NCBI GenBank assembly: GCA_020347645.1
Contig: CP070736.1
Span: 253,144-317,143 of the forward strand
DNA from: Methanobacteriota archaeon
GTDB lineage: Archaea > Thermoplasmatota > Thermoplasmata > UBA10834
DNA length: 64,000 bases
Direction: 5' to 3'
Of the stretch, positions 1 through 64,000 are shown piece after piece. A model generated the notes under the pieces. It did no database searches. It saw nothing but the letters and a program-made list of their open reading frames with translations, and had not been told where the DNA came from. The position numbers and the translations under genes were made by a program. How positions within the stretch are numbered: the first letter of the stretch is position 1; each line of letters starts with the position of its first letter.

Positions 1-96
1 CCCAGGATGCCCGCCCTGCCAGCTGACAAGATTGATGAGATATCCAACCTCTATATCGACATGTTCGAGCGGATCACCGGCGAGAGTTACCGATGA
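1..96 (+). CDS. purC: C-terminal end of SAICAR synthetase (partial)
   Basis: Only the last 31 codons are present; the gene enters from the left edge and ends with TGA. The visible peptide contains ISNLYIDMFERITGE, which resembles the C-terminal helix of the longer (ADE1-like) phosphoribosylaminoimidazole-succinocarboxamide synthases, whose tails read roughly (S/R)xYIExYExITGE. That enzyme joins aspartate to CAIR in purine synthesis. The match rests on one helix, so the assignment is tentative. The next gene starts 69 bases downstream on the same strand. Confidence 0.5.
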   Translation, partial: PRMPALPADKIDEISNLYIDMFERITGESYR

Positions 97-165
97 CCAA
101 GGCTGCGAGACTTCTACGCTGACGGGGAAAGCATTATCTTGCTTGGCACATCATGAGGGATTGCG

Positions 166-651
166 ATGGAATTCCAGGGCATAGATGACTTGATGAAGTG
201 CTTGAAGAATCAGTACGATGCTAGCGGGCGCAAGAACGAGTGGCGCGCGCTCACTGGAAGAGACCATGTCAACGGCACCTACGACACTTTCGTTTTCTCT
301 GAGGAGAAGGTGCATCAGATCAAGGCTGTGGAGGTCGCTCCCAAGAAGATGGTGGCGGTCGGAGGTGAGATGGGTTCCAGCAGTCCCGACCTTGCAGAGA
401 TCGCAAGTAAAGGCTCCCCAGTACCCATAGGAATGGTATCACGAGCAACAGAGGCATCGATAATAGTCATGTTCGGAATGCAGCAGTATTCTTCGGACAT
501 TGCTGACGTGCTCAAGACCGAGTACTTCCGGTCGAAGCAGGATAGGCTCGAGAGTGAGCTAAAGCAGAGACTGGACGCCTTGCTCGAGCGCCCAGAATTC
601 AGGACAAGCTATCGTACGCTGCGGGAGAACCAAGAGTCGTACTTCTCGTGA
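166..651 (+). CDS. Hypothetical protein, 161 aa
   Basis: I do not recognise this protein. It is soluble, with no signal peptide or membrane segment. Residues about 1-60 are mixed and charged, about 60-110 hold a glycine/serine-rich part (GGEMGSSSPD) followed by a hydrophobic strand (ASIIVMFGM), and about 120-160 form a charged, probably coiled helix rich in E, K and R. It follows the purC tail by 69 bases on the same strand and could share its transcript. The next gene, trpB2, converges on it about 45 bases downstream. The ATG at 166 is the only good start after an upstream in-frame stop. Confidence 0.6.
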   Translation: MEFQGIDDLMKCLKNQYDASGRKNEWRALTGRDHVNGTYDTFVFSEEKVHQIKAVEVAPKKMVAVGGEMGSSSPDLAEIASKGSPVPIGMVSRATEASIIVMFGMQQYSSDIADVLKTEYFRSKQDRLESELKQRLDALLERPEFRTSYRTLRENQESYFS

Positions 652-696
652 CAGGCGTCGCGCCGTTCTTTCAGACCAGACACCATGGATCCGCGT

Positions 697-1998
697 CTAT
701 GTGAGGGTTCCATCCAAGTACTGCTGGTATCCAGCGAGGTCGAGCAGGCCGTGACCGGAGAAGTTGAACGCTATGATCTTCTCTTCGTTCTTCTTCTTGG
801 CATCCAGTGCCAGATCGACGGCGGCCTTGACCGCGTGGCTCGTTTCAGGCGCGGGTATGATCCCCTCCGCTCTGGCAAATAGCGCAGCGGCGTCGAACAC
901 CTCCTTTTGCTGGTATGATACAGCCCGCACGACGCCCTCGTTGACGAGGGCGCTCACCGTTGGCGCGGCGCCGTGGTATCGCAGCCCACCCGCATGAATC
1001 GGGGAAGGCACGAACGCGTGCCCCAGCGTGTACATCATCAGGAGAGGCGTCATCTCGGCCGTGTCGCCGAAGTCGTACTCGTACTTCCCATCCGTGAGCG
1101 TGGGAACGGACGTGGGCTCGACGGCTACGAAATCCGTGTCGAGCTTCTTCTTCAACTTCTGTCCCACAAACGGGAATGTGAACCCGGCAAAATTCGAGCC
1201 GCCTCCCACGCAACCCACCAAATGGTCCGGCTGCTCTCCCAGTTTCTGGAACTGGAGCAAGGTCTCCTGGCCAATGATTGTCTGGTGCATCATCACATGG
1301 TTGAGAACGCTGCCAAGGCTGTACTTCGCCTTGTCGTCCTTGACACACGCTTCAAGCGCCTCACTGATTGCGATGCCGAGCGAGCCCGGGTGGTTCGGGT
1401 CCTGTGCTCGCAACTTCTTGCCGAATTCAGTTATGTCGCTGGGCGACGGGTTGACCTCGCTGCCGAACAGACGCATAACCTCCCTCCTGTAGGGCTTCTG
1501 ATCATAGCTGGCTCTCACCATGAACACCTTGCATCTTAGGCCGAAGTGACTGCACGCAAGGCTCAGGGCAGAACCCCATTGTCCCGCACCCGTCTCGGTG
1601 GTCAGCCTTTCGACTCCCTCCTTCATATTGTAATACACCTGCGCCAGGGCGGTGTTCGTTTTATGGCTTCCCGCAGGTGACAGGTCCTCGCGCTTGAAAT
1701 AGATCTTGGCCGGCGTCTTAAGCTTCTCCTCGAGTCTGACCGCCCTCTGCAGGGGGCTGGGTCTCGAAACCATCAGGTATGAGTCGAGCACCTCCTCAGG
1801 AATGTCGATATAGTGGTCCTGGGACATCTCCTGGGCTATCAGTGACTTCGGGAAGATGACTTCGAGGTCCGTAGGGGATATGGGCTCCTTGGTCCCTGGA
1901 TTCAGGGGTGGTGGAAGAGGCTTTGGCATGTCTGGCAAGATATTGTACCACTTCTTGGGCATCTCTTCAGGCGAAAGCTCGGTGCGTATGGTCCTCAT
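697..1998 (-). CDS. trpB: Tryptophan synthase beta chain, TrpB2 type
   Basis: PLP enzyme that condenses indole with serine to make tryptophan. The sequence shows the PLP-lysine motif AGSHKTN (Lys113), the TGAGQWG loop and the phosphate-binding glycine loop GCVGGGSNF near residue 265. At 433 residues with an N-terminal extension rich in proline ([10 protein letters not shown]), it matches the longer TrpB2 family rather than TrpB1. No trpA or other trp gene is adjacent, which fits TrpB2 enzymes that act alone, salvaging indole or using phosphoserine. The start has a strong ribosome site (AGGGAGG) a few bases upstream, and a TATA-like AAATAA lies near 2040-2050. Confidence 0.93.
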
Positions 1999-2111
1999 TC
2001 AATTCCCTCCCTATTGTGGGGATTGGAGTTGATGATGAGTGCATTATTTAGCTCTTTGCAGCAACGTAGCCCAAAAAGGCACAAGCACGTCGACGAACTG
2101 TCGAGCTTGGT

Positions 2112-3083
2112 TCATCTGAGGTAGATCAGTCGTGAAAGCCTTCTGTCCCAGGTCCAGTCGTCTTCGGTGATAGCTCCCTCCCTCTTCGAAACCATATAGT
2201 TCAGCTTCGCATCCAGGTCGTCAGCCTCGTGCACCAGAAGCGCCTCCGGCATCATAGGTTCGACTGGAGACCCCCATTCCTTCCTGCCATGATGCGATGC
2301 AACAACATGTCTTAGTTTGAGAGAAAGGTCCACCGGGAAGCCCTCAATGGTGCACAGCCTTTCGACCAGGAGCTCGTCGCCTATTATGAGGTGGCCAAGG
2401 AGATTGCCTTCAGCCGTGTGATTGATGTTGGTCGTTACCTCGAAGCTACGCGTCTTGCCTATGTCATGCAGCAACGCGCCGGCGATAACGAGGTCTCTGT
2501 CGAGTCCAGACTGAAGCTGCAGCATCTTCGCGCAGATCTCCGCGACGTTCAGCGTGTGATGGATGAGCCCGCCCATCGCTGCCGAGTGAAGTTGAATTGA
2601 TGCAGGACATGTGCTGAAAGACTCCATGAACGCTTCGTCCTCAAAAAATCCCCTCAGAAGGCTTACAATATGTGGCTCCTCCACGATGTGCACGAATTCC
2701 ATTAGCCTGTCCCTCATCTCGGGTATCCCGTCAAGCGTCGCTACGAGTGCGGACGCCTCATACCCTCCTGGTTTCAGGACTTCGACCGTGTAGCCATCCT
2801 TCTCGCTGATCGATATCTCCAACTGGTTTCGGTATTCACCCACCTCACCTGTGATCCTCGCCACGCCTCCGCGGTCCAGTGACTCCTGCAACTCCTGCAC
2901 ACGTCGATGGTCTTGACCTCCCCAGTACTTCACGGTTATCTGACCGCTCTTGTCTGCCGCCCTGAACTCAAACATGTATCCATACTTGTATTCGATCACT
3001 GGCTTTTTGTAGGCGACTGAGAAGTACGAGTCCACCTTGTCGCCCGCCTTCAGTGCGTCAATCATCTGCTTATCCTTGCTCAT
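2112..3083 (-). CDS. YhaM-like 3'-5' exoribonuclease (OB fold + HD domain)
   Basis: Predicted metal-dependent nuclease. Residues about 10-105 form an OB-fold nucleic-acid-binding domain (FRAADKSGQITVKYWGG). Residues about 160-300 form an HD hydrolase domain with HH at 175-176, the central HD in LLHDIGK (206-207) and HH at 264-265. This OB-HD order is that of YhaM/CBF1 exonucleases, known mainly from Firmicutes and seen in some archaea. I chose the ATG at 3083 because GGAGG precedes it by about seven bases; an open frame continues upstream to 3173 without a comparable signal. Length is 323 residues, close to the family norm. It stands between trpB2 and the flavoprotein, with 243 bases before the latter. 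Confidence 0.85.
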   Translation of the reverse strand: MSKDKQMIDALKAGDKVDSYFSVAYKKPVIEYKYGYMFEFRAADKSGQITVKYWGGQDHRRVQELQESLDRGGVARITGEVGEYRNQLEISISEKDGYTVEVLKPGGYEASALVATLDGIPEMRDRLMEFVHIVEEPHIVSLLRGFFEDEAFMESFSTCPASIQLHSAAMGGLIHHTLNVAEICAKMLQLQSGLDRDLVIAGALLHDIGKTRSFEVTTNINHTAEGNLLGHLIIGDELLVERLCTIEGFPVDLSLKLRHVVASHHGRKEWGSPVEPMMPEALLVHEADDLDAKLNYMVSKREGAITEDDWTWDRRLSRLIYLR

Positions 3084-3326
3084 TCTGCCTCCACTCCGTC
3101 TGCGCTCACGCAAGTGATGGAGTTCGAGGGGTATATTCCTTCCATAGGGAGCGGGCCAGAGGCAGCGATGCATCGCGTGCAGTCCGAAGTATGCTCAATC
3201 GCCGTTCCCGCGGACGCACGCCCGGACGATGCAACCTGCCTCCGGACTCCCACATACGCAGATGGCATCATGTGATACAGGTCTATTGAGCTTACAAGTA
3301 GGCCTAATACGCCGCCAGGGCCCATG

Positions 3327-3905
3327 TCACTGTCTTGTCTTCCCGAGCAGATATGCCGTTCGCCTTCCGAGACCACGCGCAGAAGACAACCCCTCCTCGT
3401 CTTTGGAGATATCGCCTTCGTCGTCGGCGACCCCCATAGCGCCGTACGAACCTTCCCCGGCGTTCGCCACCTGCATGTCGTGGGTCATGAAGAACGTAAT
3501 TATCTGGCTCACGGTCAGCTCTTGGCCACCTTGTCTAACGCCGCCGCAGCTGAGGGCACCGCCGATCTTGTCCCTCAGCCCGGACTCCTGATAAGGGATC
3601 GCAGACCTGTCGAACAGCGCTTTCAACTGGGCCGTTACGCCTCCGAAATAGACGGGCGAGCCGATCAGTATGGCATCAGCCTCTACCATCTTCTTCAGCA
3701 CATCGATGGCATCGTCCTCTATAGGACAACTCCACGGAGTCTCGTGGCACTCCTCGCATGCATCGCAAGGCTTGATATCGACATCGCCAAGGGATATCCT
3801 CTCGACATCAATCCCTTCGCGTCTCAATTCATCCTCTGCTGCACTCAACATACCCGCGGTGTTGCCCCCTCTTCTCGGACTGCCGTTTATCGTCAGGACC
3901 TTCAT
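3327..3905 (-). CDS. NADPH-dependent FMN reductase / iron-sulfur flavoprotein
   Basis: A flavodoxin-fold redox protein of 192 residues. The N-terminus MKVLTINGSPRRGGNT is the FMN phosphate loop. Four cysteines (47, 50, 53, 60) in a CX2CX2CX6C pattern form the compact cluster motif of archaeal iron-sulfur flavoproteins (Isf), which pass electrons from ferredoxin to oxygen species or other acceptors. GSPVYFGGVTAQLKALFDR is the second conserved block. The ATG at 3905 has GGAGAAGGAGA just upstream; the longer open frame to 4124 is not supported. It lies downstream of nrdJ on the same strand, separated by a GC-rich hairpin. A paralogue is at 52705-53286. Confidence 0.9.
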   Translation of the reverse strand: MKVLTINGSPRRGGNTAGMLSAAEDELRREGIDVERISLGDVDIKPCDACEECHETPWSCPIEDDAIDVLKKMVEADAILIGSPVYFGGVTAQLKALFDRSAIPYQESGLRDKIGGALSCGGVRQGGQELTVSQIITFFMTHDMQVANAGEGSYGAMGVADDEGDISKDEEGLSSARGLGRRTAYLLGKTRQ

Positions 3906-3994
3906 CGTCTCCTTCTCCTTGAGGACAAAGCGAACCCTTGATCTACGGCGTCCGCTTCCTGGCAAGGTCATAGTCTGCCTGAAATAAAGCTGCT

Positions 3995-4020
3995 CCGGCC
4001 CCTGCACCCCGCGGGGCCGG
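3995..4020 (-). terminator. GC-rich hairpin between nrdJ and flavoprotein gene
   Basis: A perfect 8-bp stem, CCGGCCCC at 3995-4002 and GGGGCCGG at 4013-4020, encloses a 10-base loop. It lies 32 bases after the nrdJ stop on the minus strand. No T-run follows, so it may be a processing or RNA-stabilising element rather than a true archaeal terminator. Confidence 0.4.
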
Positions 4021-4051
4021 TGCGCTCCGCCTTCCCTCTTTTTTGTCGCTC

Positions 4052-7000
4052 TCACCAGCAGCGCGAATAGCCACAAGTCCTGCAGACGATGCATCCCTCG
4101 ACGTACTCGACCATGCTCCCACACTCAGGGCATTCGGGACACACGTCCCCCTTGTCGACATGATTCTGCTTCTGTGCGCTCGGACCCTCAGACCATGCAG
4201 TCGAACCCTCCAGGCCGGTCGTGGGGCGCTCTTTGACATAGCGTTCCAGCGCCTTCGCTACTGCGTCGCTGCAAGAGAGCACCATACCTCCAGGCTGCCA
4301 TAGAGGCGATGGGCATCGAATTCCTCTCAGCTGCTTTACTATGGACTCTGGCTCGATGCCCGACCTCAGCGCAACCGAGAGCAGTCTCCCGATAGCCTCG
4401 GACTGGGATGCGGTGCATCCTCCGGACTTGCCCATCTGCGTGAAGACCTCGCAGAGTCCATTATCATCTTCGTTTATTGTTACGTATAAGTGGCCGCAAC
4501 CTGTTTCGATGCGCTGGGTGGTGCCCTTCGTGCGATAAGGTCTCGGTCTCGGTGCACGAGCATCCTCCTTCTCCTCCTCTGCATCGGTCTCTTCCTCATC
4601 ACCACCCACGCTCAGAACCTGGTCTTCCCGGCTTCCGTACCTGTAGACGGTTACGCCCTTGCAGCCCAGCGTGTATGCGAGCAGATAAACCTCTTCGACG
4701 TTGGCGGCGGTCGCGTCGTTCGGGAAGTTCACGGTCTTGGAAACGGCGTTGTCGGTGTGCTCCTGGAAAGCCGCCTGCATCCGTATGTGCGCCTCGGGCG
4801 ATATGTCGAGGGCGGTGACGAACAGTCTCGCAACGTCCTCCGGCACTCCCTTCACATCCTTCACGGATCCCTGGGCCGCTATCTCCTTCATGATCTCCTC
4901 GGAATGAAACCCTCTCGCCCTGGCGACCTCGTCGAAGATGGGGTTCACCTCGGGGAGTATGTCCTTGTCCATGACATTCCGAACGTATGCGACGGCGAAA
5001 ATGGGCTCAATCCCGCTCGACGCCCCTGCTATGATGCTGATCGTACCGGTGGGCGCAATGGTCGTTACGGTGGCGTTTCGCAGTTTGCGATACTTGCTGG
5101 CGAGAACACTCTTCTCGAAGTTGGGAAAGCTCCCCCTCTCCTCAGCGAGCGCCTCCGAGGCTTTGTGTCCCTCCTCGTCTATGAACTTCATCAATTCACC
5201 ACCGAGGCTCAGTGCCTCATCGGAGTCGTACGGAATGCCCATGCGGAGCAGCATATCAGCATAACCCATCACACCAAGCCCGATCTTCCTGTTGGCCCGG
5301 GTCATCTCTTCGATTTGAGGGAGGGGGTACTTGTTCACATCTATCACGTTGTCGAGGAATCGCACCGCCCAGTGTACGGTCTCCCTTAGCCTCGCATAGT
5401 CGATCTCGATCCTGCCTCCTTGCGCCTTGACCATCTTGGCCAGGTTTATCGAGCCCAGGTTGCACGATTCGTACGGAAGGAGCGGCTGTTCCCCACAGGG
5501 ATTAGTGCTCTCTATCTCTCCTACTGATGGAGTCGGGTTGTCTCTGTTTATTCGGTCGATGAAGACTATGCCTGGCTCACCGTTCCTCCAAGCCATGTTG
5601 ACAATCATGTCGAATATCTTCCTTGCCTTCATTTTTGAGACGACCTCTTTCGATCTCGGGTTGATGAGGTCGTACTCGCCCTCTTTCTCGACTGCCTCCA
5701 TGAATGCGTCGGTTAATGCCACTGAGATGTTGAAGTTGGTGAGTTTGGAGCTGTCCTGTTTGCTAGTGATGAAGGATATGATGTCTGGGTGATCCACCCT
5801 AAGTATGCCCATGTTGGCACCTCTTCTTGTGCCTCCCTGTTTGATGGTCTCCGTGGCAGTGTTGAACACTTCCATGAATGAAATGGGACCGCTCGACACT
5901 CCAGCAGTGCTCTTGACGCAGTCGCTTGCTGGCCGCAGCCTTGAGAAGCTGAATCCCGTGCCTCCTCCACTGTTATGCGAAACGAAACCATCGGCGAGAT
6001 AGGCGTGCGTTCCGCATACTGTCAGATCAACGACCTCACGCTTGCCGGCATGCACGACGCCGTCGACTTTCACGAAGTAGTAACCATCGTCGTCGGCCTC
6101 CTCATGGCCCGTGCCGGTGTCCCTAAGGGCTGCAGCGACGGAATCGGATTTCAAACGAGCGAGCCTCCTGCTCAACAGCATTGAGTCAAACCCGATCTTC
6201 TCTTTGAACGTCTCGAAACCCAGCCTCGTGGAGACAGTAAGCTTAGAACCCGCGCGCTCCGTGGGAACGCCGATATAGAAGAGCATCACTTGGAGTTTGC
6301 GAGCGATGTCGTCCTCCTCGAGGTCGACGGCCACTACGCCAGAAGGCGTGATCCATCCGCGGTAGGAATAGATACGTCTCATGAATTCACATATGGCATC
6401 CTCGTCTGCCCTGATTACATCGTCATTGATACCGAATTCAATCATGTCATCGTAACTGTAATCGACACCTGCAATCGTACCACCCAACCAACCGCCCAAC
6501 TTCATCACGAGCGTATCGCCACCCACAAGCTCTCCGATTTGCCTCCATTCGAGCTCTCCATCCGCCTTTCTGACCATGAGTCTGTGAAGCGAAGTGCCAG
6601 TGACAGAATATCCTTCCATGGTCTCCACTCGGAAGACATCCTGCATTCCGTTGGAGTGACTCTCTTCGACTCTATCCATACCTTCGTTCGTCTCAATCCA
6701 TGAACCGCCTGTCACGGAACCAAGAGTCCTGCAACCAACGTCGGTCATGACCAGGGTTTCCGGTACCAGGCACTTGTGTATCAACGCGGTGTACTTGATT
6801 GCGTCGAATATCTCCTCCATCGAGTCGCCTACAGGCAGAACGAAACACGCAGACAGCTGTCCGAGTTCTCTTCCAGCATTCATCAGCGTCGGACTATTGG
6901 GCATGAAATCTTGCCGAGCCATGAGCTCGTAGAACCTTTCCGCCACAACCTCGGCTTCTGTTTCGGTCTTTCCGTAGTTGGACTCTGCTGCGGCAATAGC

Positions 7001-7198
7001 TTTGGCTACTCTCTCAAGAAGCTCGCGCGGAGATTCTACAGGTTCGCCCAAATCATTCTTCCTGAGATACCGCCGTTCGAGCACCGTCTTTGCATTTGCT
7101 CCTATTTTAGGCTCGACTTTCCAACCCGTTCCCTTCTCAGGACGGTCGTTTCCTGGAGCGACAGTACCCCCTCTTGATTGATGCGGCTCAGCCGACAT
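4052..7198 (-). CDS. nrdJ: Adenosylcobalamin-dependent ribonucleotide reductase with in-frame intein
   Basis: Class II reductase that makes deoxyribonucleotides using B12 instead of an iron radical. The 1048-residue frame is a 781-residue reductase plus a 267-residue intein (residues 143-409). Active-site parts are visible: cysteine 118 (QLSACFVLP), the thiyl/glutamate motif NPCGE (Cys568, Glu570), Cys579 in YESCNLGSINL, and PTGTISIIAGASSGIEP. The C-terminus carries the zinc/redox tail CPECPECG...CRTCGYSRCW. After splicing the junction reads IHK-SGGGTGFSFSRLRP, a highly conserved stretch. It is transcribed away from an AT-rich region with 12-bp repeats (7437-7472) that may hold its promoter and control sites. 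No class I or III reductase is in the window. Confidence 0.96.
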   Translation of the reverse strand: MSAEPHQSRGGTVAPGNDRPEKGTGWKVEPKIGANAKTVLERRYLRKNDLGEPVESPRELLERVAKAIAAAESNYGKTETEAEVVAERFYELMARQDFMPNSPTLMNAGRELGQLSACFVLPVGDSMEEIFDAIKYTALIHKCLVPETLVMTDVGCRTLGSVTGGSWIETNEGMDRVEESHSNGMQDVFRVETMEGYSVTGTSLHRLMVRKADGELEWRQIGELVGGDTLVMKLGGWLGGTIAGVDYSYDDMIEFGINDDVIRADEDAICEFMRRIYSYRGWITPSGVVAVDLEEDDIARKLQVMLFYIGVPTERAGSKLTVSTRLGFETFKEKIGFDSMLLSRRLARLKSDSVAAALRDTGTGHEEADDDGYYFVKVDGVVHAGKREVVDLTVCGTHAYLADGFVSHNSGGGTGFSFSRLRPASDCVKSTAGVSSGPISFMEVFNTATETIKQGGTRRGANMGILRVDHPDIISFITSKQDSSKLTNFNISVALTDAFMEAVEKEGEYDLINPRSKEVVSKMKARKIFDMIVNMAWRNGEPGIVFIDRINRDNPTPSVGEIESTNPCGEQPLLPYESCNLGSINLAKMVKAQGGRIEIDYARLRETVHWAVRFLDNVIDVNKYPLPQIEEMTRANRKIGLGVMGYADMLLRMGIPYDSDEALSLGGELMKFIDEEGHKASEALAEERGSFPNFEKSVLASKYRKLRNATVTTIAPTGTISIIAGASSGIEPIFAVAYVRNVMDKDILPEVNPIFDEVARARGFHSEEIMKEIAAQGSVKDVKGVPEDVARLFVTALDISPEAHIRMQAAFQEHTDNAVSKTVNFPNDATAANVEEVYLLAYTLGCKGVTVYRYGSREDQVLSVGGDEEETDAEEEKEDARAPRPRPYRTKGTTQRIETGCGHLYVTINEDDNGLCEVFTQMGKSGGCTASQSEAIGRLLSVALRSGIEPESIVKQLRGIRCPSPLWQPGGMVLSCSDAVAKALERYVKERPTTGLEGSTAWSEGPSAQKQNHVDKGDVCPECPECGSMVEYVEGCIVCRTCGYSRCW
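5972..6772 (-). mobile_element. NrdJ intein with degenerate homing endonuclease
   Basis: Residues 143-409 of the nrdJ product. Splicing motifs are complete: Cys1 (CLVPETLV), block B with TSLH (Thr202, His205), block F (GTHAYLADGFVSHN) ending in the His408-Asn409 pair, and Ser410 as the +1 extein residue. The middle (about 252-337) keeps one recognisable LAGLIDADG-like repeat, FMRRIYSYRGWI...IARKLQVMLFYIGVPT, but the catalytic acidic residues of the motif are replaced by Tyr-Ser-Tyr-Arg and no second repeat is seen. Splicing is expected to work while DNA cutting is expected to be lost. The insertion lies in the substrate-site loop, a place where inteins are known in this enzyme family. Confidence 0.92.
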
Positions 7199-7661
7199 TT
7201 ATCCCCCTCTGACTCGCTGTTGATCGCGAAGTATTTGGCAAGTTGCTCTCGCATCAGTCGATAGCCCATTCCTCATATTACTTAGTATCCCGGAGTCCGG
7301 TTCCTGGCTATCGCATGATACGAAAAGCTTTGCTGTTGAGCGTAGTGTGCGCAATTGGATTCTATGGGTAAAAGAGCTTTTTCGACTAGACTTGATAATG
7401 ATTCTATTTAAAATTCCACAAGAAATGCCCCATATTATTATCAAGTATGTTATCAAGTATATTATCAAAAACACGAGCCAGTACGCCCTCAAATATACAA
7501 AGCGAATATACAATACCACAATCAGATGACGCTTGAAGGTTAACAGCGATAATGTCACAGTAGCTTGAGAGAGATGATTCCTGTTATGAAGTAGATTCCG
7601 GACAACTTTGAATACCTCGAGGCATAATGTAGTTGAGGTAGTATAAGGGAGGGGAGTCTCC
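7199..7661. other. 463-base AT-rich intergenic region with repeats
   Basis: This gap separates nrdJ (minus) from the MoaD-like gene (plus). It is clearly richer in A and T than its surroundings. The only long open frame is a 167-codon minus-strand one whose predicted peptide is low in complexity and unlike any family I know, so I do not call a gene. It holds the 12-bp repeat array at 7437-7472, an inverted copy at 7391-7399 and a TATA-like TATTTAAAA near 7405. Both flanking genes probably take their promoters from here. Confidence 0.7.
7437..7472. repeat. Three tandem 12-bp repeats plus an upstream inverted copy
   Basis: ATTATCAAGTAT (7437-7448), GTTATCAAGTAT (7449-7460) and ATTATCAAAAAC (7461-7472) repeat with an exact 12-base period; the core TTATCAA starts at 7438, 7450 and 7462. 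CTTGATAAT at 7391-7399 is the inverse complement of the first nine bases. Phasing slightly over one helical turn and the mixed orientation resemble a cooperative operator. The array lies about 240 bases before nrdJ and 190 before the MoaD-like gene. Confidence 0.7.
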
Positions 7662-7907
7662 ATGAAGATACGAGTCAAGCTATTCGCGTCTTTCCGCGAC
7701 ATTGTTGGGAAGAAAGAAGAAGAGCTTGAGATGGAAGACGGCGCAACCGTCCAAATGCTGTTAGATCAATACATCAACCGATTTCCCCCGATGGAGAGAT
7801 ATCGTGAGCACATCATAATGTCCGTTAACGGGCAATATGGCGCGTCAGAGATGTCATTGAGAGATGGTGATGAAGTCTCGTTCCTTCCTCCTGTGAGCGG
7901 GGGATAG
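7662..7907 (+). CDS. MoaD/ThiS-family sulfur carrier protein
   Basis: An 81-residue ubiquitin-like (beta-grasp) protein. It begins MKIRVKLFASFRDIVGKK and ends in the double glycine of LPPVSGG, where an E1-like enzyme would form a thiocarboxylate. MoaD proteins deliver sulfur to molybdopterin; archaeal relatives (SAMPs) may also be joined to other proteins. No MoaE or E1-like gene is near, so its partner cannot be told from context. The ATG at 7662 follows a very strong ribosome site (GGGAGGGGAG). Confidence 0.88.
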   Translation: MKIRVKLFASFRDIVGKKEEELEMEDGATVQMLLDQYINRFPPMERYREHIIMSVNGQYGASEMSLRDGDEVSFLPPVSGG

Positions 7908-8047
7908 AGGGCTATAGAATCATTCATTAGACAACCAGTAAATATAATCATCCGCATAACACCGACATAACATTGCAAGTTGCAGGGGCCAAATTCAGCT
8001 CGACCAGCCACCCAGATACCACACGAAAGCAAAGGAGCGTAGTTACG

Positions 8048-9805
8048 ATGTCACACCAACGGATTCTTCCTGCATTGTTCATAGGGTTCGTGCTCACCGC
8101 AATCTCTGCCCAAAGTGCATCCGGTTATTTCACTGGAAGCGAGGTTGAGATCATGGACGGGGCTCTCTCTGCTAGCGGGCCTTCAGCAGACTATCCGTAC
8201 AGAAACTACACCACGCTGAAGCAAATCCTGTATTCTACGGAGGGGGCATATCCGAACATAGCCAAGGTGTATGATATCGGCGACGGGTGGGAGAAGACTC
8301 AAGACCTTGCGGATAGAGACATTATCGCCATCAAGATAAGCGACAATGTGGAGACAGACGAAGACGAGCCGGAAATACTAGTCATGGCTCTACATCATGC
8401 AAGAGAATGGCCGACCTCAGAGATAGCGACCCAGCTAATCGAGAACCTGACCATGCTTTACGGCTCCGACCCGAGGATAAGCTGGCTTGTGGACAACAGA
8501 GAGATATGGATTATTCCGGTCGTCAACCCAGACGGGCTCGATTTCTCGTTGTCCGACCCAGCGAATGAGGACTGGCGCAAGAATCGGCGGAACAACGGCG
8601 ACGGCACTTATGGAGTAGACCTCAACAGGAACTACAACGGCTCTCAGAACGGCGATCCACTTGGTGAATGGGGGGGCGCCGGTACGTCAAACGAGACTTG
8701 GCAGAGCACCTATTGTGGAGAATATCCGTTCTCCGAACCAGAAACGCAAGCCATACGTGATCTGACGCTTAACCACAGTTTCGTTGTTGCTCTGGATCTT
8801 CACACTTATGGCGACTTGGTCATGTGGCCCTGGGGATACACAGCCAACGCGACTCCTGACGATATCGATCTCGTGCGAATAGGCAATGAGATGGCGGCTC
8901 TGAACGGCTATGTCGCAGACCAGTCCATAGGGCTTTATCCCACGACGGGAGATTCTCTCGATTGGCTCTACGGAGGGGCCGACGTGTTTTCTTTCCTCTT
9001 CGAAGTGGGGGGCAATCCCGATGGGTTTCATCCATATGCCGAGGAAGTCGTTCTCGGTCAGATAGCCGAGAACATTCCCCCCGCACTGCTACTCATAGAG
9101 GTTGCAGGAGACCGACACGATCGTCAATTCGACATAGAACATCAACCCGCCACTGAGCCTCTTGAACCGGGTTCGCTGTGGACGGTTGCAGCAGACATTA
9201 CAGCAGCGAGAGGGGTGAACACTGAGAGCTTGACCGTTGAGTACCGCGTTGAAGGGGGGCCGTGGGTTGAGGTATCGATGTCGAAGGTGTCTGGCAATGA
9301 CACATATGCCGCTGACATCGAATCGCCGGCTAGTGGGTCGTTCGTGGAGTACTACATTTCTGCCGCAGACAGCGGCGGCGTCAGCCTCTCATCACCGAGG
9401 TACGCTCCGTACGATGTGTATTCCCTCTTTGTCGAGGTCGACGAAACCCGCCCGATTGCAGAGGCAGGAATGGATATCGTCACCCAGATAGGCACGCCCA
9501 TAACATTTTCAGGGTCGGGATCGACGGACAATATCGGAGTGGTCAATTTCACTTGGACTTTCGAGTGCGATTCAGCCCCCGTGGAACTGTACGGAGAATC
9601 GCCGCACTACACTTTCTGGTCGGAGGGTGAGTACCTGGTGACCCTCGAGGTCAAGGACGGCGCTGGCAATTCGGACACGGACACGCTTACTGTCACCGTG
9701 ACCGTGGACGCGATACCAGAATTCGGACATGCGGCCATCCCGATAGTCGCGATTCTCGCCCTTTTCGTGTTGTTCCGCTTTAAGACACTAAGCGGAAGAG
9801 ACTGA
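8048..9805 (+). CDS. Secreted M14 zinc carboxypeptidase with PKD-like domain and PEF-type C-terminal anchor
   Basis: Extracellular peptidase of 585 residues. A signal peptide occupies about residues 1-25. The catalytic domain (about 45-345) has the zinc pair HxxE in HHAREWPTSE (His117, Glu120), VNPDGLDFS, the arginine-rich RKNRRNN, DLNRNY, a third zinc histidine in LDLHTYGD and the catalytic glutamate in FEVGGNPDG. A beta-rich linker (about 370-455) and a PKD-like domain (about 465-550) follow. The last 30 residues read PEF, then a hydrophobic helix, then a basic end, so the protein is probably anchored outside the cell. I chose the ATG at 8048 because the signal peptide starts there; an earlier in-frame codon at 7973 only adds a polar stretch. 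Confidence 0.92.
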   Translation: MSHQRILPALFIGFVLTAISAQSASGYFTGSEVEIMDGALSASGPSADYPYRNYTTLKQILYSTEGAYPNIAKVYDIGDGWEKTQDLADRDIIAIKISDNVETDEDEPEILVMALHHAREWPTSEIATQLIENLTMLYGSDPRISWLVDNREIWIIPVVNPDGLDFSLSDPANEDWRKNRRNNGDGTYGVDLNRNYNGSQNGDPLGEWGGAGTSNETWQSTYCGEYPFSEPETQAIRDLTLNHSFVVALDLHTYGDLVMWPWGYTANATPDDIDLVRIGNEMAALNGYVADQSIGLYPTTGDSLDWLYGGADVFSFLFEVGGNPDGFHPYAEEVVLGQIAENIPPALLLIEVAGDRHDRQFDIEHQPATEPLEPGSLWTVAADITAARGVNTESLTVEYRVEGGPWVEVSMSKVSGNDTYAADIESPASGSFVEYYISAADSGGVSLSSPRYAPYDVYSLFVEVDETRPIAEAGMDIVTQIGTPITFSGSGSTDNIGVVNFTWTFECDSAPVELYGESPHYTFWSEGEYLVTLEVKDGAGNSDTDTLTVTVTVDAIPEFGHAAIPIVAILALFVLFRFKTLSGRD

Positions 9806-9843
9806 TATCCTGATGTGCTCTGTTCTTCGAGTCTGTGCTGCAC

Positions 9844-10272
9844 TCATTCAAGGAGAACCGCTTTCAACTTCAGCCCCTTGTCGCATTTCACATCGTTATT
9901 GTCGACAGAGGTTATCTTGAACCTCATGCCTTCCGATGCGCCCAAAGGTCTGCAGGCCCTGTAGTTCGCACAACTAAGGTTTCCGCAGCGGGTGTCTTCG
10001 AAGGTCAACATGGCACCTTCGAGAGCGACCCTCGCTGGAATAGCGGCCCGCAGCGGGATCTTCTCGACCTCTACGACTCTCACGCCGTCCTCGTGGATTC
10101 TGCAGTCGTGCTGCACGTCTCTTACGCTCCTCACCTTGTATCTCCTGTTCTCCTCCAGGTGGAAGCACACATTCCTTACCTTGCAGTCTCTGCATTCCGC
10201 CAAGGGCCCTCCGAAGACGAACTCGAAACCTTCCTTGCACTGTTTGTTTCCTACGACCGTGACCAGTACCAT
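9844..10272 (-). CDS. UPF0179 family protein
   Basis: A 142-residue archaeal protein of unknown function. The pattern matches UPF0179: an N-terminal MVLVTVVG strand, then ECRDCKVRNVC and a later CGNLSCANYRAC, so eight or so cysteines are spaced like one or two metal sites. The cysteine spacing C-x2-C-x4-C suggests zinc or iron-sulfur binding. It sits 26 bases downstream of the G1P dehydrogenase gene on the same strand and is probably cotranscribed with it. Confidence 0.88.
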   Translation of the reverse strand: MVLVTVVGNKQCKEGFEFVFGGPLAECRDCKVRNVCFHLEENRRYKVRSVRDVQHDCRIHEDGVRVVEVEKIPLRAAIPARVALEGAMLTFEDTRCGNLSCANYRACRPLGASEGMRFKITSVDNNDVKCDKGLKLKAVLLE

Positions 10273-10298
10273 CCTGCCTCCTCCCTGCCATTGCTTAA

Positions 10299-11366
10299 TC
10301 AGATCACTTTGGTGATCTTAGCCAGGCGTTCGGCCGCGTCAGAAGTCAATCCTCGGTCCCCGAGGATGGTGTATCTGTCCTTTCTTATCTCATGGGCGTG
10401 CACAAGTGCGTCGATTATCTGTTCAGGGGAGATCCCCAACTCCTCGGCGTTTGTCGGCGCACCTATCTGACGAAGGGCCTCCCGGATTCTCTCCCAGTCA
10501 CCCCCGTGCAGGTACATCATCATGATTGATCCGACGCCGCATTGCTCTCCGTGGAGAGCCTTGCCAGGCGTTGCTTTATCGAGAACGTGTGAGAACATGT
10601 GCTCCGAACCGCTAGTGGGGCGTGACGAGCTGGCGACCGCCATCGAAATGCCCGAGATTATGATTGGCCTGATTGCCACCCAGACACTGTCCTCCAAGTT
10701 TGGTTTGATGGCGGCTGCATTTTCGATTATCGACTCTGCAGCGTACTTCGCGAGGTTTGCCGCGCTCGAACTGAAGAATTCTCCTCTAAGCCGGGATGCC
10801 AGCTCCCAGTCCAGTACGGCCGCGGTGTTTGAGATGACATCAGCGCATCCCGACGCGAGTAGCCTGTAAGGGGCCTTGACTATCAGTGAAGTATCGGCCA
10901 CCACGCCGAGCGGAACGCTAGCGTTTAGTGAAAGCGAGTTCCCGCCATCCTTGATTGACGCTCGAGGGCTCGCTATGCCGTCGTGGGAAGCGGATGTAGG
11001 CACGCTCAGGAAGGGCATCCGCAGATTGCACGAAGCGAGCTTGGCCAGGTCGATCTTGCTTCCGCCGCCAACGCCGATGAGCAACGATCCGTTGATTTCC
11101 TTGGTTGTCTCCTCCACCTTTACGAGGTTGTCCCTGCTGGCTTCTCCGACTATTAGAGTGTGGACCTCGTATTCGTGCTCCGATAGCACATCAGCGACCA
11201 GCTTGGCCGCGAGATTGCCCGTCGTCGATCCAGTTACGAGAAGGACGGGACCATCGAGTTCGAAATCTTTCGACATCTGCCCAATCTCTTTGACCACATC
11301 GTGGCCAGCGAGAACCTGCCTCGGGAAGTTCATGGCCTTCGCCTTCGTGAAACTATCCGTCGTCAA
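10299..11366 (-). CDS. egsA: sn-Glycerol-1-phosphate dehydrogenase
   Basis: Reduces dihydroxyacetone phosphate to sn-glycerol-1-phosphate, the backbone of archaeal membrane lipids. Motifs: NAD(P)-binding GVGGGSKIDLAKL, VPTSASHDGIASPRAS, and the zinc region around SSSRPTSGSEHMFSH and HGEQCGVGS. Length (355) matches the family. The frame begins with TTG at 11366; an ATG at 11333 is possible, but the TTG start keeps the FTKAKAMNFPRQVLAG lead-in that relatives have before the Rossmann domain, and AAGG lies upstream. A TATA box (ATATATATGG on the minus strand, 11432-11446) sits about 70 bases upstream. Finding this gene is a main reason to call the DNA archaeal. Confidence 0.95.
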   Translation of the reverse strand: MTTDSFTKAKAMNFPRQVLAGHDVVKEIGQMSKDFELDGPVLLVTGSTTGNLAAKLVADVLSEHEYEVHTLIVGEASRDNLVKVEETTKEINGSLLIGVGGGSKIDLAKLASCNLRMPFLSVPTSASHDGIASPRASIKDGGNSLSLNASVPLGVVADTSLIVKAPYRLLASGCADVISNTAAVLDWELASRLRGEFFSSSAANLAKYAAESIIENAAAIKPNLEDSVWVAIRPIIISGISMAVASSSRPTSGSEHMFSHVLDKATPGKALHGEQCGVGSIMMMYLHGGDWERIREALRQIGAPTNAEELGISPEQIIDALVHAHEIRKDRYTILGDRGLTSDAAERLAKITKVI

Positions 11367-11431
11367 TCCGATTACCTTCGTTCCGATATGATGGGCCTCA
11401 TCTTCAAACTATCTCTTTCTATGCTCGTCTA

Positions 11432-11446
11432 ACCATATATATCCGG
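11432..11446 (-). promoter_or_regulatory. TATA box before egsA
   Basis: Reading the minus strand, CCGGATATATATGGT is a strong archaeal TATA element. It lies between the response-regulator stop (11477) and the egsA start (11366), implying a separate promoter and a leader of about 40 bases. Confidence 0.6.
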
Positions 11447-11476
11447 TTGTGTGCATGGATTCATCGCCCAGGACAG

Positions 11477-11842
11477 TCATCGGGAGGATGAGGCTTTCCT
11501 CATTCGATCTATGAGGTCGTCCATTCTGAACGGTTTGGGCAGGAACTCCGTCGCCCCCGCATCCCTTGCTTCCTTCTCGACCAGCACGTCCGCGCTCACG
11601 AATATCACTTTCTGATTGGGGTTGACTCTCATTATTTCCCGCGTGGCCTCGACACCGTTCATCACTGGCATCCGGTGGTCCATTATCACGACATCCGGCT
11701 TGTCCAAGGAGTCGTTGTACCTCCTGATCGCCTCTTCGCCATCGAAAGCCGTGCCGACGACCTTGTAGCCACGGAGCTGGAGTATGTCTCTATAGAGTTC
11801 AACAATGAACAGCTCGTCATCGACAATCAGCACGCTGGTCAT
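11477..11842 (-). CDS. Single-domain response regulator (CheY-like)
   Basis: A 121-residue receiver domain without an output domain. Visible are the acidic pair VDDE (Asp8, Asp9), the phosphoacceptor aspartate in VVIMDHRMP, the switch Ser/Thr in VFVSADV and the lysine in FLPKPF. It should be phosphorylated by a histidine kinase and act by protein contact. Its start overlaps the stop of the kinase-like gene upstream by four bases (ATGA, 11839-11842), showing translational coupling, so that kinase-like protein is the likely partner. Confidence 0.93.
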   Translation of the reverse strand: MTSVLIVDDELFIVELYRDILQLRGYKVVGTAFDGEEAIRRYNDSLDKPDVVIMDHRMPVMNGVEATREIMRVNPNQKVIFVSADVLVEKEARDAGATEFLPKPFRMDDLIDRMRKASSSR

Positions 11843-12585
11843 TTCGTCTGCGCCCCCTTGAATGTCAGGCTGATCGCGCCCGCGTGCTCGCCGTCGCGGT
11901 CGACCTTGATCTTGCCACCGAGCCTCTCAACCATCAACTTCGACAGCAGCACACCAGCCAGCTTGACGATCCTCGACCGTGACTCACCACGCTCATCGAC
12001 CACAGAATCAAGCTCTACACCAGGAGGGAATTCCGCATTGGCATCGTGGATGCGCACTACCCAGTCATTATTGCCGCCGCCCTCGCATCGCTTCACATGG
12101 ATGTCGATCTTCGGTTCCTCAGACGGATCGAGCTGGGCCATGTTCATCACCGCATTGAGAATCGACTGAGAGACGAGATTCTTCACATTTACCACAGGCG
12201 CCTCGTCCTCGGTATCAACTGTGCAGTGTACACCGCGATACGGTAGCAGGCTCTGGAGCGCCCTTTCAACCCCATCGACTTCTTCTTTGAGGTTCGCGGT
12301 CGTCGTCACGACATTCCGTTCCTTCTGCAAAAGGCAGAGGGCATTGATTCCCTCCACAATCTGTGTGGAGATTCTTATCTGCGACGCTGCCTTCTTCGCA
12401 TGCTCGCCCGATCTAGGGTCGAGATCCGGTGAGGACACCATCAGTTCAATGTAGCTCAACACCGTCTGATTGAGATTGAGAATATCATGACTCAGCAAGT
12501 CCATGTATGCCGGGAGCCCCTCATCCTCGCTCCCGTTTCGCTCTCCTCTGTTCAAAGCCGCTGCTCCTGGAATGGTCTTTAGCAT
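11839..12585 (-). CDS. Histidine-kinase-like protein with degenerate ATP-binding domain
   Basis: A 248-residue protein with no sensor domain. Residues 28-50 (DLLSHDILNLNQTVLSYIEL) are a HisKA-like phosphoacceptor helix with His33. The C-terminal half has the kinase fold outline, with an N-box asparagine near 148, but the G1 box that should read DxGxG is DANAEFP (181-187) and the later glycine-rich lid is IVKLAGVLLSKL, so ATP binding is doubtful. It could work as a phosphotransfer protein fed by another kinase. The histidine region resembles that of the GAF kinase at 43384 (AHDINNYNQAITSYL). A minus-strand TATA element (12606-12615) lies 21-30 bases before the ATG, implying a leaderless mRNA. 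It is coupled to the response regulator. Confidence 0.85.
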   Translation of the reverse strand: MLKTIPGAAALNRGERNGSEDEGLPAYMDLLSHDILNLNQTVLSYIELMVSSPDLDPRSGEHAKKAASQIRISTQIVEGINALCLLQKERNVVTTTANLKEEVDGVERALQSLLPYRGVHCTVDTEDEAPVVNVKNLVSQSILNAVMNMAQLDPSEEPKIDIHVKRCEGGGNNDWVVRIHDANAEFPPGVELDSVVDERGESRSRIVKLAGVLLSKLMVERLGGKIKVDRDGEHAGAISLTFKGAQTK

Positions 12586-12605
12586 TTTGCTAGGGTGCTG
12601 ATGGC

Positions 12606-12615
12606 TTAATATACT
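12606..12615 (-). promoter_or_regulatory. TATA box before the kinase-like/response regulator operon
   Basis: AGTATATTAA on the minus strand, 21-30 bases before the ATG at 12585, the spacing expected for a leaderless archaeal transcript. Confidence 0.6.
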
Positions 12616-12702
12616 TACTCGCCAAAACCCGTCTTCTGGGCTCTGCCAGCCAAATGAATCCTCCCAATCATGTGCATGAATGGACGGAATTGCAGCTGAC
12701 GC

Positions 12703-13488
12703 TTACGTGAAGTCGTCCAGTGTCCTGGTGCCGGGCGTAGATGTAGCTTCTGTCCCTTCGGCAATCCACTTCCAGTAATTTTCGGGAAGCGCCTCCTTCT
12801 CGTAGTCGGGATCCTTCTTGGAGTTCAGATTCTTTTCGTCTGAGAGCAACAACCAGAACCTCTTCGCGTCCTTTCGCTCCTTCCGAGCCGGGAATCTATC
12901 TCGTGATTCGATCAGTATCTCATCGTTGAAACAGATATGAGCGTGCCTGTCGTCCAGTACAGCGATGGCGTAGCCGGGCTTTCTGCGAGCGAAGTGCCTC
13001 AAAACCAGGTCAACTACTCTATGCTCGAAGCTCGCACGGCCTATCAGCACCTTGTTCGTCGTGTCCTCCGTGAACGATAGGAAATCTCTAGCTCTTCGAA
13101 ATTCCCCGCTGGCGCGACGCACCCTATCCTTCATCTCCTTGGCTTCCGGCGCCTCCTGTGCTAGGTACGCCTTTGTCCCTTTCGCTTCTATCAATTCGAT
13201 AACTCTAAATATCAGCTGAAATCGGTCCCTAGCTGAAAATCGCGAGGCCCAGAATATCTCGTCCTCCAGGATTTCATAGAGCTTGGAATTCTCGAGGAAA
13301 TCCAGGCCGCCAAATTTCTCCTTGTACTCCTCGTACAGGCCATCGTACTCGAGACTATCGGCTTCGAGCGTCTGCTCGAAGAAGAACTTTTGACCGCGGG
13401 TATGTTCCACAGTCTTCCCGTTGTGAATCCTGCTTGCGAGATAGGCTTTGATTATCGAACGCGGCGAAGGTCTGAAAAGGATAAGCAT
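12703..13488 (-). CDS. DUF4130-like domain protein
   Basis: A 261-residue soluble protein. The middle and C-terminal parts follow the DUF4130 outline: a helical RRASGEFRRARDFLSF block, then HRVVDLVLRHFARRKPGYAI and the strand AVLDDRHAHICFNDEI, and a late LPENYWKWIAEGTE. In bacteria this domain is usually encoded beside, or fused to, a radical SAM or uracil-DNA-glycosylase-related protein of unknown role; neither is present here. I chose the ATG at 13488 because AAGGAGAG lies about eight bases before it; upstream codons at 13524 and 13560 run into the divergent promoter. The protein is rich in charged residues. Confidence 0.65.
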   Translation of the reverse strand: MLILFRPSPRSIIKAYLASRIHNGKTVEHTRGQKFFFEQTLEADSLEYDGLYEEYKEKFGGLDFLENSKLYEILEDEIFWASRFSARDRFQLIFRVIELIEAKGTKAYLAQEAPEAKEMKDRVRRASGEFRRARDFLSFTEDTTNKVLIGRASFEHRVVDLVLRHFARRKPGYAIAVLDDRHAHICFNDEILIESRDRFPARKERKDAKRFWLLLSDEKNLNSKKDPDYEKEALPENYWKWIAEGTEATSTPGTRTLDDFT

Positions 13489-13611
13489 CTCGCGACTCTC
13501 CTTGGGGTCTGAATTATGCCCCATATCAAATATAGAGTTTGGGGAAGCTGTTCGGAGCACATCGCTTCATTCAAAAAGAATATCTATTATCCCCTCGTAT
13601 CGAAAGCTCGC

Positions 13612-15738
13612 TTGACCCAAATCGTCCGCAAAGGCGACACAGAGAGTGAAGAAAGAGCTTCGGAGCTACTCACGAAGGCGAACGAAGCCTATGATCGAGG
13701 CGAGTATCTCCTCGCCATCGAGCTCTTGGACGATGCGATAACCGAGGGGCTATCCAGCGTCGTCGCACTCAACAATAAAGGAGCCGCACTTGACGCTCTC
13801 GAAAGGAGGGAGGCTGCGGCGCATTGCTACAGATCTGCGATTTCGCATTCGCCCACCTATGAGCTCGCTTGGCACAATCTCGGCAACTGCCTCATGGCAC
13901 AGGAGAGATACCGTCAAGCTGCCAAAGCGTACTTGAAGGCTGGTCGACTCGCCCCAAATCATGTCGAGAACATGATTGGCCTCGCGGAGTCGCTCATAGA
14001 ATTGGGCAGCCTGAGGAAGGCGAGGCGTGCGATAAAAAGGATCTCTGCCGCGGCGGAGAAGGACCGCTCGCTCTTGTTGGTGCAGGCTGACCTTTATACT
14101 AAGGCGCACGATGGCGATTCCGCGATCGATTGCTGTAAGAGGTATATATCCTCGAATCCAAACGACCCGCTAGGCTACGCTCACATCGGCGGCATCAAGC
14201 ACGAGCTCGGGGATTACACAGAAGCGATCGACTATTTCGAGCAGGCTCTCAAGCTGTCGCCAGATGACCCGCAAATATGGAACAACTTGGGCTACACGTG
14301 CCACTGCTCTGGATTGACAGATAGGGCGTTGGCTGCCTTCGACAGGGCAATCGAGATCAATCCTGGCTACAAGCACGCATGGTACAACAAGGGCTATGCG
14401 CTCCATGGTGAGGACCGCCTTGATGAGGCGGTGAAGTGTTACGAAAAGGCGTTGGAGATCGACCCTTTTGACCCGATACTGCTCAACAATCTGGGCAACG
14501 CCCTCTACAACCTAGGCAAGTATGCAGATTCTCTGCCCAGCTTCGTCGAGGCGATAGACGTCGATCCCGACTATGAGATTGCGTGGAACAACATAGGCAA
14601 TGCTTTGGAAAAGATGGGGCAATGCGAAGACGCCATACCCTTCCATGACAGGTCGTTGGAGATACGCCCCGATTTCGATTACGCGTTCTACGCAAAGGGA
14701 ATCTGCAAGATCGCCTTAGGCGATGTCGATGAGGGGTACGAGCTTCTCCTCGAATCGCTCGATCTGAACCCCACCTATGACGAAGCATGGAAGGCACGGG
14801 CCCTTGCGGCGCAAAAGCTCGGAAGGATGGACGATGCCATAGCCTCCATTGAGAACGCGCTTGTGATAAACCCTATGCTCTGCGACGCTTGGATCGAACT
14901 TGGAAACATGTTGACTGTTCTGGAGGACGGCGCGGGCGCGCATGTGTCCTTCGAACGCGCGCTCGAGTGCGTAGAGGAGATGTCATCCCGGATGCCTTTG
15001 GACGGGGATCCTTGGCGCATCAGAGCGGCTGTTTTGTCCCGCCTCGGCAGATATCCTGAAGCGCTCGATTCCGCGGTCAAGGCTGTCAGCTCTCGTCACC
15101 CAGATATGTCCGCATTGCCGCTCGCATTCGATATCTGTCGATTGTCCAACATATCCGTTTTGCCGTCTGCGCTTGCGGACGCGGCTGACATGCAGAAGGA
15201 CATCGACATCGTCCTGCCGTATGCCCTCTTTCTCGCGCGAATCGGCAACTGGCCCGCGGCGGCTCGGAAGCTATCTGTCTTTCAACTAGAGGAGCTCACA
15301 AGAGCCGGTAGGTCGGCTCTGGTGAGAGCCATCGCGGCGGATGATCGCAAGAAGGCGCTATCTGTCGCTGCGCGCTGCCCCGAGAGCGAGAGAGGCAGAC
15401 TCGTTGCAGAGGTGGAGTACTCGTCGGGCAACTGGAGGGACGCCATTGACCTTTACCAGACTGTTCTTGACGAGAATCCGAGCGATTATAGAGCGGCCCT
15501 TGGCCTGGCGGATGCACTCCTTAGGCAAGAACGATTCGTCGAGGCGGTCGAAACAGCCAGCATTGCCGCTGGCGTCGCCGTGGACGATTGGGAGCCTTTC
15601 GATATCATGGCGGAGGCATACGATAGGATGGAGAATGAAAAGAGAGCAGCCGAAATGCGAGCACGCGTGGAAGAGCTGAAGGCGCGATGTACGACTTCCG
15701 CCTACAATGAGTGGATCAGGGGCGATGCGAATGGCTGA
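13612..15738 (+). CDS. Large tetratricopeptide-repeat (TPR) protein
   Basis: A 708-residue protein made almost wholly of TPR helices: repeats such as ALNNKGAALDALERREAA, IWNNLGYTCHCSGLTDRALAAFDRAIEINP, AWYNKGYALHGEDRLDEAVKCYEKALEIDP and their kin recur every 34 residues from about residue 10 to 480, and weaker ones follow to the end. Such proteins are scaffolds; no catalytic domain is visible. The frame is open from 13516, but that part would overlap the divergent promoter; a TATA-like element (ATATCTATTAT, about 13579-13589) lies 25-30 bases before the TTG at 13612, which I take as the start. Its last codons overlap the PUA gene, so the two are probably translated together. Confidence 0.85.
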   Translation: MTQIVRKGDTESEERASELLTKANEAYDRGEYLLAIELLDDAITEGLSSVVALNNKGAALDALERREAAAHCYRSAISHSPTYELAWHNLGNCLMAQERYRQAAKAYLKAGRLAPNHVENMIGLAESLIELGSLRKARRAIKRISAAAEKDRSLLLVQADLYTKAHDGDSAIDCCKRYISSNPNDPLGYAHIGGIKHELGDYTEAIDYFEQALKLSPDDPQIWNNLGYTCHCSGLTDRALAAFDRAIEINPGYKHAWYNKGYALHGEDRLDEAVKCYEKALEIDPFDPILLNNLGNALYNLGKYADSLPSFVEAIDVDPDYEIAWNNIGNALEKMGQCEDAIPFHDRSLEIRPDFDYAFYAKGICKIALGDVDEGYELLLESLDLNPTYDEAWKARALAAQKLGRMDDAIASIENALVINPMLCDAWIELGNMLTVLEDGAGAHVSFERALECVEEMSSRMPLDGDPWRIRAAVLSRLGRYPEALDSAVKAVSSRHPDMSALPLAFDICRLSNISVLPSALADAADMQKDIDIVLPYALFLARIGNWPAAARKLSVFQLEELTRAGRSALVRAIAADDRKKALSVAARCPESERGRLVAEVEYSSGNWRDAIDLYQTVLDENPSDYRAALGLADALLRQERFVEAVETASIAAGVAVDDWEPFDIMAEAYDRMENEKRAAEMRARVEELKARCTTSAYNEWIRGDANG

Positions 15739-16234
15739 GCTCAGGATGCGTAGACGACACCGGCTTCGCCAGAAAGAGATAAGCGCTCTCGCATCTGCAA
15801 TCAATGCATCGATGGGGACGGAAACCTTCACGGAGAATGCGACCGTCGACAGGGCAGAGGGACCTGGCTACGACGTCATCTTCGTGGACGGCTCGCTTCT
15901 GGCGATGGTCGTGGAAGGCGAACCGTTTCTGACGATACGAGGAATACTCAGATACGGCGCGTCGAAAAGGTATGTCACGGTCGATATGGGCGCTGTCAAG
16001 TTCATCGCGAACGGTGCGGATGTCATGGGCCCTGGTATATTGGAGGCGGAAGATTCGGTTGCCGAGGGCGCTCTAGCCTGGATCAGGGATGAGAAGAACA
16101 AACGCCCGTTGGCGATTGGCAGATCTCTCGCATCTGCGAGAGACCTCAGAGGTAAACCGAGGGGCAAGGGGGTCCTCTCGCTGCATCACGTCGGAGACAA
16201 GCTCTGGTCCTTGGAGGAGGAAGGGCAGCCTTGA
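15731..16234 (+). CDS. PUA-domain RNA-binding protein
   Basis: A 167-residue protein. The N-terminal part (about 1-75) is rich in basic residues (MRRRHRLRQKEIS) and ends in strands around DVIFVDGSLLAM. The C-terminal part (about 75-155) is a PUA domain: YVTVDMGAVKFIANGADVMGPGI followed by a strand with RPLAIGRSLASA and a final GKGVLSLHHVGDKLW. PUA domains bind structured RNA; this layout resembles the MCT-1/ligatin and archaeal PUA-containing proteins linked to translation or tRNA. The start ATG at 15731 overlaps the TPR stop by eight bases and has AGGGG upstream. An ATG at 15725 is an alternative. Confidence 0.85.
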   Translation: MAELRMRRRHRLRQKEISALASAINASMGTETFTENATVDRAEGPGYDVIFVDGSLLAMVVEGEPFLTIRGILRYGASKRYVTVDMGAVKFIANGADVMGPGILEAEDSVAEGALAWIRDEKNKRPLAIGRSLASARDLRGKPRGKGVLSLHHVGDKLWSLEEEGQP

Positions 16235-16260
16235 GCCAAGAGCCCACGGAGGATTATAAG

Positions 16261-16268
16261 CTTTATAT
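16261..16268 (+). promoter_or_regulatory. TATA box before sepF
   Basis: CTTTATAT at 16261-16268, 37-44 bases before the ATG at 16305; AGAGGGATG at about 16293-16301 supplies a ribosome site. Confidence 0.55.
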
Positions 16269-16304
16269 CTGAACAAGGTTATACCTTACCCAGAGGGATG
16301 CACG

Positions 16305-16700
16305 ATGACAATTCTGAAGAAGAAGAACTTCCCTTCGTCGCAGGAATCAGAAGGTAGACAGCATGCCAGTGCTGAGCAATACATAGACCTTAGCGAGATG
16401 ACTTTCGAGGACGAGCACATCCTCGGGGGAGATGATGCGAGCACGCAGGTGAAGGTCGGTGAGTTGTTCAGGTATGAGGACCTGTCACTGTTGACAAGCG
16501 AAGTCTATGCGGGCAATGCGGTGATACTCGATTTCACCTCGATAGCCAACGATGACCTCACAATGAAGAGGATCACATCGGAACTCAAGAGCGTAGCCCG
16601 GGATGTGAACGGCGACGTGGCTGGCGTAGGCAAGAATCTTCTGATGGTTACGCCGCAGGGTATGAAGATCGACCGAAACAAGATAAAGGGCGGGCTTTAG
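16305..16700 (+). CDS. sepF: Archaeal SepF cell-division protein
   Basis: A 131-residue protein that anchors FtsZ to the membrane in archaea without FtsA. The N-terminal MTILKKKNF can form the amphipathic membrane helix, a disordered acidic linker follows, and the C-terminal half (about 50-131) is the SepF fold: KVGELFRYEDLSLLTSEVYAGNAVILDFT, then SELKSVARDVNGDVAGVG and ending LLMVTPQGMKID. Length and order match archaeal SepF. FtsZ is not in the window. The KaiC-like ATPase gene converges on it 55 bases downstream. Confidence 0.92.
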   Translation: MTILKKKNFPSSQESEGRQHASAEQYIDLSEMTFEDEHILGGDDASTQVKVGELFRYEDLSLLTSEVYAGNAVILDFTSIANDDLTMKRITSELKSVARDVNGDVAGVGKNLLMVTPQGMKIDRNKIKGGL

Positions 16701-16755
16701 GGATCGGATCGTTCATCTGGTCGGGGTCATGCAAGCCCCTCGTGGGCTGGCACGC

Positions 16756-17592
16756 TCATTCCGCGATCGGAGGAGTGGCCATGAACTGACCGTCTCTGAA
16801 GATCAACGTCAGATATCCATGGTGGATCTTCGAGTGGCGCATCTTGACCGCCCTTATCCTCAGCTGTACGTCCGACTCTCCAACATCCACGAACTTGAGG
16901 AGGATCGTACCGTCGGCAAGATAATCCTCGTGGAACGGTCCGAAGGCACTTCCGTTTTGCTGAGTCTCCGATATAAGGAAGGTCGTCACGCCCAACCTCT
17001 TGAGGAAGCCGAAGAAGTGAAACAGTTCCTGTCTCGGGCTCTGGATGTGCGTGAGCGAGTACACCGCGGTAAGCGAGTCGATCACGATTAGTTCGACTCC
17101 CTCGTTTTCAACCTTCTTTCTCAGGTACTCCTTCAAGATCTTAAACCAGTCCCGGCCTATGTCTGCGTCGGTGTGCTCGAGCCTCAGCTTTCCGATGTCC
17201 ACGATGAAGAACTTGTTTTCGTCGATATCGCCGAAGCCCAAACGGTCCATTCCTTCCAATAGGCTCTCCTTGCTCTCTTCTATGGAGACGTAGAGGGCGC
17301 TCAAATCATTCTTCCTTACGTTGTTGTACAAGAGGTTCAGCGCGATAGAGGATTTCATCGTACCCGGTGTACCTGCGAGAAGAACGACGTGCCCTTTGCG
17401 CACTCCTCCGCTTATCTTGCTGTCGAAGCCGTCAATATACGTAAGTATCCTGTCTTCGCTAGTCGTTGCACTATGTTTCAGGGAGAGTCCTCCTTGGGGA
17501 GCACCGGTACTATCATCGTAGAGTCTTAATAGTGTTTGCCACGAACCCCACGTTGATGCGGTTTCGCATCGCAAAGGTATTTCTATTGGCAT
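16756..17592 (-). CDS. KaiC-like RecA-fold ATPase
   Basis: Single KaiC domain. Walker A is AGTPGTMKSSIALN, followed by ALYVSIEESKE and Walker B LIVIDSLTAVYSL; TTFLISETQQ is the sensor strand. Archaeal single-domain KaiC proteins act in signalling or regulation, some beside archaellum or SepF genes. The start is uncertain. The conserved domain begins only near position 17480, where a perfect GGAGG sits seven bases before an in-frame CTG (17479-17481); the ordinary starts at 17592 (ATG) and 17574 (TTG) have no ribosome site and add a stretch unlike the family. I give the conservative ATG coordinates. With CTG the protein would be 241 residues. Confidence 0.82.
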   Translation of the reverse strand: MPIEIPLRCETASTWGSWQTLLRLYDDSTGAPQGGLSLKHSATTSEDRILTYIDGFDSKISGGVRKGHVVLLAGTPGTMKSSIALNLLYNNVRKNDLSALYVSIEESKESLLEGMDRLGFGDIDENKFFIVDIGKLRLEHTDADIGRDWFKILKEYLRKKVENEGVELIVIDSLTAVYSLTHIQSPRQELFHFFGFLKRLGVTTFLISETQQNGSAFGPFHEDYLADGTILLKFVDVGESDVQLRIRAVKMRHSKIHHGYLTLIFRDGQFMATPPIAE

Positions 17593-17649
17593 CAGGAAGG
17601 CCAAAGCGCCGCTCTGAGGAGGGCAGAGATTGCCTTCTCGTCCTGAAGC

Positions 17650-17656
17650 CTTATAT
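17650..17656 (+). promoter_or_regulatory. TATA box before HD phosphohydrolase gene
   Basis: CTTATATGC at about 17649-17657. Its distance to the GTG at 17681 (about 28 bases) suits a leaderless transcript and helps decide the start. Confidence 0.55.
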
Positions 17657-17680
17657 GCGGCGATGCTCTCTACGACCTTC

Positions 17681-18991
17681 GTGGACGAATACAAAGTCAT
17701 CAGAGACTCAATTCACGGAAGCGTACGCGTCGGCTCTCCCTACCTACCACTAATTGAGTCTAACGAGCTGCAGCGATTGCACGGGATCCACCAACTAGGC
17801 CTTGCGAGCCTTGTCTATCCAGGCGCCAACCACACACGGCTGGAGCATTCCCTTGGCGCGTTCGCCGTCGCCGGCAGGATGAGCACATCCCTTCAGCTGG
17901 AAGAAGACGAGGAGGCGCTCGTACGTTGCGCAGCCCTGCTCCACGACATAGGACACCTTCCATATTCCCACACCTTCGAGATGGTGCTCCATGAGCGATT
18001 CGGCATCGACCATGTCGAAATATCGAAGCGCCTCATCATGGGAGATGATTCTGTCGTCTCCGAAGATGAGAGACGAGCGCTCGGAGAGGAGATTAGAGCC
18101 GTGGACTCTCTCGAGCGCCAAGGCATAGAACCCAAGGTCGTCGCAGCGCTGCTCAGCGGTTCGGCAGAAACTCAACTGGAGCAGCTGACCCTGAACGGTC
18201 ACAAAGAGCAGGCTCATTTCAACGGTCGAAGGTATCTTGGACAGATGATAAGTGGTCCTGTGGATGTCGACCAGCTTGACTATCTGACGCGGGACGCACA
18301 CTACACGGGCGTCGCCTATGGGGTCATCGACGTGGATAGGCTATTGGACACTGTGGGAGTCTTCAACGGTGACTTGGTCGTGGAGAAGGGAGGGGCGAGT
18401 GCTGTGGAGGGGATGTTGGTGGCGAGGGCACTGATGTTCTCGACCGTCTACTTTCATAAGACCATTAGGATCGCGGAGCTCATGCTGGCCAAGGCCGTCG
18501 AGCTTCTGGACTCTCGAGAAATAAAGGACCTGTTCAAGATGACCGATTCCAGCCTCTTGTCCCGCCTTTCTTCCGAAGGAGGATACTCGCAGGAGATAGC
18601 CACTCGGATCAAGTATCGTCGCCTCTTCAAGAAAGCCTATGCAGTGGCGAACGAGGATGTCGGAGACGACGGGTGGGAGGCAGTGGATGAGCTTGGCGAT
18701 TTCGACAAACGTAGGAGTCTGGAGGAAGACATAGCCGCCAGGGCCGGGATAGACCCCGGGCATGTGGTGATCGACGTGCCGTCGCATGAGCTGCCCGTCT
18801 CCGAGCCAAGGATGACCATGACGAACATACGCATCACGGACGGCGACAGAGTCAGGCTTCTGCCCAGCATGAGCACCATAGCACATTCGTTGCAGACGAG
18901 GCGAGTCCATGAATGGGCAATAATGGTCGCGTGTCCTACCGAGAATGCGGACAAAGTGGCAAGGGCGGCTAAGAAGGCTATCTCGATTTGA
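17681..18991 (+). CDS. HD-superfamily phosphohydrolase (dGTPase/SAMHD1-like)
   Basis: A 436-residue predicted metal-dependent nucleotide phosphohydrolase of the COG1078 type. It begins MDEYKVIRDSIHGSV, the usual N-terminal motif. The metal site is seen in HTRLEHSLG, LLHDIGHLPYSH (central HD) and later DQLDYLTRDAHYTG. Relatives hydrolyse dNTPs or act on other phosphate esters. I prefer the GTG at 17681 because a TATA box lies about 28 bases upstream and homologues start here; the ATG at 17663 would add six residues. The gene converges with rtcB, 19 bases apart. Confidence 0.9.
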   Translation: MDEYKVIRDSIHGSVRVGSPYLPLIESNELQRLHGIHQLGLASLVYPGANHTRLEHSLGAFAVAGRMSTSLQLEEDEEALVRCAALLHDIGHLPYSHTFEMVLHERFGIDHVEISKRLIMGDDSVVSEDERRALGEEIRAVDSLERQGIEPKVVAALLSGSAETQLEQLTLNGHKEQAHFNGRRYLGQMISGPVDVDQLDYLTRDAHYTGVAYGVIDVDRLLDTVGVFNGDLVVEKGGASAVEGMLVARALMFSTVYFHKTIRIAELMLAKAVELLDSREIKDLFKMTDSSLLSRLSSEGGYSQEIATRIKYRRLFKKAYAVANEDVGDDGWEAVDELGDFDKRRSLEEDIAARAGIDPGHVVIDVPSHELPVSEPRMTMTNIRITDGDRVRLLPSMSTIAHSLQTRRVHEWAIMVACPTENADKVARAAKKAISI

Positions 18992-19010
18992 CCCGAGCTT
19001 CTGCAGATTC

Positions 19011-20465
19011 CTATCCTTTCATCACGCCGATAGGCCTCAACCGCGCGACAAGCCTGGATATCCCGGCTCCGTGAGCGATGCGGACCACATCGTCTACGTT
19101 CTTGTACGCTCCTGGCGCCTCCTCCACGATACCGTCCTTGGAAGCGGCCCGCACATGAATGCCCTTTTCGCGCAAGGCTTCGACGACATCCTTGGCAGAG
19201 AAGCGTCTGGTGGCAGCTTTCCGAGACATTTGCCGTCCAGCTCCGTGACAGGTGGAGCCGAAGGTCTCAGCCATCGCACCTGCGGTCCCAGCGAGAACGT
19301 AGCTATAACTGCCCATGTCACCCGGGATCAGCACGGGCTGTCCTACCGAACGGTATCTATCAGGAACCTCTTCTCTCGACGAGTCGAACGCCCTCGTGGC
19401 ACCCTTCCTGTGGACATAGACCTCCCTGCTGCGACCATCCACCACATGTCTCTCGCGCTTGCATATGTTGTGTGCGACATCGTACACGAGATTCATGCCC
19501 ATATCTTCGGCCGATCTGCCGAGGGTCTGTTCGAATGATTCTCTCAGCCAATGCAGAATGATCTGGCGATTGGCCCAAGCGTAGTTCGCGGCTGCGCTCA
19601 TGGCGGCGAAGCAATCTCGGCCCTCCTCTGAGGTCACGGGGGCGCACGCGAGCTGTCTATCGGGGACGGTTATCCGGTGTCTTCGAATTGCCCCTTCCAT
19701 AACGCGTATGTAATCGCTGGCTATCTGATGGCCGCAGCCTCTGGAGCCCGAGTGAATGCTGACGGTCACCTGACCCTCGGCTTTGAGTCCGAACGATTCC
19801 GCCGCCTCCCCGTCATAGATCTTGTCCACCTTCTGTATCTCGAGGAAGTGGTTCCCTCCGCCTAATGTCCCCAACTGCGGGGCACCTCTCTGTTTCGCCT
19901 TGAGGCTTACCTTTGAGGAGTCTGCGCTCTTCATACAGCCGTTCTCTTCACAGGCCGTAAGGTCATCATCCAGACCATATCCACGGGACACCGCCCACCC
20001 GGCCCCTCCTTCCAACACATCGTTGATCTCCGTTTGTGTGAGCCTCAGTCTGCCCTTCTCGCCGACTCCCGAAGGGACATTGCCGAATATCGCATCGACG
20101 ATTTCCTTCACTCTCGGCTGTATCTCTGCAGCGGACAAATCCGTCCGCACCAGTCTAACACCGCAGTTCACATCGTACCCGATGCCTCCGGGGGAGATCA
20201 CGCCATCTTCAACGTCGAAGGCGGCTACGCCACCTATTGGAAAACCATATCCCCAGTGAATGTCAGGCATAGCGAAGGACTTGCCGACGATACCTGGAAG
20301 ACATGCGACATTTGCCGCCTGTTCGGGGGCGTTGTCTTGCTTGATGGACTCGAGCATCTTTTCGTCCGCGAAGATCAGCGCATCCGTCCGCATGCAAGGC
20401 TTGAAGGTCCGGGGTATCAATTGTCTGAAATCGTCTACACGTTCGATGGGGCCCTTCCATGTCAT
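19011..20465 (-). CDS. rtcB: RNA-splicing ligase RtcB
   Basis: Joins RNA 2',3'-cyclic phosphate (via 3'-phosphate) to 5'-OH ends with GTP; it seals tRNA exons in archaea. The 484-residue protein shows the metal-binding [11 protein letters not shown] (Cys), [22 protein letters not shown], and the guanylylated histidine in [13 protein letters not shown]. No intein is inserted, although RtcB often has one. I chose the ATG at 20465, where family similarity starts ([20 protein letters not shown] would be its first residues); the frame stays open to 20594 without support. Its promoter should lie in the 300-base divergent region upstream. Confidence 0.96.
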
Positions 20466-20766
20466 GCAGGCTTCACCATGGCTTCTCAGGCTTACATTGC
20501 ATATTAAGGTTACCGACTGTTGAGCGCTGAGGCTCCCATCCGGTCCCGCTCGTGATCGGACGGGCCTGTTTCCCGACCATGCCTTGTATGGCAATCATCA
20601 TTGGAGGCTCTTCAACCCTTGGACGGAAATCGTGGACGACTGGACGCTGAGCCAGATATTTATATACGGATTGAGTGCAATAACTGTCTTCAACTGAGTC
20701 GGACACCTTTCCCAAGAACGACAGCGTGTGCTGACCTTCATCACTGAATCGAGAGGTGTGTGAAGT
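20466..20766. other. Divergent promoter region of rtcB and the zinc-ribbon membrane protein
   Basis: About 300 bases with no gene I can support. A strong TATA box (ATATTTATATAC, 20656-20667) points toward the plus-strand gene and would give it a leader near 75 bases. A weaker CTTAATATGC on the minus strand (about 20502-20512) could serve rtcB. A long minus-strand open frame here is a shadow running into the next gene. Confidence 0.6.
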
Positions 20767-23700
20767 TTGAAGACGGAATCCCTGTACTGTCCTCTTTGTG
20801 GCAACAAGGTCTCCGCGGACTCCGAGAGGTGTCCGTTTTGTTCAACGCGTCTCGAGACTGTTCTTACCAAGAGGGAAATGGATAAGGTCATAGAGAAACG
20901 ACTCATGCAGCGGCTGCAGTCGAAGCAAGCCAAGGAGGATTTCAAAGCTGCCGACACCCCTGCAGTAGGTTTGCCCGACGCCACGCTTTCATGCCCTTCC
21001 TGCGGCATGGACCTCGAAACAGGCATGGGGAAATGCCCTAGATGCGGCGTGCCTGTCGTGACAGACGAAGACATGTTTGAATGCCCCGAGTGCGGAGACC
21101 TCATTGCCTCCGGGGCGGCAAAATGCCCCAAATGCGGTGCAGGCTTCGAAGTTGAGAAGCATGAGGCAGAGGAGCCGTTGCTCGTCCCGCCCCCAGAACC
21201 TGAGACGGAAGCGCCAGGACCGATGAGGGAAGAGGATCTCGAAGAACCGCCACCTCCGGCGGAGGTCATCACCGCTGGTCCGATTGAGTCGCGGATGGCC
21301 GAACGCGGCATGGTGAATGGCACCGGCGCCGTGAATGGCACAGGACTCGTCAATGGAAACGGCATGGTGAACGGTACGGGGATGGCTAATGACACCAGAG
21401 GGGATGCGGAGATGCGTCGGCCACGTAGCCAACGATTCTCCGCGCTGACTCGATGGCCGTTCCTCGCAGTGCTGGTGGCCGTGCTCATCATACTCCCGAC
21501 TTTCATATACTTCGCGTATTATGCGAAGTCCGGAGCCTTCAACATAGATGGCGATTTCTCCGAATGGTCTGATATAGACACCTTTGGGGTGCGGGTATCT
21601 GCCGTTTCGGCACCGACAATAGACATAGAGGAGTGGTCCGCTCAGAGCGATTCCAACGATCTGTTCCTGTACGTCAAAACGACCGGAGACATCATGAGCA
21701 GCTCCGTTGTAGACAGTTTCTTCTTATTCGTCGATTCCGATGATTCGTCGTCCACTGGCTACTCCGTGGGATCTATGGGAGCTGACTACCTGCTTGAACT
21801 AGACGGATGGGACGGTTCGGTGCATTCGTCGTCGCTCATGAGCTACAGCTCGGGCGACGACGACCGCGACTGGAACTCATGGGCTCAGATAGGGTCGCTA
21901 TCCCATCGCATAGAGGGCGACCGAATAGAGGCGAAAGCGATTCTTCCTGCCGACCTAGGCACCTCGGCCAAGTACTTGCTGATGTCGCAGAACGAGCTTG
22001 AACACAGGACGATCAGCTACGAGACGCCTGCCAAGGGCGGGCTTTTGATAGTCGAACAGATCTCATTGGTGCCCGCTAGTGGCATACTCCCCAATGCCGC
22101 GGATGTGCCGATTCTCAGTCTGAAGCTCAGCTGTCAAGGCGAGGGGGGTACTATCGATTCTCTCGCGCTCACCACGCCTGGTGTCACGTTCTCGCCGCCA
22201 TTGGGGGATGGCTTTTCGATAAGTCCTGACGAAGCCCCCTACACCTTGCAGGTGAACGCGGACGTCAGCGCCAATGACAGCGGCGATTTCTACTCGATTT
22301 CATTGGCCATCGACGACTGCGAATGGTCGTTCGCTTCGGCCGAAATCATTGGATACGGAGCACGCGGGTATGTGAATACGACCCCAGACGGCATAGAAAT
22401 TGATGGAGCATTCGCCGATTGGAGTGGGCTTACGGTCGCAGACATAGACACGATTCCTGCAGAGAATATGAACATCGACATCGACGAAATCGCTTCGGCC
22501 AACGATACGCAATCGGCGTTCTTCTATGTTAGCGTCGAAGGCGAACTCTGTAGCGGGACTTACGTCCCCGCCCTAAAAGGGAAGCCGACGGGCACCGGGG
22601 GAGGAACTCCGGTGACGCCTCCGCGGAAGACCGGGGAGGATTATCTCAGGATATACATCGACTCTGACCTTTCAGCGGTCACCGGATATCCGCTGTCCAG
22701 TGCGACGGGCGCGATAGGCGCAGACCACTTGGTCGAAATCATCGGCCAGTTTGGCGATGTACTACCCCCGAAGCTCTACGAATACGACGGAACTTGGACC
22801 GAGATTGTCACAAGCATTGACATCGGAAAAGACCTGCAGCGGATCGAGATAGGTTTGCCGTCTGCAGCCCTCGCCGGCGCTGCGACCGTAGACTTCATCG
22901 TGGAAACCACTGATTGGCTGGACAGGTCTGATCTCGCGATGTACGACGGCGCGACAAGCGCCTTTGCTCTCGTCGCGGAAACGCGGGGATGGGTTATAGA
23001 TTCGTCCTCAACATCGGACTGGGCGACTGCTGCTTCTCACCAAAGGAAGCTCTTCTATGACGGTACAAACTTTTGGAGTTTCTACTGGGACGGTACAGAC
23101 ACGGTATACAAGAGCAGCTCAGACGGTGGAGGGACATGGAGCAGCGCCAATCAAGCCTTCGCGTCGTCTGGAGTCTACAAGACGAGCCTTTGGTACGACG
23201 AGACCAACAACCTCGTGTATATCGTTGGCGACACCGATGATAGCACACAGAACGTCCATATCCGTAGGGGGGTTGTGAGTCCATCGACTCCGGACATAAC
23301 CTGGGGCAGCGAAACCACGCACGCCATATCAGATCTCTCGATGGGCAACAAGGACGCGTTCATATGCAAGAATGCGACCGGCTATCTGTGGATCGTCTCT
23401 ATCTCACTTGACAGCGACAACCCATCGGACAAGTTCAATCTGGAGACTAGGCGCAGCACGTCACCTGATGATCTGAGTAATTGGGACGATGAAGGCGCCC
23501 TGCTTCCCGGCTCCGGGTCAGCGGACGGCTATAAAGCGGTCGTCGTCCCTGGCAAGATAGGCTCTGGAATCGATGTTTGGGCAGTATACGCCGTCGCTGG
23601 CGAGGTATTCGCGAGGGCCCATGACGGCGACGGTTGGGATGCTACCGCTACAACCCTTTACTCTGCGGGGGACAGCCCGGAAAATACGAATTCGGCACCT

Positions 23701-24222
23701 CCCTCGGCAGTGGTAGACGCCAACGGCGTAGTACATGTCGTCTACGGAACGGGGGATATGAACGGTGCGAACTGGGAAGGCCATATAGAATACACCTACA
23801 ACACTGGTTCGGGCTGGTCAAGCTCAATCAAGCTCAATGCTACGAACGATTACGCAAGAAGCTGTCCCACGATATCTCTCGACAATAACACCGGAAACGT
23901 GTACGCTATGTGGCTGCAGCATCAGTCAGGTTCGAAAGACTACGTCATCGTCAAGAAGAACGTGAGCGGAGCCTGGAGCTTCGTATCACTTCCGGCCAAC
24001 GACTACATCAAGAATCATCTGACCTCGGTGTACTCCGTCCCAGGCGAATCGTATATATGCATGCAATGGACCCAGAACACGACAGCGAACATAGAAGTCA
24101 TATTCGAGAGGATCCCGGAATTCTCCGACGTGGTGTTACCGGTCATGTTCATTCTGACGATATTCGCCGTCTACCGCATCAGAACGGGGAGGAGCGGCCG
24201 CCGACAAGTCGAAGACGAATGA
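20767..24222 (+). CDS. Membrane protein: three zinc ribbons inside, large beta domains outside, PEF-type tail
   Basis: An 1151-residue protein of unknown function. Residues 8-25, 76-93 and 106-123 are three CxxC zinc ribbons. Residues 180-210 repeat a hexapeptide of the type (M)VNGTG, and 231-252 is a membrane helix (LAVLVAVLIILPTFIYFAYY). Outside follow two CBM9/DOMON-like units that each open with IDGxFxDW/EW (259-267 and near 540), and from about 740 beta-propeller-like strands with SSDGGGTW and YDGTNFW motifs. The end has PEF, a second hydrophobic helix and a basic tail. So the ribbons are cytoplasmic and the bulk is extracellular. The start is TTG at 20767 after GAGAGGTGTG. Two further zinc-ribbon genes follow on the same strand. 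Confidence 0.8.
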   Translation: MKTESLYCPLCGNKVSADSERCPFCSTRLETVLTKREMDKVIEKRLMQRLQSKQAKEDFKAADTPAVGLPDATLSCPSCGMDLETGMGKCPRCGVPVVTDEDMFECPECGDLIASGAAKCPKCGAGFEVEKHEAEEPLLVPPPEPETEAPGPMREEDLEEPPPPAEVITAGPIESRMAERGMVNGTGAVNGTGLVNGNGMVNGTGMANDTRGDAEMRRPRSQRFSALTRWPFLAVLVAVLIILPTFIYFAYYAKSGAFNIDGDFSEWSDIDTFGVRVSAVSAPTIDIEEWSAQSDSNDLFLYVKTTGDIMSSSVVDSFFLFVDSDDSSSTGYSVGSMGADYLLELDGWDGSVHSSSLMSYSSGDDDRDWNSWAQIGSLSHRIEGDRIEAKAILPADLGTSAKYLLMSQNELEHRTISYETPAKGGLLIVEQISLVPASGILPNAADVPILSLKLSCQGEGGTIDSLALTTPGVTFSPPLGDGFSISPDEAPYTLQVNADVSANDSGDFYSISLAIDDCEWSFASAEIIGYGARGYVNTTPDGIEIDGAFADWSGLTVADIDTIPAENMNIDIDEIASANDTQSAFFYVSVEGELCSGTYVPALKGKPTGTGGGTPVTPPRKTGEDYLRIYIDSDLSAVTGYPLSSATGAIGADHLVEIIGQFGDVLPPKLYEYDGTWTEIVTSIDIGKDLQRIEIGLPSAALAGAATVDFIVETTDWLDRSDLAMYDGATSAFALVAETRGWVIDSSSTSDWATAASHQRKLFYDGTNFWSFYWDGTDTVYKSSSDGGGTWSSANQAFASSGVYKTSLWYDETNNLVYIVGDTDDSTQNVHIRRGVVSPSTPDITWGSETTHAISDLSMGNKDAFICKNATGYLWIVSISLDSDNPSDKFNLETRRSTSPDDLSNWDDEGALLPGSGSADGYKAVVVPGKIGSGIDVWAVYAVAGEVFARAHDGDGWDATATTLYSAGDSPENTNSAPPSAVVDANGVVHVVYGTGDMNGANWEGHIEYTYNTGSGWSSSIKLNATNDYARSCPTISLDNNTGNVYAMWLQHQSGSKDYVIVKKNVSGAWSFVSLPANDYIKNHLTSVYSVPGESYICMQWTQNTTANIEVIFERIPEFSDVVLPVMFILTIFAVYRIRTGRSGRRQVEDE

Positions 24223-24250
24223 GCCTCGCACCGTTATCCAGATTCCACAT

Positions 24251-24260
24251 TTTATATAAC
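24251..24260 (+). promoter_or_regulatory. TATA box before lysine-tailed zinc-ribbon gene
   Basis: TTTATATAAC, centred about 28 bases before the ATG at 24284; it indicates a leaderless mRNA and fixes the start, against an earlier in-frame codon at 24263. Confidence 0.65.
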
Positions 24261-24283
24261 AGTTGAACCATCCTCTTCATACG

Positions 24284-25015
24284 ATGGCAGAACGACAGAA
24301 GGAGATCTTCCTAAGCTGCTTCAAGTGTGGCCGGATCGTAAAGGCTGGCGATTCAGAATGCCCGAGATGCGGACTTCAGTTCGGCCCCGGCACGCTCTTC
24401 GAATGCCCGTTCTGCTCAGGCCTAGTATGGCGCAACGCCTCAAGTTGTTCTACCTGCGGCATCGACCTCACGGAATTCTCCCTCGGCGTCGAGAAGACTT
24501 TCGCAGGGTTCGACATGGATGAGTTTGTCGAGAACATCATCAACACGGAGTTGGAGCAGCTCAAGTCTATACAGAGAAGGGTCGGCTGCCCTGGATGCGG
24601 ACTGATGATACGGGGTGATGAGGTGAAATGCCCTCGTTGCGATCTGCCATTGGGAGAGGTTAGTGTCATCTGCCCGGTATGCGGTGAGAAGATGCAGCTC
24701 GAAGCCAAATCGTGCCCCAACTGCAGGGCGGAATTCGATGCGGCCGTAGAGCCCGTTGCAGAGACGGAAGCCGTTTCCGAGACATCCATGGATAAGGGCG
24801 AAGGGCTTGCCCCAACTGAGCATCCAATCGAGAAACGGCCATCAAAGGCTAAAAAACGGAAGAAGAAAGAGCCGCCCAGTGCCTTAAAGGCGAAGAAGAC
24901 TTTGAAGCGCAAGCCCGCCAAGAAGGCTCCTTCCAAGAAGCCGGCGAAGAAGAAGACATCGAAGAGCGGAGGCAGGAAGAAGACGACCACGAGGAAGGCC
25001 AGAAGCAAGAAGTGA
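24284..25015 (+). CDS. Zinc-ribbon protein with lysine-rich, histone-H1-like tail
   Basis: A 243-residue protein of unknown function. Residues about 10-200 hold five or six CxxC ribbon halves (FKCGRIVKAGDSECPRCG, CPFCSG...CSTCG, CPGCGLM...CPRCD, CPVCGEK...CPNCR). After an acidic linker, the last 55 residues are nearly all Lys, Pro, Ala, Ser and Arg (KRKPAKKAPSKKPAKKK type), a tail expected to bind DNA or RNA. It shares its ribbon type with the genes before and after it, suggesting duplication. The tail resembles the 70-residue lysine-rich protein at 34627-34839. Confidence 0.8.
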   Translation: MAERQKEIFLSCFKCGRIVKAGDSECPRCGLQFGPGTLFECPFCSGLVWRNASSCSTCGIDLTEFSLGVEKTFAGFDMDEFVENIINTELEQLKSIQRRVGCPGCGLMIRGDEVKCPRCDLPLGEVSVICPVCGEKMQLEAKSCPNCRAEFDAAVEPVAETEAVSETSMDKGEGLAPTEHPIEKRPSKAKKRKKKEPPSALKAKKTLKRKPAKKAPSKKPAKKKTSKSGGRKKTTTRKARSKK

Positions 25016-25095
25016 AGATATCGTCGGCTCCATTGCAGCTCGCCTGATGCCCTGCTCGGCAACCAATTAAATACTCGCATCATTATCTTAGCATT

Positions 25096-25452
25096 ATGGC
25101 CGATAAATCTCTGCCAGTGTTCGTATTGGCATGCGTAGAGTGCGGCAAGACAGTATCTGGAAACGAGGAAAAGTGCCCTCGCTGCGGAATTTCTTTCGAG
25201 GGCTTGGGTTTTGAATGTCCGTTCTGCGGCGGACATGTTTCCACGAATCAGCGCAGATGCGAGTCGTGCGGAACGGAGTTCGAAGTCTTCGCTTCTGAGG
25301 TGGCAGAGGCGTCGGCAATATCGCTGGACAGTGGGACGAGCATTTCCACGCCAGAACCAAAGGACAGCCTCGAGTACGAATGTCCTGCGTGCGGCAAATC
25401 TGTTGGCGAGGTGGACGACAAATGCCCGCACTGCGGAGCCAACTTCACATAA
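25096..25452 (+). CDS. Small zinc-ribbon protein
   Basis: A 118-residue protein with three zinc-ribbon modules: CVECGKTVSGNEEKCPRCG, CPFCGGHVSTNQRRCESCG and, after an acidic linker, CPACGKSVGEVDDKCPHCG. No other domain is present. It is the third member of the local zinc-ribbon series; its first module aligns with the first module of the 24284 protein (both FxCxxCG...GxExCPRCG), so they are likely paralogues. TTAAATAC near 25066-25075 lies 20-30 bases before the ATG, fitting a leaderless transcript. tRNA-His converges just downstream. Confidence 0.8.
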   Translation: MADKSLPVFVLACVECGKTVSGNEEKCPRCGISFEGLGFECPFCGGHVSTNQRRCESCGTEFEVFASEVAEASAISLDSGTSISTPEPKDSLEYECPACGKSVGEVDDKCPHCGANFT

Positions 25453-25478
25453 TGATTGCCATCGACCTCTGAGGACGA

Positions 25479-25553
25479 TGGGGCCGGGACCGGGAATCGA
25501 ACCCGGGTCAGGGGATCCACAGTCCCCAAGGATACCATTACCCCACCCCGGCC
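25479..25553 (-). tRNA. tRNA-His (GUG)
   Basis: Read on the minus strand the gene folds as a tRNA. The acceptor arm is GCCGGGG with UCCCGGC, the anticodon loop is CUGUGGA (anticodon GUG) within a GGGGA/UCCCC stem, and the T arm is CCGGG-UUCGAUU-CCCGG. The base before the acceptor is G, pairing with discriminator C73, so the histidine-specific G-1 is encoded in the DNA; the 3' CCA is also encoded (25479-25481). No intron is seen. Confidence 0.95.
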
Positions 25554-25577
25554 ATTTAGGGTCCTCCATTGTCTCTC

Positions 25578-25589
25578 GCTAAATAAACC
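25578..25589 (-). promoter_or_regulatory. TATA box of tRNA-His
   Basis: GGTTTATTTAGC on the minus strand, about 25-36 bases before the tRNA 5' end, the usual place for an archaeal TATA element. Confidence 0.6.
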
Positions 25590-25615
25590 TTGCCGCACTT
25601 CAAAAGAAAGGGACA

Positions 25616-25864
25616 TTGTCGCATCATACGACGTGGGTTGAAGCTGACCAGTACTTTCACCAGCCTCCCCGGGATGCGTACTTCACGAAGAATGGCATGG
25701 ACTGCTCGTGTGCGACCATGTCTGAGCGAGATACCCTAAACGGTAGGAGAAGCGAAGCGCTCCCGGTATGTAGTGAATGTAGCGGACCCGTAGCGAATCT
25801 TTCGGGGTGCTTGACGTGTGTGGTGTGCGGCGACTCGGCCTGCGAAGGGGTTTGCCAGCAGTGA
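25616..25864 (+). CDS. Small zinc-ribbon protein resembling the NrdJ C-terminal tail
   Basis: Up to 82 residues. The last 35 residues read PVCSECSGPVANLSGCLTC then VVCGDSACEG, the same cysteine pattern as the zinc/redox tail of the NrdJ reductase (CPECGSMVEYVEGCIVC then RTCGYSRC). No other domain is present. A free-standing copy of such a tail could bind zinc or shuttle electrons to a reductase, but this is inference from pattern only. The start is unclear: TTG at 25616 gives 82 residues, ATG at 25697 gives 55 and ATG at 25718 gives 48; only the part after 25718 looks conserved. Confidence 0.55.
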   Translation: MSHHTTWVEADQYFHQPPRDAYFTKNGMDCSCATMSERDTLNGRRSEALPVCSECSGPVANLSGCLTCVVCGDSACEGVCQQ

Positions 25865-25875
25865 TTTATCGGCGG

Positions 25876-25910
25876 AATGTGTGCACGCACATTCAAAAGC
25901 CTTAAGGCTT
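25876..25910. promoter_or_regulatory. Two dyads upstream of argF
   Basis: AATGTG-TGCACG-CACATT (25876-25893) has 6-bp inverted arms, and AAGCCTTAAGGCTT (25897-25910) is a perfect 14-base palindrome. Both lie 30-65 bases before the argF GTG. They may be operator sites or include the promoter element (CCTTAAGG). Confidence 0.45.
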
Positions 25911-25940
25911 AGTGTTCGATTCATGAATGCGGTGATTTAG

Positions 25941-26855
25941 GTGAAGCGAGACGTGATATCCGTCCTCGACATGAAGAGCGATCTTGACAAGATGCTCAGC
26001 AAAGCACTGAAGGCCAAAACCGAACCTCCGAAGGGAAGGCGTCCCGAACCTCTGAAGCGGAAGGTGCTAGCGATGGTTTTCGAGAAGCCGAGCTTGCGGA
26101 CCAGAATCTCGTTCGAGGTCGCAGTCTCGCAGCTAGGTGGAACAGCCATTTACATGGGACCCGACGAAGTGAAGATGGGGGAGAGGGAGAGCGTCGCAGA
26201 CGTGGCCAAAGTCCTCAGCGGCTATGCAGATGGCATTCTGTACAGGGCCTTCAGCAACGAGGTTATGCGAGAGTTGGCAGAGCATGCCACAGTTCCAGTG
26301 ATTAACGGCCTTGACGACACCGAACACCCGTGCCAGGTCGCCGGAGACCTGTTGACAATACTCGAAAAGAAGAAGAAGCTGAAAGGATTGCAGCTGGCTT
26401 ATGTGGGTGATGGCAACAATGTGTGCAACTCACTGCTGCTCGGCTGTGCGATAACTGGCATGAACATGCGCGCGGCAACTCCTAGGACTCATGCTCCCGA
26501 ACCTGGGATTCTTGAACAGGCTCAGGCCATAGCTGAGGAGAACGACTGCGTGGTCGAATCCATTTCCAACCCGTTCGAAGCGGCCGAGGGCGCTGATGTG
26601 ATCTACACGGACACATGGGTCTCAATGGGACAGGAGTCTGAGAAGGAGGAAAGAGAGGCTTTGTTCCTCCCGTACCAAGCCAACGCAAACCTCGTCGAAA
26701 AGGCGGCCAAGGGATGGATCTTCATGCATTGTCTGCCCGCTCATCGAGGTTATGAAGTCTCGGAAGAGATCATCGATGGCCCGCATAGCGTAGTCTTTGA
26801 CCAGGCGGTGAACCGCCTGCACGCGCAGAAAGTCATTCTGGCAGCAGTGCTCTAG
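25941..26855 (+). CDS. argF: Ornithine carbamoyltransferase
   Basis: Transfers the carbamoyl group from carbamoyl phosphate to ornithine, giving citrulline for arginine synthesis. The 304-residue protein shows the carbamoyl-phosphate loop KPSLRTR (relatives have S/KxSTRTR), LYRAF, DDTEHPCQ, the ornithine loop DTWVSMGQE and the catalytic HCLPAHRG. The variant SLRTR is common in OTCases. It starts with GTG at 25941 after GGTGATTTAG. Two palindromes lie upstream. No other arg gene is adjacent. The last four bases overlap the converging DHH gene. Confidence 0.96.
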   Translation: MKRDVISVLDMKSDLDKMLSKALKAKTEPPKGRRPEPLKRKVLAMVFEKPSLRTRISFEVAVSQLGGTAIYMGPDEVKMGERESVADVAKVLSGYADGILYRAFSNEVMRELAEHATVPVINGLDDTEHPCQVAGDLLTILEKKKKLKGLQLAYVGDGNNVCNSLLLGCAITGMNMRAATPRTHAPEPGILEQAQAIAEENDCVVESISNPFEAAEGADVIYTDTWVSMGQESEKEEREALFLPYQANANLVEKAAKGWIFMHCLPAHRGYEVSEEIIDGPHSVVFDQAVNRLHAQKVILAAVL

Positions 26856-28327
26856 CCCATTATCTGCGAACCGATGACCTCGTCGAGGAGCAGTAGGAAG
26901 TCGCGCTTTCTTTCGAAAGGTATCGTGGCTCCCGCTGCGATGTTATGACCTCCACCCACACCTCCAACCCCCTCCGCCACGTGCCGCATAGCAGCTGAGA
27001 GGTCCATGCCTTTCGAGATGAGGTCCTGTGTGCCCCTTGAGGAGACCTTGACCATCCGCACTTCACCAGGCTCAAGCGACTCCGCGAAGGCGATCATTGG
27101 GGCGGTTCTGTCCACCCCGCCGCTGCCGAGCAACATACCCGCCACCGTGCCGACGATAGTCTCCTCGATGTCATCTCCCGCATCGAAATACTGGATGTGC
27201 TTCATCCTCGTGATTCCTCTGCTCTTCGCAAGTTCCAACGCATTGCTGAGCGCCGAGCGATGGTCTCTCAGAAGCGATAACCCCTTGGCGAGAGCGATAC
27301 CGCGGTCTCCTGCGCATATCCTCATGCCAATCTCCGCCCTTCCGTGCCTTCCGCATGCGTTCAGGAGGGTGGCAAATTCCTTCATGTCGCGGACGGGGGA
27401 GCCTGGCCTCTCCCCTGTGAGGGAATACGTCTCGCCGACGAGCCTTTCGATTGTCGCCTTATTCCTTCTACATGCAATCAGATGCTCCCTCAGGGCGTCG
27501 ATGACCGTCTTCTTCTCGCCACCCGACAACATCGTCCACGTACGCCATGATTCGCCGTCCTTCAGCTCTATGCCAAGACCCAAGAGGAAGCTGATGGCCT
27601 CCTGCTCGTGACCGCCTATACGCGGCAAGAAGGGGTCACTAGAGTACTCCAACATCTTGAATACAGGTCTCGTCTCCCTTCCGAAGTACCTGATATCCTC
27701 GAACGCTTCGACCAGTTCGAGATCGGTCGCGACGCGTAAAATCGGCCGGTTAAGGCCTTCGAGCCTTCTAGTCTTACGGTTCTGAAGGTCGCCTACACTG
27801 CCCAATATTGCCAGAGGAGACAGGTCCGCGTTCGCATGGTCCGTCGCCACAGCGGTCAAGAAAGTCGCTCCAGCGCCGCTCAGGTCACTAGCGCCCGATA
27901 TGCCATGGAGATGAGGATTCACATGCACGACGGTCGCGAAGTCGGACAATAGCGATTGCGGCGACTCTCTTGCTCTTGACCCACGCAGATCTGGAGCATG
28001 ATGGTCGGTAATCACAGCGTCGAGGTCATAGATCTTCGATAGCGATCCGCTGCCAAGGTCAGTGAACCATACGAGATCGCAATCGGCATCTCTCAGAGAT
28101 TGCACGGCAGCGTCGTCAAGCTTCTTGAAGAACATCGTTTGGCAATCTATCTCCATTCGTGCAAGAGTGGTTCCAGCGATCGCAGCGGCAGATATGCCGT
28201 CCGCGTCTATATGCGAAGCGATCACCGCCTTCGATGCGCTGCGCACTCTATCAGCGGCCTTGCAGGCTGAGGCACGCATAGCATCGGGGAGGGCGAACAG
28301 CAATTGCTCGACGGGATCCTTCATCAT
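26852..28327 (-). CDS. DHH-family phosphoesterase (RecJ/Cdc45-like)
   Basis: A 491-residue single-strand nuclease or related phosphoesterase. The DHH domain shows SHIDADGISAA, WFTDLGSGSL and VITDHHAPD; the C-terminal DHHA1 domain ends GGGHNIAAGATIPFE. These match archaeal RecJ-like proteins (GAN/RecJ), which trim DNA or RNA 5' or 3' ends and may be part of the replisome. All catalytic aspartates and histidines appear present. The start ATG at 28327 overlaps the stop of the small membrane protein gene and has GGGGGGTG upstream. It ends an operon with a tiny membrane protein and an RNase H-like exonuclease. Confidence 0.9.
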   Translation of the reverse strand: MMKDPVEQLLFALPDAMRASACKAADRVRSASKAVIASHIDADGISAAAIAGTTLARMEIDCQTMFFKKLDDAAVQSLRDADCDLVWFTDLGSGSLSKIYDLDAVITDHHAPDLRGSRARESPQSLLSDFATVVHVNPHLHGISGASDLSGAGATFLTAVATDHANADLSPLAILGSVGDLQNRKTRRLEGLNRPILRVATDLELVEAFEDIRYFGRETRPVFKMLEYSSDPFLPRIGGHEQEAISFLLGLGIELKDGESWRTWTMLSGGEKKTVIDALREHLIACRRNKATIERLVGETYSLTGERPGSPVRDMKEFATLLNACGRHGRAEIGMRICAGDRGIALAKGLSLLRDHRSALSNALELAKSRGITRMKHIQYFDAGDDIEETIVGTVAGMLLGSGGVDRTAPMIAFAESLEPGEVRMVKVSSRGTQDLISKGMDLSAAMRHVAEGVGGVGGGHNIAAGATIPFERKRDFLLLLDEVIGSQIMG

Positions 28328-28470
28328 CGCACCCCCCATAGAATCACCAATGCAGCGATGGCGATGATCGAAACTCCGACGAGGGTCAAATACTTCACAG
28401 ACCTGTCGACCATGAAGATGAACACCGCGAATCCCACTGCCGCAATCAACACGCCTAGAATCTTGTCCAT
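28324..28470 (-). CDS. Small two-helix membrane protein, 48 aa
   Basis: Starts MDKILGVLIAAVGFAVFIFM and ends VILWGVR; two hydrophobic helices (about 4-20 and 28-45) are joined by a short charged loop (VDRSVK). Its TGA is interlocked with the ATG-ATG of the DHH gene, and it starts 26 bases after the exonuclease stop, so it is in the middle of a nuclease operon. I do not recognise the family. Coupling on both sides argues that it is a real gene and not chance. Confidence 0.65.
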   Translation of the reverse strand: MDKILGVLIAAVGFAVFIFMVDRSVKYLTLVGVSIIAIAALVILWGVR

Positions 28471-28496
28471 CCCGCCGACCTATACCCTGTAATCGA

Positions 28497-29276
28497 TTAT
28501 CTAAGTTTCGTATCTGATAATGCTGGCCCCATCACTCTCGATTTCATCTCCATGCATGCCGCCTCTGCGATTGTCTCCAGGTTGATGCAATCCTGTGAAT
28601 TGTACTCCTTAAGGGTTTCGAGGGCGTTCCACGCACCGCGCCGGCGCCATAGACGCCATAGGTAGGCGGCGTCCTGGCCCGTTAGATATTGGATGCGAAG
28701 GTCCCTGTCAACCCCCATCTCCCTCTCTATCGCCTTCAATCCACCTACTCGCCCGAGCCTCCGCAGAAGATGCTTGAGATCGAGATGTGGCACCGGCGGA
28801 ACCGCGCCCGGAAAGGCTGACTCTATGACCGGCAGGTCGAAACTCGCACCGTTGAATGACACGATCATTCCGGCATGTTCGAGTATCGCCCTCAGGTTAT
28901 CATTCGTCAGGTTCTGTCCCCTTACGAGCGTGTGCATGCGCCTCCCATCGTACATGCCTATCATCGTAATGGGCGCGCTCTTGGAAATCCCCGTCGTTTC
29001 AATATCGAGATATATGACTCTGTTCCTGAACTCCTCGAAGCACCTCCAATGGTCTTTTGTCTTGATCATGGCGCTGAAATACTGACAGTCTCCCTTTCGC
29101 AATCGCTGACGGGCGTCGTCAAGAATCCCATCGGCCTTGGCCTTTTTGTCTGCCGACATGCCGGTTATCCTGTCTTCCTCCATGAAGCGGTCCCAAGTAA
29201 CGATTCCGGCCTGCCACAGCGCTCTTTCCCTCGCGACGCCCACGCCTTCAAGGAAGACGAACGAGTTGACCAACAT
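28497..29276 (-). CDS. HhH plus RNase H-like (DEDD) exonuclease
   Basis: A 259-residue predicted exonuclease. Residues about 5-75 hold a helix-hairpin-helix (FLEGVGVARERALWQAGIVTWDRF), which binds DNA non-specifically. Residues about 85-245 are an RNase H fold of the YprB type: YLDIETTG (first Asp/Glu), SFNGASFDLPVI, HLDLKHLLRR and YNSQDCINLETI (last Asp). It heads an operon with a small membrane protein and a DHH nuclease, and is divergent from a metallophosphoesterase, so this locus looks like a DNA-end-processing module. Confidence 0.85.
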   Translation of the reverse strand: MLVNSFVFLEGVGVARERALWQAGIVTWDRFMEEDRITGMSADKKAKADGILDDARQRLRKGDCQYFSAMIKTKDHWRCFEEFRNRVIYLDIETTGISKSAPITMIGMYDGRRMHTLVRGQNLTNDNLRAILEHAGMIVSFNGASFDLPVIESAFPGAVPPVPHLDLKHLLRRLGRVGGLKAIEREMGVDRDLRIQYLTGQDAAYLWRLWRRRGAWNALETLKEYNSQDCINLETIAEAACMEMKSRVMGPALSDTKLR

Positions 29277-29371
29277 CGCGATGCTGGATGGAGCTGCACC
29301 TCCTTAACGGATGTGGGAGGTGGTGGAAAGTACTCGAAAAGCTAGTTATCTGCAATGCCTGTTATAGTGCC

Positions 29372-30106
29372 GTGCTCGAGAAAGGATATATCGTTGAGCA
29401 GGGCGTGGAATTGTTTCCTGCAGGAGCCCTGATGCTGCGCGACCACAATGCGCTCGTCGTCTCGGACCTCCACCTCGGTTGCGAGGCTGCACTGGAATAT
29501 CAGGGTCTGAGCTTGCCCCGTCTACAGACGGGCAAGCTGAAACGGACGCTCGTCGACCATATCGAGAGTCTCAAGCCGGACAGACTCATCGTCGCGGGCG
29601 ACCTAAAGCACAATTTCTCTAGGAACCTGACGCAAGAATGGAACGATATCGTTGATTTCCTGAGGTCCATCTCTGACATCGTTGGCATCGACATTGTTAG
29701 GGGTAACCACGATAACTACCTCGGAGCCATACTGTCGGAGTTTCGGATTCCGTTGAGGAGCGAGCTGAGGATAGGCAGGTTTCGCATCATTCACGGTCAT
29801 TCTGGAACCGCACAAGGCCCGACGATCATGGGTCACATCCATCCATCGATTGCGCTCAGAGACGGAGTGGGCGGCCGGGTGAAGCAACCTTGCTTCATGT
29901 ACGACCGAGCGGCAAGCACCATCGTGTTGCCTGCAATGAGCATAGTCTTTCCCGGAACGGATGTAGGGAGAGTCGCAGCCTCGGATGTGACGTTCCCCGT
30001 TCTCGCGGAATCCAGAGTGGATGAATTCACTCCCATCGTTTTCGTCGAAGACAGGCCGCTTGTCTTCCCGAAACTGGGGGAAATGCGTGTCGGCAATCGA
30101 GATTGA
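29372..30106 (+). CDS. Calcineurin-like metallophosphoesterase (COG1407 type)
   Basis: A predicted DNA or nucleotide phosphoesterase of about 244 residues. Metal motifs are VVSDLHLG, AGDLKHN, VRGNHDN, IHGHSG and MGHIHPSI. The type is the ICC-like family often encoded next to Lhr helicases in prokaryotes; here it is instead divergent from an HhH/RNase H exonuclease. The frame is open from 29288, but relatives begin close to GVELFPAGALML. The GTG at 29372 has a TATA-like element about 25 bases upstream; GTG at 29405 is another option. Confidence 0.85.
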   Translation: MLEKGYIVEQGVELFPAGALMLRDHNALVVSDLHLGCEAALEYQGLSLPRLQTGKLKRTLVDHIESLKPDRLIVAGDLKHNFSRNLTQEWNDIVDFLRSISDIVGIDIVRGNHDNYLGAILSEFRIPLRSELRIGRFRIIHGHSGTAQGPTIMGHIHPSIALRDGVGGRVKQPCFMYDRAASTIVLPAMSIVFPGTDVGRVAASDVTFPVLAESRVDEFTPIVFVEDRPLVFPKLGEMRVGNRD

Positions 30107-30236
30107 TGATATTGTCTCCAATACGATTGGCGCCAACCATCAACCCTAGGGCCAGTTCCCATCGGAACGCTACACTGGCTAGGTCAACGACGGCCAAAAA
30201 GGCTTATGTATTTGCATCATCATGCCAACATGTTAG

Positions 30237-31397
30237 GTGTGGGTTGTGGTTAGAGAAGTCTATGTAAGTGATGCCGACGTAGAATTGTCCAAGGATCTTG
30301 AAGGTCTCCGAATCGACAGACACCTAGCCTCTGACCTCTCATCCCTCCTGCCTGGTCGTCGTCGCAAGATGATTGATAGAATAGAGGAGCATGCAAGCAC
30401 CAGGCAAATCACCATCGTGCCCATACTGATCAAGTACTACGACCATGACGATCAGCGCGTCAGATCACAGGTTCGGTCAAGCCTCGAACGGATTACTGCC
30501 TCCGAAGAGGGCGAACAGGCCCTCATCGAATGCATGTTTAGCAGGAACCAGATGATTGCAGCTACCGCTGCAGCAATACTTGAGAAGAGGAACTACAAGA
30601 GCATGAACTTCCTGTCCGTATACAAGCAGACGAAGAATCTGGTCCTCCAGGCTTGGAAGGGAGAGGTGTTCTCACAGGATATCGAAGAGCTCATCGTCGA
30701 TTCGATTGAGACTTACAAGGAAGGTCGGTTTGACCAAGGTATGACCAACCTCAAGATGGCGAGAGACCTACTTGAGGATAGGCTCGAATGGCATAGCCAT
30801 TTACGGACATACATGAAAGATGTGCTGAAGCTGACTCCGATTTTAAGCAGGAGTGGTGTGCAGGTCGACTCCATCCAGGATTCGATTCGGAATCTGGCTA
30901 CCGCGATTCCCGATCGGGATTATCGGGAGGCAAGGGCGCTCTTAGACCTCAGACGCCAGGAGACCCGGCTATGGAAGCAGTTATGGAGTCTTGAGGAATT
31001 TGTGTCCAAGCGGGTGACTGCCAAGCCAAGCGTAGATTCGTCCGCGCTTCAGGAGCCGGACAAGATGATACTGGAATCGTTCGTCGCTATGGGTAGCCGG
31101 GTGCAGGAAACCATTCAAGCAGGGAACGCCCCCGAAGCCCTGAAGATGGTGTCCGATTTCATCAGACATGACGTGTCCGCACGTTATCTAGCCAGCGAAG
31201 GCAAACGGATAAACGAGGGAGACGAGGCGGCTTGGCACACCATATGGTCGGTGGGGCTCGCACTGCTCCGTCTTGTCGCGCCTGTCATCCCGAACGTAGC
31301 TGAGGAGTTCTATCAGCAGTACTTCCGCGACCGTGAGGAATCTGCCAGCATACACACCGTCTCATGGCCGAAGCCGATGTCTTCGCTCGAGGCGTAG
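30237..31397 (+). CDS. Helical-repeat protein with aminoacyl-tRNA-synthetase-like anticodon-binding domain
   Basis: A 386-residue protein I cannot assign to a known family. Residues about 30-115 look like HEAT-type helical repeats (ITIVPILIKYYDHDDQRVR...SSLERI). The middle is helical and charged. Residues about 285-385 resemble the anticodon-binding domain of class I synthetases for Ile, Val, Leu and Met: FIRHDVSARYL, then WSVGLALLRLVAPVIPNVAEEF and ending SIHTVSWPKP. No catalytic HIGH or KMSKS domain exists, so it cannot charge tRNA by itself; it could bind tRNA or assist a synthetase. GTG at 30237 or 30246 is the start; ATG is absent. Confidence 0.65.
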   Translation: MWVVVREVYVSDADVELSKDLEGLRIDRHLASDLSSLLPGRRRKMIDRIEEHASTRQITIVPILIKYYDHDDQRVRSQVRSSLERITASEEGEQALIECMFSRNQMIAATAAAILEKRNYKSMNFLSVYKQTKNLVLQAWKGEVFSQDIEELIVDSIETYKEGRFDQGMTNLKMARDLLEDRLEWHSHLRTYMKDVLKLTPILSRSGVQVDSIQDSIRNLATAIPDRDYREARALLDLRRQETRLWKQLWSLEEFVSKRVTAKPSVDSSALQEPDKMILESFVAMGSRVQETIQAGNAPEALKMVSDFIRHDVSARYLASEGKRINEGDEAAWHTIWSVGLALLRLVAPVIPNVAEEFYQQYFRDREESASIHTVSWPKPMSSLEA

Positions 31398-31408
31398 ACG
31401 ACTGTCGT

Positions 31409-32230
31409 TCAGAGCAATGAAGGACACCAGTGAACGCCAGGGCCGATCGACCGATCCCATGCGATTAGAGTGCGCATGGCATCCACGCCGACGCCTATAC
31501 AATCCATCATGTTCTGGTCGAAATCGAGGGTAGATTCAGTGGGACGCCATGGAACTACATCGGAAACCGTACATATGGCACCGGCTCTGAGTCCGAAGAG
31601 AGAGCACATTGTGAATAACGTTCCGTTTTCCATCTCGATATTCTTCGCTTTCATCATCTTGAAGTCCTGGAGTCGATCGACCATGAAAGAAGGCATGTAA
31701 CCCGATTGCGTCATTGGCGCTATCTTGCCTTCATTGATCAACTTGTTTTCGCTGTAAAATCCATCGACTGACAGGCCGATCCCGACCTGAAAACTCCTGT
31801 CCGCTCGCGTAGCACTATCTACCAATGCTGCCACGACCTCGTAGTCGGCCAAAGCAGGATATTCCGGCATTGCGTAGCTCCTGCTGGTCCCGTCGACCCT
31901 GATAGCCCCCGTCGCCACGACGAAATCCCCCTTTTCGAGGCCGTCGGCGATTCCCCCGCTTGATCCTATGCGCACGAAAGTGTGCGCACCGAGATTCGCT
32001 AATTCCTCGATCAGTATTGCCGTCGAAGGTCCGCCAATTCCAGTCGATGCGACTGTTACATATGTGTCAGAGAGCCTGCCCTTGTGCACGGTATACTCTC
32101 GGACCCTGCAAACCTCCTCGCTGTCGTCCAAGAGAGAGGATATCTTCGGAACCCTCTCGGGTTCTCCGCACAGAAGAACATAATTGGCTGTCTGTCCAGA
32201 CTCAAGACCCGAAATCAATTGCTTGGCCAC
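31409..32230 (-). CDS. Uridine/purine nucleoside phosphorylase family enzyme
   Basis: A 273-residue enzyme that splits nucleosides with phosphate. The PNP_UDP fold is shown by VASTGIGGPSTAI (phosphate loop), FVRIGSSGGI, the nucleoside-binding IEMENGTLFT and late ICTVSDVV. The pattern matches uridine phosphorylases (MExE block), but substrate choice cannot be read from sequence alone. It starts with GTG at 32230 after GAGGGGT. It is convergent with the anticodon-domain gene, 11 bases apart. Confidence 0.9.
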   Translation of the reverse strand: MAKQLISGLESGQTANYVLLCGEPERVPKISSLLDDSEEVCRVREYTVHKGRLSDTYVTVASTGIGGPSTAILIEELANLGAHTFVRIGSSGGIADGLEKGDFVVATGAIRVDGTSRSYAMPEYPALADYEVVAALVDSATRADRSFQVGIGLSVDGFYSENKLINEGKIAPMTQSGYMPSFMVDRLQDFKMMKAKNIEMENGTLFTMCSLFGLRAGAICTVSDVVPWRPTESTLDFDQNMMDCIGVGVDAMRTLIAWDRSIGPGVHWCPSLL

Positions 32231-32385
32231 GTGGCATACCCCTCTTCTGCAGTGTAGAATGGGTTATTCATTTATTAATTCGCAGGCGGCTCTACCCCCC
32301 AAACAGCGTGGCGGATGCCAACAATCGCGAAACGCGCATTCTCGATGGATATTATTTATGCATGGCAATGGGATACACCGTTGAA

Positions 32386-33165
32386 ATGACGGAGGACGTG
32401 CTAAACATACTATTGTTCGCCATAGTCGGAGTGATAGCGCTCTTGATCTATCTACTCTACATAAGCACCATCAGCAAGGTTCTGGAGACCATCGGCCTCA
32501 CGGCTTCGGAAGCGAGCACGGTGATATTGCTGACTTTGTTCTTCGGTTGGATATCCATTCCACTCTTCCCATACCGTGGCTGGTGGGTAGGCATAAGCAT
32601 AGGTGGGGCACTGATACCAGTGATTCTATGCTCCCGTCTGCTGAAGTCAGGACGCGCAGGGCTTGCTGAATCTGCCATCGGAATAGTCATTGTCGCATAC
32701 GTGACTTATTTCGTCACGAGGGCCGAGGAAGGGGTGGGGATAGTGGCAGATATTCCGTTGGCTTTCGCTCCAGCTCTCGCAGCGGGCCTATATTCAATGT
32801 CCACGTTCTGGACGGACATGACCAAGGCCGCACCACTGGCTTATGTGTCCGGTGTGCTCGGCACTCTCATCGGAGCTGACGTGTTCAGGCTTAACGAGGT
32901 TCTCTCATTCAATCCTCCGGATGACGGTATCGGCATGCTGAGCGTCGGGGGAGCGAATATCTTCGACATGGTATATCTCACAGGCATAGTCGCAGTTGTC
33001 ATCGCAATATTAGTCTACAGGGCGAAGAAGAGACAGGAGATGTACGGCTTTGGTGCAGTTGTGTCAGAGTTCGAACGAGGCTCCGAGGGGCTTCCATACG
33101 CAAAGGACATCAGACCTTCCCCTTTGACTCGCTTCGGCGGCGATTCCCGAAAGAGGCGTGAATGA
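32386..33165 (+). CDS. DUF1614 integral membrane protein
   Basis: A 259-residue membrane protein with about seven to eight helices. DUF1614 signatures are GGALIPVILCSRLL, the middle VTRAEEGVGIVADIP, APLAYVSGVLGTLIGADVFRL and SVGGANIFDMVYLTGI. Function is unknown; members are common in archaea. A TATA-like ATTATTTATG (32350-32360) lies about 30 bases before the ATG at 32386, which I prefer; in-frame ATGs at 32362 and 32368 are too near that element for a normal start. Confidence 0.85.
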   Translation: MTEDVLNILLFAIVGVIALLIYLLYISTISKVLETIGLTASEASTVILLTLFFGWISIPLFPYRGWWVGISIGGALIPVILCSRLLKSGRAGLAESAIGIVIVAYVTYFVTRAEEGVGIVADIPLAFAPALAAGLYSMSTFWTDMTKAAPLAYVSGVLGTLIGADVFRLNEVLSFNPPDDGIGMLSVGGANIFDMVYLTGIVAVVIAILVYRAKKRQEMYGFGAVVSEFERGSEGLPYAKDIRPSPLTRFGGDSRKRRE

Positions 33166-34350
33166 CTACGGCAGTAGTTGAGGGCGTCTGTCTCGTCCAC
33201 CTGGGTAGAGGATGAACATGACGAGGGATACCGCAGTGAACAGTGCGGTCACAGGGAACGCGTATGAAGGATCATCATAGACGTCTGCGATCAGACCGCA
33301 AATGTAAACGACTGCGGATCCGCCGCCTAGCTGGAACGCGAAGACCATGCCGAACGCTGTTCCCCTCTCTCCATCTCCTGTCGCTTCGCTTACCGTCGCA
33401 AAGAGGGCCGGATACGTGAGAAAGAGCAGGCCTCCGAATGCCACGAGCGTAGGCACTACGATGTACCATTCAGATGTCATGAAGAGTGCGAGGAGACCTA
33501 TTATGGAGCCGAGATATCCCACAGTGACAACCCTTCGCCTGCCGAAACGCGTGCTGATCCTACCGAACGAGTATGACGATACGGTGCCCACTGCGAGCCA
33601 TAGGGCGAAGACGAGATCTGCGGCTCCCACGCCCCAACCGTGAGCCGCGGTGAGGTTGATCGGCCCATAGTATGTCGTGACACCGTACAATGCTCCACCT
33701 GCGGCGATTGGGAGAGAGAAGCAGCCGACCTTCGACATCGTTTGCCTTATACTTGTTGGGCTCGTCGAAAAGCCTCCTGCGAGTTGCGATACGCCATCTC
33801 CCATCGCAGTGATCCCAATGATCACAGCCGCCAGGTTTAGGAAGACCCACATGATACAGGGTGTCTTCCATCCGAATGCTTCCCCAAGGAAACCGGAGGT
33901 CGCCAGCGATGCTATGACTCCGAAATTGCCAATACCGCTCTGCACTCCCAGCGCGGTGTCCATATAGGGTCCTGCATACTCCTTGGTGATCCAAGTGATG
34001 CCTACTGGATGATAGAAACTTGCACCAACCCTCATCGAGATTACCGCAGCGAATAGCTCCACGAAGTTGGTGACGAACAGTATCATCACGAATGACAGCG
34101 CCATTAGCAGAGCTCCGATTTCGAGCAGGTATCGGGAATAGATGCGATCGGTCAGCCTTCCTACGAAGAGTTGGATGACTACCGTGATGAGTAGTCCGAG
34201 CCCGAGGATGCCTATCTCTGTATAAGACAAGCTCATCTCCTCTACGAGAATCGGCAAGAGAGCGACAAGAGCGATAAGCGCGCCATCGTTGCACGCGTGA
34301 TGGTAGCTTATCACGAACAGAAGGCGACGGTCTCTGTTGGGGCGCGTCAT
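33166..34350 (-). CDS. Major facilitator superfamily transporter
   Basis: A 394-residue, twelve-helix carrier. The MFS loop 2-3 motif is seen as GRLTDRIYSRYLLEIGALL, and the halves repeat around GRISTRFGRRRVVTVGYLG. The substrate is unknown. I chose the ATG at 34350 since a TATA-like TGTTATGTATG lies about 25-33 bases upstream; an open frame continues to 34407. The gene stands alone, with its stop adjoining that of the DUF1614 gene. Confidence 0.9.
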   Translation of the reverse strand: MTRPNRDRRLLFVISYHHACNDGALIALVALLPILVEEMSLSYTEIGILGLGLLITVVIQLFVGRLTDRIYSRYLLEIGALLMALSFVMILFVTNFVELFAAVISMRVGASFYHPVGITWITKEYAGPYMDTALGVQSGIGNFGVIASLATSGFLGEAFGWKTPCIMWVFLNLAAVIIGITAMGDGVSQLAGGFSTSPTSIRQTMSKVGCFSLPIAAGGALYGVTTYYGPINLTAAHGWGVGAADLVFALWLAVGTVSSYSFGRISTRFGRRRVVTVGYLGSIIGLLALFMTSEWYIVVPTLVAFGGLLFLTYPALFATVSEATGDGERGTAFGMVFAFQLGGGSAVVYICGLIADVYDDPSYAFPVTALFTAVSLVMFILYPGGRDRRPQLLP

Positions 34351-34626
34351 CCTGTCGCGAATGAATCTCATACATAACATGATTTCTGTGGACGAGCAGA
34401 CAATCACGAATCGGAACTAGAAGAAGAGAAAGAGAGAAGAAAAGAGTTTGCTGAGGTTTCCAAGGAGCAAAGGTTTGCATGCCGAACGAATGAATCACAA
34501 CGCCTTGCTCGCGTGCTTCGTCCTTTCGGCGACGCATCGATTACTACTCTTCATCACCTTTACTTTTCAAGGATTGCCTCATTGCCACCGTCCCTCGCGG
34601 CCGACCATAGGTCGTGCTAGGACAGT

Positions 34627-34839
34627 CTACTTCTTCTTCTTTTTCTTGGTGGCTTTCTTCTTAGCTGGCTTCTTCTTGGCAGTCTTCTTCTTCGCTGGCT
34701 TCTTCTTGGCGGGCTTCTTCTTGGCTGCCTTCTTCTTAGCCGGCTTCTTCTTGGCTGCCTTCTTCTTGGCGGGCTTCCTAGCCGCCTTCTTCTTTGTCGC
34801 CTTCTTCTTTGTCTTCTTGCCACACTTTCCGCAAGACAT
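34627..34839 (-). CDS. 70-aa lysine-rich repeat protein with Cys-x2-Cys N-terminus
   Basis: After MSCGKCGKKTKKK the protein is only Lys, Ala, Pro with few Thr and Arg, in about eight runs of the type AAKKKPAKKK. It is extremely basic, like histone H1 C-terminal tails, and is expected to bind DNA or RNA without specific fold. The CGKCG start could bind metal or form half a zinc site. GGAGG before the ATG supports translation. The DNA itself repeats with a 15-base or 30-base period, which could expand or contract by slippage. A similar tail closes the zinc-ribbon protein at 24284-25015. Confidence 0.8.
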   Translation of the reverse strand: MSCGKCGKKTKKKATKKKAARKPAKKKAAKKKPAKKKAAKKKPAKKKPAKKKTAKKKPAKKKATKKKKKK

Positions 34840-35149
34840 TTGGTTTTTCCTCCTGTTGCGTTACTTCACGAATCTATCAGGCTGTTTCGGCGCAAGGTTA
34901 CCGCGATGCATCGTCCCATCCGATGCAGTTTGTGCAGTCGATGAGAGGTTTTTTGATGCATCCTCGATTATGTAAATGCATTTGTATAATAAGTTTCTTT
35001 TGATTCGTTTTCGCAAATTGATATTTGCAGAGCACATGCGGAAACCATCGCGGAAACCGGATACGCTCACCCAATCCGACATATCTGTGAAAAGCTTTTT
35101 TAGATTCGCGTTGCATACATAGCCTTGGAATATACGGAAGTGAAGTGAC
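34840..35149. other. 310-base region upstream of two divergent genes
   Basis: No supported gene. It holds the ribosome site and leader of the lysine-rich gene; a TATA-like CTTATTATAC on its strand lies at about 34985-34995, which would give a leader near 120 bases. That leader repeats the hexamer GATGCA or its complement four times (34903-34965). On the other side, AGCTTTTTTAG near 35091 and GGAATATACGG near 35129 lie before the GTPase gene. Confidence 0.55.
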
Positions 35150-35689
35150 TTGCCTCAAGGAGGAGATTCGCGCAAGCTGAAGATATGTCTAGTGGGAGAC
35201 GTGGGCGTCGGGAAGACGAGTCTCATCAGGAGATATGTCTTGGACGTCTTCGACGACAAGTACATCGCAACAATCGGTACCAAAGTGACAAAGAAGGACG
35301 TCCAGGTAAGGAACCCCAAGACCGAGAATTCTGAGAGCATCACCCTCCTGGTATGGGACATTATGGGTCAGCCAAGCTTCCGCGAGGTACTGCGGGAAGC
35401 ATATTTCTACGGTGCTCAAGGTGCCATCGCAGTCTGCGATGTCACAAGCAGGGAAAGCCTGAACGAGCTTCGCTATTGGCTGAAAGCGATGACCGCGACG
35501 ACGGGTGAAATACCGGTGGTCTTCCTCGGCAATAAATGCGACCTCAAAGAGGAGACACGGATAACGATTGAAGATCTCGAAGTATTCGCGAAGAAGCACG
35601 ACGCGAAAGCTATGTACACCTCAGCAAGGACGGGACACAATGTCGAGCAGGCCTTTGCGACTCTAGTTGATGATATGCTCGCACGGTGA
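35150..35689 (+). CDS. Ras/Rab-like small GTPase
   Basis: A 179-residue GTP-binding protein. All five G motifs are present: GDVGVGKTS (P loop), the switch I threonine in YIATIGTKV, WDIMGQ (switch II DxxG with the Q), NKCD and YTSA. Small Rab-like GTPases occur in many archaea; none here has a C-terminal cysteine for lipid attachment. The start is TTG at 35150; weak TATA and ribosome signals leave it slightly unsure. No GAP- or roadblock-type partner is adjacent. Confidence 0.92.
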   Translation: MPQGGDSRKLKICLVGDVGVGKTSLIRRYVLDVFDDKYIATIGTKVTKKDVQVRNPKTENSESITLLVWDIMGQPSFREVLREAYFYGAQGAIAVCDVTSRESLNELRYWLKAMTATTGEIPVVFLGNKCDLKEETRITIEDLEVFAKKHDAKAMYTSARTGHNVEQAFATLVDDMLAR

Positions 35690-35761
35690 ACTCGAACATG
35701 CAAATCGATTCCGACAAACCTTCTCAATCATGAAACGCTCTTCCGTCAATGAAGTATTGTT

Positions 35762-37342
35762 GTGATGCAGATGGATGCGAGATGCGCTGACGGGGTGTAT
35801 TACAATGGAAGGGTTGTGACCTTCGCTCCTGGAAGAAAGGTCGTGCACGCCATCGCCGTCGCAGATGGCAGGATAATCGCCGTCGGGTCTGACGCTGAAA
35901 TCCGTAGATCCGCGCCGAGAGGATCTGAGAAGACCGATCTCGGGGGAAAGACTGTCGTTCCTGGCTTCATCGACAGCCACACTCATTTCATTCAGATGGG
36001 CGTTGACGCCATGAGCGTGGATCTGTTTGACACGAAATCGATGGAGGAGGCTCTAGGATTGTTGAGGACTGCTGCCAATCGCAGACCTGACGGAGAATGG
36101 GTTGTGGGCACCAACTACAGAGACAACAACTGGATCAACGGGAGGTTCATCACACGGGAGGATTTGGACGCCTATTGCCCCGACCATCCCACTGTCGTCC
36201 ACAGGATATGCGGTCACCTATCTTCCGTTAACTCGAAGGGTATCGACGCCGCATCTATCACATCGGATACTCCCGGCGCCGAGACCGATTCGTCAGGCGA
36301 ACTCACAGGTATCGTGACTGAGGCGGGAGTCGAAGTCTTGAGAACAATGACTGCTCCGAACGCTCGGGAGAAGACGAAGGGACTCCGTCTCGCGACAAAG
36401 AAGGCCCATTCCTTAGGAGTCACTTCAATTCATGACAACGGTGCGTCCGGAGACTTCAGCATATATCGCGAGGCAGAACGCATGAATAGGCTGAAGGTGA
36501 GGGTATGGTTTAACACGCCCTCTGCGAACTTGAACTCGATGACTTCGCTTGGCATGACAAGCGGAGTGGGATCCGAAGTGCTAAAATTCGGGGGCGTCAA
36601 GATATTCTGCGATGGCGCGTTGGGAGCACGGACTGCAGCCGTCTCCGAACCGTTCGCCGACGACCGAACCTGCCGTGGAGTGTTGATTCATTCAAAGGAA
36701 GACATGAAAGAAATGACCCGAGAGGCGAACAATGCCGCCATTCAACTTGTTATCCACGCCATAGGTGACGTGGGTATAGAGGTAGCCCTCGCTTCCATAG
36801 AAGACGCCCTGCGACAGAATAGGCGCAAGAATCATCGTCATAGGATAGAGCACCTCGAACTTCCATCGCAGAGTCACATCAGGAGGATGAGGAGGCATGG
36901 CGTGATAGCCTCGATGCAGCCCAATTTCATCGGTGAGTGGAGTGGCATTGATAGCATGTACGTCGAGCGGCTAGGACAGAAGAGAGCCAGCAGAAACAAC
37001 CCGCTCAGGGAGATACTAGATGCGAAGGTGAAGCTAGCGTTCGGATCGGATTGCATGCCGCTCTCACCCCTGTACGGCATAAGATCGGCGGTGAACGCGA
37101 CTTACCCGTCTCAGCGGATATCGGTAGAGGAGGCCTTTCTGAGCTACACACGCGACGCCGCGTATGCTTCCTTCGAGGAGGATATGAAGGGGACCATAGC
37201 CGTCGGCAAGCTAGCCGATTTCGTGGTCCTATCCAACGATCCTTTCAAAGAAAGGAATGCCCTTGGCTCCATCTACGTCGCGAAAACGGTTTTTGGCGGT
37301 GAAGTCGTGTTCGACCAGGCGAACCTGAGAAAGCGTAAGTAG
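35762..37342 (+). CDS. Amidohydrolase of the YtcJ/amidohydrolase-3 family
   Basis: A 526-residue metal-dependent hydrolase. Family marks are GFIDSHTHFIQMG, KIFCDGALGARTA, HAIGDVG, HRIEHLE and the late aspartate in FGSDCMPLSP. Members split amide or formamide bonds in many compounds; substrate is unknown. It starts with GTG at 35762 (ATGs at 35765 and 35771 are equally possible) 72 bases after the GTPase stop. Convergent with the CBS pair, with 163 bases between that hold nothing clear. Confidence 0.9.
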   Translation: MMQMDARCADGVYYNGRVVTFAPGRKVVHAIAVADGRIIAVGSDAEIRRSAPRGSEKTDLGGKTVVPGFIDSHTHFIQMGVDAMSVDLFDTKSMEEALGLLRTAANRRPDGEWVVGTNYRDNNWINGRFITREDLDAYCPDHPTVVHRICGHLSSVNSKGIDAASITSDTPGAETDSSGELTGIVTEAGVEVLRTMTAPNAREKTKGLRLATKKAHSLGVTSIHDNGASGDFSIYREAERMNRLKVRVWFNTPSANLNSMTSLGMTSGVGSEVLKFGGVKIFCDGALGARTAAVSEPFADDRTCRGVLIHSKEDMKEMTREANNAAIQLVIHAIGDVGIEVALASIEDALRQNRRKNHRHRIEHLELPSQSHIRRMRRHGVIASMQPNFIGEWSGIDSMYVERLGQKRASRNNPLREILDAKVKLAFGSDCMPLSPLYGIRSAVNATYPSQRISVEEAFLSYTRDAAYASFEEDMKGTIAVGKLADFVVLSNDPFKERNALGSIYVAKTVFGGEVVFDQANLRKRK

Positions 37343-37505
37343 ATGATTATTCATCAGACCACCCGATCTATAGACTGAGCATTCTGTCCCAAATCCGTTG
37401 GCTATCCGAGATGGCCTATTGAATGTGAAGTGCCCTCTCAGTCAACGGAGGCGATGATCAAATGCCTGCTTCGTGTAGAACGGGTCCAATGTGGTTGATT
37501 CGGGG

Positions 37506-37952
37506 CTAGCAGGTCGCAAACTCGATTCCCTGGTCGATCTTTGTCCGTCTCATCGCGTGGTAGATTCCATCTAGAAGGCAAGACTCGGTAACATAGCCGT
37601 AGAAATCGCCTTTCTCAAACACGGCAATGGTACCCACCTTCGAGTTGGCCATGGCATTCGCGACCCAACGAAGATCGAGAGAGAGGTTCGTGAGCAGAAC
37701 CAGGGGTTTTGACATAAATTCCTTCACCTTGACCTTAGCTGGGTCCTTTCCCTCGGCGATGACCTTCGATATGATGTCCCTCTTCGTCAGAATGCCGTAC
37801 GCATCGTTCTTGTTGCTCCTTGGAACGAGTATCGAGTAACAGTTTGCCTCTATCATCTTCTTCATAGCATCCATAATGGTGGCGTCAGGGGGAACCATTG
37901 GCAGCTCAAAGGTTCTGACGATATCTCTGAGTGTTAGCTTGCCGGCCTCCAT
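37506..37952 (-). CDS. Two-CBS-domain protein (second of a pair)
   Basis: A 148-residue protein of two CBS motifs (about 5-65 and 78-140). CBS pairs bind adenine nucleotides such as AMP or ATP and act as energy sensors. Blocks PDATIMDAMKKMIEANCYSILV and GILTKRDIISKV mark the first. It is a paralogue of the next protein upstream, whose stop overlaps its ATG by one base; the two would form a Bateman heterodimer. Confidence 0.9.
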   Translation of the reverse strand: MEAGKLTLRDIVRTFELPMVPPDATIMDAMKKMIEANCYSILVPRSNKNDAYGILTKRDIISKVIAEGKDPAKVKVKEFMSKPLVLLTNLSLDLRWVANAMANSKVGTIAVFEKGDFYGYVTESCLLDGIYHAMRRTKIDQGIEFATC

Positions 37953-38368
37953 CAGTCTTCCCCCACCTCGCCTTCGCGTGCGTCGTTTGCGGCAATCGCC
38001 TTGAGTATGTCTACGTCGGACACCGATCCAAGGAAGTTCTCTCCCTCAAATACCATTATTACGGATACGTTCTCGTTTGCCATCTTTTTCGCGACCCAGC
38101 GTATGTCGAGGTCTAGATTGTGCATTACCATGACCGGTTTGTGCGCACACTCTAAGGCAGCCATAGTCGACAAGGGTTTGCCTTCAGCTATAGGTCTCAA
38201 CACAATGTCCCGACGGTTGATGATTCCATACGCGTCGCCAGCTTCCGCCCTATCAACCATTACGAAATCCGTCTTGTTTTCCACCAATGCCACAAGCGCG
38301 TCAGCTGCGGTGGCGTCCGGCGGTATCCGGACAGGCCGCGAGCCGTTCACGACATCCCTCAGCTCCAT
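37952..38368 (-). CDS. Two-CBS-domain protein (first of a pair)
   Basis: A 138-residue protein of two CBS motifs: PDATAADALVALVENKTDFVMV with GIINRRDIVLRP, and DIRWVAKKMANENVSVIMV. Similar in length and order to the following gene (both have DxRWVA in the second motif), so the pair arose by tandem duplication. Its stop shares one base with the next ATG. It is divergent from the acyl-CoA synthetase gene and could sense nucleotides for it, which is inference. Confidence 0.9.
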   Translation of the reverse strand: MELRDVVNGSRPVRIPPDATAADALVALVENKTDFVMVDRAEAGDAYGIINRRDIVLRPIAEGKPLSTMAALECAHKPVMVMHNLDLDIRWVAKKMANENVSVIMVFEGENFLGSVSDVDILKAIAANDAREGEVGED

Positions 38369-38511
38369 CTATCTACTCAGCTCCCCACTATTGACTCCGT
38401 AAATGCTGCACTCCGTATTTTAACATTCCCGGTTGCCACTAGACCTATGGTCGCTGTCTTTGAGTCTTGAGCTATCGTACAAATAGAATAGAATATTACT
38501 GAACCAAAGCA

Positions 38512-39912
38512 ATGTCTCTTCGCATGAGCCGTCTCATCGATCCTCTATTGCGACCTTCCTCTATTGCGCTTATTGGAGCATCGGCCAAGCCGGGCAAGAT
38601 CGGCAATATCGTCATGAGAAATCTCACAGCAGGGGGTCACAGACTCTATGCAGTCAACCCTAACGAAGAAGAGATACTCGGGAGGAGATGCTACGGCTCA
38701 ATTTCGGAAATACCGAACTCCGTCGACATGGCAGTGATCGTGCTCCCCAGCCACAAGTCTGTCGAGGCGACCCGCGATTGCGCTCTCAAAGGGGTTGGAG
38801 TTGTTGTTGTCAGCTCTTCTGGTTTCGCTGAGAGCGGTGAAGACGGACGAAGGCTGGAGAGCGCGCTACTTGAGGCGGTCAACGGTACAGACACCCGCAT
38901 ACTCGGCCCCAATACTATGGGTGTTTATGTCCCCTCGGCGTCGCTTGACACTTTGTTTATCTCACCGGAGAGAGGGCCCAGGCCGAGAGCGGGCGGCGTT
39001 GCGATGATATCTCAAAGCGGCGCAGTGGCAGTATCTTTTCTTGGCATGGCAGAAGAGACCGGATTGGGCGTTTCGGCTTGCGTATGCGTGGGCAACAAGT
39101 GCGACATCAATGAGCTGGAACTAATCGAGCACTTCGGGAACGACCCTGAAACCAGGTGCATCTCGATGTATTTGGAGTCATTCTCGGACGGAAGACGTTT
39201 TGTCGAGCTGTCGAGAGAAGTGTCATTGAAGAAGCCCATGGTCATTTTAAAGTCTGGAAGGACCCAGGCGGGTGCTAGAGCAGCGAATTCTCATACGGGG
39301 GCAGTTGCTGCCTCGTCTGATCTTGCAGTCAAAGGCGCACTCAGACAGGCAGGGGTTGCACGAGCGTCTGAGGAGGTCTCTCTCATCGATATGTCCAAGG
39401 CGTTCTCATTGGCGGACCACATTCGAGGAGGACGGATCTGTGTGGTCGCGAGCGCTGGCGGATTCGGGGTGATAGCGACCGATCTTATAGAGTCGGAGAA
39501 CTCAGCACCCTCGCTAAGAATGGCAAGGCTCTCCAAGGAGACGAAATCAGCCCTCGAAGAGATACTTCCTTCATTCACCTCCGTCCAGAATCCCGTAGAC
39601 CTGACGGCGGAGGTATCTGACCAAATGTATGACGAAGTATTGGGTGCGCTCCAGACCGACCCCGGAGTCGATGCGATTATGATGTCTTTGGAACTGCAGC
39701 CGCCGAACGTCACTCGCCAACTCGTCAAGATCGCTGCTGAGAGGTCATCTGGTCAAATCCCCATCATAGCCAGCGTGTTCGCCAGAGATGCGACATCTGT
39801 CTTGAGAGAGGCAACGGTTACAGGACTGGTCGCCGTGCCAACCCTGGACAGGTGCGTGCGATTGCTGAACGCTTTGGCAGAGAGAGGGCTGCGCCTGCGC
39901 AGAGAGAATTAG
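38512..39912 (+). CDS. ADP-forming acetate/acyl-CoA synthetase, alpha subunit
   Basis: Converts acyl-CoA, ADP and phosphate to acid, CoA and ATP, the energy-yielding step of archaeal peptide and sugar fermentation. The 466-residue protein has the CoA-binding domain (IALIGASAKPGKIGNIVMRNL), the succinyl-CoA-synthetase-like part (MISQSGAVAVSF) and the phosphohistidine loop AANSHTGAVAAS. The ATP-grasp beta subunit is missing: length matches the archaeal two-subunit type, and no beta gene is near. A TATA-like AGAATATTAC lies about 38489-38498; ATG at 38512 or 38524. Confidence 0.92.
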   Translation: MSLRMSRLIDPLLRPSSIALIGASAKPGKIGNIVMRNLTAGGHRLYAVNPNEEEILGRRCYGSISEIPNSVDMAVIVLPSHKSVEATRDCALKGVGVVVVSSSGFAESGEDGRRLESALLEAVNGTDTRILGPNTMGVYVPSASLDTLFISPERGPRPRAGGVAMISQSGAVAVSFLGMAEETGLGVSACVCVGNKCDINELELIEHFGNDPETRCISMYLESFSDGRRFVELSREVSLKKPMVILKSGRTQAGARAANSHTGAVAASSDLAVKGALRQAGVARASEEVSLIDMSKAFSLADHIRGGRICVVASAGGFGVIATDLIESENSAPSLRMARLSKETKSALEEILPSFTSVQNPVDLTAEVSDQMYDEVLGALQTDPGVDAIMMSLELQPPNVTRQLVKIAAERSSGQIPIIASVFARDATSVLREATVTGLVAVPTLDRCVRLLNALAERGLRLRREN

Positions 39913-39917
39913 CTGTG

Positions 39918-39975
39918 GTGTTTGAAAGGCCCGCCGCTCATTGCTTATCCTTGGGTGGGCGGGGTTTCCAAACAC
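39918..39975. terminator. Long imperfect hairpin between convergent genes
   Basis: GTGTTTG-AAA (39918-39927) pairs with TTT-C-CAAACAC (39965-39975, one bulged C), and CCCGCC (39930-39935) pairs with GGCGGG (39958-39963), with a 22-base loop. It lies between the stop of the acyl-CoA synthetase gene (39912) and that of the minus-strand zinc ribbon (39998), so it can serve both as a transcript end or barrier. Confidence 0.55.
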
Positions 39976-39997
39976 GGAGTTTGCATAGGCATTACGC

Positions 39998-40147
39998 CTA
40001 TCCGCCGATTCTGAACACTTTGGTGCCACACTTTGGGCAAGAGCCCTTCGTGGCCGGCTTTCCATTCTTCAGTTTAACCTTCTTAGCATCCTTCATCTCG
40101 ACGGACTTCTTGCACTTCACACAGTAGGCCTTGACCAAGTTTCCCAC
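39998..40147 (-). CDS. DUF5679-type zinc-ribbon protein, 49 aa
   Basis: A small protein, too short for most gene finders. It contains VKAYCVKCKKSVEMKDAK and KGSCPKCGTKVFRIGG; these two CxxC pairs and the spacing match DUF5679, a small zinc ribbon found in many bacteria and archaea, with unknown role. It starts with GTG at 40147; a TATA element (TAATTTATATTAG on the minus strand, 40168-40180) lies 21-33 bases upstream, giving a leaderless mRNA. Confidence 0.85.
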   Translation of the reverse strand: MGNLVKAYCVKCKKSVEMKDAKKVKLKNGKPATKGSCPKCGTKVFRIGG

Positions 40148-40910
40148 CAATCCTGTATCGTGTTGCACTAATATAAATTACCATCACCTGTTCGAGGAGC
40201 GAAAAGGCCGCTAAGTGGCCAAGGCGGCGGATGCCACCGCAAGAATTCGTAGATGGTAGAGCGTCGTTTGATGTCTATGAAAAGGGTTGGGTAAGGGGTT
40301 TGAGCCGGGACATCCCGTCCCAGATAAGTCGATGAACGATTCAGCTGGACTCTGGAATCCCTCCCATTGCGCGGGAATTACTCCATCCATCTGCCATTCG
40401 CGAACGACTTCAGGACCGCCCTGTTCTTCCTAGAGACGGTCGGGAGCGTCTTCAGCAGCTGTGATTGCTTGACATTACTCCAGATTCTGTTCGGATTCAC
40501 TATTTTACACCTCCTCAAAAGCGAAGTTCTGGCGGCTTTCGCATCAAATGCAGGCTGTGCCAGATACCTAATCGCGCGCTCTTGCTGTCCCTGGGTCAAA
40601 GGGGGAAGAACTCTCAGGGGCTAGCTTCATTTCGAGCATTGCGATCGTATCATCCTATGTTCGAGGTCTATATCATGGTTTTGATGATACTCACGGATAG
40701 CATATGCCTATATTTATAATATTAATTATTTGATTTGAGGACAGCGTCTGCGAGCATCCTCTACGGAATTCTTTTGGCCTTGCCAGCATTTAATATAACG
40801 AAAAAATACTTATTCTTCTATTTATAATTTATAATTGATATAGAAATAGATATACATGTGGACTTTGCCCAAGTCTCTCCGTCGTTGTTCGCCCGGACAC
40901 GACCTTCGAA
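40148..40910. other. 763-base gene-poor stretch
   Basis: The longest region without a clear gene. The right part (about 40640-40860) is very AT-rich, with runs such as TATATTTATAATATTAATTA. The left part is GC-balanced and holds a doubtful 73-codon minus-strand frame (40378-40599). GCTAAGTGGCCAAGGC near 40211 looks briefly like a tRNA D-arm, but no tRNA can be completed. It could be a remnant of a decayed gene or mobile element. Confidence 0.5.
40378..40599 (-). CDS. Doubtful small ORF, possibly a gene fragment
   Basis: A 73-codon frame from TTG, with basic, soluble content (RTSLLRRCKIVNPNRIW, VSRKNRAVLKSFANGRWM). Its composition is protein-like, better than the opposite frame, yet no start signal or family is seen and a stop lies just upstream. 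It may be the tail of a lost gene. Confidence 0.3.
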   Translation of the reverse strand: MTQGQQERAIRYLAQPAFDAKAARTSLLRRCKIVNPNRIWSNVKQSQLLKTLPTVSRKNRAVLKSFANGRWME

Positions 40911-41018
40911 CTAACCGGTCAGGGCAAGTAGTATGCCGATTGCGGCGAATGCGGCCATGATTATGATGAAAAGAAAGACCACCGCTTTGCGTTGTATCAT
41001 GTTCATCGCCAATATCAT
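40911..41018 (-). CDS. Small single-helix membrane protein, 35 aa
   Basis: Starts MILAMNMIQRKAVVF and continues as a hydrophobic helix (FLFIIIMAAFAAIGILLALTG). GAGATGTG sits about six bases before the ATG at 41018; ATGs at 41006 and 41000 are possible too. It is divergent from the winged-helix/TerB gene, with a dyad between them. I do not recognise it. Confidence 0.5.
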   Translation of the reverse strand: MILAMNMIQRKAVVFLFIIIMAAFAAIGILLALTG

Positions 41019-41067
41019 CCGCACATCTCTTAAGGCTTTTCAGTGCGCGCCAAAAGGGCGAGTATCT

Positions 41068-41084
41068 CATATTCTCACAATATG
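41068..41084. promoter_or_regulatory. Dyad before winged-helix/TerB gene
   Basis: CATATT-CTCAC-AATATG, perfect 6-bp arms with a 5-base spacer, next to the TATA-like GCATATACTTATAG and 18 bases before the ATG. Its position suits an operator, perhaps for the winged-helix protein itself. Confidence 0.5.
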
Positions 41085-41101
41085 CATATACTTATAGAGT
41101 C

Positions 41102-41974
41102 ATGCGCAGAGACGTGGGTATCGCGGAGATATCGTCGGTGACCAGCAAGGACAGAATTCTTTTGTACCTGTCGGACTACACGCATGTCGCGGACAGATAC
41201 GAACTCCCTTCTGAACTCACGCAGGAATCGATAGCCAACAGTACCGGAATCCAGAGAAAGCATCTGCCTCAGTATCTGAAGGACCTGATATCGAGCAACC
41301 TGGTGGTCCAGAGGAAGGCGCACATAACGGGCATGAAGCAGCGCATGAACGGATACTACCTAAGCTCGGTCGGATACGCAAAGGCGGAGGAGCTGAGGCT
41401 GTCGCTGAGCAACATCATCGTTCCCGTTCGATTTGGAGATGAAGTTGTTGACATGCCTTTAGACAAGATCGACGAAGCAACATCCGCTCACATCACGTTC
41501 TGCGATATTGTCACCGAAGCCGTGATCAACGGTCGTCTCAACATGTCTTCCCTCGAGAGCGTGGAGGAAAGTCGGATAGAAGCCATCAAAGCCGAAGACG
41601 AGGCGACCGAAGCCTATAGGAGAGCTCTGGCAACGGCATGGAGGGATGGGAAGGTTACTGCGACGGAAAGGTTTCTCATCAACCAGCTAAAGGAGACCCT
41701 CCAAATACCCGAAGAGAAGCACCACTCCCTCGAATGTGATATACTGATGAAGCTCGCCGAGGACCATATGGAATTCAGGAGGATCTACAGGCATGTCCTC
41801 GAAATCGCGATGGCCGATGGCCATATAGAGGGCACCGAAGAAGAGATCCTGAAGACCCTCCGAAGGATGCTCAGAATATCTCGCGACGAGCATCAAACCC
41901 TTGTCGAAGAACTGAAGTCAGTGCTTTTCGGCCCGCTTGGGGAATCGGACAAGGGTTCCGCTCTGCAAGATTGA
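41102..41974 (+). CDS. Winged-helix protein with two TerB-like domains
   Basis: A 290-residue protein. Residues about 15-95 form a winged helix (PSELTQESIANSTGIQRKHL is the recognition part, followed by a wing with GYYLSSVGYAKAEEL). Residues about 185-280 hold two repeats of a TerB-like unit: YRRALATAWRDGKVTATERFLINQLKETL and YRHVLEIAMADGHIEGTEEEILKTLRRML; the DGK/DGH acidic loops could bind metal. It joins a DNA-binding domain to what looks like a sensor. ATG at 41102 is given; GTG at 41114 fits a TATA-based leaderless start better. Confidence 0.8.
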   Translation: MRRDVGIAEISSVTSKDRILLYLSDYTHVADRYELPSELTQESIANSTGIQRKHLPQYLKDLISSNLVVQRKAHITGMKQRMNGYYLSSVGYAKAEELRLSLSNIIVPVRFGDEVVDMPLDKIDEATSAHITFCDIVTEAVINGRLNMSSLESVEESRIEAIKAEDEATEAYRRALATAWRDGKVTATERFLINQLKETLQIPEEKHHSLECDILMKLAEDHMEFRRIYRHVLEIAMADGHIEGTEEEILKTLRRMLRISRDEHQTLVEELKSVLFGPLGESDKGSALQD

Positions 41975-41979
41975 CTCAT

Positions 41980-42885
41980 TCAGACCGATATAGCTGCCCT
42001 TCTATTGCCGGAAACCCCCTCCACAAACGCGAAACACATCCTGGGGGTGTTGTGGTGGGTGCCTACTCTGCCGTCGACATTGACCATAATCACGCCTCCA
42101 AGACCATCTACCCTGTCATTCAGGGTCGAGATAGCCTTCTCGCACGCTCCGTCAGGGTTCAACAAGCGCTCCTCGAAGTCGATTGCCGTCTTGGATAGGA
42201 TTACTGCCATGATCTGTTCACCCCAGCCTGTCGCTGAAGCAGCCCCGACTCGGTCATCCGCATATGCTCCGCACCCTATGATCGACGAATCGCCAACCCT
42301 GCCAGGATGTTTTCGTGGTATCCCCCCTGTGGAGGTTGCACAGGCGACATGCCCTTTCTCGTCCACGGCACATGCGCCTACAGTGTCCGTCTCTCCCGAG
42401 AAATGCTTTCTTGTTCTCAAAACTCCCGTTCTGACATATTCTCTGTAGTCTTCCAGCTCTCTGCCCACGAGGAGGGTTTCTACTGGACACCTCTCGAATC
42501 TCTGATCGTCGGCGTATCTCAGCGCGCCTTCTCCGACCAGCATGGAGTAGTCGGTTCTTTCCATGATTGATTTCGCAACCCGAACAGGGTTGCGGGTAGA
42601 CTGAATGGCTGCGACAGCGCCTGACCTCATGGATGTGCCGTCCATCACAATCGCATCCATCTCCACAGTGCCCATTTGGCTCAGAACCGAACCGACGCCG
42701 GCATTGAATGCGGAGTTGTCTTCCATCGAGGCAACGGCTTCCACAGCAGCTTCGACAGCGGTAGCTCCTGACACTAACAAATCATAACCTGTCTCCGCTG
42801 CGGATTCGCATCCGCTGATGCTAGTCTGTACCAAAGAATCTGGTATGTTCCAGGCCCCGCCATGCACGATAATAGAGGGCTTCAT
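41980..42885 (-). CDS. Isoaspartyl peptidase / L-asparaginase (Ntn hydrolase)
   Basis: Hydrolyses isoaspartyl dipeptides and asparagine after cutting itself into two chains. IIVHGGAWNIP opens the protein; GVGSVLSQMGTVEMDA is the alpha-chain motif; the nucleophile is the threonine of GETDTVGACAVDEKGHVA, and TGGIPRKHPGRVGDSSIIG forms the substrate loop. Length 301 is typical. It converges with the TerB gene, five bases apart. The next upstream gene on its strand, the EF-Tu-like one, is 30 bases away, so they may be cotranscribed. Confidence 0.94.
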   Translation of the reverse strand: MKPSIIVHGGAWNIPDSLVQTSISGCESAAETGYDLLVSGATAVEAAVEAVASMEDNSAFNAGVGSVLSQMGTVEMDAIVMDGTSMRSGAVAAIQSTRNPVRVAKSIMERTDYSMLVGEGALRYADDQRFERCPVETLLVGRELEDYREYVRTGVLRTRKHFSGETDTVGACAVDEKGHVACATSTGGIPRKHPGRVGDSSIIGCGAYADDRVGAASATGWGEQIMAVILSKTAIDFEERLLNPDGACEKAISTLNDRVDGLGGVIMVNVDGRVGTHHNTPRMCFAFVEGVSGNRRAAISV

Positions 42886-42915
42886 GGGACAGAGACCTCT
42901 CGAGGAATCTGTCGC

Positions 42916-43176
42916 TCACTCCTCTACCTTGAAGACCTTATCATGCGGACGGACTCGTTCTTTGACCTTGATACCCACTGCCTGTCCGACAGTCGCGCTC
43001 GGCACTGGCTTCCTATCGATTTCCATCGAGTCGACTTTCTGCTCGAAATTGGTTGTGGCTCCGACAATGTGGATCGTATCTCCGATGGCAATTCCGCCAG
43101 AAGAGATTTCTATCGCAGCCACCGAAGGCTTTGCGAAGAACTGCATCACGGTTCCGACCTTTGCTTCCTCGGGCAT
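42916..43176 (-). CDS. EF-Tu domain-2-like small protein
   Basis: An 86-residue beta-barrel protein related to domain 2 of translation GTPases: AKVGTVMQFFAKPSVAAIEI then GGIAIGDTIHIVGATTNF and VGQAVGIKVKERVRPHDKVFKV. Similar free-standing domains occur in archaea, often near U32 peptidases, with unknown function. It sits 30 bases upstream of the asparaginase gene. Confidence 0.8.
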   Translation of the reverse strand: MPEEAKVGTVMQFFAKPSVAAIEISSGGIAIGDTIHIVGATTNFEQKVDSMEIDRKPVPSATVGQAVGIKVKERVRPHDKVFKVEE

Positions 43177-43338
43177 CTCCTAACCCCCATTTCGAATCTG
43201 CGTCATCGTATTTAGGTTTGATTCGAGAGAGAATGAAACGGCACGGGTATATGCTCGTCACATTTCCATTCGCATATGTCCAGCACGGTCACTTGAGCCT
43301 CGACTCGTCCTATTTCTCCATAAGTTCTAATAGGCCGG

Positions 43339-43364
43339 AGTATTTCTGAAACACTAGAAATACT
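43339..43364. promoter_or_regulatory. Perfect 9-bp inverted repeat before GAF kinase
   Basis: AGTATTTCT (43339-43347) and AGAAATACT (43356-43364) with an 8-base spacer, ending 20 bases before the kinase ATG. It may be an operator or an RNA hairpin near the ribosome site. Confidence 0.6.
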
Positions 43365-43383
43365 ACGTGTCCAGGGATGCACG

Positions 43384-44709
43384 ATGCAGAACCACCAGAA
43401 AGGGTCGCAGCAGAGGCGAAAGACGGGCAAATTCTCAGGTCCAGTACGATTCTCCAGAGAGATGCTGAGCGTCCTGGGGGACATCATGTCGGTTGAGAGC
43501 CTGGACACCGTCCTGCAGAAGATAGCCTCGACTATTGCAGAGTTGTTCTCGATCCGGGCCCTGATAATATGTGTACTGGATGAGAATGAGCAGATCTTCC
43601 GCGTTCGTGCCGCCCACGGATACGACGGAGAAAGGGTCGAGAAGATAATGGGCATAACCTACAGCCAGGAGACCGTCAGCAGGGATTTGGACTCCAAGTA
43701 CAAGGTGACGGAGAACGTCTACTTTATCAGACCGGGACCAGAGGAGTTCGTGAAGTCCGAGGAACCCCTCTATTTCGATGTGAAAGCGATCACCAAACCA
43801 AGGACCGATGCTCGCAGCTGGCATGAGCTCGACTACCTCAAGATAGTCTTCTCTGAGCGGGAGGGGGGACTGAAGGGGTTCATCGAAATCGAAGAGCCAG
43901 AGTCTCAACAAGTCATGGACGATGCGACTATCGAATCCCTCCGGATATTCGCTGAGCTCGCAGGTGTCGCGATCGAGAACGCGAAGATGTACCAGAAACA
44001 GGTCGAGATCGCACAGAGGACCAGGGTTCTCGGCGACATCATCGCCCACGACATCAACAACTACAACCAGGCGATCACTAGCTATCTGGATATGGCGTTG
44101 TCGACGGATGTGGATCCGGCAAAGGCCGTAGCGTACCTCGAGAGGGCTACGAGGGCAGCATGGGGGATCAGCGAGTTGATTCAGCGAGCTGATCGGCTCA
44201 CGACGATTGAAGAGGAGGGGGGCAAGAATCTAGGCCCAGTCGACTTGGCCGAAGTGATGAAGGAGAGCGTGGGAGAGGTTCTGAGAATCGGCGCTGACAG
44301 GGATATCAGCATCAACCTCAATATGGAAAGAGGACAGTATTACATCTCGGGGAACGAACTCGTAAACGAGGTCTTTACGAACATTTTGTCAAACGCCGTG
44401 CAGTACGACCCGCATGACAAGATATCGGTGGATGTCGATGTCGGTGAGTTCTTCGTTGACTATCGACGATATTGGTGCGTGTCGATCTCGGACAATGGAA
44501 TCGGCATCCCCGATTCCAAGAAGAGCGTCGTTTTCGGCCGCTTCAGCGAGGGGGATCAGGGACCTCCTGCTTTGGGGCTCGGCCTGTCGATAGTGAGGAC
44601 CATTGTTGAGGCCTATCATGGCATGGTCTGGGTGGAGGACAGGGTTACGGGAGATCATTCCAAGGGGAGCGTCTTCAGAGTGGCTCTTCCTATGGCATCG
44701 GCTGAATGA
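43384..44709 (+). CDS. GAF-domain sensor histidine kinase (complete)
   Basis: A soluble 441-residue kinase. Residues about 25-205 form a GAF sensor domain (IRALIICVLDENEQIFRVRAAHGYDG). The phosphoacceptor is His222 in IIAHDINNYNQAITSYL. The ATPase domain has the N-box asparagine (FTNILSNAVQY, Asn337), the G1 box SDNGIGIP (370-376) and G2 ALGLGLSIV (397-405), all intact. Signal and response regulator are unknown; no regulator is adjacent, though one lies at 11477. It is a paralogue of the 55026 kinase, with the same domain order. It overlaps the frame leading into the SDR gene. Confidence 0.93.
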   Translation: MQNHQKGSQQRRKTGKFSGPVRFSREMLSVLGDIMSVESLDTVLQKIASTIAELFSIRALIICVLDENEQIFRVRAAHGYDGERVEKIMGITYSQETVSRDLDSKYKVTENVYFIRPGPEEFVKSEEPLYFDVKAITKPRTDARSWHELDYLKIVFSEREGGLKGFIEIEEPESQQVMDDATIESLRIFAELAGVAIENAKMYQKQVEIAQRTRVLGDIIAHDINNYNQAITSYLDMALSTDVDPAKAVAYLERATRAAWGISELIQRADRLTTIEEEGGKNLGPVDLAEVMKESVGEVLRIGADRDISINLNMERGQYYISGNELVNEVFTNILSNAVQYDPHDKISVDVDVGEFFVDYRRYWCVSISDNGIGIPDSKKSVVFGRFSEGDQGPPALGLGLSIVRTIVEAYHGMVWVEDRVTGDHSKGSVFRVALPMASAE

Positions 44710-44789
44710 CTTCTCGACGCTCGTGGGTTCGCAGACTCCAGTCGCAAGCTATTTTGGCCTCTTGGATGTTCAGGGATTGGTGGATAGCG

Positions 44790-45548
44790 ATGAGGTTGAA
44801 GGACAAGGTGGCCCTCATAACAGGAGGTTCCGAGGGCATGGGCTACGCAACAGCGAAGCTGCTTCTCGCAGAGGGGGCTCGAGTTGTGATTTCCGGCAGG
44901 TCAGCGGAGAAAGGCGCAAAGGCCGAGCGGGCGCTCAAGGTCGTTGGCGAAGTCGCTTTTGTGCAAGGTGATGTCTCCCGAGACGATGATGTCGCCAAGA
45001 TCGTCGACGAGGCTATTCGACTGTTCGGCAGAATTGACATCGTGTTCAACAACGCAGGAGTGTATCTTGAGAAGAAGGCTGAGGAGACAAGTGAGGAGGA
45101 GTGGGACAGAGTCATCGACATCAACCTCAAAGGAACATTCCTCGTGTCGAGGCGGGTGATACCACATATGAAACGACAAGGCGGGGGAGTCATAGTCAAT
45201 AACTCGTCCGACGCTGGCCTGGTCGGGAACGCTGAATGTGCGGCCTATTGCGCTTCAAAAGGAGGCGTCACCATCATGACGAAAGCCATGGCGTTGGATT
45301 ATGCGAAGGAAAACATCCGCGTAAATTGCGTCAATCCAGGCGTGATCGATACGCCAATGGTCGCGCAAGAGGTCGCTAGAGCTCAGGATAAGGAAGGATA
45401 CATTGAGAAGATGAACGCGGATCACCCGATGGGTAGAATCGGGCGTCCAGAAGAGGTGGCTGAAGCGGTTCTATTCCTCGTATCCGACGAGGCTTCGTTC
45501 GTCACTGGGGCAGCCTTGTCGGTTGATGGCGGATTGACAGCTCGATGA
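44790..45548 (+). CDS. Short-chain dehydrogenase/reductase
   Basis: A 252-residue NAD(P)-dependent oxidoreductase. TGGSEGMGYA binds the cofactor, NNAGVY is the structural motif, and Ser in NNSSDAG, with YCASKGG (Tyr and Lys), make the active site. Substrate unknown. The ATG at 44790 follows GGTGGATAG; the frame is open from 44706 but the start there would overlap the kinase. A second SDR at 51810-52583 has the same length and the same GFDGG-like end (SVDGG), so they are close paralogues. Confidence 0.92.
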   Translation: MRLKDKVALITGGSEGMGYATAKLLLAEGARVVISGRSAEKGAKAERALKVVGEVAFVQGDVSRDDDVAKIVDEAIRLFGRIDIVFNNAGVYLEKKAEETSEEEWDRVIDINLKGTFLVSRRVIPHMKRQGGGVIVNNSSDAGLVGNAECAAYCASKGGVTIMTKAMALDYAKENIRVNCVNPGVIDTPMVAQEVARAQDKEGYIEKMNADHPMGRIGRPEEVAEAVLFLVSDEASFVTGAALSVDGGLTAR

Positions 45549-45613
45549 CCATGCCCCCTTCGCAGGTTCGTCGAGGAAGCCTCGCCTATCCGAGTCGCCG
45601 CTAAAGGGTCTTC

Positions 45614-45835
45614 TCAATTGAAATCGATGCCCAGCTCTCTTGCACACTTCTCCGCGTACTCGCACCAGTCAAAACAGTCTGGCCTCTTCTCTCTGACAAT
45701 CATTCCGCCACAGTGATAGCACCGTAGTCTAACCTCATTGGTGAACATCTCGACCTCCCCGCGGCAATGAGGACAAGCGATTGATTCCGGAAGCGGTTCC
45801 AGTATCGAATTGGCACCCGGGCACCTGGTGAACAT
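45614..45835 (-). CDS. Small zinc-ribbon protein with C-terminal cysteines
   Basis: A 73-residue protein. IACPHCRGEVEMFTNEVRLRCYHCGG is a zinc ribbon with strands; the tail PDCFDWCEYAEKCARELG adds three cysteines that could make a second metal site. The layout resembles small cysteine-rich proteins near hydrogenase or redox genes in anaerobes. Function unknown. It converges with the SDR and is divergent from the rubrerythrin-like gene. Confidence 0.75.
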   Translation of the reverse strand: MFTRCPGANSILEPLPESIACPHCRGEVEMFTNEVRLRCYHCGGMIVREKRPDCFDWCEYAEKCARELGIDFN

Positions 45836-45960
45836 TGTTGTCTCTCCACCTGATGAATATATGTGTCGGGGTCTCGGAAAAAGTCATCACCTGATTTTGA
45901 GCGCATTTCGCGAAAACCAATAAATCCGGCATAAGCGCTCACGTCTTCAAGGAGTTGAAC

Positions 45961-46491
45961 ATGGTTTCGTCTCGAAACGAGCAGATCGAGATCTTGCGCA
46001 ACGCGATCGAAATGGAGATTGATGGCAAGGAATTCTTCACTGAAATGGCGAACCGTGCAGAGCATCCAAATGCCAGAAAGATGTACGACTCGCTCGCACT
46101 GCAGGAGCAGAGGCATATAGAAGTGCTGAACGAGGAACTGTCTCGATTGGAGAAAGGCAGTGGATGGATTTCGCCGTCATCTGTCAAATCAGACTCCAAA
46201 GACACACCCAGTGATTCGGTATTCCGTGGCAAAAGCCGTTCGAACCTGACCATGGATCCGAAGGCCGGAGAGTTGGACGCCATCAAGTTGGGAATCGAGA
46301 TTGAGAAACGGTCAATCGAATACTACAGAGAGGCTGGAACGGAGGTAAAGGGAATCAAGGCGAAAGAGGTGTTCAATTGGCTCGTAGGTGAGGAGGCGGG
46401 CCACCTGACGATACTCAGGGCTGAATACGATCACCGTGCGAGATCCGGGTTCTACTTCGATACGCCTGAGTTCAGCCTGGAAGTGATGTGA
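45961..46491 (+). CDS. Rubrerythrin/ferritin-like diiron protein
   Basis: A 176-residue four-helix protein. Metal-binding marks of ferritin-like proteins appear twice: EMEIDGKEFFTEMA with LQEQRHIEVL, and IEIEKRSIEYYREAG with GEEAGHLTIL (ExxH pairs). Such proteins reduce peroxide or store iron. It lacks a rubredoxin domain; a separate rubredoxin is encoded at 47588-47755. ATG at 45961 has AAGGAG upstream. Confidence 0.88.
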   Translation: MVSSRNEQIEILRNAIEMEIDGKEFFTEMANRAEHPNARKMYDSLALQEQRHIEVLNEELSRLEKGSGWISPSSVKSDSKDTPSDSVFRGKSRSNLTMDPKAGELDAIKLGIEIEKRSIEYYREAGTEVKGIKAKEVFNWLVGEEAGHLTILRAEYDHRARSGFYFDTPEFSLEVM

Positions 46492-46497
46492 CGACCT

Positions 46498-47541
46498 TCA
46501 CGAACCGTCGGTCCTCATCCATTCGACAATAGACAAGAGATCGGACAGGACGGCGTAGGCGGTCTGAGTTATGGCAGGGTTCGATTCTATCAGCGTGATA
46601 TCTCCCATGAGGTCAGTGGAGAGGATCAAAGCACTGGATGTGCCTTCCACAGACCAGAATTGACTTTCGCAGCCCACCTCCTCCACGCAAACACTTGTTC
46701 GGACTCCTGTGTCCGTCCGATCCGCCCTTGCCACGAGTTTCAGTCTCTTGCCCTTCTCCTTGGCGTGATCGATGTCCGCCGGTTTCACGCCCATGATGCC
46801 TGACCGATCTACCTTGTTAGGGGTCGTTCCAGCTTCCATCAATACATTGGCCAAGGCGGTGATCTTGACGGCTGCATCCCAACCCTCGAGGTCGAGGGAA
46901 GCGTCCGCTTCAGCTATGCCTTTGCTCCGTGCTTCTTTGACAGCGTCCGTGAGGTCGCGTCCTCGGAACATCTCCGTCAGAACGAAGTTCGAAGTGCTAT
47001 TGAGAATTCCTTCCATGCGCAGGATTTCGCACCCCTGCAGCGTCTTTTCGACAAGGTTGAACACGGGGGTGCCATCCATTACCGTGCCTTCGAACCGCAT
47101 CTTGACATTTCGTGATTTCGCGAGCGCTTCAAGTCGGTCGTATGCGAACGCTATCGGGCCCTTATTGGCGGTTATAACATGCATCTTAGACTGTAGCGCA
47201 AATGAAACGTGTTCGACGGCAGGTTGTCCGGAGTCGACGTTCAATGGGGAAAGCTCCACCATGATGTCAGCACCGCACTTGTCGAGCATCTCCAGAGGAG
47301 TCAGATCGACCGATTCACTCCCGTACTGCCTCAGATCTCCATTGGCTTTGAGCTCCTCCAAGACCCTCTCAAGGTCCAGACCTCTATTCGACAGGAGGGT
47401 GCCTCTGGAGCGCGTGGATATAGCTCGCACTTCGATGTCTACCCCCTTTGAGGATACGAGCCATTTCCGTTTCATGAGGAGCAGTCGAGCGAATTCCTGT
47501 CCCACATTGCCGAATCCGATAAATGCAAGACGCAGAATCAT
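46498..47541 (-). CDS. hom: Homoserine dehydrogenase
   Basis: Reduces aspartate semialdehyde to homoserine for threonine and methionine. A 347-residue monofunctional enzyme without ACT domain. NAD(P) loop FIGFGNVGQEFARLL, HVITANKGPIAFAYDRL, FEGTVMDGTPVFN and the catalytic part GILNSTSNFVLTEM with DLEGWDAAVK. It converges with the rubrerythrin-like gene with six bases between. Rubredoxin lies just upstream on the same strand (47588-47755), 46 bases away. Confidence 0.94.
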   Translation of the reverse strand: MILRLAFIGFGNVGQEFARLLLMKRKWLVSSKGVDIEVRAISTRSRGTLLSNRGLDLERVLEELKANGDLRQYGSESVDLTPLEMLDKCGADIMVELSPLNVDSGQPAVEHVSFALQSKMHVITANKGPIAFAYDRLEALAKSRNVKMRFEGTVMDGTPVFNLVEKTLQGCEILRMEGILNSTSNFVLTEMFRGRDLTDAVKEARSKGIAEADASLDLEGWDAAVKITALANVLMEAGTTPNKVDRSGIMGVKPADIDHAKEKGKRLKLVARADRTDTGVRTSVCVEEVGCESQFWSVEGTSSALILSTDLMGDITLIESNPAITQTAYAVLSDLLSIVEWMRTDGS

Positions 47542-47587
47542 AGATACCTCTTCCCGACGCTGCTGGACGATTCGTCAGTACCATCAA

Positions 47588-47755
47588 TCAGAGTCGCGTG
47601 AACTCCTCTTTGCCCGCACCGCATTCTGGACAGGTCCAATCGTCTGGCAGCTGCTCAAAAGGCGTACCCTGTTCAACCGATTGCGTCGGGTCGCCAGCGG
47701 CGGGATCGTATATGTACCCACATACATTGCACTGGTACTTCGCTTCTTCCGTCAT
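47588..47755 (-). CDS. Rubredoxin
   Basis: A 55-residue iron protein, too short for many gene finders. It carries the two typical CxxCG loops: [16 protein letters not shown] and [15 protein letters not shown]. Electron carrier, for example to rubrerythrin (one is encoded at 45961). A TATA element (GCATATAAGG on the minus strand, 47786-47795) lies 31-40 bases before the ATG at 47755. Confident from sequence alone. Confidence 0.95.
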
Positions 47756-48077
47756 CGCGCACTGCATCTATCTGGGAGTACTTGACCTTATATGCATCCT
47801 GCTCGTTTCTGTTTCCTGGGATTCGGAAGGCGCTTCATATGACTCCCTTTTGGCGCAGGACCCAAGCTCTCGACGAATTTCGGATTTTTATATACGATTA
47901 TTTGCCTGAAAAGTCTGATGTGATTGTGGATTTCGCCATAAACTTGTCCGATTAGTAACTTTTAAGTACAATTCTACTATGTCTAGGGACCGGGCGACCC
48001 TGAGGTTCAATTCAGCATACTGGCCGAAGCGCGCCGAGGGACGCATCCGAAACCGAAGTGATTCGCTAGGTGTTTGC
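47756..48077. other. Divergent promoter region of rubredoxin and sdh
   Basis: About 320 bases without a supported gene. TATA-like elements are at 47786-47795 (minus), and at 47885-47896 (TTTTTATATACG) and 47957-47967 (ACTTTTAAGTA) on the plus strand, so the sdh operon probably has a long leader of 100 bases or more. An in-frame ATG at 47979 exists, but the peptide to 48078 is not membrane-like. Confidence 0.6.
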
Positions 48078-48491
48078 ATGAAGATTGGCAACTTGAAATG
48101 GTTGTTTGGCAAGAACTCCGAATTCTGGCCGACTAATATGAAGACTGGTATGTGGGCATGGATAGGCCATAGAATAACCGGCCTCGTCCTCGTCGTCTAT
48201 GTCTTCATGCATCTGTCGTTCCTGTCGACAGCGTCGGTCAGCTCTGGAGGTTTTGACTCTCTGATGGAAGTAACGTCGCAGCCCCTGTTCGTCGCCATGG
48301 ATTTCGTGTTGGTTATAGTCGTGATCTATCACGCCATGAACGGTGCGAGGGTCATGCTGTTCGACCTCGGTGTTGGCATAAGGGACCAGAAATTCGTCTT
48401 CTGGGCATGTATGGCCATAGGCGCGGTGCTCATAGTCGCAGGTCTGTGGGCCGTGTGGGACCTCATCTTCGTGCCCTCAGGAGGTGGATAG
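48078..48491 (+). CDS. sdhC: Succinate dehydrogenase membrane subunit (cytochrome b, SdhC)
   Basis: A 137-residue protein with three membrane helices. WIGHRITGLVLVVYVFMH (His31, His45) and IYHAMNGARVMLFDL (His85) match SdhC, where such histidines bind heme b or quinone. First gene of a tight sdhCDAB operon. ATG at 48078 follows AGGTG. Confidence 0.88.
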   Translation: MKIGNLKWLFGKNSEFWPTNMKTGMWAWIGHRITGLVLVVYVFMHLSFLSTASVSSGGFDSLMEVTSQPLFVAMDFVLVIVVIYHAMNGARVMLFDLGVGIRDQKFVFWACMAIGAVLIVAGLWAVWDLIFVPSGGG

Positions 48492-48884
48492 ATGCCTGAA
48501 CGACAGCGCATAGCTACTACTAAGGTTGCTGGCACCTGGGCCTGGTTCTTGCAGAGGCTATCGGCCGTACTGCTCGTCGTCCTCTTGGGAATTCACCTAT
48601 ACGTATCCCACTTCATGGACCTCGATTCTCACGTGGCCGATGAGGCTCTGATCACTTTCGAAGATGTCACTGTGAGACTTGACCAGCTGCTGTACATAGT
48701 TGTGGACTACAGCATGCTCGCGATGGTGTTGTTTCATGGGCTCAACGGCTTCAGGACGGTGATGTTCGACTTCGACATGTTCATCAGACGAAAGAAGACC
48801 GTGGACGCTGGACTTTGGGTGCTCGGGATCGCTACGATGCTATGGGGAATCGTGATACTATTCCCCTTCATAACGGGAGGCTAA
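48492..48884 (+). CDS. sdhD: Succinate dehydrogenase membrane subunit SdhD
   Basis: A 130-residue, three-helix anchor. [22 protein letters not shown] (His35, His40) and [15 protein letters not shown] (His82) mirror the SdhC pattern HxxNGxR, so both anchors may share two hemes. It begins right at the SdhC stop and ends four bases before sdhA. Confidence 0.88.
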
Positions 48885-48888
48885 GCAC

Positions 48889-50586
48889 ATGCACTACCAC
48901 AAGATACTCGTTGTAGGCGGAGGGCTGGCAGGTCTGAGGGCCGCCGTCGAATCCGCACCGAAGATGGACACTGCGATTATCTCGCAGGTGCATCCCGTGA
49001 GGTCGCACTCTGGAGCCGCCCAGGGAGGAGTCAACGCCCCATTGGCGAACAACCCGAAGGGCAAGGACGACTCGTGGGAGAAGCACGCATACGACACGAC
49101 GAAGGGCAGCGACTTCCTGGCAGACCAGGACGCCGTCGAGTTCATGACGGCGCAGGCGGGGCCGTGCATATACGAAATTGAACATTGGGGGTGCCCTTTC
49201 TCGAGAACGGCGGACGGGAAGATTGCCCAGAGACCCTTCGGAGGAGCCGGATTCCCGAGGACATGCTACGCCGCTGATAAGACTGGACTGTACATGTTGC
49301 ACACCCTTTGGGAACGCTCGGTCAAGCTGAATATTCCGTTATACGAGGACCGCGTGATGGTGGACCTCGTCCTCGAAGGCGACAAGTGCAGAGGTGTGAT
49401 ATGTCTCAACATGAAGACGGGGGAGCTCGAACCCTTCATGGGAGAGGCTGTAATTCTCGCATCGGGCGGCAGCGGGCAGATCTACGCTCGCTCCACCAAC
49501 GCTTTGATAAGCACCGGATCTGCCCAGGCAGCGGCCTACAGACGCGGTGTGCCGCTCAAGGACATGGAATTCGTGCAGTTTCATCCGACCTCACTGTTTG
49601 GGACCAACATACTGATGACGGAGGGAGCGAGAGGAGAGGGAGGATACCTGATAAACTCCGATGGTGAGCGATTCATGTCGAAATATGCTCCGAGCGCGAT
49701 GGAGCTCGGCCCGAGAGACATCGTCTCTCGTTCGATACAGACGGAGATCAACGAAGGTAGGGGCATTGAAGGGCAGTACGTGTATCTCGACCTGAGACAC
49801 CTTGGACGGAAGAAGATCTTGGAGAGGCTTCCTGGTATCAGAGACCTCGCGATGAACTTCGTCGACGTCGACCCGATCGAGAAACCTGTCCCAATCCAGC
49901 CCGGACAACACTATACGATGGGTGGCATAGCGACGGACATCGACGGTGCTACCAAGTTCGGAGGGCTTTATTCAGCAGGCGAGTGCGGATGCGTGAGCGT
50001 CCATGGCGCCAACAGACTCGGGGGCAACTCGTTGCTCGACACTGTCGTCTTCGGTAAGAGGTCGGCCGCCGTTGCGGTGGAGTACATCTTGGCCAAGGAC
50101 GAGGAAAAGCAGGGCGAGGCTGCGATGATGAAAGGTCTGAGAGAGACCAAGGAAAGGATAGAGTCGCTGTTATCCCAACGAGGCGAGGAGAACCATGCTG
50201 ACATAAGGGAAGAGATGAGAGAATCGATGTACACAAGGGTTGGCATATTCCGCGAAGGAGATAGCATGCAGGAATGCCTTGACAAGATTCACGAGCTGAA
50301 GGAGCGGTATTCGAGAGTGACCGTCCAGAACAAGGGGATGCGGTACAACGTCGATCTGATGAGAGCGTACGAACTAGAAGGCATGTTGGACGTGGCCGAG
50401 GCGATTACCGTGGGAGCTTTGAAGCGCGAGGAGAGCCGGGGAGCGCACTCGCGCCTTGATTTCAAGGAGCGCGATGACGAGCATTTCCTCAAGCACACGA
50501 TAGCCAGGTATTCCGAGAAGGGAACGCTGATTGACTACAGTCCCGTAACCATTACAAAATACGAGCCCGTGGCGAGGAGGTACTGA
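48889..50586 (+). CDS. sdhA: Succinate dehydrogenase flavoprotein subunit
   Basis: A 565-residue subunit that oxidises succinate to fumarate (or the reverse). FAD loop [15 protein letters not shown]-linking His40 in [12 protein letters not shown], the substrate-site [18 protein letters not shown] and [27 protein letters not shown] and [15 protein letters not shown] precedes the ATG. Whether it runs as fumarate reductase cannot be decided from sequence. Confidence 0.96.
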
Positions 50587-50587
50587 C

Positions 50588-51328
50588 ATGGCCGAAGAGG
50601 AGATAACCATCAAGATCCAGCGATTCGATCCTGCTGCGGACAAGCTGCCCTACTGGCAGAGCTACAAGGTCAAGATGAAGCCCGGAATGACGGTGCTCGA
50701 TGCTCTGTTCGAAATACTGAACCATCAGGACGGTACGCTGTCTTTCAGGTTCTGTTGTAGAGCGGGCGTGTGCGGGTCATGCGCGATGATGATTGCGGGC
50801 AAATTGCGATTGGCGTGCGAAACGCAGGTCGGTCAGTTCGCCTGGATGAAGGAACTCCCCGTCAGTCCGCTGCCGCACCAGAAGATAGTCAAGGACTTGG
50901 CGGTGGACTACGATCACTTCTTCGACAGGATCAAGCAGATCAAGCCATATCTGATCGGCAAGGAACCCTACCCCGAGAAGGAGTACATCCAGACGCCGAA
51001 GGAGCGTGAACCCATCAATGAGCCCATCGACTGCATACTCTGCGGTTCCTGCACGAGTTCATGCACGGTCGCTTGGACGAACTCCGACTACTTGGGTCCA
51101 GCAGCACTAATGAAAGCGTACAGGTTCTACTCCGATACGAGAGACATAGCGGATGACGAGCGGCTCGATATCGTCGAGAACGAAAGCGGTCTGTTCAGAT
51201 GTCACACGATCTTCAACTGCGTCGAGGTATGTCCCAAGAAGCTCAACCCAACGGAGGCCATCCAGAAATTGAAGATCAAGGTGGCCAAGCGCAAGCTCTT
51301 CGGACGTAAAAAGAGCTCAAGGGCGTGA
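50588..51328 (+). CDS. sdhB: Succinate dehydrogenase iron-sulfur subunit
   Basis: A 246-residue subunit with three clusters: 2Fe-2S in CCRAGVCGSCAMMI with a distal Cys in RLACET, 4Fe-4S in CILCGSCTSSC, and the last in CHTIFNCVEVCPKKLNP. It passes electrons from SdhA to the membrane anchors. Start is 1 base after the sdhA stop, so the operon is complete and in the order C-D-A-B. Confidence 0.95.
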   Translation: MAEEEITIKIQRFDPAADKLPYWQSYKVKMKPGMTVLDALFEILNHQDGTLSFRFCCRAGVCGSCAMMIAGKLRLACETQVGQFAWMKELPVSPLPHQKIVKDLAVDYDHFFDRIKQIKPYLIGKEPYPEKEYIQTPKEREPINEPIDCILCGSCTSSCTVAWTNSDYLGPAALMKAYRFYSDTRDIADDERLDIVENESGLFRCHTIFNCVEVCPKKLNPTEAIQKLKIKVAKRKLFGRKKSSRA

Positions 51329-51419
51329 GTGTTGTAGCCCGGAACCCCCACGACGAACCCGGCAAACAATAATGATGGGTAAGTCCAATCTGTCCAGCGG
51401 CGGCAAGGAAGGCGAGACT

Positions 51420-51809
51420 ATGACCGATTTGAAGGTGAGGTTCGATAACGGTATCGAGGTTGTGATAGAGCTTCGGAAGGATGGGTCTCCCACGTTAGAT
51501 AAGCTACGGATGGCCGTTCCGTTCAGCGCGAGCGCTAACCGGTGGGGTGACGAGATCTATTTTGAGACGCCGGTATCCTGTGCTATCGAGAGCGATGCTC
51601 GGGCACAGATGGAGGTGGGCGAGGTGGCTTATTGGCCGGATGGAAGGGCCTTGGCGATCTTCTTCGGACGCACACCGGTGAGTACAGACGAAAGGCCCAT
51701 GGCATACAGCCCGTGCAATATCGTGGGCTCGATCAAAGGCGATCCTTCGACGCTGAGGTCAGTTCAAACCGGTGCTACTGCCGATTTGTCCGAGGTCGGT
51801 GAGGACTGA
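51420..51809 (+). CDS. Cyclophilin-like-fold protein
   Basis: A 129-residue beta-barrel protein similar to the TM1367/DUF369-type small cyclophilin-like family: VPFSASANRWGDEIYFETP, GEVAYWPDGRALAIFFGRTPVS and a late YSPCNIVGSI. No peptidyl-prolyl activity is known for the family. ATG at 51420 has GGAAGGCGAG before it; the frame is open from 51372. Its stop abuts, with no gap, the stop of the converging SDR gene. Confidence 0.75.
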   Translation: MTDLKVRFDNGIEVVIELRKDGSPTLDKLRMAVPFSASANRWGDEIYFETPVSCAIESDARAQMEVGEVAYWPDGRALAIFFGRTPVSTDERPMAYSPCNIVGSIKGDPSTLRSVQTGATADLSEVGED

Positions 51810-52583
51810 TTACTGGGCGGTATATCCACCGTCGACTGAAAACGCCGTCCCCGTGATGAAACTGGAGTCGTCCGAAGCAAGAAACAACACTGCGTCGGCG
51901 ACCTCCTTCGGCTTGCCCAACCTACCGATTGGATGGTATGCGGAAATGTCCTTTCTGTGGTCCTCTGCGGATAATCCTCTGGTTGCCGCCTCCTGAAGAA
52001 ACATGGGCGTCTCGATCTCCCCTGGGCAGACGCAATTTGCGCGTATGTTATTCAGCGCATAATCGAGAGCTAGACACTTGGTCAGTACGACAACCGCTGC
52101 CTTGGAGGCGTTGTAGGCAATCGCCTCTCTGTCGCCGACAAGGCCACTGCAAGAGGCATTGTTGACAATCACTCCCTTGCCCTGTTTGAGCATATGCGGT
52201 ATGACCTCCTTTGCCATCAAGAATACGCCCTTGACATTCACCGCCATAATGCGATCCCATTCCGCCTCAGTAACCTCCTCTACCGTGCCCTCGACAAGTA
52301 TCCCAGCGTTGCAGAAGAGAACGTCGATGCGTCCGAATCGTTCTATCACTCTGTCAACAGCGCTCTTGACATCCGAGGCCTTTGAAACATCGCCGGCTAC
52401 GAATAGCGAGTCATTCTGCGCGCATTTCATATCCGACAAGGCCTTCCTTCCGGCTTCTTCGGATATGTCAATGATTGCGACTCTGGCTCCCTCCTCAAGG
52501 AATCTCTCAGTCGTTGTCTTCCCGATGCCCGAAGCCCCTCCGGTGACAACCACTACTTTCCCCTCAAACCTCTTTGTCGACAC
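51810..52583 (-). CDS. Short-chain dehydrogenase/reductase (second copy)
   Basis: A 257-residue SDR: TGGASGIGKTT cofactor loop, CNAGILVEG, catalytic Ser in NNASCSGL and YNASKAA. About the same gene as 44790-45548 (same order of motifs and the end VDGGYTAQ versus VDGGLTAR). Substrate unknown. Start ATG at 52583; divergent from the flavoprotein gene. Confidence 0.92.
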   Translation of the reverse strand: MSTKRFEGKVVVVTGGASGIGKTTTERFLEEGARVAIIDISEEAGRKALSDMKCAQNDSLFVAGDVSKASDVKSAVDRVIERFGRIDVLFCNAGILVEGTVEEVTEAEWDRIMAVNVKGVFLMAKEVIPHMLKQGKGVIVNNASCSGLVGDREAIAYNASKAAVVVLTKCLALDYALNNIRANCVCPGEIETPMFLQEAATRGLSAEDHRKDISAYHPIGRLGKPKEVADAVLFLASDDSSFITGTAFSVDGGYTAQ

Positions 52584-52704
52584 AGCATCATCCGAATCGG
52601 TATTCTTCAGATCAGGGTTTAAGGTTGCGGATTTCTCGCTGGTAAGCTACATATAATCGTCGCTGCGATTCACAACAACATCGTTTCAGAGAGTGTCGTT
52701 CAAT

Positions 52705-53286
52705 ATGGGTGCGAGCGTTCTGGGTATCTTGGGGAGTCCTCGGCTCAAGGGCAACACAGCCGATATCTTGGAGGCTGTTCTCAATGGCGCGCGCGAAGAA
52801 GGTGCCGAGGTAGAGTGCCTGGCCCTCGCCAAGATGAAGATAGAACCCTGCGTGGAATGTCGGAGGTGCGATGACGAAGCCGAATGCGCTGTCAAGACGG
52901 ATGACATGCAGAAGATATACGCAAGGATAAGGAAAGTAGACGCTATCGTCCTCGCGTCGCCCATCTTCTTCATGGGCGTCACTGCTCAAGCCAAGGCGAT
53001 GATAGACAGGTGCCAGAGCTATTGGGTGGAACGCTTCGTACTAAAGAAGCGCGCATATGAGGGCAAGCCGAGGCCTCGAGGATTGTTCGTCGCGTGTGCG
53101 GGTTCACCCAAGGAGATCGTCTTCGACCCTGCGAGGCATATAGTGCGGGCGTTCTTTGCCGCTTTGGACTACGAGTACGCTGGAGAGGTGCTCCTCGGAT
53201 TCACTGACGACCCAGAGCTCGCCCCTCGAAAGGCGGTTGCGCTAGATAATGCGCGCCTCGCAGGAAGAGAGCTGGCGAGAGGATGA
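52705..53286 (+). CDS. Iron-sulfur flavoprotein / NADPH-dependent FMN reductase (second copy)
   Basis: A 193-residue paralogue of the 3327 protein. FMN loop ILGSPRLKGNTADI, then cluster cysteines in PCVECRRCDDEAEC (CX2CX2CX5C), and SPIFFMGVTAQAKAMIDRCQ. Start ATG at 52705 (GTG at 52693 is also in frame). A TATA-like CATATAAT lies near 52649-52656. Confidence 0.9.
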   Translation: MGASVLGILGSPRLKGNTADILEAVLNGAREEGAEVECLALAKMKIEPCVECRRCDDEAECAVKTDDMQKIYARIRKVDAIVLASPIFFMGVTAQAKAMIDRCQSYWVERFVLKKRAYEGKPRPRGLFVACAGSPKEIVFDPARHIVRAFFAALDYEYAGEVLLGFTDDPELAPRKAVALDNARLAGRELARG

Positions 53287-53304
53287 GTGATTAGCTCATG
53301 CAGG

Positions 53305-54465
53305 CTAGACAAGTCTGCCCTTGATCATCACTGGAGTGATCTTGCCGCTGCGTCTCTTGACCTCGATGTTTACCCCAGGAGCGCTGACGAAATCCCAATG
53401 CATTATCGATTCGGAAGTTCCGCCGTACGATTTGTTGAATCCAAAGGCCAAGTGGACGGTTCCAGCGATTTTTTCGTCGGTCAATATGTAGCCGATTGCC
53501 TTCTTGATCTTGGGGTTGAACCCTATTCCAAGCTCTCCGAGATTCAGCGTTCTCACTCTACTGTATTTCCCCTTGTCTATCTTCTCGCATTCTTTGAAAC
53601 TGGCGACGAGCTGGTCTAGATTATTGCGTGCCTCCGCCTCTTCGAGAAGCAGCCTGCCTCTCCGGAACTTGAGGCGTACTCCCTCAACCAGTTTGCCCGA
53701 CATCCTATCCTGGGTGAGAGGGCAATAGATAGTCCCTTCTCCCACAGTCTCCCTCGGAGCAAAGAAGAACTCGCCAGCCGGAAGGTTGGCTCCGCGATCC
53801 CCGACATTGAAATCGCTTGCGCTGATGAAACCGTCGTCGATATTCCCTCTCCTACCAGCTACATTGACTTTAAAGTCCGTCCCTTCATCGTCCCATACAT
53901 GGACCCAAGACGCGCCACGAAACCGAGCCGCCATCTTCTTCCCGATGCTCATGAGCTCCTTCGGAGAAACGGATATGCCGCCAATCACCGTCTTCTCATA
54001 TTGCTCAAACGGAATGCCATATCTTCTCGCGGCAGCCTTCGTCGGCCATCCCGCATAAAGCCACTTCTTTCCGCGCTTGGGATGGTTGACGATATCGACA
54101 ACAGGCAGCATCGCCTTTTGTCTGGCAGCGAGTTTCGCGCGGGGAAAGCCCTCAGCAACTCGGGGATCGTCGATCTCCTCGACTGCAATGAGGGTATCGG
54201 CGCTCTTCACCATCCCTACGTAGTGCTTGGGAGTGGTAGCAAGGGTAGATGAGGGTATTTCGTCAAAGACTGCCTTGGAGTATCTATCGGATGTAATGAT
54301 AATCATCGGCAGCGCCCCCTTTCTATAGCACTCAAGGGAGATCTCTTCCAGGAGTTCTTGGGCATGAGCACCGCCTCTTACGATGGTATTCTCACCGCGC
54401 TTGAGGTTGCAGGTCTCCACCATGTTTCTTGCACATGCGCGAACCTTTCTAGAGCTGATTGCCAT
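53305..54465 (-). CDS. M29-family aminopeptidase
   Basis: A 386-residue metallopeptidase of the aminopeptidase T/II type. Conserved parts include IVRGGAHAQELLEEI, the middle GDRGANLPAGEFFFAP (a metal ligand is the Glu) and AIGYILTDEKIAGTVHLAFGFNKSYGG with HWDFV at the end (His and Asp ligands). It removes N-terminal residues from peptides. ATG at 54465 has GGTGGAG upstream; the frame runs to 54606 without support. Confidence 0.88.
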   Translation of the reverse strand: MAISSRKVRACARNMVETCNLKRGENTIVRGGAHAQELLEEISLECYRKGALPMIIITSDRYSKAVFDEIPSSTLATTPKHYVGMVKSADTLIAVEEIDDPRVAEGFPRAKLAARQKAMLPVVDIVNHPKRGKKWLYAGWPTKAAARRYGIPFEQYEKTVIGGISVSPKELMSIGKKMAARFRGASWVHVWDDEGTDFKVNVAGRRGNIDDGFISASDFNVGDRGANLPAGEFFFAPRETVGEGTIYCPLTQDRMSGKLVEGVRLKFRRGRLLLEEAEARNNLDQLVASFKECEKIDKGKYSRVRTLNLGELGIGFNPKIKKAIGYILTDEKIAGTVHLAFGFNKSYGGTSESIMHWDFVSAPGVNIEVKRRSGKITPVMIKGRLV

Positions 54466-54542
54466 GGACTCCACCTCTGTACTACTGCCAGGCTCAGAAC
54501 AATACAAAAACGTTGTGTCGAATAGCGATGGACTTTGAGTCT

Positions 54543-54989
54543 TCACAAAGCCATAGCAACAACCTTCGGAGAGCAGGTGACATTGAATTGAGGACATTTT
54601 CTGCAAGTCTCAACGGTCGGTCCTCGCTGGTTCCCCTCCGGACTGACCACGAAACCCATGTGCAGGAAGAAACCTGGCGTTCTCGCGAGCGCCCAAAGCT
54701 CTTTCGCCCCTTGCTCCTTGGCGTCCGCAACAACCCTTTCAACTAGCTTTCTTCCGAATCCCTTGCCCCGATCCCTTTCTCTGACCGCGAGCCACTCCAC
54801 CGAGTATTCGCCACGCGAGAGCTTCAAAGCGACGCACCCAACGAGTTCTTCACCTATGTAGTAACCGTAGACACGAATGATTCCGTCGAATCTCCCGTCT
54901 TCAAGACCGGAATCGAGCGCAAGTCGTCTTACCGATTCGTAATCCTCTGTCGTCCTCAATATCCCTTCGGCAGTCCTGGCCGGAATCAT
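54543..54989 (-). CDS. GNAT acetyltransferase with C-terminal cysteine motif (ArgA-like)
   Basis: A 148-residue N-acetyltransferase. The acetyl-CoA loop is RDRGKGFGRKLVE. The end ETCRKCPQFNVTCSPKV holds three cysteines, like short archaeal and bacterial ArgA-like proteins that make N-acetylglutamate for arginine synthesis. An arginine role is possible, with argF at 25941, but not shown by context. Confidence 0.8.
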   Translation of the reverse strand: MIPARTAEGILRTTEDYESVRRLALDSGLEDGRFDGIIRVYGYYIGEELVGCVALKLSRGEYSVEWLAVRERDRGKGFGRKLVERVVADAKEQGAKELWALARTPGFFLHMGFVVSPEGNQRGPTVETCRKCPQFNVTCSPKVVAMAL

Positions 54990-55025
54990 GAATCTCGAAG
55001 CCGTCGTCGGTCTAATATGTCTTTC

Positions 55026-56336
55026 TCAGAGCACTGGTCCATCCGAAGCCCTCGGAAGCACCACCTCGAACGAAGTCCCGTGGCTATAATCTCCCTCGAC
55101 TCTGTCCCTAAGGGAAATCAATCCGTTGTATCGACTGACCAGCAGGTTGACGATAGACATGCCTAAACCAGGGCCGTCCGAACTACCATGCCGTCTTTCG
55201 AGACTAGAAAGCATGCTCTTCTTTCTATCGTCTGGAATGCCCACACCATGGTCATCAATCTGCACTATCCACGAATCATGACTATTAGATATCATCACGT
55301 CTATCTCGGCCTCATCTGCTCGACAGTGTTTCACTGCGTTACCCAACAGATTCGAGAACAGATCGGTTATGAGGTCGTCTGCGATGACTATGCATTCTTC
55401 ATTCGGGAAATCGAAGTCGATAACCACTTCCTTGTCCGGGAAATCCTTCCTGATGGTGGCGATGCATTTGACGAGTACCTGCTTCAGATCGAATGCATGT
55501 CTGGTAGCAGCGCCCCCGTGGCGGATTTCGGCAAGCCTGCGAGCATTGTCGATGATTCTCCGAGCCTCACTCACCAAGGCGACCGACTTGTCGAGGTGGA
55601 AGGCGGCCTCGCTCAGAGGGGGAGAGTCTTTTCTCGCCGTTTCGATGTAGTGTGAGAGCGGGTCTATGAGGTTGCCTATCTCGCGAACCATTGTGTCAAT
55701 CTCCTCCTTGGACTCCTTCATTGCTGCAATCACATCACCGTACATCTTCGAACTCTCCACCGCTATCGCTGCAAGGTCAGTCATCATGCGGATTCCCGAT
55801 GTCGTCTCGGGTGATAGCGCCTTCGGGTCATTAGGCTCGTCAATCTCGATCCACCCTACTACATTTCCGAGCCGATCTCTCATCGGAAAGTCGATATGGT
55901 CCAAATCTCGGAAAGCATCCATCGACCCGATTTTGGATACGTCATTGATATAGTCGGTATGATCATTTGAGAGGTGCCTCAATTCAACTGCTCTGATGTG
56001 ATAGCAGTCGCAGCCCATTCTGAACCTTTCTCTGAGCTCTTCCCCCTTCCTCTCAAGCGTGTACTCGTGTTTCTTAATGGCTTTGGCCTGCTCTTCAGAA
56101 AAGCCGCGGACAAGCACGGGTCTGAAACATCCAGCATCATCATCTAGCAGGCATATCGTCAGCGATTCAACTGCGAATCGGGAAAGGAGCACGAATGCTA
56201 TTCGGTCGAACAACGTCTCAAGAGATTCCGCGCGCGCAATCAGTCTAAGAATGTCCGCGACATTCCCTTGGAAGTGTGTTGCGGATTCATGGATAGTCTC
56301 TTCTGGATCTATACGACTGTCTGCCAATTTCTGCAT
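55026..56336 (-). CDS. GAF-domain kinase lacking the phosphoacceptor histidine
   Basis: A 436-residue paralogue of the kinase at 43384. GAF domain about 25-200 (FAVESLTICLLDDDAGCFRPV, GWIEIDEPNDP). The kinase part has the N-box Asn333 (FSNLLGNAVKH), G1 DDHGVGIP (361-368) and G2 GPGLGMSIV, all intact. The histidine helix is kept in outline (VREIGNLIDPLSHYIETA) but the His of HDINN is Arg218. So ATP binding is likely while self-phosphorylation on that site is not. It might phosphorylate another protein or act as an ATP-driven switch. Start ATG at 56336. Confidence 0.88.
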   Translation of the reverse strand: MQKLADSRIDPEETIHESATHFQGNVADILRLIARAESLETLFDRIAFVLLSRFAVESLTICLLDDDAGCFRPVLVRGFSEEQAKAIKKHEYTLERKGEELRERFRMGCDCYHIRAVELRHLSNDHTDYINDVSKIGSMDAFRDLDHIDFPMRDRLGNVVGWIEIDEPNDPKALSPETTSGIRMMTDLAAIAVESSKMYGDVIAAMKESKEEIDTMVREIGNLIDPLSHYIETARKDSPPLSEAAFHLDKSVALVSEARRIIDNARRLAEIRHGGAATRHAFDLKQVLVKCIATIRKDFPDKEVVIDFDFPNEECIVIADDLITDLFSNLLGNAVKHCRADEAEIDVMISNSHDSWIVQIDDHGVGIPDDRKKSMLSSLERRHGSSDGPGLGMSIVNLLVSRYNGLISLRDRVEGDYSHGTSFEVVLPRASDGPVL

Positions 56337-56543
56337 TAGCCATCTCTCGAGTGCAATCCCGTCAATTGGAATTCACAGCGGCTTATAAAAAGATGTCGAA
56401 GGCGCCCGCGTCCTCCTGAGGGAGTGAACGAAGAGCCCCAACGTTACGCTTCCGACCGACGTTCGCAGGCATTGTCAGTCGCCGATTGACATGATTATCA
56501 AATATCATGATGCAGATGCGACTCTCAAAAGGAGGCAGTGAGA

Positions 56544-57404
56544 GTGTCCGCGAGGACGATGAAGCAGAAAGATATCTCCTTCGCCATCGACCTGATTCGC
56601 AACGAAGGATGGGGCCACACACGAGTCGACCTTGAACGGATGCTGTCGCTTAGTCCGAAGGGAAGCTACGTATGGGAGACCGCGGGAGAGCGGCATGGGT
56701 TCGTCACAAGCATTAGATATGAGAACACTGCGATGATTGGCCATCTCTTGGTAACGAGCGAAAGCAGAGGACGCAATGTAGGAAAGAGCCTTCTAAGCAC
56801 CCTCTTGGATGACATCGATTCTTCTGGCGTACAATCGACAATGCTGTATGCGACGAACGAAGGTTCCGGACTCTATCGTCAGTTCGGGTTTGAAGAAAGC
56901 GGTCTTGAGCTGTCTGCGATTGGCATCCTTGTGAAGGAAGGCGATAGGTCGGAAATCGAGACGGCCTGCACAGGCATCAATGAAGAGGACCTAGCTGATA
57001 TCGCCTCGAACGACCGAAAGATTTTTGGCGATGATAGGTCAGAGTTGATGACAAGGCTGTTTCGAGAATTCCCGGAGCACTCCTTCAAAGCGGAAAACGC
57101 GGGGCACATCTCAGGGTACATTCTAGGAAGGCGAACTCCAATCGGATTCGACATAGGACCATGGTTCTGTTCTTCCGGTCGCAAAGACTCAGCCAATCTC
57201 CTGAACTCCGCAATACGATCATTCCCATGCGGAGGCAGAATCGACCTGTCATCGTTCGCTTCGAATTCAGATGTTCCCCGCATAATCGCCAGGTACCACA
57301 GATACAGAAGGACTGAAAGCGTAAAACTCATGATCCGTGGCGAGAGGAGATATGCCACCGATGTGAACCATGTCCTCGGAGTCGCTGGTTTCGAGTTGGG
57401 GTGA
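56544..57404 (+). CDS. Double-domain GNAT acetyltransferase
   Basis: A 286-residue protein with an N-terminal GNAT domain (acetyl-CoA loop SRGRNVGKSLLS, YRQFGFEESG) and a C-terminal GNAT-like half (ISGYILGRRTPIGFDIGPW) as in Acetyltransf_18-type proteins. Substrate unknown. GTG at 56544 is eight bases after GGAGG, a better spacing than GTG at 56538. One of three GNAT genes within 3 kb. Confidence 0.85.
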   Translation: MSARTMKQKDISFAIDLIRNEGWGHTRVDLERMLSLSPKGSYVWETAGERHGFVTSIRYENTAMIGHLLVTSESRGRNVGKSLLSTLLDDIDSSGVQSTMLYATNEGSGLYRQFGFEESGLELSAIGILVKEGDRSEIETACTGINEEDLADIASNDRKIFGDDRSELMTRLFREFPEHSFKAENAGHISGYILGRRTPIGFDIGPWFCSSGRKDSANLLNSAIRSFPCGGRIDLSSFASNSDVPRIIARYHRYRRTESVKLMIRGERRYATDVNHVLGVAGFELG

Positions 57405-57412
57405 AGCCATCG

Positions 57413-57874
57413 TCAGACATCGTCCGCGTCTCTTTTCGTATAATACGCGATCCCATCTTCGCGCTTGAACCCATTCTGGAGAAAGAACGCCTCAGAGGGG
57501 TTGTTGTCGTCTTCAATGAGGGTGCATATGATCTGACGACCCCTCTTCCTTAAAGCTACTTCGCACAGCTCTAGAAGAGTCGATGCAATGCCACTCCGTT
57601 GCATGTCAGGCGCAACCGCAAGACGGTTTATCCAGCCTTTGCGTCCATCATCACTGCCCATCACTATGCCCACCATTCTGTCTCCTACGAATGCGCCGAT
57701 GAACAGGTCCGGCGATTCGAGCAGCTGTCTGCCAAGGTTCTCAACGGTATCTCTTCCCGCCGGTTTGGTTGGCAATCCTGCCTCCGACCACAGAGAGACC
57801 ATTTGCCCGACTTCCTCGTCAACAATCGGACGCGTGACAATATTCTCACCTTTCGCCTTCGTCAAGACCTCCAC
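57413..57874 (-). CDS. GNAT acetyltransferase
   Basis: A 153-residue single-domain N-acetyltransferase: INRLAVAPDMQRSGIASTLLE (acetyl-CoA site) and EAFFLQNGFKREDGIAYYTK. Resembles RimI-like or small-molecule acetylases; no clear target. Converges with the double GNAT, eight bases apart. Confidence 0.88.
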   Translation of the reverse strand: MEVLTKAKGENIVTRPIVDEEVGQMVSLWSEAGLPTKPAGRDTVENLGRQLLESPDLFIGAFVGDRMVGIVMGSDDGRKGWINRLAVAPDMQRSGIASTLLELCEVALRKRGRQIICTLIEDDNNPSEAFFLQNGFKREDGIAYYTKRDADDV

Positions 57875-57914
57875 CTCTCAATCGGGCTGTCAAAAAGGAT
57901 ACCCTTCTATGAGC

Positions 57915-58748
57915 TTAGAGATATCCTTCTCTTCCCGCTGAGGAGGCAATCATCATCATGGCTTCGAATACGCGGAATGCTTCAATCATGTCTTTTGCCT
58001 CGTAAACGACAGATTCTCCATTCGTCCGCTCCACAAGCGGCATCTGTGAGACATACTGCGCCATGATTGTCCGAGTGAACACAACCCCCAGTTTGACGGG
58101 GCGATTCACCACATACGGACTTATGGTGGCGACTTTCCCCATCGCTTTTGTGGCTCCTTCACGTATGAGTTCGCAAGCGCGATCGGGCGTAAGGGACTTG
58201 GCGCCATATACACCAACCCCTTCCTTCGTAGGAACGCCTACCACGTCCTTCATCAGCGACTGTGCTTCTCTGACGGCGTGGGCGTCGCCGGATACGAGCA
58301 CCACGGGCACATTGAAATGTCCTGCAATTGCCGAGGCCAGCCCGGACTCGCCCATCTTGATGTCGTTGAGATACAGTTCCGCGATATCATAGGAGTAGGT
58401 GTGACCTATTGTTCCAGCATGAGTGTCTCGCATCGAATGATATCCAATCTGGAATGCGGCATCAAAATCAGCCGATATACCGCCCATCATGCCCTCGCCG
58501 TAGGCCGTGCCCTCGATGATGGTCACATCCTTGTCCAGCTTCTCGTAAATCAGGTTTCTCCCCGTGTCGTGGGCATCACAAACGACGAACTCCTTTGCCC
58601 CACCCGCTTTTGCCCCTTCGATGGCAGCTTGAACCTCGTTTGTCAGAAGCTCACGCATCCTAGGGAAATCAAGACCCTTCATATCCGCTTGATCTTCATG
58701 CGCCATCCCAGCCATGCCTTCCATATCAACAGTTATGTGTACCCTCAT
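57915..58748 (-). CDS. M55-family D-aminopeptidase (DppA-like)
   Basis: A 277-residue zinc peptidase: the metal-binding VDMEGMAG, ADM/CDAHDTGRN, GYHSMRDTHAGTIGHTYS (His) and VSGDAHAVREA match DppA, which cleaves D-amino-acid peptides. Its gene lies 40 bases downstream of the GNAT. Start ATG at 58748; the MoxR gene is divergent. Confidence 0.92.
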   Translation of the reverse strand: MRVHITVDMEGMAGMAHEDQADMKGLDFPRMRELLTNEVQAAIEGAKAGGAKEFVVCDAHDTGRNLIYEKLDKDVTIIEGTAYGEGMMGGISADFDAAFQIGYHSMRDTHAGTIGHTYSYDIAELYLNDIKMGESGLASAIAGHFNVPVVLVSGDAHAVREAQSLMKDVVGVPTKEGVGVYGAKSLTPDRACELIREGATKAMGKVATISPYVVNRPVKLGVVFTRTIMAQYVSQMPLVERTNGESVVYEAKDMIEAFRVFEAMMMIASSAGREGYL

Positions 58749-58853
58749 GATATCGCCTCGATATTCGCGCCCTATGGATAAATGCTTTCACTGAGCGACT
58801 GCAACCGCACAACGTTTTTTATCGAAGTTCCAGCATCCGGGTACCGATCATCA

Positions 58854-60656
58854 ATGGGTATTCAGGAACATGTGGAGAGTATCAAACAGGCGTCTGGAAT
58901 CGTCGGAAGAGATGCAGAACTATCAAAGGGGTTGGCGGTCGTCTCCGCAAACAGACACTTGATGATAGAGGGTCCTGTTGGAGTAGGCAAAACCGTGCTA
59001 GCCAGCGCAATAGCCTCGCACACAGGTCGCCAGGTATACCGCGTCGACGGCGATGAGAGATACACCGAACAGAAGTTGTCAGGCTGGTTCGACCCTCCCG
59101 TTGCACTGGAGAAGGGATACGTTGAAGACGCCTTCATACCGGGACCATTGACGGAGGCGATGAGGAATGGAGGGGTGCTATTTGTCAACGAGATGAATCG
59201 CATGCCCGAAGGCGTCCAGAACATCCTCCTGCCAGCGATGGATGAGGGAATCATCGACATTCCAAAGGTTGGAAAGGTAAAGGCGAAGGCGGGTTTTGTC
59301 ATAATCGCTACCCAGAATCCCCGGGAATTCGTCGCAACCACCGCATTGTCTGAAGCCCTGTCCGATAGGTTCGAACTTCTCATGATCGAATATCAGCCTC
59401 GTGACGAAGAAATCGAGATTCTGATGAGAAGATTTCCCGATGTCGACGAAGATGTCCTTCAATGCGCGTCCTGGATCACTCGGCGGACGAGAGACCATCC
59501 CAACATCAGGCGGGGGGCGAGCATACGTGCAGCGATGAGCATGATAGAATTGCAGTCAGCGCTTTCAGAAGAGTTTCAAGAGAGATTGCGCAAAGCCGCA
59601 CACTTGGCACTGCCTACCAGGGTCGAATTGAGGGAAGAATCGCGAGCCACCGTCTCGGAGGTGATCGACCAAATTGTGGACGAATGCATGTCCGAGTACG
59701 GCGACGTGCAGCGTCCGCCCCCAAGGAATACTACGAAGCAGGAGGATCTCGGAGGGGGGCTCCGCGAAAAGGATTCCGAAAGGAAGACGATCGATGTGGG
59801 TGATGTTTCGAAGCTACTGGTCACGGGCAACGAAGATGAACTCCTCGAGGGAGACGACATCGGATGGAGAATAGCTCAGAATTACACCAGGATCAGGCTC
59901 GCGCTTTCTGACCCGGCCGCGCTCGAACTCGCACGAAGGATAGCCATCAGCGCCACGATACGGAGGGTGTTGAGGCTTCTCGGGCCCGTAAGCCTGCCCA
60001 CAAGGATTATCCGAGAGGAGTACTCGATCGGACATCGCGGTGAAATAGACATCGAATCGACCATCGAGAATGTGATCGACAGCCGCAACATCGAGCCTTC
60101 GGATGTGATGGTAGAGAGACGAGAGTCCAAGGATCTGTCCGTTGTGCTTATGCTAGACGCAAGCCTATCGATGAGCGGTGACAAGCTCGCGATCGCGTCC
60201 GCTGCGATTGCTGTTCTGGCATTCCGGCTAAAGATGGTAAAGTACCTGCTGATGACCTTCAACGACAGGCCCAGGACAATCAAAGATTTTGATGAATCGC
60301 TCAACCTTGATGAGCTCATACTCGGTCTCCTCGAATTCAGTGCGGGTGGTTACACAAACATCGAGAGTGCGCTTCGCGAAGGGAGCGAAGCACTGTCAAA
60401 AGCGGAGACGCGCAACCGAGTTGGAGTCATCATTACGGACGGCAACTACACAGTGGGCGGCGATCCAGCGATTGTAGCGCGATCTTTCAGACGGCTCTTT
60501 GTCGTGATGATAGCAGGTCACGACTGTCAGCCGGAAACGTGCAATGATATCGCGAGAAACGGACGGGGCCACATGTATACTGTCTCACGCTTTGATGAGG
60601 TTCCCCGCGTCCTCTATAAGGTAATGCGCGTTGTGGCACACGGTTCTCCGGGCTGA
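58854..60656 (+). CDS. Fused MoxR-type AAA ATPase and VWA domain protein
   Basis: A 600-residue protein. Residues 1-300: MoxR/Mg-chelatase-type ATPase with Walker A GPVGVGKT (40-47), GWFDPPV, Walker B GVLFVNEMNR and sensor ATQNP. A charged linker (285-330) follows. Residues about 428-590 form a VWA domain with the MIDAS motif DASLS (435-439), TNIESAL and ITDGNYT. In most genomes MoxR and VWA are separate neighbours acting as metal-insertion or assembly chaperones; here they are one chain, as in magnesium/cobalt chelatase ChlD-like proteins. ATG at 58854; TTTTTTATC lies about 35 bases upstream. No cobN or other chelatase gene is near. Confidence 0.88.
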   Translation: MGIQEHVESIKQASGIVGRDAELSKGLAVVSANRHLMIEGPVGVGKTVLASAIASHTGRQVYRVDGDERYTEQKLSGWFDPPVALEKGYVEDAFIPGPLTEAMRNGGVLFVNEMNRMPEGVQNILLPAMDEGIIDIPKVGKVKAKAGFVIIATQNPREFVATTALSEALSDRFELLMIEYQPRDEEIEILMRRFPDVDEDVLQCASWITRRTRDHPNIRRGASIRAAMSMIELQSALSEEFQERLRKAAHLALPTRVELREESRATVSEVIDQIVDECMSEYGDVQRPPPRNTTKQEDLGGGLREKDSERKTIDVGDVSKLLVTGNEDELLEGDDIGWRIAQNYTRIRLALSDPAALELARRIAISATIRRVLRLLGPVSLPTRIIREEYSIGHRGEIDIESTIENVIDSRNIEPSDVMVERRESKDLSVVLMLDASLSMSGDKLAIASAAIAVLAFRLKMVKYLLMTFNDRPRTIKDFDESLNLDELILGLLEFSAGGYTNIESALREGSEALSKAETRNRVGVIITDGNYTVGGDPAIVARSFRRLFVVMIAGHDCQPETCNDIARNGRGHMYTVSRFDEVPRVLYKVMRVVAHGSPG

Positions 60657-61027
60657 TGTGAGTGTGGAGATTCTGGTGACCAATGGCTTTTATTGTACAA
60701 TGATGAAATCAAATTGTCATTTTGTTAATGGGATATATTTTAATTTTGCTCATGACTCGACGCGCCGAAATCTGCTCCGAGAGAAAGCTTATAAAGCGCC
60801 TGAAACCCAAATTATCACTACAACTTCCTCCCCCCTCTCTTCTTTTTCTTTTTCTGTTTCTTCTCAGTTCTCCTGCCGGCATTTGCCCTGCAAGAGCGGA
60901 CTTCTTATCGTTCGGTCTCTGCTTGCCATTGTCAGAGGGGTCGGGTTCCAGCAATCTTAATATCGATTGTCCGCCGTAACCCAGGACCGCTGGTGCCTGA
61001 CCTTTGAAGCAGGTCTCCGGATGTTGA
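60657..61027. other. 371-base intergenic region
   Basis: No supported gene. It holds the palindrome ATTGTACAAT (60692-60701), an AT-rich segment with TTTTAATTTTG near 60729, a TATA-like GCTTATAAAGC (60786-60796), then a pyrimidine tract (60824-60872) nearly free of A and G, whose T-runs could end the MoxR-VWA transcript, and AATATCGATTG near 60959. The minus-strand open frame crossing it looks like chance. Confidence 0.55.
60824..60872 (+). terminator. Pyrimidine/T-rich tract
   Basis: About 49 bases with almost only C and T, including CTTTTTCTTTTTC. Archaeal polymerases end at T-runs without a hairpin, so this may end the upstream gene, about 170 bases after its stop. It could also be a purine-rich leader on the other strand, but no gene follows there. 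Confidence 0.4.
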
Positions 61028-62422
61028 GTGATTATCATGGATATGAGTCTTCCAGACTGGGTTGAGAGCTGGGCCAGAAATGCACCGGACCTCAAAGTAC
61101 CCCCTCCTGGGCCAAAGAGCAAGGAGATCATAGCGAAAGACAGACTGTATGTATCGGACGCCTACGATCGCTTGTTTCAGTTCACGATGAAGAAAGCTTC
61201 CGGCTCTGCCGTGATGGATGCTGACGGAAATGTCTATCTTGACTTCTCCTCAGGCATATCCGTGATGAACGCTGGGTGGTCGAACCCCAGGGTAACCGCC
61301 GCCATCCAAGAACAGGCAGCGGACTTGGCGCATTCGATGGCCAATGACGCTTACTTCGACAAAGAGGCGGAATTCGCCGAGCTGTTGGCTCGGATATCTC
61401 CCGGAGGCGCTCTGCAGAGCTCGTTCTTCGGGAATAGCGGTGCCGAAGGCGTGGAAGCCGCGGTAAAGCTCTCGCGATACTACACCAAAGGTTCGGAACA
61501 CATCGCATTCATGGGCTCCTATCATGGCAGGGTAGGAAATGCGCTCGCAATAACTAGCAGGGTGAAGCTCAAGTATGGGCATGGGCCGTTCCCGCCTGGT
61601 GTGTTCTTTGCGCCCTATCCGTACTGCTATCGATGTTGGTTCAAGCAGGAATATCCTGCCTGCGATCTTCTGTGCGTCGACTATCTTCAGAACGCGATCC
61701 TGAATTTTGGAGGCCCCAGCGGGAGCGTAGCCTCCCTGATCGTCGAACCTCTGCAGGGTGAGGGAGGCTACATCGTGCCACCAAAGGAGTTCATGCCCAG
61801 ATTGAGACGGCTCTGCGACGACAGGGGTGTGCTGCTAGTCGCGGACGAGGTACAATGTGGACTCGGCCGAACCGGCGAGACATGGGAGTGCGACTCCACT
61901 GACACGGTTCCAGATATCCTCATCACGGGCAAGGCTCTAGGAGGAGGCGTGCCTTTGGGAGCAATCGTAGCCAAGAAGGAAGTGATGAGCGCGTGGCGAC
62001 CCGGATCGCATTCATCCACGTTCGGTGGCAACGGGTTGAGCATGGCCTCGGGCCTGGCACACGTGAATGAAATCCTGGATGAGAAACTTGCCGAGAGGTC
62101 TAGAATTCTGGGCATACACGCCCTGAAGAGACTGAACGAGGTGAAGGAGAATCACGACATCATAGGCGATGTCCGCGGCAAAGGTCTCATGATAGGGGTC
62201 GAGATGGTCAAGAACAGGGATACGAAGGATCCGCTCCTCGTCCCTGAGATTCAGGGGCTGATGTGGAGGAAAGGCCTGCTGATGATTACTTCGGGCATGC
62301 ATGGGAACGTGTTTCGCATAGCTCCTCCCCTCATCATCTCACAGGATCAGTTGGATTTGGGAATCAATCTTTTCGAGAAGGCAGTAGAGGAAACGGAGAA
62401 GCGGATGGGAATATTGCGTTGA
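61028..62422 (+). CDS. Class III aminotransferase (4-aminobutyrate/ornithine-like)
   Basis: A PLP enzyme of 464 residues. SFFGNSGAEGVEAAVKLSR, SYHGRVGNALAIT, EPLQGEGGYIVPP, the cofactor aspartate in VADEVQCGLGRTG and the PLP lysine in ITGKALGGGVPLGA. A small cysteine-rich insert (YPYCYRCWFKQEYPACDLLC) fits the archaeal GABA/ornithine or broad-range types. The start is GTG at 61028, ATG at 61037 or 61043. Followed by a CBS protein with a 5-base gap. Confidence 0.92.
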   Translation: MIIMDMSLPDWVESWARNAPDLKVPPPGPKSKEIIAKDRLYVSDAYDRLFQFTMKKASGSAVMDADGNVYLDFSSGISVMNAGWSNPRVTAAIQEQAADLAHSMANDAYFDKEAEFAELLARISPGGALQSSFFGNSGAEGVEAAVKLSRYYTKGSEHIAFMGSYHGRVGNALAITSRVKLKYGHGPFPPGVFFAPYPYCYRCWFKQEYPACDLLCVDYLQNAILNFGGPSGSVASLIVEPLQGEGGYIVPPKEFMPRLRRLCDDRGVLLVADEVQCGLGRTGETWECDSTDTVPDILITGKALGGGVPLGAIVAKKEVMSAWRPGSHSSTFGGNGLSMASGLAHVNEILDEKLAERSRILGIHALKRLNEVKENHDIIGDVRGKGLMIGVEMVKNRDTKDPLLVPEIQGLMWRKGLLMITSGMHGNVFRIAPPLIISQDQLDLGINLFEKAVEETEKRMGILR

Positions 62423-62427
62423 GGGTG

Positions 62428-62943
62428 ATGCAGACGGACATCTCAAGAATCAGAGGTATGAGTGTTCAGAACGTCATGTCACGCGAAGTCGTAACCATAG
62501 ATGCCGAAATGAGACTGAGGTCCGCCTGGATCAGTCTCATGGAGAACAACATATCCGGGGCTCCAGTGGTTGACGAGGAGGGATTGCTGATAGGCATTGT
62601 CAGCATCAAGGACATCCACGAGGCGATCTTCGAGAATTTCAACAAAGCGAAGGCGCTCCAAAAGGGTAATATGCAGCCTGATGACGGTGACGAAAGTGGG
62701 TGCAATGAGACGAAGGAGCTGACGATGGCCTTGAATGCCTTGTTTGACAGCAGGGTATCGGATATTCTTCCGGCGAGCCAGTATGTGGAACGGCTTGGTC
62801 CCTTGGATTCTCTGGAGCGTGCGATCAAGCTGATGGCGGACAAGAGCGTGAACCGTCTTCCTGTAGTGAAGGAAGACAGGGTCGTTGGCATAATCACAAG
62901 GCAGGACGTCATAATGGTCCTGTCCGGTCGCTCAAGACGGTGA
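62428..62943 (+). CDS. CBS-pair protein
   Basis: A 171-residue two-CBS protein: VQNVMSREVVTIDAEMRLRSAW with GIVSIKDIHEAI, an acidic linker (about 80-100), and SLERAIKLMADKSVNRLPVV with GIITRQDVIMVL. It may sense adenine nucleotides and could tune one of the flanking aminotransferases. ATG at 62428 has GAGGGTG upstream. Confidence 0.9.
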   Translation: MQTDISRIRGMSVQNVMSREVVTIDAEMRLRSAWISLMENNISGAPVVDEEGLLIGIVSIKDIHEAIFENFNKAKALQKGNMQPDDGDESGCNETKELTMALNALFDSRVSDILPASQYVERLGPLDSLERAIKLMADKSVNRLPVVKEDRVVGIITRQDVIMVLSGRSRR

Positions 62944-62962
62944 ATCTGTTACTACCACAGAC

Positions 62963-62990
62963 CATGCAGACACAGGATTGGGTCTGCATG
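62963..62990 (+). terminator. 9-bp stem hairpin after CBS gene
   Basis: CATGCAGAC (62963-62971) pairs with GTCTGCATG (62982-62990) around a 10-base loop, 20 bases after the CBS stop and about 55 before the next gene. No T-run follows, so it may be a regulatory or RNA-processing site. Confidence 0.45.
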
Positions 62991-63045
62991 CGAAGCATAT
63001 TTCTATCGATGCAAGTGATGCGCTCATTGGAGTCAGGTGGACAAC

Positions 63046-64000
63046 TTGAACACGGCAGGAATTGACAGAGCACGACTTCGAGAGACTATGGACAAGGAGA
63101 TTGCTAGGTTCATCTCAGAGCATGCTGCGTCAGGACAACTATTCGAGAGGGCGAAATCCTCACTTTTAGCAGGAGTGCCCATGAACTGGATGGTCCGGTG
63201 GGCTGGCCCCTATCCAGTGTTCGCGAGAAAAGCCAAAGGGTCCGTAATCTGGGACGTGGATGGCAACGAGTATCTCGACCTTTGTCTTGGAGACACCGGC
63301 GCGATGTTTGGACATTCGCCTGATGCAGTGGTGAATCGATTAAGAGACAGGCTTGGAAAGGGCATCACTACGATGCTGCCGACGGAGGATTCGGTGTGGG
63401 TTTCCGAGGAGCTTGCGAGGCGTTTCGGCTTGCCCTATTGGCAGATCGCATTAACTGCGACTGACGCCAACAGATTCTCCATAAGGCTCGCCCGAGAGGT
63501 AACAGGCAGAAGTCGGGTGCTCGTCGTTCATGGCTGCTATCACGGCACGGTGGACGAGACCTTGGTTGACTTGAAGGCGGCAGAGGTTGTTCCGAGAGGG
63601 GGGAACATCGGTCCGCCAGTGGATCCTAGGCTGACGACCCGGGTCGTTGAGTTCAACGATCTGCCCGCACTCGAGAATGCCTTAGAAGACAGAGAGGTGG
63701 CGTGCGTCCTCTGCGAGCCTGCAATGACGAATCGCGGAATAATACTACCGGATCATGGATATCACGACTCGTTGAGGGAAATGACTCAGAAGACTGGTAC
63801 AATCCTAATCATGGACGAGACGCACACGATTTGCTGTGGTCCCGGAGGATACACGCGCGCTCATGGCCTTACTCCCGATATGTTGACGATAGGCAAGCCG
63901 ATAGGCAGCGGGATTCCAGCGGCCGCGTTTGGGATGAGCCAGCAGGTCGCCGATGCGGTAATGGGGAGGATACTCGCAGATGGAACGGACGAGAGCGGCC
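63046..64000 (+). CDS. Class III aminotransferase, glutamate-1-semialdehyde-mutase-like (partial)
   Basis: Runs off the right edge after 318 codons. WDVDGNEYLDLCLGDTGAMFGH is the opening motif, VVHGCYHGTVDET follows, then CEPAMTNRGIILPDHG, the cofactor Asp in IMDETHTICCG and the PLP lysine in IGKPIGSGIPAAA. This belongs to the hemL/broad aminotransferase group; the Thr-rich lid (THTICCGPGG) differs from true HemL (which has EVMTGFR), so a transaminase of another amino acid is more likely. TTG at 63046 follows AGGTGGACAAC. Downstream of the other aminotransferase and the CBS gene, with which it may form an operon. Confidence 0.85.
   Translation, partial: MNTAGIDRARLRETMDKEIARFISEHAASGQLFERAKSSLLAGVPMNWMVRWAGPYPVFARKAKGSVIWDVDGNEYLDLCLGDTGAMFGHSPDAVVNRLRDRLGKGITTMLPTEDSVWVSEELARRFGLPYWQIALTATDANRFSIRLAREVTGRSRVLVVHGCYHGTVDETLVDLKAAEVVPRGGNIGPPVDPRLTTRVVEFNDLPALENALEDREVACVLCEPAMTNRGIILPDHGYHDSLREMTQKTGTILIMDETHTICCGPGGYTRAHGLTPDMLTIGKPIGSGIPAAAFGMSQQVADAVMGRILADGTDESG

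Follow-up and report, generated by a model that had tools for sequence, protein, structure and literature searches.

Membrane proteins of the TcaA/YvbJ type carry a short cytosolic zinc ribbon at their N-terminus. TcaA itself has been described as a zinc-ribbon domain protein (PMC10611510), and PEF-CTERM-type signals are known to be laid out as a motif, a helix and a basic cluster (PMC3237569). The window analysed here, a stretch of 64,000 nucleotides, belongs to a 1.42-Mb single-contig MAG that is 65% complete (G000:C1:253144-317143) and includes three zinc-ribbon genes, P1, P2 and P3, which the original prediction had read as a cassette linking an outside ligand to DNA or RNA. The larger finding proved to be not this cassette but the family to which P1 belongs, together with the Asn-Gly repeat that its members carry.

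The locus

The three zinc-ribbon genes do lie in a row as predicted, with all three reading frames open and intact, conserved as proteins and kept in the same order throughout the taxonomic family. The genes at the site are:

20767 to 24222, + strand: P1, a single-pass surface protein of 1151 residues; orthologues in the family are 43-69% identical
24284 to 25015, + strand: P2, 243 residues, with four ribbons, a helix, an acidic linker and a Lys tail
25096 to 25452, + strand: P3, 118 residues, with three ribbons, the N-terminal pair of which groups with P2
25479 to 25552, - strand: tRNA-His, directly downstream of P3 and kept as the next gene, in the sister family too

All three proteins exceed the gathering cut-off of the Pfam double zinc ribbon profile DZR (PF12773), with P1 scoring 36, P2 39.3 and P3 41.6 bits against 27.3. 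A small reading frame of 82 residues with two CxxC motifs, conserved in genus g1, is present between tRNA-His and OTC (25616-25864).

Architecture of P1

P1 starts with a TTG behind the GAGGTG that ends its leader, and comprises three ribbons (six CxxC motifs), a transmembrane helix at residues ~230-251, an ectodomain of ~860 residues (~252-1115) and a second hydrophobic helix at ~1116-1140. Its parts are:

20779 to 20850, + strand: zinc ribbon 1 (Pfam Zn_Ribbon_1)
20983 to 21147, + strand: zinc ribbons 2 and 3 (Pfam DZR, 36 bits, cut-off 27.3)
21307 to 21384, + strand: Asn-Gly repeat, residues 181-206 (VNGTGA VNGTGL VNGNGM VNGTGM), disordered, on the cytosolic side, pLDDT ~25
21454 to 21519, + strand: transmembrane helix 1, 74% identity
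21526 to 22065, + strand: CBM9-like unit 1 (profile match E 1.1e-61, pLDDT ~90)
22381 to 22968, + strand: CBM9-like unit 2 (found with the unit 1 profile, E 3.5e-24)
22984 to 24081, + strand: sialidase-type (Asp-box) propeller (Foldseek to GH/sialidase propellers of the PDB)
24112 to 24195, + strand: PEF-CTERM-like tail, consisting of IPEFS, a hydrophobic helix and a basic cluster, conserved in orthologues

The membrane helix and the two CBM9/DOMON-like units of the original prediction were thus borne out, and since one profile matches both units they are related to each other. The Asn-Gly repeat, the propeller, the PEF-CTERM-like tail and the downstream tRNA-His were not part of that prediction. 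The ectodomain has a confident AlphaFold model, with blocks mostly at 80-95, and Foldseek matched residues ~740-1105 to sialidase/GH propellers (E 7e-10 to 1e-6, TMt ~0.6); the Asp box of this propeller reads SSSDGGGTW. The unit in the window matched no Pfam family, CBM9_1 (PF06452) included, and of 54 relatives three matched CBM9_1 weakly, the best with E 1.4e-4. Profile searches of the PDB found nothing significant with the CBM9-like unit, and with P1 returned other zinc-ribbon and zinc-finger proteins. Since the beta-sandwich units are CBM9-like solely through the weak matches of their relatives, we can only infer that P1 binds glycans. The ligand of the two sandwiches and the propeller on the outside would probably be a glycan or a glycoprotein.

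At the C-terminus, the IPEFS motif, the helix and the basic tail are kept in orthologues, and the PEF-CTERM model TIGR03024 scored 15.2 bits on P1, below its cut-off of 23. The same genome has an exosortase/archaeosortase-family gene (TIGR04178, 39.6 bits, cut-off 23; G000:C1:1250617), which is a candidate partner, and an exosortase-family gene was found in 15 of 20 relatives. The P1 end appears to resemble an archaeosortase signal and may be processed as such.

Among P1 orthologues, the segments of highest mean identity are the Asn-Gly repeat (77%) and the first transmembrane helix (74%), with ~50% in both the ribbons (non-Cys) and the ectodomain. One orthologue (L129 7505-10951, in G010) is interrupted by an in-frame TAG beside intact P2 and P3, for which sequencing error, decay or recoding are possible explanations. 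Another genome, G006, has a second, C-terminally shortened P1-like gene (L147 4309-7152; 68% identical over 876 residues), which has no P2 or P3 beside it and is closer to the P1 of the window than is the syntenic P1 of G006 itself.

The P1 family and its Asn-Gly repeat

Two ectodomain peptides were used to scan 84,980 species, each represented by a single genome, and this gave 78 loci (L165-L242), all in Thermoplasmatota-type MAGs as far as these are named. The loci were picked by the ectodomain peptides and not by the repeat. At least three NG dipeptides were present in the 120 residues before the first unit in 61 of the 64 members with a clear transmembrane helix ahead of that unit, where the composition of the ectodomain would lead one to expect about 0.7, and under a stricter ectodomain signature the repeat exceeded composition shuffles in 54 of 58 members. 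With a profile of the first unit the family was recovered from 20 of 293 genomes across the phylum, other classes included. Fifteen further loci (L275-L289), mostly from other classes, contained 7-45 NG dipeptides in 11 cases, three in one and none in one, the remaining two not being readable in frame.

The repeat is built of hexamers (NGxG) or tetramers (TNGL) and typically stands some 15 residues ahead of the membrane helix. In most members the codons differ between units, and it is therefore the protein on which selection acts; DNA slippage alone was rejected as the origin of the repeat on the same grounds, while recent slippage is likely in one member, L121. Lys and Arg are more numerous before than after the first transmembrane helix in 56 of 63 relatives. 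This positive-inside count places the repeat on the cytosolic side and makes an N-inside topology probable, in keeping with the predicted cytoplasmic position of the ribbons. N-glycosylation was rejected as the function of the repeat, given its position on the inner side and the many units (NGL, NGN, NGR) that are not sequons.

The ribbons are optional, as 23 of 64 members have no CxxC in the 120 residues before the first unit. Relatives have, beside or in place of them, SAP, HhH (5 members) or TPR modules detected with Pfam, or KaiC-like domains read from the sequence, and many members have the repeat alone without a cytosolic domain. In one receptor relative (L195 2359-5187) the cytosolic part combines several SAP repeats (SAP E 1.6e-13) with zinc ribbons. 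In three others (L213 3384-9227, L238 3202-7632 and L239 3568-9033) the cytosolic part starts with what reads in sequence as a KaiC/RadB-like ATPase domain, and TPR, one ribbon and the TNG repeat follow. The constant parts of the family are the cytosolic Asn-Gly repeat, one membrane helix and the CBM9-like ectodomains, to which P1 adds the sialidase-fold propeller and the PEF-CTERM-like tail. There are three members in this genome and about ten matches in some others, and P1-type proteins stand alone in most genomes.

A literature search of an open library found no description of the Asn-Gly repeat or of ribbon receptors. The P1 family is apparently an undescribed, phylum-wide family of surface proteins, and the repeat is the new and unexplained part of the finding; it also provides a simple sequence tag by which further members can be found. 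We propose that P1 would be a cell-surface receptor or adhesin with its N-terminus in the cytosol, in which the flexible repeat might tether the ribbons to the single membrane helix and the ribbons would be an optional part on which a partner in the cytosol could dock. It could alternatively be argued that the P1 family consists of one-component regulators tethered at the membrane by the Asn-Gly repeat, with the cytosolic modules themselves contacting nucleic acid. The N-inside topology and the ribbons, SAP, HhH and KaiC-like or TPR domains at the cytosolic ends of relatives would be consistent with this, but many members have only the repeat, zinc ribbons and TPRs more often bind protein, and no promoter targets are known, so that we regard such regulators as rather unlikely.

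P2, P3 and the relationships of the ribbons

P2 is composed of the following parts:

24305 to 24469, + strand: ribbons 1-2, 85% non-Cys identity among orthologues
24515 to 24568, + strand: conserved helix between the ribbon pairs (AlphaFold helix 78-95)
24575 to 24739, + strand: ribbons 3-4, 73% non-Cys identity
24851 to 25012, + strand: lysine-rich, disordered tail, present in all orthologues but fast-evolving and only 34% identical

The likeness of the P2 tail to that of histone H1, which the original prediction had drawn, holds for the composition of the tail but not for the globular part, which consists of four zinc ribbons and contains no winged-helix domain. Between genera the P2 core is about as conserved as RtcB, and by conservation P2 would behave like a housekeeping protein and P1 like a surface protein. 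Order-conserved and slowly evolving, P2 would most likely bind nucleic acid through its four ribbons and lysine tail. No match to the histone fold (PF00808) was found in 21 genomes of the class (G000-G026 set), and P2 may stand in for histones there, but against such a replacement Alba is present in 18 of the 21. Viral contigs contained no P2 relative, and a viral origin was rejected for this reason.

A profile search of the PDB with P2 gave nothing significant, the nearest entries being the ribbons of Rpo12 and Nop10. These matches, not significant as they are, would agree with P2 and P3 being ribosome- or RNA-polymerase-associated ribbons that have nothing to do with P1, and with P1 being purely structural, either S-layer-associated or an adhesin, with a cytosolic part that is only an anchor; the lectin/GH-like ectodomain and PEF-like tail of P1 would also suit this role. 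Anchoring alone would hardly call for cytosolic modules as varied and elaborate as those of the family, and we hold a purely structural role to be doubtful.

In a tree of ribbon pairs, which is built on 66 columns and weak in places, the P3 pair grouped with P2 (92/85), and P3 probably arose by partial tandem duplication of P2. The P1 ribbons branched apart from those of P2 and P3. Genomes of the family-level clade f1 also contain, elsewhere in the genome, a second stand-alone paralogue, P2b (L158, L159, L263-L273), which has the four ribbons and helix of P2 and a conserved short basic end, RRKLKAK. P2b grouped with the N-termini of most of the five-ribbon receptor paralogues (87/97), and P2-like four-ribbon modules are found fused to membrane receptors elsewhere. 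The four-ribbon module therefore exists both free (P2, P2b) and fused to receptors, and this is the part of the cassette idea that survives. A more speculative generalisation, which is conjecture rather than expectation on our part, would place P1 in an undescribed class of single-pass receptors found across the Thermoplasmatota. These would join a surface-glycan-binding ectodomain, through the Asn-Gly repeat, to cytosolic parts that can be exchanged for one another (zinc ribbons, SAP, HhH, TPR or KaiC-like ATPase) and would function as one-component signal transducers, and stand-alone relatives of the cytosolic part, such as P2, would serve the same pathway by acting on nucleic acid. If true, this would amount to a lineage-wide surface-sensing or adhesion repertoire in a phylum with little-known envelope biology.

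Promoters and gene neighbourhood

Each of the three genes is preceded by a conserved TATA box:

20659 to 20666, + strand: TATA box of P1 (TTTATATA), ~100 nt before the TTG start, conserved in the upstream regions of 10 orthologues
24251 to 24258, + strand: TATA box of P2, an A/T run being present upstream of 17 of 18 orthologues
25066 to 25073, + strand: TATA box of P3 (ATTAAATA), an A/T run being present upstream of 16 of 17 orthologues

By comparison of orthologues, the boxes of P2 and P3 lie ~25-35 nt upstream of the genes, and since the P2 box occupies 24251-24258, the ATG at 24284 is a better start for P2 than position 24263. A/T runs of at least 7, found at the above frequencies upstream of P2 and P3, occurred in 4% of random 70-mers from the same loci, but composition-matched shuffles contained them in 33%, so the case for promoters is carried mainly by how well the boxes are conserved in place and sequence, and less by the frequency of the runs. 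Three separate promoters would be the simplest reading.

The order P1-P2-P3-tRNA-His is the same throughout f1 wherever the contig allows, and so is the whole 18-kb stretch from ~13.5 to 32 kb, which is equally syntenic. The kept neighbours, named from their sequences, are a TPR protein, a SepF-like protein, a KaiC-like ATPase, an HD hydrolase, RtcB, OTC and a DHH protein. Among them, the KaiC-like ATPase gene lies at 16756-17700 on the - strand, and the SepF-like (cell-division) protein at 16305-16700 is 94% identical in the nearest relative. Since the whole neighbourhood is kept equally, adjacency says little about function, and was rejected as evidence of it. In the sister family f2 (L139 and L140, from genomes of 89% and 86% completeness) the order at the site is RtcB-P2-tRNA-His-OTC, without P1 and P3, and no P3 orthologue was found elsewhere in the f2 genomes. 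The separate TATA boxes and this sister family argue against an operon.

As originally conceived, P1 would sense an outside ligand, its ribbons would bind P3 and P2, and the signal would pass to DNA or RNA via the lysine tail. The order kept in the one family-level clade and the fusion of P2-like modules to receptor paralogues are in favour of such a cassette, but each gene has a conserved TATA box of its own, P2 occurs without P1 and P3 in the sister family, the P1 ribbons form a separate lineage (~50% conserved at non-Cys positions compared with 73-85% in P2), and functionally unrelated neighbours (RtcB, HD hydrolase, OTC, DHH) are equally syntenic. Furthermore, P1-type proteins are mostly alone and many are ribbon-less. 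A dedicated three-part system is hence very unlikely. Single scattering of the genes, named beforehand as evidence against a cassette, was observed outside the family and not within it; since P1 was never apart from P2 and P3 within f1, a link specific to this family is possible. It seems reasonably likely that P1, P2 and P3 are separately promoted genes with separate histories that have come to share one site, P1 being a surface receptor or adhesin, P2 a nucleic-acid binder and P3 a partial duplicate of P2.

Comparison with known systems

The zinc-ribbon membrane proteins of the TcaA/YvbJ type in Firmicutes (NF053815) resemble P1 in being membrane proteins with an N-terminal cytosolic ribbon, but P1 reaches only 15.3 bits against the cut-off of 550 and TcaA lacks the Asn-Gly repeat. 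Substrates of PEF-CTERM/archaeosortase systems share the tripartite end, and an exosortase-family gene is present in the genome, whereas P1 is below the TIGR03024 cut-off and has a cytosolic domain, not a signal peptide, at its N-terminus. With the BNR/Asp-box sialidase-like propellers (for example PDB 4irt and 5mum), the predicted likeness of residues ~740-1105 is limited to the fold, at only 10-13% identity. The CBM9_1 (PF06452) and Glucodextran_C (PF09985) profiles match the units of relatives weakly and those of the window not at all, and the P1 units probably form a family separate from both. Finally, P1, P2 and P3 are all double zinc ribbon proteins by the PF12773 cut-off, but the combination of four ribbons, helix and Lys tail that distinguishes P2 was found only in this taxonomic order.
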